From a virus, in the IMG/VR virus record IMGVR_UViG_3300031972_002589, positions 1-27,277 of that record: a stretch of DNA of 27,277 nt. One strand, given 5' to 3'. Each line of letters begins with the position of its first letter. Position 1 is the first letter of the stretch. Of the stretch, positions 1-27,277 are shown in pieces. The translations under genes and the position numbers were made by a program. The notes below the pieces were generated by a model. The model was given only the letters and a program-made list of their open reading frames with translations. It was not told the origin of the DNA and made no database searches.

Positions 1-75
1 GCCGACGGGCGCCTGCGCAGGAAGCGGCCCGGCGCCGGCAACCGTCTGCTGCTCGTAGAAGGGGATGCGGACCAT
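1..75 (-). CDS. Virion protein, N-terminal fragment (cut by window edge)
   Basis: The start ATG lies at 73-75 and the frame stays open to base 1, giving 25 residues that begin MVRIPFYEQQTVAGAG. The ATG overlaps the stop of the gp14-like gene upstream (ATGA). In T7-like virion gene order the gene after the gp14-like protein encodes an internal virion or core protein, so a structural role is likely. The visible part is too short to assign a family. Confidence 0.6.
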   Translation of the reverse strand, partial: MVRIPFYEQQTVAGAGPLPAQAPVG

Positions 76-626
76 CAGATGCCCCCCACGCCGCGGCCGG
101 AGGAGGCCTCCCGGAGCCCCCGGCCGTAGGTCGATCCCCCGGCCGGAGCGCCTGGCGCAGCGCCCGGCCCGGCCGACATGCCAGCGACTGTCGCCGCCGT
201 CGTCAGCAGCGTCCCGACCGCCTCCATCTTGCCCTGATAGGCGGCAAGGCGCCCCTCGTACTGCGCCATCTTCGATCGCTGCCGCAGGCCGCGGGCGTTG
301 AGGTATCCTTCATAGGCCGCGTTCAGGGAGTCGAGCTCGATGTTGGCGGCTGTATCGCCGATCACGTCCAGGGGCGAGCCGGACGCCGTGACGCCAGACT
401 TCGCGAAGGCGGCTTCCTGCTGCCCGATGATCCGCTCGCCCTGCCGGCGGCGCAGCTCCATCTCGGCAAGCCCCTGCTGCTGGGCGGCGAAGGACTGCCG
501 CTTGAGGGCGTTGGCGTTGTAGTTCGCGGCGTCCTTGGCCGACTGCCCCGCCTGATACTGGCTATAGGCCTGGAAGCCGCCGGAGACGGCCGCAAGTGCG
601 GCGGGGATAGCGACTGCCCACGTCAT
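75..626 (-). CDS. Internal virion protein, T7 gp14-like
   Basis: The product has 183 residues, starting MTWAVAIPAALAAVSGGFQA. An N-terminal hydrophobic, Ala/Gly-rich segment (about residues 3-18) is followed by a long Gln/Ala/Arg-rich helical region and a second Ala/Gly-rich hydrophobic stretch near residues 145-165. It ends in a Gly-rich tail. This pattern, with the central GERIIGQQEAAFAKSGV segment, is typical of podovirus core proteins of the T7 gp14 family, which are ejected into the cell envelope to form part of the DNA channel. The start at 626 gives an ATGA overlap with the gene before it. Longer versions of the frame read into that gene and were rejected. The family call rests on composition, segment similarity and gene order. 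Confidence 0.72.
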   Translation of the reverse strand: MTWAVAIPAALAAVSGGFQAYSQYQAGQSAKDAANYNANALKRQSFAAQQQGLAEMELRRRQGERIIGQQEAAFAKSGVTASGSPLDVIGDTAANIELDSLNAAYEGYLNARGLRQRSKMAQYEGRLAAYQGKMEAVGTLLTTAATVAGMSAGPGAAPGAPAGGSTYGRGLREASSGRGVGGI

Positions 627-1027
627 GCGCACACCCTCGCCATCATGAAGTGATCCTCGCCGCCGGGGCCGAACGCCCGGAGCACGCCCTCGAACTCGAA
701 CCCGAAGCGGGCGAGCAGCCGGAAGGCCGGCTCGTCGGCCGCCTGCACCGTCGCCTGCACCCGCCGGAAGCGGCCCTGCAACTGCTGCAGGTAGCGCCAC
801 GTCAGCAACGCCACGAGCCGTTCGCGCCCTGGCGCCGCTGGCCCCTGCGCAATCCAGACCTCGGCCGTACCCGGCCAGAACGGCACGGCACCGCCGGCCA
901 TGATCGGGCAGCCGCTGTCGTCGACCGCACACCAGGAGGCGCCATCGACCAGCAGCCGTTCCGCTATGGTCCCGGCGTCCGGCGCCGTCGCCTCGAGCAG
1001 CGCCGCAGTCAGGGGGACCACCCTCAT
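623..1027 (-). CDS. GNAT-like virion-associated protein, T7 gp13-position
   Basis: The product has 134 residues, starting MRVVPLTAALLEATAPDAG. It has the layout of the small GNAT-fold proteins found between the tail nozzle gene and the gp14-like gene in many podoviruses. There is a strand around AVDDSGCPIMAGGAV, a helix around RERLVALLTWRYLQQLQ, and a C-terminal AFRLLARFGFEFEGVLRAFG that resembles the last GNAT motif. The usual acetyl-CoA pyrophosphate-binding loop is not clearly present, so it may be a structural or chaperone homologue instead of an active enzyme. It overlaps both neighbours by ATGA, so it belongs to the tail cluster. Confidence 0.6.
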   Translation of the reverse strand: MRVVPLTAALLEATAPDAGTIAERLLVDGASWCAVDDSGCPIMAGGAVPFWPGTAEVWIAQGPAAPGRERLVALLTWRYLQQLQGRFRRVQATVQAADEPAFRLLARFGFEFEGVLRAFGPGGEDHFMMARVCA

Positions 1028-3924
1028 GGTCCGTCCGAGCCCGAGACTTCCCAGGCGACGGATAGCAGCGTGAAGGGCAGAGGGTCGGTCTGGCCGACGT
1101 AATAGCTCGTCTCGCGGCCGACCGGCCCCTCGGGCGTGATCTGGATCACCGCGGTCTGCAGCGGCGAGCCCGCCGTCATGGCGTCGCCCGGCAGCCGCAC
1201 GGCGATCGATCGCAACCGGTCCAGGCTCGGGCCGGCGAAGACGCCGACGCAGCGATGCAGCCGCGCCAGCACGTTCGATACCCGCTTCAGTTTGCCCTGC
1301 GCGTCGCCGCCGGCCGTGCCGGCATTGAGCGGCATCGGGGCGACCGCCGAGCGGTAGCCGAAGCCGACGTGGACAACTCCGGCGAAGCGGTCCAGCGTGA
1401 TCGCCCCGCCCGCGCTCACGACCTTGTCGGCATGGGTGGCGCCATCGGCGCAGATCGTGACCGTCTCCCCGGCGAGGTGCGTGGCGCCGCTGACGCTGTC
1501 GACCGCCAGTGCCCACGAGCCCTGCGCGATTGCGGACGTCGACGCGAAGGCGGTCTCTATCGTCGCGGTCACGGCCGTCGCCGAGGAATACCCCGTGATC
1601 AAGGCGGCCCCGCCGCCGGACACCAGCAGCTTGCCGACGTCGCCCGGCGAGAAAACCCCAGGGTTCGCCGTGAAGGTGACCCCCGTTCCCGTGGTCGCCC
1701 CAGGCGTCAGCGTCGCCGCAAGGCGGCCGTCATAGGTCAGGCCGCTGTCGACGAAGAAGCCGTCCTCGGCAAGCGCGTCCTCGGCGAACGGCGGCTCCAT
1801 CCGTTCGATGTAGCGCTTCGTCGCGCCGTCGATCGTGCGGCGAACCAGCAGCCAGAGATCGGTACGGCCGGCGCTCGACGGGATGACGCAGATGCTCTCG
1901 ACGACGGCACCGCTGCCGCCGAGGCTGTGCCGCGCCCAGCCCTGCACGGCTTCCTCCGGCAGGTAGGTGAAGGATCGGACGTCGCCCGCCGTGGTCAAGA
2001 CCCAGAGCAGGCCGTCTTGCTGCGGCGACCACGCCAGATCCGCAACGCCGTCCTGCAGGAGGTGTTCTGCGAGCAGGGAGATGTTCGGGGAGACGTAGCC
2101 GTCGAGCTCGTAGCGGTAGGAGATCGAGTGAATCTTCTTGCTCTCGCGCTGGGCGAAGAGGATCGAATTGAAGGCGCGCACCGGGGGCAGATCCTTGCTG
2201 CCGATCTCCGTCTGCGGCCGGATGAAGACGTTCGTCGGGCTCAGCGCGCGGTCCGTTCCGCCGGTCATCGAGAATTCCGGCCCGGACGTGCCGATCAGCA
2301 GTTCGCGCGTCGGCTCTATCCAGCGGATGGCGTTGACCCTGCCCGACGAGATCGTGAAGGTGACCCCGTCGCTGTCCAGGCTGCCCGGCGTGAACGTCTC
2401 GATGTTGCCGCTCTGGCTGCCCCATACGGTCTGCGGCTGAGCCGTGCTCCGCGCCGCGACAAGGCGCTGCTCGTAGAAGGCCGCCAGCGCTGGCCAGCCG
2501 CTGACCCCGCTCCAGGCGCCTTCCCGCCACTTCTTCGTCGCCGTCGTAGCCCCGAAGGTGGCCCCGACCTCGGCGACCACGGCCGTCTCGCTGCTGTAGG
2601 CCGTGACCCTGCACCACCCGTCCGTCGACCCGGTCGGGGTGGAGATCTGCGCCAACACGGTGCCGCTGGAGAAGTCACCGGTCTTAACGCCGAGCCGGTA
2701 ATAGACGTCCTGCCCCACGGTCGCGTCGGTGATCGACTTGCCCGTGCTGCCGGTGTAGCTCTCGACGTCGACCCAGGAGGACCCCCCGTCATAGGAACGC
2801 TGCAGCGTGACGGTCGCCGTGAAGGTACCGTTGACGATCACGTTGACGACGCGGGTCTCCGTGGTGGCGCCGGACACCTTGATCTCGTCGGTGAAGTTGT
2901 CCTCGGCCGTGACCGATGCCGATTCCGTCGCCCCCTCGTGGGTGAGGCGCCAGACCGAATTGAGGTGGCCGGGCTCGAACAGCGGCTCGGACGCCGTCAG
3001 CGTGACCGAGCCCGACGTGCCGGAAGGCGTCAGGGTCACGTCGCCGAGGTTGGCGTCGAGATAGGGGCCGTCCTGCCAGTTCACCCGCTCCAGAGACCAG
3101 GACCGCAGGCCGTAGCGCAGCAGCTTGTGCGGCGCGTGGCTGGGATGCAGCAGATAGAGGACGTCGGCGCTCTGCGTCCACCGCAGCGCCGCCAGATCGG
3201 CCGTCGCGTAGGGGGTCGAGATCTGCACGGCGGCACCGGAGATCACGGCGACGGCATCGACGGACCGGGTGAAGACCGTCTCGTGCCGGAATTCGAGATA
3301 GAAGGGCGAGGCATCGGGCGTGAAGGCGATGGCGTGCCAACCCTCCCCGCAGGCCCGGTCCTCCATCAGTTCCTCGCCGCCGGCCGTCGACCCGACCCGC
3401 ACCGACAGCGGGCCGTTCGTGACCCGGAAGCGCACGACGTGCTCAGTCCCGGTCGACGTCGTCGTGACAGCCTGACGGGCCGCCGCGGTATCGCCTGCGG
3501 AGCCGACCAGATTGAGCCACGCGTTCGTGGCGTCCCAGGCGATGGCCCCGGCGCCGCTGCTGGCGTCGGTCCACCCTGTGATGCCGGCCGCGAAATCGCC
3601 ATTGGTGATCGTTGCCGACACCGTCGGTGCATCGGTGCGGACATCGTCGCGCCAGAAGACCACGGCGGCGTTGCCGAACTCCAGCACGTGCGCCTGCTCG
3701 GCCGAGAACTCGAAGGGCACCAGCCGGCCGGCGGCGCTGTGGCTGAGGCTGTCGCCTAGATAGCGGGTCCCGCTGCGCCGGGTGACGCCGCCCAGCGGGA
3801 ACATGATCATGTTCTCCAGCCACGTGCAGGCGTTCACGTAGCGGTCGAGATCAGTCCGGCTCTTGAGCCGCGACGACCACTCCCCGGCCGTGAAATTGCT
3901 CTGATAGACGGTCTGGCGCGGCAT
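1024..3924 (-). CDS. Tail nozzle / tail tubular protein B (T7 gp12-like)
   Basis: The product has 966 residues. The N-terminus (TAGEWSSRLKSRTDLDRYVNA, then LENMIMFPLGGVTRRSGTRY) is the signature of the large tail proteins of podoviruses that share the gp12/nozzle position. The signature consists of a region rich in R/L/D, then 'LENxIxxPxGGxxRRxGTR'. The rest is Thr/Ser/Gly-rich beta structure, with segments such as RQAVTTTSTGTEHVV and a section QTEIGSKDLPPVRAFNSILFAQR that is also conserved in these proteins. It follows the gp11-like gene (ATGA overlap), as in T7. The product should close the tail tip and mediate channel gating. The start at 3924 replaces an unlikely 53-codon upstream extension that reads into the neighbour. 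Confidence 0.78.
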   Translation of the reverse strand: MPRQTVYQSNFTAGEWSSRLKSRTDLDRYVNACTWLENMIMFPLGGVTRRSGTRYLGDSLSHSAAGRLVPFEFSAEQAHVLEFGNAAVVFWRDDVRTDAPTVSATITNGDFAAGITGWTDASSGAGAIAWDATNAWLNLVGSAGDTAAARQAVTTTSTGTEHVVRFRVTNGPLSVRVGSTAGGEELMEDRACGEGWHAIAFTPDASPFYLEFRHETVFTRSVDAVAVISGAAVQISTPYATADLAALRWTQSADVLYLLHPSHAPHKLLRYGLRSWSLERVNWQDGPYLDANLGDVTLTPSGTSGSVTLTASEPLFEPGHLNSVWRLTHEGATESASVTAEDNFTDEIKVSGATTETRVVNVIVNGTFTATVTLQRSYDGGSSWVDVESYTGSTGKSITDATVGQDVYYRLGVKTGDFSSGTVLAQISTPTGSTDGWCRVTAYSSETAVVAEVGATFGATTATKKWREGAWSGVSGWPALAAFYEQRLVAARSTAQPQTVWGSQSGNIETFTPGSLDSDGVTFTISSGRVNAIRWIEPTRELLIGTSGPEFSMTGGTDRALSPTNVFIRPQTEIGSKDLPPVRAFNSILFAQRESKKIHSISYRYELDGYVSPNISLLAEHLLQDGVADLAWSPQQDGLLWVLTTAGDVRSFTYLPEEAVQGWARHSLGGSGAVVESICVIPSSAGRTDLWLLVRRTIDGATKRYIERMEPPFAEDALAEDGFFVDSGLTYDGRLAATLTPGATTGTGVTFTANPGVFSPGDVGKLLVSGGGAALITGYSSATAVTATIETAFASTSAIAQGSWALAVDSVSGATHLAGETVTICADGATHADKVVSAGGAITLDRFAGVVHVGFGYRSAVAPMPLNAGTAGGDAQGKLKRVSNVLARLHRCVGVFAGPSLDRLRSIAVRLPGDAMTAGSPLQTAVIQITPEGPVGRETSYYVGQTDPLPFTLLSVAWEVSGSDGP

Positions 3925-4484
3925 CAGTAGCGAGCCGCGACCCAGGTGAAGGCGGTCACCCGCGAGGCGGCACCATCCTCGACGCTGTCGACGCCGACGG
4001 CCTTCTTCAGCAAGCGTTCGTAGGTCTCTGCGCAGCGGTCCTGCAGGCCGGAGCTTTCCCGCAGGGAAACCGCCGTGGACCACGCCAGCCGGGCCGATAG
4101 CGCGGCGGCAAGGTGTGGCTCGTAGAGAGCGACGTCTTCGACCCGCGCAACATAGCGGATCGCGATGGCGTCCTCGTCGGTCAGCAGCTTGCCGCCCTCG
4201 ACCCGGAACAGCGCGTCCGGGTCGGTGGGCGGTGCCATGCGGATGTAGTCCGCAGGAAGCTGGAACTGGTAGTCGAAGCCGAAGGCCGGTGCCGTGACCA
4301 GCCGCGCCAGGGCCGCCCGCTGCAGCAGGCAGTTCCAGACGTGCGCCCGGAAGACGTAGTCCCGAGCGTCAGGCCACATCTCTCCCAGCGTCTCGGCGAG
4401 GATCGAGTCTTCGTCGGTCGACGTGATCCGTTCCCGGCCGAGGTGATAGCAGGCCTGGTTCCAGATCGAGAGAAGCGTGGCCAT
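3924..4484 (-). CDS. Tail tubular protein A (T7 gp11-like, head-tail adaptor)
   Basis: The product has 186 residues, starting MATLLSIWNQACYHLGRERI. The N-terminal 'N.A..LG...I.S..EDS..A......W.DARDYVFRAHVWN' pattern, and the later FDYQFQLPADYIRM, match the tail tubular protein A family. In T7 this protein forms the dodecameric ring between the portal and the nozzle. Near its C-terminus lies RLAWSTAVSLRESSGLQDRCAETYERLL, another typical helical segment. The gene lies between the small 122-residue gene and the nozzle gene, with a 1-base TGATG-type junction to the latter. Confidence 0.82.
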   Translation of the reverse strand: MATLLSIWNQACYHLGRERITSTDEDSILAETLGEMWPDARDYVFRAHVWNCLLQRAALARLVTAPAFGFDYQFQLPADYIRMAPPTDPDALFRVEGGKLLTDEDAIAIRYVARVEDVALYEPHLAAALSARLAWSTAVSLRESSGLQDRCAETYERLLKKAVGVDSVEDGAASRVTAFTWVAARY

Positions 4485-4493
4485 TGGCCTGCC

Positions 4494-4862
4494 TCACGCC
4501 GCGGCAGGCAGCTTGGGAGGTCGGCCGCGGCGCGGGGGCGGGTCCTCCGCGCTCTCCCCCGCCTCGGGATGCGGGAAGGACAGGAAGGCCATGGCGCCGG
4601 CCCGGATCATCTCCGCTTCGGAGAGGCACCGGAACCGGATCACGCCCTCGGACAGGGATTCGGCGACCACGGCCGTCACCTGCAGCCCCTTGCCGAGGTT
4701 GGCGAAGATCAGGACGACGTCGTCCACCCGCAGCTTGACCGTTGCCCCGCGCCAGTACTCCGGCTTGGAGACGATCGAGGCCTCGTCGTCGGTCTGGTAG
4801 ATCCAGACGCCGACGCGCGACGTATGGCCGACGGACACAAGGTCGGTGATGCGAAAAGGCAT
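4494..4862 (-). CDS. Hypothetical phage protein with C-terminal AT-hook-like motif
   Basis: The product has 122 residues, starting MPFRITDLVSVGHTSRVGVW. No enzyme family is recognised. The first 100 residues look like a compact alpha/beta domain (VKLRVDDVVLIFANLGKG). Residues 111-117, RRGRPPK, fit the AT-hook core (basic-G-R-P-basic) and follow an acidic, Pro-rich linker. The gene sits between the head accessory gene and tail tube A, nine bases before the latter, so a virion or assembly role is likely. The AT-hook reading is by motif only, and short basic tails can match by chance. Confidence 0.65.
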   Translation of the reverse strand: MPFRITDLVSVGHTSRVGVWIYQTDDEASIVSKPEYWRGATVKLRVDDVVLIFANLGKGLQVTAVVAESLSEGVIRFRCLSEAEMIRAGAMAFLSFPHPEAGESAEDPPPRRGRPPKLPAAA

Positions 4863-4900
4863 GGGTGGCCTCGCTTGCTGCAGATCGGATGGGGGAAGGA

Positions 4901-4928
4901 CGGGCGGCGAGCCGGAGCCCGCCGCCCG
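4901..4928 (-). terminator. Strong hairpin between head and tail genes
   Basis: A perfect 9-bp inverted repeat (CGGGCGGCG at 4901-4909, CGCCGCCCG at 4920-4928) with a 10-nt loop lies just after the stop of the 4941 gene. On the minus strand it is followed by TCCTTCCCCC and not a T run, so it is a weak or Rho-assisted terminator, or an mRNA 3'-end stabiliser. Confidence 0.45.
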
Positions 4929-4940
4929 TTGAGACGGCCG

Positions 4941-5552
4941 TCAGCCGGTGACGGAGATGACCGCGGTCCAGCCGACCTTGCGGGTACCGCCCGGCGTGCC
5001 GGAGACGACGACGGCGAGGTACTGTTCCGCCGTGAAGCTGTTCGCCGCCGACGGGCTGGCGCTGTCGATATCGCCCGCCGCGGAGCCGGACTGTGCGATG
5101 GTGATGGCGCCGCCGGTGATATCGGTGGTGCCGATCTTGAAGGTGCACACCGCGTCGTTGGTCGTGACGGCGCCCGCCTTCAGGACGGTCCGCAGTTCGG
5201 TGATCGTGCCGGCGAAGCCGAACGGCGAAAGCTGGTAGGTGCCGTTCGTCGCCTCGAACTCGCCGCTCAGCACCACCTGGTTGTAATAGTTGATGGTGAC
5301 GTTCGACTGCACCGCGGTCGTGACCGTGGTTGCCCCATCGGCCGAGGTGACGACGAGCACACCGGCAACCGGAGTCCCGTCGGTGTCCCCCGACACGATG
5401 ATGAGATCGCCCTTCTTGAAGTAGATATAGGCGTCGTCGAAGTAACCGCTGTCGTCGATCGCGGACAGCAGGTCGTTGGACTTGTAGGCGAAGATGCCGT
5501 TGCCTTCGGAGAAGGACGCGACCTGCCGGAAGCCCTGCGCAGAGTCGGCCAG
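4941..5552 (-). CDS. Head/capsid accessory protein with no standard start codon
   Basis: Reading from CTG at 5552 gives 203 residues, beginning LADSAQGFRQVASFSEGNGI and continuing through DDSGYFDDAYIYFKKGDLII. This resembles the structural or decoration-type proteins encoded directly after the major capsid gene in many podoviruses and siphoviruses ('RLADS.QGFR...A..GYF..A...L..GD.I'). The conserved frame runs back to a TGA at 5595-5597 without any ATG, GTG or TTG. The first standard start in frame is a GTG at 5396, which would delete about 50 conserved residues. AAGGA lies 8 nt before the CTG. The ATG at 5560 is one base out of frame; one inserted G there would give M-A-R-L-A-D-S. So either a CTG start, a frameshift or a lost base is involved. 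The coding frame is certain; the start is not. Confidence 0.7.
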   Translation of the reverse strand: MADSAQGFRQVASFSEGNGIFAYKSNDLLSAIDDSGYFDDAYIYFKKGDLIIVSGDTDGTPVAGVLVVTSADGATTVTTAVQSNVTINYYNQVVLSGEFEATNGTYQLSPFGFAGTITELRTVLKAGAVTTNDAVCTFKIGTTDITGGAITIAQSGSAAGDIDSASPSAANSFTAEQYLAVVVSGTPGGTRKVGWTAVISVTG

Positions 5553-5615
5553 TCTAGCATTCCTTGCGATTGGAGGGGCGGAGAGGCCGGCCGCTCAGGC
5601 CGACCCGTCCGGCCG

Positions 5616-6458
5616 TCAGGTCGGCAGCGCCGCGGTGTCGTCCACGCGGATCTCGACCACGCCCGTGCCGTCGATCAGGCAGGCGCCCATCGACATCATG
5701 TTGTTGACCAGGAAGGCCGCGAGCGTGTTCTCGTAGGTGATCACGGTCTGCACCTGCGAGCCGTAGGCCATGCCGCAGGAATCGTGGTGCCAGATGTAGC
5801 AGTCACGATCGTCGGAGCTCGCCAGGGGCAGGCCGGTGTGCATCACCCAGTTGACGCCCAGCCACCGCTTGGGAAGCTGGCCGGTCTGGTAGGGCAGCGA
5901 GTCCGGCCCGACCTTGTCCGCGTCCTGGAACTCGTCGTAGGTCATGAGATGCGCCCAGGCGTTGGGGCTGACCGCGCCCCAGAGCATCCCGTCGTTGGGG
6001 ACATCGTTGCTGTAGAGGGTATCCAGGGCGCTCAGGATGAGGTTCCGGGTGATGCCGGTGGAGTAGTCCCCGACGAACAGCGACGTCTGCGACAGCGCGT
6101 TGTCGATGATGAAGCTGTCGGCGGTGCGCCCGAGGGCAAAGGCCCCGTTGCGGACCACAACAGACCGCTCGTCGTGGTAGATCTTGAGCTCGTCGAGCTT
6201 GTCGATCGTGTCCGCGGCGTAGCGGTCGTTCAGCACGCACTCCACGGGAGTGTGGCTGATGTTCATCAGCGGCACCTGCCCGCCGCGGGTTTTCGGCGCG
6301 GCCGTGCCCTTGCCGGAGACGGGGAAGGTCGTGGACTTGCCGGTGATCGGACCCTTCGTCCGAACCCCCTGCATGAGAAGGGCGCCCTGTCGCTGGAAGG
6401 CGACATGCACCTCGGACTCGTACTGACGTACGAAGACGTCATCGATATCGACGGACAT
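5616..6458 (-). CDS. Major capsid protein
   Basis: The product has 280 residues, starting MSVDIDDVFVRQYESEVHVA. It is a HK97-fold capsid protein of the podovirus type. An early 'F..EV...FQ..GALL...VRTK....G.S..FPV.GKG.A..' segment is followed by NISHTPVECVLNDRYAADTI and a C-terminal ENTLAAFLVNNMMSMGACLI. The length is somewhat short for the family. The start is preceded by AGAAGGA, a good ribosome binding site about 9 nt away. It is separated from the scaffold genes by a terminator and a leader of about 200 nt, which suggests its own expression control. Confidence 0.88.
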   Translation of the reverse strand: MSVDIDDVFVRQYESEVHVAFQRQGALLMQGVRTKGPITGKSTTFPVSGKGTAAPKTRGGQVPLMNISHTPVECVLNDRYAADTIDKLDELKIYHDERSVVVRNGAFALGRTADSFIIDNALSQTSLFVGDYSTGITRNLILSALDTLYSNDVPNDGMLWGAVSPNAWAHLMTYDEFQDADKVGPDSLPYQTGQLPKRWLGVNWVMHTGLPLASSDDRDCYIWHHDSCGMAYGSQVQTVITYENTLAAFLVNNMMSMGACLIDGTGVVEIRVDDTAALPT

Positions 6459-6654
6459 GCGTCGGATTCCTTCTGATTCGGTGAAGGCCGGCGTCGTCCG
6501 GTTGGCCGCTGATGCGGGCCGTCTGGCTCTGGCGTTGGGGAAGCTGTCTTTCGGCCGGGCCGCGGCTGCGGTTGTCGGGCCGGGTTGGGGAAGCCGATGA
6601 CGGCGGGCGGGTTGGTCGGCGCGAGGCCGGCCCGCTGGCCGCCGTCAGGGCATG
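6459..6654 (-). promoter_or_regulatory. Capsid gene leader with two copies of an 11-bp repeat
   Basis: This is the longest gene-free stretch in the window. It contains GTTGGGGAAGC twice (6534-6544 and 6584-6594, 50 bp apart; on the sense strand GCTTCCCCAAC) and several GGCCGG-type inverted repeats. The capsid ribosome binding site (AAGGA) is at its left end. No sigma70-like -35/-10 pair is evident. A phage-specific promoter or a structured leader is possible because a terminator lies just upstream. Confidence 0.4.
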
Positions 6655-6675
6655 AAAAAACCGCCCGGAGGCGGC
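6655..6675 (-). terminator. Rho-independent terminator before the capsid gene
   Basis: On the minus strand CCGCC-TCCG-GGCGG (6674-6661) is followed directly by TTTTTT (6660-6655). It is the clearest intrinsic terminator in the window. It lies 8 bases after the stop of the 135-residue gene and upstream of the capsid leader. Confidence 0.8.
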
Positions 6676-6682
6676 TGTCTGG

Positions 6683-7090
6683 TCAGGTGCGCGACGAGGC
6701 GGCTCGCAGATGGAGATGACCCCAGCACCCGCCTTCCTGGATCGTCTCCAGCGGCGGCCTGTAGCCGTCAGGATTGAGTGCCCAGCCGAGGGCCTGCCGG
6801 GCGGCATACAACTGCGACCAGCGGTCGAGATCCTGCTCGTTGCTCAGGGCCTCGGTCAGTGCGTCACGCTCTGCGGCGATCGAACTGTTTCTCTCGGGCG
6901 CCGGCTGCCCAGCAATCCACCGCAGCAAGACATCCGCGGCGGAGACCGCTTCCTCTGGGGTACTCAGGTCGAACCGGTCGCAGGCCAGACGCAGAACGTC
7001 GAGAACGGTTTCTGCCGTAGGCACAAGATGCACCCCGCCGTCAGGATCGACGCGATAGAGCGGGTGGCGCTTGAGTACATCGTCGCTCAT
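6683..7090 (-). CDS. Hypothetical protein between scaffold and capsid genes
   Basis: The product has 135 residues, starting MSDDVLKRHPLYRVDPDGGV. It is acidic and helical, with no recognised catalytic motif and no membrane segment. It overlaps the scaffold gene by ATGA and is the last gene before the terminator, so it is co-expressed with portal and scaffold and may act in head assembly. Longer in-frame extensions read through the scaffold gene and are discarded. Function is unknown. Confidence 0.7.
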   Translation of the reverse strand: MSDDVLKRHPLYRVDPDGGVHLVPTAETVLDVLRLACDRFDLSTPEEAVSAADVLLRWIAGQPAPERNSSIAAERDALTEALSNEQDLDRWSQLYAARQALGWALNPDGYRPPLETIQEGGCWGHLHLRAASSRT

Positions 7091-8004
7091 CGCCCCGTCC
7101 TCCGAGCCATCCGCTCCAGGCGAACCTTCTTCTCGAAGAGCGGCCGCACCTCGGCCTGTACCGTGGCGCTGTAGTAGTCCGGTCGCTTCTGGATCTCGGC
7201 GATTCTGCTGTTCACCTGATCCAGCGTCTCGCCGCCGGCATCGCCCATCATCAGGTTGGCCTCGCCGATCTCTCGCCCGATGGCGGCGAACGCGCGGACC
7301 ATCGCCGGGTTGTTGCCCAGCTTCGTACCGTCGGCGAGCACCAGATCCTCGGCGCCCGGCGGCATGTACTGCGCGAAGGCGCGGTTGGCGATCTGGACGT
7401 TCTTCTCGAACTCGCCGGAGCCCCATTCGCGCTTGAGCTTGTCGACCTCCTGCTCGACGGCGCGGGCGGCGGTGCGCTGAGCCTCGGAGGCCTGCTCCGT
7501 GGTGGAGGCCACGAAGCGCTCGACGACGGCCTGCGCCTGCTTCTGGTTCAGCCCGGCCGCGTGAAACCACCCCGTCGCGGACTTCATGAAGTCCTTGTCG
7601 ACCTCGACCCCATCGGGGAGCTTGATGTCGTACTTGTCGGCCGAGGCGGGCCGCCCCAGGCGGTCGTAGACCTTGCCCCACTCCTCGTCCGGCGCGTCGG
7701 CGGCCGGAACCGCGAAGGACTTCCCGCGGTAGCTCTCCAGCTCCGCATAGGACTTCGCCAGGGATGCGACGTCGGAGAACTTCTCCATCCGTGGCCGCAG
7801 GTCCTCCGGCAGCATGTCGCGCCAGGACGTCGCCGCAGGCGGCGAGACCGCAGGGTCGGCCGCCGCAGGCGCAGCGTCTGGCTGGGCGGGCGCCGCAGCG
7901 GGCGCCGGGGGAGACGCGCCGGAGGCTGGCGCGGGAGCGGCTGGGGTCGCCGCCGGATCGGGTGCGGGTGCGCCGGGATTGGCCGCGGGCTGCGGGTCCG
8001 TCAT
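7087..8004 (-). CDS. Scaffolding / capsid assembly protein
   Basis: The product has 305 residues. About 60 N-terminal residues are almost only Pro, Ala, Asp and Gln, a disordered region. A domain follows around LPEDLRPRMEKFSDVASLAK, then SYAELESYRGKSFAVPAADA, 'EW.K.YD.LGRP..ADKYD.KLP.GV..D', and a charged helical C-terminus ending LFEKKVRLERMARRTGR. This is the organisation of podovirus head scaffolds in the gp9-like position. They line the prohead interior and leave before DNA packaging. Its place between portal and capsid agrees. The start at 8004 overlaps the Bbp19-like gene by ATGA. Confidence 0.85.
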   Translation of the reverse strand: MTDPQPAANPGAPAPDPAATPAAPAPASGASPPAPAAAPAQPDAAPAAADPAVSPPAATSWRDMLPEDLRPRMEKFSDVASLAKSYAELESYRGKSFAVPAADAPDEEWGKVYDRLGRPASADKYDIKLPDGVEVDKDFMKSATGWFHAAGLNQKQAQAVVERFVASTTEQASEAQRTAARAVEQEVDKLKREWGSGEFEKNVQIANRAFAQYMPPGAEDLVLADGTKLGNNPAMVRAFAAIGREIGEANLMMGDAGGETLDQVNSRIAEIQKRPDYYSATVQAEVRPLFEKKVRLERMARRTGR

Positions 8005-8318
8005 CACGTGCCTTTCTTTGTGGTGGCCGTCGTCGGCCGGACTTCCTCGCGGCCGTACAGCGCCGAGAGGATTTTGAGCGCGACGTTGCGTTCGCCGTCG
8101 CGGAACAGCGCCACGTCGGAGCCGTGGCCTGGGATGAACGAGCACTGGCCCATGTGGCACCACGCGAAGATCTGGTGCAGGACGCGGCGCCCCTGCTCCG
8201 TCTCGAAGACGGCGCGGAAGTCGCGGCGACGGTCGATCGCGCTGTACTGCTGCGGGTGCGGCGCTGCCGCCTGCAGACGGGCGAAGAGATCGTCGAGCAG
8301 CCCTTCCTGGTCGCTCAT
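8004..8318 (-). CDS. Bbp19-like phage protein
   Basis: The product has 104 residues, starting MSDQEGLLDDLFARLQAAAP. The core FRAVFETEQGRRVLHQIFAWCHMG, followed by ALFRDGERNVALKILSAL, resembles the small phage proteins of the Bordetella phage Bbp19 type. In that family a 'F.T..GR.VL..L...' helix is followed by 'R.G.R......I'. Members are normally encoded next to the portal gene, as here (ATGA overlaps on both sides). The molecular role is not established; an assembly factor is the usual guess. Confidence 0.68.
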   Translation of the reverse strand: MSDQEGLLDDLFARLQAAAPHPQQYSAIDRRRDFRAVFETEQGRRVLHQIFAWCHMGQCSFIPGHGSDVALFRDGERNVALKILSALYGREEVRPTTATTKKGT

Positions 8319-9955
8319 GCGGCGTTCTCCATCAGCTTCGCGGCCGGCGCCGCCTTGCCGGCCGCCTCGGCGATCTGCATGGCCTCCATCGCCTGCTGCT
8401 GCTGCGCCTGCGCCTGCGCCCGCTGCTGCCGCAGGGCCTCGACGTCGTCAGGCGCCAGGAGCCAGCGCGTCGGCATCCCGGCTCCCTCGGCCACGTCTCT
8501 GGTCATCTCGTCGTAGTCGAAGTTGTCGAACAGCGCCGGGTTGATCTGCCCATAAGGCTGCAGCACCTGCGCTGCCTCCACCGCGCTGATCGTCTCCATG
8601 CGTTTCCGCGCCATCTGGATCGGCGAGCGGTACTCGAATTCGATCTCCGCCCCCTGCAGCACCTGCGGCGGCGGCGGAAAGGCGCCCTGGCGGAGCAGGA
8701 TCGCGAACGACCGCTCGACCATCGGTGCCAGATAGCCGCTCTCGATGCGTCCAAAGGTCGGGCCGAGGACGCGAACCATCTCGTCGAGCCGGGCCTGCAC
8801 TTCCGTCGCCGTCATCTGCGGCCCCATCGACGGCATCTGCAGCAAGGTGAGGTAGAAGGCCGTGCGGATCTGCTCCCGAATCTGCATCGCCATCTCGTTG
8901 CCGAGAGGCACGTTCTCCCCGGTTTGCAGGACCTCGATCGGCGGGCGACCGGACCGCGCCATGACATCGCTGTCGTAGTAGTTCAGCCCTGCCGGGAACA
9001 ACTGCGGAACGCCGAGCAGGCCGTCCGAGGGCAGCATCAGCACCGGCCGAACCGACATCTGACCGGCCTCGAGCAGCGTCTGCGCGACGGCGTTCAGCGT
9101 CTTCACGTCCGGCAGCGCGATCATGCCGGGCGAGCGGCCGTAGATCTCTCCGGTGCCGTGGTCCCACTTGCCGACCGCGAAGGGGAACTCGTCGTACCCG
9201 CGCTCCTCGACCAGATGCTCGCCCTTGACGTCGACGACGCAGGACGTCCAGGCCTTGCCCCGAGCGTCCCGCCGCTTCTCGTCGCGGTCGCGGTTCGGGT
9301 AGACCGCCTGCAGGAACTGCAGCCGTTCCTTATCCGCCTTGAGCGGGTCGCTCGCCAGTTCGCGGCAGGTCCGGCTGACGTTGCCCTCGCCGTAGCGCTC
9401 GACGGCCTGGCGTGGCGTCAGCTCCTGCACATAGAGGATCGTGTCGATGACGCCGGCTTCGTTCTCCGCGAGGTAGGTGTCTCGCAGATGCAGCGAGCGA
9501 AAGGACAGGCCGACCGGCTCACGCGCGCCGATGTGAATCACGCCAGTCCCGAGCACGACGATATCGAGATCTGCCTCGGCCGTGCTCTCGGCGAAGCGCG
9601 CACGGGCAGCGTAGAGATGCCGCCACAGGATCTCTTCGGCCGCCTCGCACCACAGCTTTGCTTCCTCGTTGTCCTGCAGATCCTCGTCGGTTGGTCGCAC
9701 GGTGAACCAGCGCGAGGTTCGCGGCTTCAGCATACCGTCCAGGGTCGCGGCCAGGGAGCGCGCCGCCATCATCGGCGAGGAGTCGAACACCAGTTCGGTG
9801 CGGCGCTCGCCGGGTGCGCCATCGCGGTTGGTGAACGTCGCCTTCGCCGGCAGAAGGTAGTCAGCGAGATCCTGCCAGTGCTCCTCCCAGGTCCCGCGGC
9901 CGTCGCGCAGCTGCGCCAGCCTCGACAGGAGCATGCGGACCTTCTCGGATGCCAT
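8315..9955 (-). CDS. Portal (head-to-tail connector) protein
   Basis: The product has 546 residues from the ATG at 9955. It has the podovirus connector layout: an N-terminal helical region (RGTWEEHWQDLADYLLPAKA), then RRTELVFDSSPMMAARSLAA, then 'LDGMLKPRTSRWFTVRP'. A central wing domain follows, and a clip/stem region with PLGNEMAMQIREQIRTAFYL and MTATEVQARLDEMVRVLGP. The last 60 residues are Gln/Ala-rich, with a run of Gln. Twelve copies should form the DNA entry ring that binds terminase and later the tail tube A ring. An upstream in-frame ATG was rejected because it lies inside the preceding gene. Confidence 0.9.
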   Translation of the reverse strand: MASEKVRMLLSRLAQLRDGRGTWEEHWQDLADYLLPAKATFTNRDGAPGERRTELVFDSSPMMAARSLAATLDGMLKPRTSRWFTVRPTDEDLQDNEEAKLWCEAAEEILWRHLYAARARFAESTAEADLDIVVLGTGVIHIGAREPVGLSFRSLHLRDTYLAENEAGVIDTILYVQELTPRQAVERYGEGNVSRTCRELASDPLKADKERLQFLQAVYPNRDRDEKRRDARGKAWTSCVVDVKGEHLVEERGYDEFPFAVGKWDHGTGEIYGRSPGMIALPDVKTLNAVAQTLLEAGQMSVRPVLMLPSDGLLGVPQLFPAGLNYYDSDVMARSGRPPIEVLQTGENVPLGNEMAMQIREQIRTAFYLTLLQMPSMGPQMTATEVQARLDEMVRVLGPTFGRIESGYLAPMVERSFAILLRQGAFPPPPQVLQGAEIEFEYRSPIQMARKRMETISAVEAAQVLQPYGQINPALFDNFDYDEMTRDVAEGAGMPTRWLLAPDDVEALRQQRAQAQAQQQQAMEAMQIAEAAGKAAPAAKLMENAA

Positions 9956-9959
9956 GCTG

Positions 9960-10223
9960 TCAGCCGCCCAGCAGCGTCTTGCGCTGCTCGTTTCCGCCAG
10001 CGACGCCAAGCCCCGTGGTCAGGATGGTCGACCCGATGCCCATGGCGGCGCGCAACCGGCGCTGCTCTTCGATCGCGGCGCGCTGCCCCTGTGCGTCCAG
10101 CGTCGGCGGCGGCGCCAGCGGCTCGACCTTGGGCGGCTTCGGCGTGCTCGGCATCATGCCGCCGGTGACGGCGGAGATAGGAGACAGCACCGCCGAAGCT
10201 GCGCTCGACGCGGCTTTGCTCAT
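9960..10223 (-). CDS. Small hypothetical protein between terminase and portal
   Basis: The product has 87 residues, starting MSKAASSAASAVLSPISAVT. The N-terminus is Ser/Ala-rich and slightly hydrophobic. A Pro-rich segment follows (STPKPPKVEPLAPPP), then a charged helix with QRAAIEEQRRLRAAMGIGS and a Gly-rich end. Proteins of this size and composition are common between large terminase and portal in alphaproteobacterial phages, but have no known function. Confidence 0.7.
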   Translation of the reverse strand: MSKAASSAASAVLSPISAVTGGMMPSTPKPPKVEPLAPPPTLDAQGQRAAIEEQRRLRAAMGIGSTILTTGLGVAGGNEQRKTLLGG

Positions 10224-10235
10224 TGATCGGTATCC

Positions 10236-11600
10236 TCAGCGGAAGTGGCGGTACGCGGTCTGAGCGCGGGCGGCCGGCGGCACCGTCTTCGGTCGCGTGA
10301 CCAGCTGCGGGAAGAGCTCCGTGAGCCCCCAGACCAGCGCATCGACGCGGTCGGGTGAAACGCCGCCGGCAAGGCCCGTGACTGGATCGAACTGGCACAT
10401 CTGGTCTTCGAGGGCCGGCAGCGAACCGACGTGATGCACCCTGCCCTGCTCGTAGAGCGCGGATATCGGCTCAGCCCGAACGGCCTTGCCGCGCGTCGCC
10501 CGGACCTTGATGACCGGGACGGTCGGGCGGACGGACCGGATGACGGACTCGACCATGTCGCCGCCCTGGTTCACCTCGGCAACGATCGCGTCGGCATCGA
10601 GCCTGTCGAAGAGCGCGACAGCCCGGCGCGCCCAGCCGTCCGGCCCCTCGCTGCAGGAGGCGTCCTCGAGGACATACCCTTGGCGATCGTCACCAAGCCC
10701 GGTTCCGATAATTCCCGTCTCGCCCGCCCCCTCGCCCGTGGAGGCAGCCGGGTCTATGGCCACGATCACGCGGCGCAAGGTCGGAACGTCGTCCTCACCC
10801 TTGCGCAGTTCGTCGATGCGAGCCCGGCGCCACAGAGCGCCCGGCATGTCGTCCAGGATCTCGGCTGCCAACTCCTGCCTGCCGAGCCGCGTCCCCTCGT
10901 ACCGGGTGATGACGCTGTCGAAGAAGGCAGCCGCCAGATTGCTGCGGTTGTCGTAGGTGCTGCCTCGCGTCGTCACCGTGCGCGGGTCGCTCATGATCTG
11001 CCGCAGCACAGCCAGGGGGCGCGGCGTCGTCGTGATCACCTGGCGCGGATTGTCTCCGAGACGAAGCCCGAACTGCAGCTGATCCCAGGTCTCCTGCACG
11101 TAGCGCCACTTCGCCAGCTCGTCGCACCAAGCGGCGTCGTGCTGCGGCCCGCGCAACTGGTCTGGCTCGACCGCGTTGTACAGCGTCGCCACGGCTCCGT
11201 TTGGCCATGTCAGCCGCCGTTTCGATGGCTCGTAAAGCGGCCGGAAGTCCAGAGGATGAACCGCCAGGATGCCGCTCTCGCCCTCCACCATGACATCTCG
11301 CGCGTCGGCGGCCGTCTCCGCCACCAGGGCAATCCTGCCGTAGCGGCCACGGCCGAGGGGCGTGCCCCCGCTAGCCCAGGCGCGGACCATCTCCGCACCC
11401 GTGCGCGTCTTGCCGAAGCCTCGGCCGGCGAGGATCAGCCACGTGACCCAATCGCCCGCCGGCTCCTGCTGTGACGGCCGGCCCCAGAAGCGCCAGTCGG
11501 TCAGTAGCTCAGCGGCCTGCACCTCCGTCAGACCCGCCAGAGCCGCCTTGCGGTCCGTTTCGCTCAGCGAGGCGAGTGATTCTGCCAGCGAGGATGTCAA
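10236..11600 (-). CDS. terL: Terminase large subunit (ATPase/nuclease)
   Basis: The product has 454 residues and drives DNA packaging and cutting. Residues 51-67 (WVTWLILAGRGFGKTRT) hold the Walker A motif (G59-T65). D160-E161 in AAWCDELAKW is the Walker B/catalytic Glu pair, and QVITTTPRP is the coupling motif. The nuclease domain shows the three acidic sites: AIDPAAST, AEVNQGGD and RVDALVWGL. This matches the COG5323-type large terminases typical of alphaproteobacterial phages. The start is TTG at 11600, with GGAGG about 12 nt upstream and a stop codon three codons before. It overlaps the small-subunit gene by 92 nt. Homologues begin with a similar SLAESLASL-like helix, which supports this start. 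Confidence 0.93.
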   Translation of the reverse strand: MTSSLAESLASLSETDRKAALAGLTEVQAAELLTDWRFWGRPSQQEPAGDWVTWLILAGRGFGKTRTGAEMVRAWASGGTPLGRGRYGRIALVAETAADARDVMVEGESGILAVHPLDFRPLYEPSKRRLTWPNGAVATLYNAVEPDQLRGPQHDAAWCDELAKWRYVQETWDQLQFGLRLGDNPRQVITTTPRPLAVLRQIMSDPRTVTTRGSTYDNRSNLAAAFFDSVITRYEGTRLGRQELAAEILDDMPGALWRRARIDELRKGEDDVPTLRRVIVAIDPAASTGEGAGETGIIGTGLGDDRQGYVLEDASCSEGPDGWARRAVALFDRLDADAIVAEVNQGGDMVESVIRSVRPTVPVIKVRATRGKAVRAEPISALYEQGRVHHVGSLPALEDQMCQFDPVTGLAGGVSPDRVDALVWGLTELFPQLVTRPKTVPPAARAQTAYRHFR

Positions 11601-12048
11601 CAGCGCTCACATCCTCCGTCTTGATCGGCCCGCCGTCCTTGCCGGTGTGCTCGATGGACTGCCGATCGCGGAACTTGCCCGGCCGGCGCCCCTTTAGAAG
11701 GAAGATCAGCAGGGTATCGCTGTACTCGCGGACTCGGCCGACGTCCCGGCCGTTCTGGAACACCGGCTTTTCCGTGCCGTCACGCGCGCGGCGGACGGCC
11801 TCGTCTTCGAGCGCATCGGTCCCGGCCTCTTCGGCCTCGTCCCAAGCGTCGCCGAAGCCCTCGACGGATTCGCGCCAGTTGTACGGGGTGCGACGGGTGA
11901 CGCCTGCCGCAGCAGCAGCAGCCTGGACGGAGGCGCCATCGCTCAGAGCCTTGAGGAAAGTGGCGCGCTGACGCTCGGCCCGCTCGGCGGCGACTTCGCT
12001 TTTAGGCCGCGCAAGTCGTGCAGAACGGCCGTTCCTCTTCTCAGCCAT
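11509..12048 (-). CDS. terS: Terminase small subunit
   Basis: The product has 179 residues, starting MAEKRNGRSARLARPKSEVA. A helix-turn-helix lies around GASVQAAAAAAGVTRRTPYNW, the DNA-recognition fold of small terminases. After it comes the segment EAEEAGTDALEDEAVRRARD and SDTLLIFLLKGRRPGKFRDR, which is also characteristic of phage small terminases ('SD.LL.FLLK...P..YR'). The C-terminal tail is Gly/Ser-rich and presumably contacts the large subunit. It lies directly upstream of, and overlaps, the large subunit gene. Confidence 0.85.
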   Translation of the reverse strand: MAEKRNGRSARLARPKSEVAAERAERQRATFLKALSDGASVQAAAAAAGVTRRTPYNWRESVEGFGDAWDEAEEAGTDALEDEAVRRARDGTEKPVFQNGRDVGRVREYSDTLLIFLLKGRRPGKFRDRQSIEHTGKDGGPIKTEDVSAVDILAGRITRLAERNGPQGGSGGSDGGAGR

Positions 12049-12092
12049 CCGCCCTCACTCCCAAGCGCCAGTTTCGATCAGGCTCCGCCGCA

Positions 12093-12284
12093 TCACCCGC
12101 TGGTCACAACCCGTCGGATCGGCGTCACGTGGTAGCGCTCGACCGCCACTTCACCATCGCGCCAGAAAACCAGCGCGCGATGCTTGTTGTCGTTCCAATC
12201 GGTCACCCGAACCTCGGCCCGGACAACCATGCGGCTGCTCACATCGGCGACAGCGGCCGAGATCATCGCCTCAAAACCTCTCAT
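12093..12284 (-). CDS. Small hypothetical protein upstream of terminase
   Basis: The product has 63 residues, starting MRGFEAMISAAVADVSSRMV. A strong ribosome binding site (GGGAGGG) lies 4 nt before the ATG at 12284, which favours this start over one 10 codons earlier. A short helix is followed by alternating beta-like segments (RAEVRVTDWNDNKHRALVFW). There is no recognised family. It is the first gene of the late block after the terminator-like hairpin. Confidence 0.6.
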   Translation of the reverse strand: MRGFEAMISAAVADVSSRMVVRAEVRVTDWNDNKHRALVFWRDGEVAVERYHVTPIRRVVTSG

Positions 12285-12317
12285 CTGCCCTCCCTCGCAT
12301 CGCACCCTCCGCACAGC

Positions 12318-12343
12318 AAAACGCCCGCGGCGAGTGCGCCGCG
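12318..12343 (-). terminator. Terminator-like hairpin upstream of the late genes
   Basis: CGCGGCG-CACT-CGCCGCG (12343-12326 on the minus strand) is a perfect 7-bp stem with a 4-nt loop. TTTT at 12321-12318 follows after four more bases (GGCG). The displaced T run makes it a modest intrinsic terminator for the early block. A second, smaller hairpin (AGGGG at 12401-12405, CCCCT at 12417-12421) lies closer to the preceding stop codon. Confidence 0.45.
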
Positions 12344-12435
12344 CTCAAGGCGCAAGATCTCCAGATAGCCGTTTCTACCACCTATCGTAGCCCGATCGCA
12401 AGGGGTTGTGTTCCAGCCCCTCTGCGACCGCTAGA

Positions 12436-13002
12436 TCAAGCGGCACTGCGGAACTTCGCGCCGCCGAGACGGATGTACAGCGCCAGCCCTTCGGCGATGT
12501 GCGCTGCCGTCGTGCCGTCCCGTTGGTGGCGTCTCCGGTCCACCTGCCGGCAGGACAGGTCGTAGCCGATCACGTCCATGATGGCCGAGTGGTTGATGCG
12601 GCTGCGGGTGCACTCTCGCCCCCACTCGAAGTAGCGCGCGACCAGTTCGGCCTCGTAGTCGGAGCGCTCGCCATGGGTCGCGGTCGACGGTGCCGAATCG
12701 TACCATCGCAGATCGCTCTCCATCGGCAGCGTCTTGCTCGGCACGCCAAGTCCACGCCCGATCACTGCAAAGGCGGCGCCGATCCGCAGAAAGGCCCTGC
12801 GCTGGTCTTGCGTCCAGCCCTTCCAGAGCGCGGCATAGCCCGATCTCATCCTGACCGTCTGCGGCGTCCGGCTGCGGGGCAGGATGATGCGCACTGCCTC
12901 CGTGGGCGAGTGCCGCTCCTGCCAGTCGAGCGGATCTGCGGGCAGCGCCAGGGCGCGGGCCTTGCGGTCGCGCTTGCGGTCGGCCTTCGTTCGAGCGCTC
13001 AT
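12436..13002 (-). CDS. Hypothetical protein at the early/late boundary
   Basis: The product has 188 residues, starting MSARTKADRKRDRKARALAL. It has a very basic N-terminus, a central QDQRRAFLRIGAAFAVIGRG helix, and a C-terminal SRINHSAIMDVIGYDLSCRQ region followed by RRHQRDGTTAAHIAEGLALY. The last part suggests a DNA-binding helical domain. Several phages carry late-gene regulators at this position, just before terminase. That is only a positional hint; no family was recognised. The ATG at 13002 has an excellent ribosome binding site (GGAGGAGGGGAA). Confidence 0.72.
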   Translation of the reverse strand: MSARTKADRKRDRKARALALPADPLDWQERHSPTEAVRIILPRSRTPQTVRMRSGYAALWKGWTQDQRRAFLRIGAAFAVIGRGLGVPSKTLPMESDLRWYDSAPSTATHGERSDYEAELVARYFEWGRECTRSRINHSAIMDVIGYDLSCRQVDRRRHQRDGTTAAHIAEGLALYIRLGGAKFRSAA

Positions 13003-13331
13003 TTCCCCTCCTCCTCCGCCGTGACGGAATCGATCTGCGCGTAATGCAGCAGGTCCGCGACCAGCCATTGCCAGTGGTGCCTAGCGGCCGTCAGCGCGGC
13101 CGCGCGGTCCCTGTCGTCGACGTGGCCACGCGGGTCGATCCAATGGACGGACACGGTCTCTGCGCCATCGACCAGCAGCGCCAGCCGGCGGAGCGCGTGA
13201 CCGATCCTCACCCGCCACGAGGCAGCCGTGAGCGTCGTCGAGGCATCGACCCAATGCGCTGCTGTCACCACGATCCCGCCCGCGATCCACCGCACTGAGG
13301 AAGACGTTTCGCGCTCGTCCTGGTCGCTCAT
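12999..13331 (-). CDS. Hypothetical protein
   Basis: The product has 110 residues, starting MSDQDERETSSSVRWIAGGI. Beta-like segments (VVTAAHWVDASTTLTAASWR and VSVHWIDPRGHVDD) are followed by a helix rich in Ala, His and Trp (AALTAARHHWQWLVADLLHY). The gene overlaps both neighbours by ATGA and has AGGGGAA close to its start. The function cannot be told from the sequence. Confidence 0.68.
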   Translation of the reverse strand: MSDQDERETSSSVRWIAGGIVVTAAHWVDASTTLTAASWRVRIGHALRRLALLVDGAETVSVHWIDPRGHVDDRDRAAALTAARHHWQWLVADLLHYAQIDSVTAEEEGK

Positions 13332-13705
13332 TTCCCCTGCTCCTCCGGCTGCACTTCGTCCATGCGGTCCAGGGCGGCCCGAACTAGCATATCGTACTGC
13401 CACTTCGGCAAACGTTCCTTGCACACTTCCTGGAAAAACTGCGAAATCGGCCGCCCCTTGTGTCTGCGCTCATGGATTTTCTTGCGCAGTTCCCCCAAGC
13501 GTCCCTGCAACTCCAGCTTTCGTTTCCCGAGCGCCGCCCGCTCGTCTTTACCCGCCTCCGCGATCCTCCGTTCGAGTGCCGGCATCGCCGTCAAGATCGC
13601 CTCACGCTCTTGCTCTGGCGTCAGCGCTTCCTCTCCGTGGGCGAAATCCTGCCACCTATTGACAGCAGCGGCGTGCTGCTGTGCCTGCGAAGCTCCCTTG
13701 TACAT
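13328..13705 (-). CDS. Hypothetical coiled-coil protein
   Basis: The product has 125 residues from the ATG at 13705, which has GGAGGGAT upstream. Residues about 30-80 form a charged, heptad-like helix (ALERRIAEAGKDERAALGKR, KLELQGRLGELRKKIHERR). A compact end follows, with SQFFQEVCKERLPKWQYDML. The longer version of this frame would overlap the next gene completely and is rejected. No family is recognised. Confidence 0.68.
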   Translation of the reverse strand: MYKGASQAQQHAAAVNRWQDFAHGEEALTPEQEREAILTAMPALERRIAEAGKDERAALGKRKLELQGRLGELRKKIHERRHKGRPISQFFQEVCKERLPKWQYDMLVRAALDRMDEVQPEEQGK

Positions 13706-13709
13706 CGGC

Positions 13710-13910
13710 CTATCGATCCCTCCTGCCGTAGAGCACAATCCCGATCGCCTCGGCCGAAGCCCGGAGCGCCTGCGAGCGGATCCAGTCCAGCCGCAGCAGC
13801 AGGACGCCGTGGCGGTGCCATGCATCGGCCGCCTGTCGCCGCACCTCGGCCTCGTCGGACGGCGGCGACTGGACGTGCCGGGCGAGGCATGAGCGGAGGT
13901 TCGGGTTCAT
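13710..13910 (-). CDS. Small hypothetical protein downstream of helicase
   Basis: The product has 66 residues, starting MNPNLRSCLARHVQSPPSDE. It is helical and Ala/Arg-rich (AADAWHRHGVLLLRLDWIRS) and is translationally coupled to the primase-helicase by an ATGA overlap. Nothing identifies a function. Confidence 0.6.
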   Translation of the reverse strand: MNPNLRSCLARHVQSPPSDEAEVRRQAADAWHRHGVLLLRLDWIRSQALRASAEAIGIVLYGRRDR

Positions 13911-15726
13911 GCTGCCCTCCCTTCGCCCTCGTCATCGTCGCGCAGGTAGGCCCGCGGGAACCGCGCGTCGTCCTCGCTGCTGCGGTACTGGTAGCAGTCC
14001 TGCCGGAACCAGAGGCCCGCCCGACCCTCCCAGTCGCCGTTGCGCTGCTTGGCGACGTTGAGCACCACCGGAGGCCTTTCGAGAAGCCGTTCGCGCTGCT
14101 CGTCGCTCTCCGCCGCCTGCGCCTGCTGCTCGAGGTCGCGGTTGCGCCAGATCGAGACGATGTTCGCGGCGTTGTTCGACAGCTCCGAGGCGCCCTTCAC
14201 GTCCTCGGCGGCTGCCGGTCCCTGCCCCTTCTCGCCTTTGCGGGCATGGGCGACGAGGTGGGTGTGGACACGATTGCCGAGCGTCCAGTCGACAAGGCGG
14301 TTGATCAGCTTGTCCTGGCCGTTGTAGTCGTCACCAGCGATCCCCAGCCGCATCAGGCTGTCGATGACGAACTGGTCGCAGCCGTACTTCGCCCTGGCGT
14401 AATCGAAGACCGGCAGGATCTCATCCAGGCCAGCCTTGCCGACCCGGTCATAGATCAGCACGCCACGATCCAGCCAACGCAACGCTCGCTCGATCGCCGC
14501 AGCCGGCGGCCGATCCGAGCCCATAGTCTGCTTGACCATCCGCTTCAAGGTCTGGCTCGGCAGCATCTCCAGCGATGCGATGCAGACCCGCGAGTCCTGG
14601 TGCGTCCAGTCGACGGCGCAATCGGAAAGCACCTGGCTCTTGCCGGCGCCGGTCGCCCCGGTCCAGATCGTGAGATCCCCAGGCCGGAACATCAGCTTGC
14701 CCGTCAGCTTTCGGTAAGGCGTCGCGTAGCCGACCCGTTGCCCTGGCTGCGGCCAGAACAGCGCGACCACATCGGCCGTGTAGTCCGAGGCACGTTTCAG
14801 GCCGTCCGGGTCCAGGTTCTTCGCCTCGGCGAAGCACTTGTCGATCTCAAGCGCGGTCACGCCATCGACAAGGCACTCGTTGGCGTCCTTTCTCGGCAGC
14901 CGCACCCGGAGGCAGCGATGCCGCCCGAGACGATCGGCGATGGCCTCGGCCGCCTGCTCGCCGGGCTCGTCCATGTCGAGCGCTAGATAGATCACCTCGA
15001 ACCGCTCCAGCCGCTCGAAGTCGTTCTCGATCCACTGCTGTTTCGCGCCGCCGCCACCGCCGAAGGGGACCGACAGGGCCGGGATGCCGTAGGCCGCCAG
15101 CGACAGCGCGTCGATCTCGCCCTCGGTGATCGCAACGGCGCGGGCGTGGTCCTGGATCGACTGCCAGCCGAACAGGACGGGCTCGCAGTCGGCAGCAGTC
15201 GGCTTCGGCTTCGCGCCGTCCTTCGCCTCTCGCGTCTTCGCCATCGCGAGCACCCCGTCCGGCAGGAGGAAGGGGAACACGATGCGGTCGCCGTCCTCGC
15301 CGATCCGGTAGATCTCCAGCACCTCCGAGGGCAGGTTCCGCTCCACGGTGAGGTAGTCGAGGACGCGGGCCTTCGGCACGTTGCAGCGCGGCTTCGGGGG
15401 CCTCGTGTAGGTCTTCCGCTCCCGCTCCCGGAGGAACTTCGGCCGCTCCAGGCCGAGCCACTTCCTCGCGTCGTCCAGCGCTTCCACGATCGTCATGCGC
15501 TTCGCGGCGCACCACAGGTCGATCAAGTCGCCGCTCGTGCCGCCGTTGAAGTCCGACCAGACGCCAGCCTTGGCGCCGTGCAGATGAACGCCGAGCGACT
15601 GGCCGGGATCGCCGTGCACGGACCCCGCCCGCCACTCGTGGCCGTCCCTCCGGCCGTTCGGCAGCAGGTAGGCGGCGACCACCTCCGCCTGCATCGCCAA
15701 GGCCCGCTTCACCTCGGTGATGTCGC

Positions 15727-15730
<4 letters not shown>
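13907..15730 (-). CDS. DNA primase-helicase, T7 gp4-like
   Basis: The product has 607 residues and should prime and unwind DNA at the phage fork. The N-terminal primase part has a Toprim domain: TEGEID at 202-207 with the catalytic Glu, LDMDEPG at 251-257 with the metal-binding Asp pair, and RKDANE at 280-285 as in gp4-type enzymes. The RecA/DnaB-like helicase domain shows Walker A GATGAGKS at 358-365, an ASLEM helix-start around 385-389, Walker B FVIDS at 454-458, and a later HLVAHARK motif. The first 80 residues resemble the primase zinc domain region (GVWSDFNGGTSGDLIDLW) but lack the Cys/His zinc ligands. No DNA polymerase gene is nearby, so the host polymerase is presumably used. Confidence 0.92.
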
Positions 15731-16574
<844 letters not shown>

Positions 16575-16578
<4 letters not shown>

Positions 16579-16808
16579 GCTGCCCTCAATCCCATGACCT
16601 CGATCAAAGCCTCGGCCTCCTCGTCGAGCAGGACGCCGACCTCTGGAGAGCGCAGAGCCATGATGGCTGCCTTGCGCTGGCCATCCGTGGCACCTGCCAT
16701 TCTCGCGGCCGACAGCAGCGCCCCGGCGCAGTGCAGCACCTCTCGGCGGCGGGCTAGCTGCAGCTCGTCCAGCAGCGGCGCGAACAGCGGGGCGGGCTCG
16801 GCGCTCAT
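16575..16808 (-). CDS. Small hypothetical protein
   Basis: The product has 77 residues, starting MSAEPAPLFAPLLDELQLAR. It is almost entirely helical (RREVLHCAGALLSAARMAGA, LLDEEAEALIEVMGLRAA). It overlaps both the methyltransferase and DUF1376 genes by ATGA. No family is recognised. Confidence 0.65.
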
Positions 16809-17368
16809 GCGGCCTCCCCGAACTTGTCGCTCTCGTTGCCCCAGCAGTCCCAGCCGGGACGCTGCTGCCGGGCGAAGAGCTCCGCCTTGCGCGCGGCCGG
16901 ATACATCCGCTCCAGATCGCTGTGCAGCCGGTCCGGCTTGCGGCTGTGCTCCCGCCGCGGCGCCACGATCAGGTTCGGCAGCGCCAGCCCCTTCGCCCAG
17001 GGCGGCTGGCCGACCTTGCCGATCAGGACGAACTCGGCCGTGGACCGCCAGTGATAGCCGGTGCCGATCGCCCAGCCGGTCGACGACTGCTTGCCCCAGG
17101 CGAGCGCCGTTGAGTACCGGAAGCCCCAGCCCTTCATGATGCCGAGCGACAGGTCGATGAACGGCGCCGTCGTCCACAGCGCCAGAAGGCAGCGCGGACC
17201 TGCAAGCGCGCGCACCGGCAGCGCCTCGATGCTGGCGGCAGTCATCGTCTCGTAAGCCGGGGCGCGACCGTTCCCGCCGGGCCCCCAGGTGCGGAACCGC
17301 CAAGGCGGGTCGGCGATGATGACGCTGTAGGCGCCCGGCTCCAGACCGGGGAATGGCCAGTCGATCAT
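16805..17368 (-). CDS. MT-A70 family adenine-N6 DNA methyltransferase
   Basis: The product has 187 residues. Residues 16-23 (VIIADPPW) hold the catalytic DPPW motif of MT-A70-type N6-adenine methyltransferases. A region with APAYETMTAASIEALPVRAL, the strand CLLALWTTAP, and ALAWGKQSSTGWAIGTGYHW then TAEFVLIGKVG follow, all typical of phage members. The C-terminal HSRKPDRLHSDLERMYP matches the conserved 'HS.KP...Y..IE..YP' motif. It should transfer a methyl group from S-adenosylmethionine to adenine in phage DNA. No cognate restriction enzyme gene is adjacent, so it is an orphan, probably protective, methylase. Confidence 0.92.
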   Translation of the reverse strand: MIDWPFPGLEPGAYSVIIADPPWRFRTWGPGGNGRAPAYETMTAASIEALPVRALAGPRCLLALWTTAPFIDLSLGIMKGWGFRYSTALAWGKQSSTGWAIGTGYHWRSTAEFVLIGKVGQPPWAKGLALPNLIVAPRREHSRKPDRLHSDLERMYPAARKAELFARQQRPGWDCWGNESDKFGEAA

Positions 17369-17520
17369 GCGGCGTCCTTATCCCTGGCGAGCCAGCACTG
17401 CCGGCACCACGCTTTCTGCGCCGGCAACCCGCGCTCGTAGATCACGCCCGCGCTGTAGTAGCCGCAGAAGCTGCAGGCGACGTGGGGCAGTGGCGGGATC
17501 TTCTTCGGCTGGCGCTTCAT
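17365..17520 (-). CDS. Small zinc-ribbon protein
   Basis: The product has 51 residues and starts with a basic MKRQPKK. Two CxxC pairs (C16/C19 in CSFCG and C39/C42 in CRQC) are spaced as in zinc ribbons, so it probably binds one zinc ion. It is coupled to the methyltransferase gene downstream by ATGA. The partner or nucleic-acid target is unknown. Confidence 0.68.
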   Translation of the reverse strand: MKRQPKKIPPLPHVACSFCGYYSAGVIYERGLPAQKAWCRQCWLARDKDAA

Positions 17521-17741
17521 TCCGCTGCTGCCGCGTCGAGGTGTTCGCGCGTCGGCTCGATGCCGCCGGCCAGCGTTACTGCGCGGTTGTAGCGGCCAAG
17601 CCACTGCGAGATGGTCAGAACCTCGTAGCGACTGGCGTTCACCCCTGATGGCGGCCTGTATACCTCCGCGACCATCTTCCCGGTCTCCCTGGAGACGATC
17701 GCCCACGAGCCGACGGTGTCGTGCGTGCGCTCCATGCTCAT
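17517..17741 (-). CDS. Small hypothetical protein
   Basis: The product has 74 residues, starting MSMERTHDTVGSWAIVSRET. An N-terminal beta hairpin-like part (SWAIVSRETGKMVAEVYRP) is followed by a helical part. A second ATG two codons in could also serve as the start. ATGA overlaps connect it to both neighbours. Function is unknown. Confidence 0.62.
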   Translation of the reverse strand: MSMERTHDTVGSWAIVSRETGKMVAEVYRPPSGVNASRYEVLTISQWLGRYNRAVTLAGGIEPTREHLDAAAAE

Positions 17742-17989
17742 GCCGCCGGCCTGTAGGTCTGGCTGTGGCTGGCGCCGAACAGGTCGTCACCCTGCGGCAC
17801 GAGTTTGCCCAGGGCGATGAGCTGCCGGATCGTTCGCTCGGGCGCCTCACGGCCATTCGGCCACCAAAACCGATCGCCGACTTCCGGCTTGTGCTCGAAG
17901 TACACAGCCCCGTAAGACCGGGCTCGGCTCAGCACGGCCTGCTGCCGCTTCCCGAGCGGCTTCGGACCCTTAGATCCACTCGCCATCAT
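17738..17989 (-). CDS. Small hypothetical protein
   Basis: The product has 83 residues from the first of two adjacent ATG codons (MMASGSKGPKPLGKRQQAVL). A basic N-terminus is followed by RARSYGAVYFEHKPEVGDRF and RTIRQLIALGKLVPQGDDLF. The latter looks like a winged-helix-type helix and turn, so DNA binding is possible but not shown. It overlaps the upstream 53-residue gene by 20 nt. Confidence 0.6.
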   Translation of the reverse strand: MMASGSKGPKPLGKRQQAVLSRARSYGAVYFEHKPEVGDRFWWPNGREAPERTIRQLIALGKLVPQGDDLFGASHSQTYRPAA

Positions 17990-18131
17990 CTTCCTCCACC
18001 CTGGTAGCCTGCCAGCGCAGGAATTCCTCAAAGAGGTCCACGGCATAGGACGGCGCGTCGTCGCGTAGCGTCGCCACCTTGTGACCCCTGAACCAGATGT
18101 CGCGGCCGACGATCTCCGGCGCGTCAGCCAT
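17970..18131 (-). CDS. Small hypothetical protein (53 aa)
   Basis: The product has 53 residues, starting MADAPEIVGRDIWFRGHKVA and ending in an acidic tail EEDDGEWI before TAA. Composition is that of a folded small protein (IWFRGHKVATLRDDAPSYAV). The start lies inside the end of the 26-residue frame upstream. Its length and frame, with strong third-position GC, support coding. Confidence 0.55.
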   Translation of the reverse strand: MADAPEIVGRDIWFRGHKVATLRDDAPSYAVDLFEEFLRWQATRVEEDDGEWI

Positions 18132-18204
18132 GGTCGCCTCCCGCTGCAAAGCCCGGCACGTCGCAGGGCTGGGGCTCGAACTTCGGCTCGGCGGGGCGCT
18201 TCAT
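18124..18204 (-). CDS. Mini-ORF (26 aa), translationally coupled
   Basis: The frame runs from an ATG at 18204, which shares ATGA with the stop of the gene before it, to a TGA inside the start of the next gene. The product begins MKRPAEPKFEPQPCDVPGFA, is Pro-rich and contains one Cys. Position is the only support, since the same overlap style is used by the real genes here. It may be a coupling relay and not a functional peptide. Confidence 0.4.
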   Translation of the reverse strand: MKRPAEPKFEPQPCDVPGFAAGGDHG

Positions 18205-18635
18205 TTGGCAGACCTCCCGCCCGATAGGACCCGCAGGACAGCCCCAGCCTTCGGGCCGGACACGAGCCGATAGACGCGCGGGCGGCCGATGCAATCGCTC
18301 TCGACGATCTCGATGGCCCGGCGGTAGAGCAGCGCCTGCACCACATCGCGGGTCGAGTCCGCGCTGATGCTGTGCACCTCGCGGAGGTACTCGCGCGACG
18401 GCCAGACGCCGATTTCAGCGTGCGCGGTGATGATCTCCATCATCCTGATCTCGGCCGCGGTCCATTCGCTGTCCCCGGCCGGTTCAGGCGCTTCGGCCGG
18501 CTTGCTCGGCGCCCGCTCAGTCCCGACCACACCCGTCTCCCAGGGCGCAGCCTGCCTGCGCCGGCCGTAGATCCTGCGGCGATAGTTCTCGTCCGTGATC
18601 GCGTCGACGGCGCGCGCGTGGCGGATCTGCATCAT
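18201..18635 (-). CDS. Putative winged-helix DNA-binding protein
   Basis: The product has 144 residues from the first of two adjacent ATG codons (MMQIRHARAVDAITDENYRR). The basic N-terminus (RRRIYGRRRQ) leads to a Pro-rich linker. The domain TAAEIRMMEIITAHAEIGVW, then REYLREVHSISADSTRDVVQ and IEIVESDCIGRPRVYRLVSG, has the helix-helix-strand pattern of a winged helix. It could be a phage regulator. The stop codon overlaps the 26-residue frame by ATGA. Confidence 0.62.
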   Translation of the reverse strand: MMQIRHARAVDAITDENYRRRIYGRRRQAAPWETGVVGTERAPSKPAEAPEPAGDSEWTAAEIRMMEIITAHAEIGVWPSREYLREVHSISADSTRDVVQALLYRRAIEIVESDCIGRPRVYRLVSGPKAGAVLRVLSGGRSAK

Positions 18636-18790
18636 CCGATCTCCGTGGTGGGCAGGCAGTCGGTCTCCAGCAGCACGGACCACGCGCCGTGGGTGCCGCC
18701 GAGCCAGCCGCATTCGTGGTTGCTGAAGCGCCAGCCGCGCGCGAGGGCGACGAGCCAGCGGGATAGGGGGAAGTAGGCGAGGTGGGTCAT
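18632..18790 (-). CDS. Small hypothetical protein (52 aa)
   Basis: The product has 52 residues, starting MTHLAYFPLSRWLVALARGW and continuing with RFSNHECGWLGGTHGAW. It is rich in Trp and Gly with two Cys. The ATG overlaps the methyltransferase stop, and the stop overlaps the next ATG pair. No family is recognised. The N-terminal stretch is moderately hydrophobic but too short and too basic for a clear membrane segment. Confidence 0.55.
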   Translation of the reverse strand: MTHLAYFPLSRWLVALARGWRFSNHECGWLGGTHGAWSVLLETDCLPTTEIG

Positions 18791-19824
18791 GCTGCCCTCG
18801 CTGCCAGATAGACGCCGATGAACTCGGCCGCGACCTGCGGGACGATGGCATTGCCGGCTCCGCGAAGCGCTCCGGTCCGGCTCACCCATCGCGTTTCTTC
18901 CTCGGCGCCTTCTCCGGCGCGCACCACAGCCACGCGGCCGGATACCCCATGAGCCAGAGGGAAAAGGCCGGGTTGAGCTGGCCGGTACTTGCCGTCTCGG
19001 CACCAGATCCATCCAAGATCTGACCAGGCACCAGCATGGCCGTTTGCTCGTTGAGTGGCCTCGAGTTGTGGCTGTAGAGAGCCGTTCCCGTCCTCGAGCC
19101 CTTCTCGTCCCTCGCTTGCGGCGTCGCCCAGGCCGCCATCTGCGACAACGGGATCCCCGTATCGTGCGGACGGGGCGGCAGGCCGCCACGCCTCCCGTCT
19201 TCGGCCGTTGGCGTCGCCCAGGTCGCCAGCTGCGCGTTGTCGATCAGGTTCGATCGGTGCCCGCCCGACCCGTTCCCGGCTCTCTGCGGGCTGCCATATC
19301 CTCCGTTGGTCCCCACTCGTGGCGTCGGCCACGAACCACAGGCGAGATCTGACGTGGGGCGCTTCGACGCCACCAGCCGGCAGTACAGCCGCCCCAAAGG
19401 CGTAGCCGCAGCTTTCCAGGTCAGTCGATACCAGATCGAGCCACCCGAACCGAACCGCTGCATCAACCTGCTCTCCAAAGACGATTGGAGGGCGGCACTG
19501 CCGGATGAGACTGAACCACGCTGGCCAGAGGTGCCTGTCGTCTCCGGTGCCGCCGCCTTTGCCGGCGGCGCTGAAGGGTTGGCAGGGGCATGACCCGGTC
19601 CAGACCGGTCTGTCGTCAGGCCATCCGGCGAGCCGCAGGGCAGCGCTCCACCCACCGATGCCGGCGAAGAAGTGATGCTGTCGAAACCCGGCAAGGTCGG
19701 CTGCGTCCACGTCTCTGATGTCACGCTCGTCCACCTCTCCATCGGCGATCAGACCTTCCGCGATGAGCGCACGCAGCCAGGCCGCGGCGTAGGGATCGCG
19801 CTCGTTGTAGTAGGCGCTCGTCAT
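18787..19824 (-). CDS. DNA cytosine-5 methyltransferase
   Basis: The product has 345 residues from the ATG at 19824 (ATGA overlap with the nuclease gene; another ATG two codons upstream is possible). Motif I is FAGIGG at 53-58, and motif IV is GSCPCQPFSAAG with the catalytic Cys in PCQ at 80-82. Motif VI is present as FGEQV where ENV is usual, motif VIII as HVRSRLWFVA, and motif X as GNAIVPQVAAEFI near the end. The region between VIII and X, where target recognition sits, is hydrophilic and low in complexity. It is the part covered by a second open frame. The product should methylate cytosine C5 in phage DNA to evade host restriction. Confidence 0.92.
   Translation of the reverse strand: MTSAYYNERDPYAAAWLRALIAEGLIADGEVDERDIRDVDAADLAGFRQHHFFAGIGGWSAALRLAGWPDDRPVWTGSCPCQPFSAAGKGGGTGDDRHLWPAWFSLIRQCRPPIVFGEQVDAAVRFGWLDLVSTDLESCGYAFGAAVLPAGGVEAPHVRSRLWFVADATSGDQRRIWQPAESRERVGRAPIEPDRQRAAGDLGDANGRRREAWRPAAPSARYGDPVVADGGLGDAASEGREGLEDGNGSLQPQLEATQRANGHAGAWSDLGWIWCRDGKYRPAQPGLFPLAHGVSGRVAVVRAGEGAEEETRWVSRTGALRGAGNAIVPQVAAEFIGVYLAARAA
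18882..19742 (-). CDS. Nested second-frame ORF inside the cytosine methyltransferase gene
   Basis: The frame has 286 codons from the ATG at 19742, wholly inside the methyltransferase gene and on the same strand. It does not look like random shadow sequence. It contains the motifs SSGSAALQSSLESRLMQRFG and YRLTWKAAATPLGRLYCRLV. Two copies of a W-A-T-P-x-A-x-D pattern follow (ATWATPTAEDGRRGG and AAWATPQARDEKGS), and a C-terminus LNPAFSLWLMGYPAAW. In my recollection, very similar sequences ('SLxxRL', 'TWK', 'WPTPxAxD', 'LNPxFVxWLMGxPxxW') are annotated in many phages next to or overlapping cytosine methyltransferase genes. The ribosome binding site is weak (GGAAGG, some 13 nt away). It is probably a real protein of unknown function. 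Confidence 0.5.
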   Translation of the reverse strand: MERWTSVTSETWTQPTLPGFDSITSSPASVGGALPCGSPDGLTTDRSGPGHAPANPSAPPAKAAAPETTGTSGQRGSVSSGSAALQSSLESRLMQRFGSGGSIWYRLTWKAAATPLGRLYCRLVASKRPTSDLACGSWPTPRVGTNGGYGSPQRAGNGSGGHRSNLIDNAQLATWATPTAEDGRRGGLPPRPHDTGIPLSQMAAWATPQARDEKGSRTGTALYSHNSRPLNEQTAMLVPGQILDGSGAETASTGQLNPAFSLWLMGYPAAWLWCAPEKAPRKKRDG

Positions 19825-20192
19825 CCCCATACCGCCCGGCTCTCGCGCGTCGGAACGCCCCAGAACGCCAGCGCTTCGGCGACGTCGTCGATAGAGCGGC
19901 AGACCCTGATGCGATTGCTGCCGGCGGCGCGCAGGCGCTCGTGGCAGGCCGTCTGCTCGTCGGAGACGACGCCCTTGGGCGCCTTGAGCTCGACCCAATG
20001 CGCGATGCCGCCGCAGACGATCAGGATGTCCGGCACCCCATCCTGCAGGCCACAGCCCCGCAGGATGGCGCCGCGGATGCGACCGCCGCCGCCGGCCGGG
20101 AAGGTGGTGAAGAAGACGTCGCGCGGCAGCACGGCCGTCAGGTACTCGGCCACGGCGCGGTGCAGAATCTCCTCGGGCTTGCGGCGGCGCAT
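19821..20192 (-). CDS. VRR-NUC domain nuclease
   Basis: The product has 123 residues from the ATG at 20192. The N-terminal EEILHRAVAEYLTAVLPRDV is followed by the PD-(D/E)XK core: G-V-P-D-I-L at 52-57 with D55, then HWVELKAPKG with E68 and K70. A conserved SDEQTACHERL helix comes next, and a DVAEALAFWGV end. This is a compact stand-alone VRR-NUC, a family often found in phages as a structure-specific or junction nuclease. It probably acts in replication or recombination. Neighbouring methyltransferase and replication genes agree with a DNA-processing role. Confidence 0.9.
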   Translation of the reverse strand: MRRRKPEEILHRAVAEYLTAVLPRDVFFTTFPAGGGGRIRGAILRGCGLQDGVPDILIVCGGIAHWVELKAPKGVVSDEQTACHERLRAAGSNRIRVCRSIDDVAEALAFWGVPTRESRAVWG

Positions 20193-20638
20193 CAGACCAG
20201 CACCTCGCCGTCTTCGCCCCAAGTCGCCTGCCACGCCTGATCAGCCGGCACGTCCGGCTCATCAAGGAAGCCGACGATCCGGCGGACCGGAGTCCAGCCG
20301 CGGTAATGGATCTTCTCGGGCTCGCGGACGATGGCGTTGACTTTGATCTCGCCCTCGTCGATGCGGAAGCAGAACTCGCCGTCGTGACTGCCGGTGACTG
20401 TCGCCTTCACCGCGCCGCGCACGATGCTGCCTCCGTCAGGCCCGTGATACTGCTTGGCGATCACAACCGACACCCGCACCCGCCGCCCGACGCGGATTTC
20501 CTCCGCCAGCCGCGAGCAGCGGAACGAGGCAGAGCGCAGGCCGAGGCCGGAGACGCGCCGTCGCATCTCGTCTCGAATCGTGCATTCGGCATCCCGGCCG
20601 ATCGGGCAGCCGTGGCAGGGCTTGAGATAGACGGCCAT
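20192..20638 (-). CDS. Hypothetical protein with N-terminal Cys cluster
   Basis: The product has 148 residues, starting MAVYLKPCHGCPIGRDAECT. Cysteines at 8, 11, 19 and 41 could bind a metal ion. The rest is beta-rich (EEIRVGRRVRVSVVIAKQYH, AVKATVTGSHDGEFCFRIDE) and ends in an acidic tail. The gene is coupled to the VRR-NUC gene by ATGA. An upstream extension reads into other genes and was rejected. The function is unknown. Confidence 0.66.
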   Translation of the reverse strand: MAVYLKPCHGCPIGRDAECTIRDEMRRRVSGLGLRSASFRCSRLAEEIRVGRRVRVSVVIAKQYHGPDGGSIVRGAVKATVTGSHDGEFCFRIDEGEIKVNAIVREPEKIHYRGWTPVRRIVGFLDEPDVPADQAWQATWGEDGEVLV

Positions 20639-20639
20639 G

Positions 20640-21041
20640 TTACAGCCCCTCCCTGAGCATCGTGTGGACGTGCGCGCTGAGCCGCTGGCGAGCGGCCTCG
20701 CAGCCCTCGTGGCGCTTGCGGGCGCGCTCGTAATCGGCAGTAAGGCGGTCCAGTTCTGCGAGGGGGTCGGGAGGGGACGTAGCCACCGCCCCCTCCCGTG
20801 GCGGTTGGCAGAGGAAAGTGCCAGCCGCCTCATCAGCCGCCGGTGGCCTTTGCGTGCCTGTTCCGGAGCGGCCCCGCGTGGATTGCTCCACGTAGCCCTT
20901 GATTGTCCCGCAGATCCGCTTGACCAGACTGCCTTCCGCGCTCCGCCGACCCTTCCTCGTGAGGTAGTCGGGGTGCACATGGAAGGTGTCCGCGATGCCG
21001 CCGCGGACGAGCCTGCGGAGTTGCCTGTCAACCGACAGCAT
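20640..21041 (-). CDS. Hypothetical protein
   Basis: The product has 133 residues, starting MLSVDRQLRRLVRGGIADTF, with a helical first part containing HVHPDYLTRKGRRSAEGSLV. A Pro/Gly-rich linker (residues about 58-90) follows, then a charged coiled-coil-like helix (LAELDRLTADYERARKRHEG). It has a very good ribosome binding site (GGGGAGG, 8 nt). It is the first gene after a hairpin terminator, so it may be attenuated. Confidence 0.66.
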   Translation of the reverse strand: MLSVDRQLRRLVRGGIADTFHVHPDYLTRKGRRSAEGSLVKRICGTIKGYVEQSTRGRSGTGTQRPPAADEAAGTFLCQPPREGAVATSPPDPLAELDRLTADYERARKRHEGCEAARQRLSAHVHTMLREGL

Positions 21042-21058
21042 GGCGCGCGCCTCCCCGG

Positions 21059-21094
21059 AAAAGGGCCGGCAGGCGCCGAAGCAACCTGCCGGCC
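21059..21094 (-). terminator. Intrinsic terminator after the DUF2493 gene
   Basis: A perfect 10-bp stem (GGCCGGCAGG / CCTGCCGGCC, 21064-21073 with 21085-21094) with an 11-nt loop is followed on the minus strand by C-TTTT (21062-21059). The next gene's ribosome binding site starts right after it, so it may also act as an attenuator inside the early unit. Confidence 0.65.
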
Positions 21095-21155
21095 AAGTTC
21101 AACGGGGAGGAAGACCGCCGCACTGCCCCTGCGGCTCGGGGGTTGGTCGAGGCCA

Positions 21156-21536
21156 TCACCGAGGCCTCGCTGCAATGATCGGAATGCCGGCGGCCTCGGC
21201 GCGGAAGACCATGTCGGCCGTCCCGCGCCCGCCAGGGAAGGCGATCACCACGTCCGGCTTGCCCTCGTCGATCATCCGCTGATTGCGGATCGGGCCGGCC
21301 GCCTTGCCGTGCTTCGCCCAGTCGGCGTTGAAGACGGCGACCCGCACGCCGTTTGCCCGTGCCCAGTCGACAGCGCCCTGGTCGGCCCCACGCGCGCCGC
21401 CGTTGATCAGCGCTTCGACGGCGAGCCCGGCATGGCAGCCGGGCGCGTGGGCGATCTCGTCGCGCGCGTTCCGCTCCAGCCAGTTGCGAACATCGAGGCG
21501 GCTCATGTCCCGGCCGCCGCAGACGAGGATGCGCAT
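21156..21536 (-). CDS. DUF2493 / SLOG-fold protein
   Basis: The product has 126 residues, starting MRILVCGGRD. Conserved elements of DUF2493 are visible: VCGGRD at the N-terminus, INGGARGAD in the middle, then VRVAVFNADWAKHGKAAGPI and the C-terminal PDVVIAFPGGRGTADMV. These are Rossmann-like nucleotide-binding motifs of the YspA/SLOG superfamily, which is thought to sense or process nucleotide ligands. The biochemical role of phage members is not established. The ATG at 21536 is chosen over the adjacent GTG. The gene is coupled to the GapR-like gene. Confidence 0.9.
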   Translation of the reverse strand: MRILVCGGRDMSRLDVRNWLERNARDEIAHAPGCHAGLAVEALINGGARGADQGAVDWARANGVRVAVFNADWAKHGKAAGPIRNQRMIDEGKPDVVIAFPGGRGTADMVFRAEAAGIPIIAARPR

Positions 21537-21850
21537 CACTCCGCAGCCTCCCGGATCTCGCCCGTTGCCGGGTCGTTCGCGCCCGCCCGCGTGAGGGCAG
21601 CGCCGAAATCGCCGATCGCGTCGGCATAGAGCCGCGCGGTCTCCTGCAGCTCGTCGAAGCCGCGGGGGTCCTTCCCGCGCTTGCGGCGCGCCTGCTGCAT
21701 CAGCCGGAAAGCCTTCACGTCGAGCCCGGACGACTTGATCTCCTGGTAGAGCTCGGCCTTGTCCTGGCGGCGCTCTTCGATCTCGTCGGACAGCGTGTCG
21801 TCGCGACGGGCGAAGCTGCGCAGGATCTGTGCGCTGTTGCTGTCGGTCAT
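21536..21850 (-). CDS. GapR/DUF2312-like DNA-binding protein
   Basis: The product has 104 residues, starting MTDSNSAQILRSFARRDDTL. The core EIEERRQDKAELYQEIKSSG, then LDVKAFRLMQQARRKRGK and ELQETARLYADAIG, resembles the DUF2312/GapR family. In that family 'I..LEEEK..L..DI......A...G.DVK..R.I...R......' is conserved. GapR of Caulobacter is a nucleoid-associated protein that tracks overtwisted DNA. The phage protein has a longer Asp/Gly-rich tail. By analogy it may coat or modulate DNA during replication. Note that the RSFARRDD part precedes the coiled coil and is not typical. Confidence 0.72.
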   Translation of the reverse strand: MTDSNSAQILRSFARRDDTLSDEIEERRQDKAELYQEIKSSGLDVKAFRLMQQARRKRGKDPRGFDELQETARLYADAIGDFGAALTRAGANDPATGEIREAAE

Positions 21851-22056
21851 CGCGACACCGACGGAATCAGGGCCAAGAGCACCAGGGCGCCAATCGACAT
21901 GAGCGCCCCGGCGATGACCGCGGCTTCAACCGCTCTCGCCGCCAATGCAGTGCGACCCATTTTGTAGGCGATCAGCGCCAGAGGCACCGCCACCGGCCAG
22001 ATGATAGCGCCGACGAAAAGGCAGACGGATGCTGCCCTGACGATGTCTTTGGTCAT
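21847..22056 (-). CDS. Small membrane protein, two predicted TM helices
   Basis: The product has 69 residues from the ATG at 22056, starting MTKDIVRAASVCLFVGAIIW. Two hydrophobic stretches are seen, about residues 8-30 and 45-65 (AVIAGALMSIGALVLLALI), separated by a short basic loop. Size and topology would fit a class II holin or a superinfection-exclusion peptide, but this early location is unusual for a holin. The ATGA junctions connect it to both neighbours. Confidence 0.6.
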   Translation of the reverse strand: MTKDIVRAASVCLFVGAIIWPVAVPLALIAYKMGRTALAARAVEAAVIAGALMSIGALVLLALIPSVSR

Positions 22057-22241
22057 CCCCTCACCCTCTCGATCAGCGCCGCCCACCAGCGCGACTTGCC
22101 GTTGTGGCGATCCGCTCTAACGGAATGCCAGAAGCCCGCCCGCTTATGCAGATCGGCCAGCCACAGGTGCCAATCGAAGGCGGCGTCCTGCGCCCAGCGC
22201 GGCAGCCGCTCGGCCGCCCACGTCTTGATCCGATCCCTCAA
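22053..22241 (-). CDS. Small hypothetical protein (TTG start)
   Basis: The product has 62 residues from a TTG at 22241, reading MRDRIKTWAAERLPRWAQDA with the initiator as Met. The start forms a TTGA overlap with the upstream stop and is preceded by an excellent GGGGAGG about 5 nt away. It is Trp-rich (DWHLWLADLHKRAGFWHSVR) and basic. The function is not known. Confidence 0.6.
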   Translation of the reverse strand: MRDRIKTWAAERLPRWAQDAAFDWHLWLADLHKRAGFWHSVRADRHNGKSRWWAALIERVRG

Positions 22242-22696
22242 GATCCCTCCCCGAGAGCGCGCCGAAGGTCGGCGATCTCTGCTTCGAGCCGCTCCAGTCT
22301 CTCGACGCGCGCACGATGCGCGGCCTGCCGGGCGGCTTCGTACTCGGCGGCCGACACGGTCCTCGCCTTGCCGTACCAGACGTTCCAGGCTCGGCTGTAG
22401 CTGATGCCGATTGCCCGCGCGGCGCGGTTCAGCCAGCTCTGCCGCGTATCTCCCGGCTCGACCGGCCCCGCGGTCTGCTCGATCAGCGAGCGGAATTCTG
22501 CCTGATAGTCCGACCGCCATGGGTTCTGGCGGGTCTCACACAGCTTCTGGCGCACCTCACACGACCCTTCTGCCACTTTGGGGGCGTGAGAGCGGTTTGC
22601 GCTCGCAGATGAGGACCTATCCTGATGACCCGAACGAGCATCCCCGCGGCTGGAGCCGGCAAGCATCGTGGCTGCGGGGATGGCGAGGGTCGACAT
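22238..22696 (-). CDS. Putative HTH protein with C-terminal coiled coil
   Basis: The product has 152 residues, starting MSTLAIPAATMLAGSSRGDA. The first 50 residues look disordered. Residues about 85-110 (WLNRAARAIGISYSRAWNVW, then YGKART) look like a helix-turn-helix, a pattern I associate with small phage regulators in alphaproteobacteria. The C-terminus (RVERLERLEAEIADLRRALG) is a short coiled coil. DNA binding is inferred, and the real start could be the Met at residue 11. Confidence 0.62.
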   Translation of the reverse strand: MSTLAIPAATMLAGSSRGDARSGHQDRSSSASANRSHAPKVAEGSCEVRQKLCETRQNPWRSDYQAEFRSLIEQTAGPVEPGDTRQSWLNRAARAIGISYSRAWNVWYGKARTVSAAEYEAARQAAHRARVERLERLEAEIADLRRALGEGS

Positions 22697-22699
22697 GGG

Positions 22700-22867
22700 T
22701 TAACGCTCGGCCAGAGAGCGGAAGAGGGTCGCCCACGCCAGCGTCATCCAGGCGATGATCGCGCAAGCGTACCTGTCTTCGAGCGAGCCTCCGGTGAGCA
22801 CGACATAGACCCACGCAAACCACGCCGACAGGGCGACCAATCGGAGGAGCGTCGAGATCGCGTGCAT
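22700..22867 (-). CDS. Small membrane protein (55 aa), two TM helices
   Basis: The product has 55 residues, starting MHAISTLLRLVALSAWFAWV. It has two hydrophobic segments, about residues 6-24 and 33-49 (YACAIIAWMTLAWATLF), divided by a GGSLEDR turn. TAA ends it six bases before the next ATG. It fits a small phage membrane protein; a holin or exclusion role is possible but not shown. Confidence 0.55.
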   Translation of the reverse strand: MHAISTLLRLVALSAWFAWVYVVLTGGSLEDRYACAIIAWMTLAWATLFRSLAER

Positions 22868-22870
22868 CGC

Positions 22871-23011
22871 CTACCCCTCCGCCCTGCTCAGCCACACGCC
22901 GACGACAGCCGCGGCGATGGCGACCGACAGCGCGGCCAGCCCGACAGTCGCCAGCACGGCCGCAGACCAGGGCCACTGAGCGACGGCGACGCCTTCGAGG
23001 TGCTGCGTCAC
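22871..23011 (-). CDS. Small membrane protein (46 aa), GTG start
   Basis: The product has 46 residues from a GTG at 23011 that overlaps the upstream stop (GTGA). One long hydrophobic helix (AVLATVGLAALSVAIAAAVV) runs near the C-terminus and ends in SRAEG. The longer frame, which would start inside the upstream gene, was rejected. Confidence 0.52.
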   Translation of the reverse strand: MTQHLEGVAVAQWPWSAAVLATVGLAALSVAIAAAVVGVWLSRAEG

Positions 23012-23283
23012 TCGCGCCGCCCTCGGCTGGACCCGGCCGCCGTCGTGATGCGGGGCAAGGTCGTGGCGAATGATCCGTGATCGGTGCACTCGGGACAGGG
23101 CCGGCCGCGGCGATCGGCCGAAACGGATCGGCCCGGAATCCAGCCGGTTTCATGGCCGCATGACCGGCACTGCAGGCGCACCGCGCTCTCTTCGCTGGGA
23201 AAGTTGCCGGCATCGACGACGTGCATCATCACCCGCTTGGGGAGGCGCGGAAGGTCGAGCGGCAGGCCAGCCCGTGCCCTCAC
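23008..23283 (-). CDS. Zinc-ribbon phage protein
   Basis: The product has 91 residues from a GTG at 23283, which forms a GTGA overlap with the gene upstream. The alternative ATG pair at 23229 and 23226 would shorten it. After HVVDAGNFPSEESAVRLQ come two Cys pairs, C39/C42 (CRSCGHETGW) and C63/C66 (CPEC), a zinc ribbon. Small 'CxxCG.ET.W....CP.C' proteins are common in phages, where the role is unknown. A Ser/Arg-rich tail follows. Confidence 0.66.
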   Translation of the reverse strand: MRARAGLPLDLPRLPKRVMMHVVDAGNFPSEESAVRLQCRSCGHETGWIPGRSVSADRRGRPCPECTDHGSFATTLPRITTAAGSSRGRRE

Positions 23284-23381
23284 CGCCCCGCCCTCCGCTC
23301 GTCGCAGCCCTGGAAGAACAGCGAGACCACTGCGACCAGCAGCAGCCAAACGACGATCACGAGCACGAGAGTCCCCGTCAT
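23280..23381 (-). CDS. Tiny membrane peptide (33 aa)
   Basis: The product has 33 residues: a single strongly hydrophobic helix (TGTLVLVIVVWLLLVAVVSL) then a charged tail with one Cys. The ATG overlaps the upstream stop, and the TGA overlaps the next GTG, so translation coupling is built in. It was found by reading the gap between two larger genes. Confidence 0.5.
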   Translation of the reverse strand: MTGTLVLVIVVWLLLVAVVSLFFQGCDERRAGR

Positions 23382-23593
23382 GGCTTCACCCTCATGATCG
23401 ATGTGACGGTGGCGTCAGCGACGCGCGGATTGCTGGCGATGCTGGCGGCTAAGCAGTGGAACCACTTGGCTGCCTCGATGATGTTCTCGGCGGCGATTTC
23501 CAGGGTTGCCGCAAGCCGTGCCGTCTCCCAGCACTCCGAGGCGTCCTCTTCGTGATTTGCGATGACGTCGATCTCAGCTCGCCACGTCGGCAT
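23378..23593 (-). CDS. Small hypothetical helical protein
   Basis: The product has 71 residues, starting MPTWRAEIDVIANHEEDASE. It is helical and acidic (CWETARLAATLEIAAENIIE) with a basic end. The ATG shares one base with the stop of the 24-residue frame upstream (TGATG). The function is unknown. Confidence 0.58.
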   Translation of the reverse strand: MPTWRAEIDVIANHEEDASECWETARLAATLEIAAENIIEAAKWFHCLAASIASNPRVADATVTSIMRVKP

Positions 23594-23667
23594 CACTCGT
23601 CTCCCCAGATGATCAAGGCGAAGGCCAGCGCGAGCGCGAGGGCCAGCAGCGGCAGGACGCCCTCCAT
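23593..23667 (-). CDS. Tiny membrane peptide (24 aa)
   Basis: The product has 24 residues: MEGVL, then a single Leu/Ala helix (PLLALALALAFALIIW) and GDE. Its ATG shares a base with the stop of the Cro-like gene (TGATG), and its TGA shares a base with the next ATG. The position in the coupled chain and the clear membrane helix support it, though it is very short. Confidence 0.45.
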   Translation of the reverse strand: MEGVLPLLALALALAFALIIWGDE

Positions 23668-23879
23668 CACGCGGCGTCCTGGCGGTCCGCGGGCGGCGCG
23701 ACCCAATCCGCGGCGCCAACCGCGCCAGCCGTCGCTTCGGCGATCCGGGCGACAGCGGACCAATCAGGCCGTTCGAGGCCGCGGCGGTATCGGCTCACGC
23801 GGGTGCGGTGCCGGCCGATCAGCTTGCCCATCGCTTCGTCGGTCAGGCCGTGGGCGGCCATGTAATCGCGTAGGTTCAT
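23667..23879 (-). CDS. Cro-like HTH regulator
   Basis: The product has 70 residues, starting MNLRDYMAAHGLTDEAMGKL. An HTH of the XRE/YdaS type is visible: helix 2 around TDEAMGKLIG, recognition helix around HRTRVSRYRRGLERPDW. Size, position as the first gene of the early leftward unit and divergence from a CI-like gene give the Cro role. There is no Shine-Dalgarno sequence before the ATG, and the -10 lies only 7 nt upstream, so the mRNA is predicted to be leaderless. An ATG further upstream would overlap the operator and was rejected. Confidence 0.8.
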   Translation of the reverse strand: MNLRDYMAAHGLTDEAMGKLIGRHRTRVSRYRRGLERPDWSAVARIAEATAGAVGAADWVAPPADRQDAA

Positions 23880-23886
23880 GCCGCAG

Positions 23887-23915
23887 ATAGTGCGACTGTC
23901 GCACCATCGCGTCAA
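23887..23915 (-). promoter_or_regulatory. Leftward early promoter with perfect 15-bp operator
   Basis: On the minus strand TTGACG (23915-23910), a 17-nt spacer and CACTAT (23892-23887) form a promoter. The perfect palindrome GTGCGACTGTCGCAC (23890-23904; 7-bp arms around one base) overlaps the -10 and the spacer. The same 15 bases occur at 24406-24420 in an equivalent place, so a common repressor should block both promoters. Confidence 0.75.
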
Positions 23916-23932
23916 TAGGGAAGGTGCGGTGC

Positions 23933-23957
23933 TCGCTCTGAGCGATGAATGTCGCTC
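23933..23957. promoter_or_regulatory. Second, different palindrome (TCGCTC-T-GAGCGA)
   Basis: TCGCTC T GAGCGA (23933-23945) is a perfect 6-1-6 palindrome. A further TCGCTC at 23952-23957 gives an alternative pairing with the middle arm. It lies just upstream of the repressor promoter and differs from the 15-bp operator, so it may bind another regulator or the same one with lower affinity. Confidence 0.5.
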
Positions 23958-23961
23958 GCAA

Positions 23962-23967
23962 TATCAT
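23962..23967 (+). promoter_or_regulatory. -10 element of the repressor gene (leaderless)
   Basis: TATCAT lies six bases before the repressor ATG. No convincing -35 element is placed upstream, as for an activated promoter. Since no Shine-Dalgarno sequence is present, transcription from here would give a leaderless mRNA. Confidence 0.45.
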
Positions 23968-23973
23968 GCGGAC

Positions 23974-24327
23974 ATGGCAAGGATTGGTCGACAGACACGC
24001 ACGACGAGGGCGCGCCACTGCCTACGCGAGTGGCGCATCTATCGCAACCTGACCCAAGACGGCCTGGCCGAACGAATGCAGGCCATCATGGGCAGCGAGA
24101 CCTTCGACCGATCGCGGATCTCGAAGTTCGAGAACGGTCACGAAGGCCTGCGCGAAGCCTTGCTCTACGCGTTCGCGGAAGCGCTGAGCATCGAGCCGGG
24201 TTGGCTCTTCGTCCACCCAGAGATCCTGATGCGCGAGCGGGAAGCCCTCACAATTCTAGGTAACCGCCCACCGGAGCAGATCCGCGCCGTCCTCACTGCG
24301 CTGGACACCCTCAGCAAGGCAAGCTGA
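23974..24327 (+). CDS. CI-like repressor, HTH only
   Basis: The product has 117 residues, starting MARIGRQTRTTRARHCLREW. The XRE-type HTH spans about residues 20-65: REWRIYRNLTQDGLAERMQA, then DRSRISKFENGHEGLREALL, with ALSIEPGWLF after it. It has no C-terminal LexA/CI peptidase (S24) domain, so it cannot be self-cleaved after RecA activation. Induction must use another route. Longer versions of this frame start upstream in the operator region and were rejected. It faces the Cro-like gene, so it is the prophage repressor by position and fold. Confidence 0.82.
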   Translation: MARIGRQTRTTRARHCLREWRIYRNLTQDGLAERMQAIMGSETFDRSRISKFENGHEGLREALLYAFAEALSIEPGWLFVHPEILMREREALTILGNRPPEQIRAVLTALDTLSKAS

Positions 24328-24338
24328 CCTCCGGCGTC

Positions 24339-24385
24339 GTGCGGGCTGCCGCACTCTGACGCAGGCAAACGTGCGAAGGCCGCAC
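24339..24385. promoter_or_regulatory. Two further GTGCG...CGCAC palindromes
   Basis: GTGCGGGCTGCCGCAC (24339-24354) and GTGCGAAGGCCGCAC (24371-24385) share the outer half-sites of the 15-bp operator at 24406. Centre-to-centre spacings are about 32 and 35 bp. They could be weaker operators of a three-site array. The second is followed by TTTT on the plus strand, so it could also be a short terminator for the repressor gene. Confidence 0.5.
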
Positions 24386-24393
24386 TTTTCCGC

Positions 24394-24423
24394 TTGACCG
24401 GATAGGTGCGACTGTCGCACTAT
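24394..24423 (+). promoter_or_regulatory. Rightward promoter with perfect 15-bp operator
   Basis: TTGACC (24394-24399), an 18-nt spacer and CACTAT (24418-24423) precede the rightward operon. The palindrome GTGCGACTGTCGCAC (24406-24420) overlaps the spacer and -10, exactly as at the leftward promoter. Confidence 0.72.
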
Positions 24424-24448
24424 CCCCTCATCAACAGAGGGGACGACG

Positions 24449-24847
24449 ATGACGAACCTTCCCGAGACCGCCGTGATCCGCGGCACCAGCGAGAGCGGCG
24501 AGGAACTGTTCCGCTGCACCTGGGGCAGCTTCGCCGCCGACAACGCCGACGGCATCGATGCCGACGAACTGGACGCCATCGCCCGGGCGCTGGCCAGCGG
24601 CACGTTCTACTGGCTGGGCGGCGGGGCGGCTGGCGGCACCACCCTGCGCTGCGCCGATGTCGCCCAGGTACTGCGCAAGCACCTGAACATCGCGCTGGCG
24701 GCTCTCGATGAGATCGCCGCTTGGGACGATGAAGGCGCGAACGCCTACCTCGCCGCGACAGGCCGATACAGCGCCTTCGATGAGCCGGCAGCCGTCCACG
24801 CCGCCCGCGATGCGCTGGCGAAGATCCGTGGAGGCTCCAATGGCTGA
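24449..24847 (+). CDS. Hypothetical protein, first gene of the repressor-controlled rightward operon
   Basis: The product has 132 residues, starting MTNLPETAVIRGTSESGEEL. It has a good ribosome binding site (GAGGGG, 7 nt). It contains RCTWGSFAADNADGIDADEL, a Gly-rich middle (YWLGGGAAGGTTLRC) and an Ala-rich helical C-terminus. No family is recognised. It follows the operator-promoter directly, so it should be among the first products after induction. Confidence 0.7.
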   Translation: MTNLPETAVIRGTSESGEELFRCTWGSFAADNADGIDADELDAIARALASGTFYWLGGGAAGGTTLRCADVAQVLRKHLNIALAALDEIAAWDDEGANAYLAATGRYSAFDEPAAVHAARDALAKIRGGSNG

Positions 24848-25265
24848 GGCCTTCATCCTCACCGCGCGGGATCTCGCCGCTTACCGCCGTCGGCTGCGGC
24901 CGCTGTCGCCAGAGCGCATCACCGCCGCCGTCGAGACACCCGTCGAGCTGCTGTTCGGCGACCCGCGCCGGCCGATCCGTCCGTGGGTCGAGTTGACGGT
25001 GCGGGCGACCGTGTCGGCGGAGGCTGACGATATCAAGGAATGGCGCGTCGACAGCATCGAGACGTGGGTACCGAACGGCTGGGGCGGCCAGTGGGCACCC
25101 GTCGGCGCGCATTCGCCGTGGGGCGACGAGCGCCGCCTGTTCGCGATGATCGAGGCCGCCTGCTGCGACGAGAACGAGAAGTTTGCCGCCGACGCCCTGG
25201 CCGCGCTCCGCAAGGAAGCGGCGACGCGGAGGAGCGTGGCCAACATGAGGAGTGCTGCGGAATGA
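24840..25265 (+). CDS. Hypothetical protein
   Basis: The product has 141 residues, starting MAEAFILTARDLAAYRRRLR. It is compact alpha/beta, with PRRPIRPWVELTVRATVSAE and WRVDSIETWVPNGWGGQWAP, and a helical C-terminus with RRLFAMIEAACCDENEKFAA. It overlaps the previous gene by 8 nt and the next by ATGA. The function is unknown. Confidence 0.7.
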   Translation: MAEAFILTARDLAAYRRRLRPLSPERITAAVETPVELLFGDPRRPIRPWVELTVRATVSAEADDIKEWRVDSIETWVPNGWGGQWAPVGAHSPWGDERRLFAMIEAACCDENEKFAADALAALRKEAATRRSVANMRSAAE

Positions 25266-26266
25266 ACCACGGGATGAAGGCAAAGACGATCAAGGCCGTG
25301 CTGCGGCGGAAGGTCGATGCGTGGCTGGCGTCCATCGAAGACGAGGGTCTGCGCGCTGCCTGCAAGCGAGACGCCATCGTTACCGGCGGCAGCATCGCCA
25401 GCATGTTGATCGGTGAGAAGGTTGCCGACTTCGACGTCTACTTCCGATCCTACGAGACGGCTGTGGCAGTCGCCAAGCACTACGCGGCCGAGTTCGACAA
25501 GCGCCGGCAGCGGCGTGACGGCGTCCCGATCCCGATCACCGTTCAGGAGATGACGGACGTCCGGGGAGAGCGACGCGTCCGCATCGTCGTGAAGTCGGCC
25601 GGGGTCGAAACGCAGGACGGCGAAGCTGACTACACCTACTTCGAATCGCAGCCGGACGAGGCTGCCGGGGAATACGTCTCCGAGGTCTACGACAACCCGG
25701 GAGAGATCGCCGATCTGGTCGAGACGACGGCCGCCGCTGTTCGCGAGACGCAGCAGGCGCCGGACTATCGGCCGGTCTTCCTCAGCAGCAACGCGATCAT
25801 GCTGTCCGGCAAGGTACAGCTGATCCTGCGGTTCTATGGCGAGCCGGACGAGATCCACGCCAACTACGACTTCACCCACTGCACCAACTACTGGAGCAGC
25901 CATTCCGGCACCCTGGTGCTTCGGCCCGAGGCACTTCAAGCGCTGCTGGCGCGCACCCTGGTCTATCAGGGTAGCCGCTATCCGGTGTGCAGCCTGTTTC
26001 GCCTGCGGAAGTTCATCGCGCGGGGCTGGCGCGTGAATGCCGGCCAGATCCTCAAGATTGCGATGCAGGTGTCCGACCTGGACCTGAGCAAGATCGACGT
26101 CCTGGAAGACCAGTTGACCGGGGTCGACGCGGCTTACTTCGCGCAGGTGCTGGAGCGCTGCCGCGAGAAAGGTGGCGACCGCATCGAGTCCGCGTACCTC
26201 GTCGAGATCATCGACCGGATGTTCGGGGAGATCCAGAAGCCGGGCGCCCAGGGGGCTGCGGAATGA
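25262..26266 (+). CDS. Predicted nucleotidyltransferase-fold phage protein
   Basis: The product has 334 residues, starting MNHGMKAKTIKAVLRRKVDA. Residues 40-61 (VTGGSIASMLIGEKVADFDV) show the polymerase-beta superfamily signature: GGS at 42-44 and two metal-binding Asp at 56 and 58 (DFDVYF). Later blocks, such as VRIVVKSAGV and LRFYGEPDEIHANYDFTHCT, then YPVCSLFRLRKFIARGW and VNAGQILKIA, recur in phage proteins of this type as I recall them. The substrate is not known. Polymerase-beta-fold enzymes of this size transfer nucleotides to RNA, DNA, protein or small molecules. In this operon it would be expressed on lytic induction. Confidence 0.78.
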   Translation: MNHGMKAKTIKAVLRRKVDAWLASIEDEGLRAACKRDAIVTGGSIASMLIGEKVADFDVYFRSYETAVAVAKHYAAEFDKRRQRRDGVPIPITVQEMTDVRGERRVRIVVKSAGVETQDGEADYTYFESQPDEAAGEYVSEVYDNPGEIADLVETTAAAVRETQQAPDYRPVFLSSNAIMLSGKVQLILRFYGEPDEIHANYDFTHCTNYWSSHSGTLVLRPEALQALLARTLVYQGSRYPVCSLFRLRKFIARGWRVNAGQILKIAMQVSDLDLSKIDVLEDQLTGVDAAYFAQVLERCREKGGDRIESAYLVEIIDRMFGEIQKPGAQGAAE

Positions 26267-26553
26267 CCATCAGCATCGAACAGGCGCGGAAGATCGTGGC
26301 CGCAGCGGATCATGTGAACGTTGTTCACAGAGCAATTCAGGCCCTCAAGGGCGGTGACGTGTTCAGGCACGGGAGCGGGGATGGCATCAGCGCCCTGATG
26401 GGCGGCGAAGTCTCTCTTGCGGTCTCCTCGGCCCTCCGTGTGGACCGAATGGGCCTTGAGGCGCGGATCAAGACCGAGGTGCGGGCGTGGGTCTCTACCG
26501 CTCGGGCGGAGGCCGAGGCCGAGCTTCGCGCCGCACAGGAGACCGCGGAATGA
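26263..26553 (+). CDS. Hypothetical helical protein
   Basis: The product has 96 residues, starting MTISIEQARKIVAAADHVNV, with a Gly-rich middle (GDVFRHGSGDGISALMGGEV). The C-terminus is an Ala/Glu/Arg coiled-coil-like helix (AWVSTARAEAEAELRAAQET). ATGA overlaps connect it with the nucleotidyltransferase-fold gene and the next gene. No family is recognised. Confidence 0.65.
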   Translation: MTISIEQARKIVAAADHVNVVHRAIQALKGGDVFRHGSGDGISALMGGEVSLAVSSALRVDRMGLEARIKTEVRAWVSTARAEAEAELRAAQETAE

Positions 26554-26957
26554 CCGCCTTCAATCTCGACCCGGCCCGGTACGAGGGGCACACGGCAGCA
26601 CTGCAGCGGAGCCCGACGGCGAAGAGGGGCCTGACGATCCTGGATGCGCGCGGGTACGCAGTGGCCCGCGTTCTCTCCCGCATCAACCTCATTGAGGAGC
26701 AGGCGAACGGCAACCTCTTCTCCGACACCCCGCAGATCCTCGCCGAAGCGCTTCGGCTCAAGGCGGAGAACGAGCGGCTCAAGGAAAAGTCGGCCGCGGA
26801 CTGGAGCGATGTTGCTTCGCGGCTTCTGGCGGCGGCCGATGAGATTGAGCGGCTCAAGGCGGAGAACGAGCGGCTGCGGGAGACAGTGGCGTGGCACGAA
26901 ATATACCTGCGCCGACGCCTAGGTGCGTCTCCGCCGGCAAGCGAGCCGCAGCCATGA
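26550..26957 (+). CDS. Hypothetical coiled-coil protein with repeated zipper
   Basis: The product has 135 residues, starting MTAFNLDPARYEGHTAALQR. An N-terminal part (TAKRGLTILDARGYAVARVL) is followed by two copies of the leucine-zipper sequence RLKAENERL, at about residues 69-77 and 101-109. They are separated by DWSDVASRLLAAADEIE. The copies are encoded by a 26-bp direct repeat, so a duplication made the second zipper. It probably oligomerises. The function is unknown. Confidence 0.68.
   Translation: MTAFNLDPARYEGHTAALQRSPTAKRGLTILDARGYAVARVLSRINLIEEQANGNLFSDTPQILAEALRLKAENERLKEKSAADWSDVASRLLAAADEIERLKAENERLRETVAWHEIYLRRRLGASPPASEPQP
26754..26875 (+). repeat. 26-bp direct repeat encoding the duplicated zipper
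   Basis: Two identical 26-bp copies start at 26754 and 26850 (96 bp apart) and begin CGGCTCAAGGCGGAGAACGA. The distance is a multiple of three, so both are read in the same frame. Confidence 0.92.
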
Positions 26958-27211
26958 TCCCCCGCGCCCACGCCCACGCCGTCGCGGCCGAGTGCCGCCG
27001 GATGCTGGCAAGCGACGAGCGGACCACGCTGGTTCGGCTCACGCTCGCGATGCTGGCGCAGAGCGACGACGAGGCCATCCGCCGCGATGCCGAACGGACC
27101 CTCGCGCTGTGGCCCGAGGCGAGACAGGTCGGGGAAGTCGTCGAGTTCGAGTTTCGACGCAGGAAGATCAACCCGCCGGTACAGCCGGCTGATGGAGGGG
27201 ATGTGGCGTGA
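26954..27211 (+). CDS. Hypothetical helical protein
   Basis: The product has 85 residues from the ATG at 26954 (ATGA overlap), starting MIPRAHAHAVAAECRRMLAS. The helical part contains RTTLVRLTLAMLAQSDDEAI. The end carries a basic strand-like segment (VVEFEFRRRKINPPVQPADG). An earlier in-frame ATG at 26891 overlaps the coiled-coil gene and was rejected. The function is unknown. Confidence 0.6.
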   Translation: MIPRAHAHAVAAECRRMLASDERTTLVRLTLAMLAQSDDEAIRRDAERTLALWPEARQVGEVVEFEFRRRKINPPVQPADGGDVA

Positions 27212-27277
27212 TGCCCGAAGTCCGAGCCGTGAACGGCCGCGTCGTCATCCAGATCGGCGAGTGCGTGACGAGCCTGA
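27211..27277 (+). CDS. N-terminal fragment of the next operon gene (cut by window edge)
   Basis: The ATG at 27211 shares one base with the stop of the preceding gene. A GTG just before it is an alternative start. The visible residues are MPEVRAVNGRVVIQIGECVT and a few more. No family can be assigned. Confidence 0.55.
   Translation, partial: MPEVRAVNGRVVIQIGECVTSL

Follow-up and report, generated by a model that had tools for sequence, protein, structure and literature searches.

A putative two-armed immunity switch with one predicted operator specificity in a temperate-phage contig

Overview of the predicted switch

The window, which is the whole of a 27,277-base IMG/VR record, very probably carries a temperate-phage immunity switch whose topology mirrors the OL/OR arrangement of lambda and which has one predicted operator specificity on both arms. 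At its center is a small XRE-type repressor gene flanked by two exact copies of a perfect 15-letter palindrome, GTGCGACTGTCGCAC, the left and right clusters being separated by 516 bp (Table 1). The original prediction of an identical 15-mer at these two places is borne out exactly, and a scan of the rest of the genome, likewise suggested there, returned only these two exact copies and no third across the whole record. Each copy also overlaps the -10 element of an outward promoter with TTGAC, a 17-18-nt spacer and CACTAT, just as had been read earlier, and the overlap amounts to three bases of the -10 in the left and right promoters alike.

In the mechanism that we propose, the 117-aa HTH repressor and the divergent 70-aa Cro-like protein would read one palindrome. 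In the prophage, the repressor would fill the operator pairs and keep RNA polymerase off both early promoters, so that cro and the replication, packaging and structural genes would be shut on the left, while the small early genes, the recombination genes and probably an integrase beyond the contig end would be shut on the right. Repressor bound at O_L2 may additionally promote its own leaderless mRNA, as in the case of lambda PRM, and Cro on the same sites would counter this self-activation.

Table 1. Positions of the predicted components of the switch and of its right arm in the window.
Feature	Position	Strand	Remarks
Cro-like HTH protein, 70 aa	23667-23879	-	Pfam HTH_31, E 9.6e-9; recognition helix HRTRVSRY
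P_cro, predicted promoter	23887-23915	-	TTGACG (23915-23910), 17 nt, CACTAT (23892-23887); then 7 nt to cro ATG
O_L1, candidate operator	23890-23904	no strand	GTGCGACTGTCGCAC; overlaps the leftward (cro) -10
O_L2, predicted second left operator	23924-23938	no strand	GTGCGGTGCTCGCTC; 34 bp from O_L1, from the spacing rule of the relatives
-10 of the repressor promoter, predicted	23962-23967	+	TATCAT; 6 nt before ATG; leaderless mRNA predicted
Putative repressor, CI-like XRE protein, 117 aa	23974-24327	+	354-bp CDS; HTH only; recognition helix DRSRISKF
Possible third right site, 16 bp	24339-24354	no strand	GTGCGGGCTGCCGCAC; half-site pattern
O_R2, candidate operator	24371-24385	no strand	GTGCGAAGGCCGCAC; precedes O_R1 by 35 bp and lies just before the -35
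P_R, predicted promoter	24394-24423	+	TTGACC (24394-24399), 18 nt, CACTAT (24418-24423); 25-nt leader after the -10
O_R1, candidate operator	24406-24420	no strand	GTGCGACTGTCGCAC; overlaps the rightward -10
First right-arm gene, 132 aa	24449-24847	+	no family match
Second right-arm gene, 141 aa	24840-25265	+	no family match
phrog_4400 family protein, nucleotidyltransferase-like	25262-26266	+	58.7% identical to NYA-2014a SUFP_060, same arm
Further small right-arm ORFs	26260-27211	+	contig end at 27277

Operators and promoters in the window

The half-site pattern GTGCG-N5-CGCAC occurs in the window at the two GTGCGACTGTCGCAC sites and at 24371 and nowhere else, and its N6 version at 24339 only. 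Allowing one mismatch adds the site at 23924 and a single one at 10978, the latter being the only site of this pattern to fall outside the switch. Since the additional matches, which the original prediction had not named, stand 34 bp upstream on the left and 35 bp upstream on the right, each arm would possess an operator pair, with O1 at the -10 and O2 upstream of the -35. When the window was shuffled 100 times with dinucleotides preserved, no repeated 7+1+7 palindrome arose, and the shared-palindrome score of the left and right regions stands at 33.7 for the real pair against 19.0 +/- 2.4 for shuffles. A wider palindrome, GAGCGA-N6-TCGCTC, is additionally present at 23940-23957, between O_L2 and the repressor -10; it is absent from the right arm.

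CACTAT agrees with TATAAT at only three of the six positions, a poor sigma-70 match, and a consensus-based promoter and terminator scan listed neither kind of element at the switch. As the promoters are weak by consensus, relatives were used to judge them: the offset of the operator center from the -10 is equal on the two arms of a locus, namely -4.5/-4.5 in the window and L026, -5.5/-5.5 in L031 and L042, and -6/-6 in L005. In 16 of 18 loci a -10-like hexamer precedes the repressor ATG by 6-7 nt, while a Shine-Dalgarno-like motif was detected upstream of neither cI nor cro in any of the 18; the proximity of the -10 to the ATG, taken together with the lack of a Shine-Dalgarno, leads us to predict that both divergent mRNAs are leaderless. 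The start codons of cro and the repressor (23879 and 23974 in the window) come 4-7 nt after a -10-like hexamer, and likewise in most of the 18 loci. The center of O_L2 precedes the start predicted for the leaderless repressor mRNA by 43 bp; this is close to the place of lambda OR2, which lies at about -42 from PRM and from which CI activates that promoter, and it makes autoactivation of the repressor from O_L2 plausible.

The half-site pairs at 24339 and 24371 could instead be terminators of the repressor gene, which would leave the two exact 15-mers as the only operators. Both lie just after the repressor stop codon, and GTGCG-AAGGC-CGCAC followed by TTTT might form a 5-bp hairpin; however, the folding is no better than that of shuffles (z -0.42), the terminator scan was empty, and other loci, with other palindromes, also have a second site at 33-35 bp. 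We accordingly view the terminator reading as rather unlikely, with a dual role of these pairs as operator and terminator being possible.

Conservation of the two-armed plan across related loci

The collections searched held no near relative of this contig: single-sequence searches of viral contigs with the repressor and Cro gave no match, nor did the exact 18-mer, and an initial phrog_4400 query against genome contigs was similarly negative. Distant relatives were gathered through the primase (L005), the phrog_4400 protein (Sulfitobacter phage NYA-2014a), the repressor and the operator letters (L140). The repressor route gave Rhizobium phages together with 24 viral loci and 8 genome loci; the loci taken in through the primase were L005 and L006, of which the first gave a paired switch.

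Most of the approximately 35 related loci scanned share the plan, with about ten different palindromes between them, such as TATGCGCATACGTATA in front of both arms of L005 and ACTGAATTTCAGT or GTAACA-type palindromes at both arms in the Rhizobium phages. About one third of the scanned loci are without a significant operator pair, some because their gene insertions are wider or their homology more remote. Over the 30 dereplicated loci, left and right operators of the same locus reach a summed score of 657.8 as against 597.4 for the best permutation (none of 20,000 attains the observed value), although the loci are related to different degrees and the counts are thus not fully independent. A second site 33-35 bp upstream is the top secondary match in 18 of 24 arms from among 96 offsets tried, the reference for four right arms being the downstream member of an already seen pair. 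The distances are comparably constrained: in about ten operator classes, O1 is separated by 17-19 bp from the start codon of cro and by 75-79 bp from that of the repressor, with the CTGAA class having mostly about 69-71 bp to the repressor and an operator nearer the -35. Taken together, the within-locus matching in about 30 loci, the phasing, the pairs and the helix co-variation described below strongly support the earlier proposal that both arms are under one operator specificity.

L005 also displays, at 2763-2890 and directly downstream of its cro-like gene, five CCGCAAG-type palindromic repeats spaced 22-33 bp apart; these are unrelated in sequence to the switch operators and perhaps constitute an origin or the array of a second regulator.

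The paired clusters on either side of the repressor gene in most loci would also be consistent with the two clusters acting chiefly via repressor-mediated DNA looping. Nevertheless, no family model detects an oligomerisation domain in the repressor, and the distance between the clusters varies from about 0.46 to 1.5 kb across loci; we therefore assign looping a low probability as the principal mode of action.

The repressor and Cro proteins

Beyond its HTH, the 117-aa repressor has no C-terminal RecA-dependent self-cleavage domain that family models can recognize, and no solved structure matches it by sequence. Given that none was detected, induction might proceed through an antirepressor or by simple dilution. 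The recognition helices of CI and Cro are more alike within loci than between them (8 of 100,000 permutations across nine classes, using helix windows picked by hand from the alignments), and this co-variation suggests that both proteins probably read the same operator sites. The site preference of the repressor relative to Cro, like the leaderless starts and the autoactivation, is something that we infer from the sequences.

Another arrangement would have the sites belong mainly to Cro or another regulator, with the 117-aa XRE protein having a different target and not being the maintenance repressor. In its favor, both proteins are small HTH proteins with roles assigned by position, and a C-terminal cleavage domain is found in neither; yet the within-locus co-variation of the CI and Cro helices, along with a gene order like that of phage 16-3 and the annotated Rhizobium phages, renders it quite improbable.

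Recurrence of the operator letters in other contigs

L140 was recovered by the operator letters alone (GTGCGACNGTCGCAC), and its HTH genes lie at distances of 17 and 77 bp from that site; downstream of the repressor gene it also has GTGCAAAGTCGGCAC and GTGCGAAGTTAGCAC with a 35-bp spacing, so that the whole geometry is present. Its recognition helices differ from those of the window despite the same operator, a point against the proposed reading. That the repeated palindrome of the window is a chance product of a GC-rich genome and has no regulatory role is hardly conceivable: GC-rich palindromes are indeed common, and a degenerate form of the 15-mer is present on 90 stretches of viral contigs, mostly as single copies, but comparison with relatives already refutes this idea, with the shuffles, the within-locus matching, the fixed distances, the recurring second sites and the geometry of L140 all standing against it.

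Two further deployments of these letters were observed. In the segment 6102-6560 of L140 (reverse complement coordinates) a third palindrome of the same type, GTGCGCTTCTCGCAC, lies at 6170 over the predicted repressor promoter, which suggests negative autoregulation in that phage. In L153 (IMGVR_UViG_3300046694_000202) and in L135 and L181 (IMGVR_UViG_3300047445_000153), GTGCGACNGTCGCAC is present in nine copies scattered along 7 kb of one contig and in four copies in another, with two of them lying 36 bp from each other; this is a different, dispersed use of the same palindrome.

Gene content of the right arm

The contig ends before any integrase is reached. However, among 20 related records searched for the integrase domain PF00589, 14 gave a match (one of them below the curated cut-off), and in every one of these the integrase is co-directional with the repressor and the right arm, 3-9 kb downstream, with three of the records needing their ends joined for this placement. 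Recombination genes are likewise found on the right arm of relatives, with an ERF in RHph_I1_23 and an SSB in NYA-2014a. The phrog_4400 family occurs in both temperate and large phages, some of which annotate it as a tRNA nucleotidyltransferase. The original prediction had held that the rightward genes would be lytic or early-lytic functions and not lysogenic ones; this fails in view of the integrase lying on that arm in the related records, and does not follow from the layout, as the PL arms of lambda and 16-3 carry int. The right-arm genes are best called putative repressor-controlled early genes of the PL type, with a mixture of lytic and lysogenic functions.

Significance of the conserved geometry

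While this kind of two-armed switch is already known, the shape of the version in the window differs in that there is no C-terminal domain, the pairs are 33-35 bp apart, the two predicted leaderless divergent genes are about 95 bp apart, and the distances are frozen under changing letters. We consider it about as likely as not that the window represents a minimal kind of two-armed switch that is widespread among alphaproteobacterial phages and has so far gone undescribed. In this class, repressors of 95-117 aa would lack a C-terminal domain, the cro and cI mRNAs would be leaderless and start about 95 bp from each other, each arm would have a 33-35-bp operator pair, and the geometry would stay frozen while the operator letters and the CI/Cro helices change together. 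The literature searched, drawn mainly from outside the subscription journals, contained no description of such a class.

These observations suggest that the operators of anonymous temperate phages might be readable from geometry alone: starting from a divergent HTH pair, one would search 18 bp from cro and a further 34 bp on, and would afterwards seek that palindrome again on the downstream side of the repressor. Such a rule would yield immunity specificities, early promoters and the boundary between the arms without experiment. Moreover, the loci form a naturally occurring collection of repressor, Cro and operator combinations differing in their letters, which would be useful for examining how the specificities of two proteins and at least four sites can change in concert.

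Comparison with known switches

In lambda, both early promoters carry related palindromes that are recognized by the repressor and by Cro, with three operators per arm about 24 bp apart, and OL-OR looping spans 2.4 kb. Its cI mRNA is leaderless and its cro mRNA has a leader, CI carries a RecA-responsive C-terminal domain, and int sits on the PL arm. The window departs from lambda in having predicted operators 34 and 35 bp apart rather than about 24 bp, a different cI-cro spacing, and a repressor of 117 aa with an HTH only and no self-cleavage domain. Nonetheless, several features of the lambda and 16-3 type are discernible in it, namely outward predicted promoters flanking the repressor gene, the same candidate operator on both sides, more than one predicted operator per arm, and a divergent Cro-like gene heading the replication arm.

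Sulfitobacter phage NYA-2014a (KM233261) shares the gene order, including a right arm with a phrog_4400 homologue and an SSB, and its integrase adjoins this arm across the record ends. It differs in its palindrome, TTAGAC-N4-GTCTAA at both arms, which is unlike that of the window, and in its right-hand sites being 29 bp apart. In this phage (L007 4463-4690), the annotated plus-strand gene SUFP_049 overlaps a better, unannotated Cro-like frame on the opposite strand; that leftward frame starts at 4690, 95 bp from a repressor ATG at 4785, and the annotated repressor start at 4731 is probably too far upstream. The Rhizobium phages RHph_I1_23, RHph_Y1_10 and RHph_N2 have a homologous repressor (36 and 28% identical), cro upstream and paired palindromes, and the right arm ends in an integrase in the first two; they diverge from the window in their extra opposite-strand genes between the repressor and the right arm and in their palindromes.

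For Rhizobium phage 16-3, another phage with a two-armed operator switch, we used the annotated record NC_011103 along with PMC12429752. Its operator starts are 17 bp (OL) and 26 bp (OR) apart, as against 34 and 35 bp in the window, its repressor CDS is 792 bp as against 354 bp, its operator letters are different and its map is in the opposite orientation. Yet immC of 16-3, like the window, has a repressor gene between two outward early promoters; it has annotated OL1 and OL2 at PL and OR1 and OR2 at PR, paralleling the more than one operator per arm predicted in the window; its PL arm, the counterpart of the right arm of the window, leads to xis and int; and both phages are associated with an alphaproteobacterial host.
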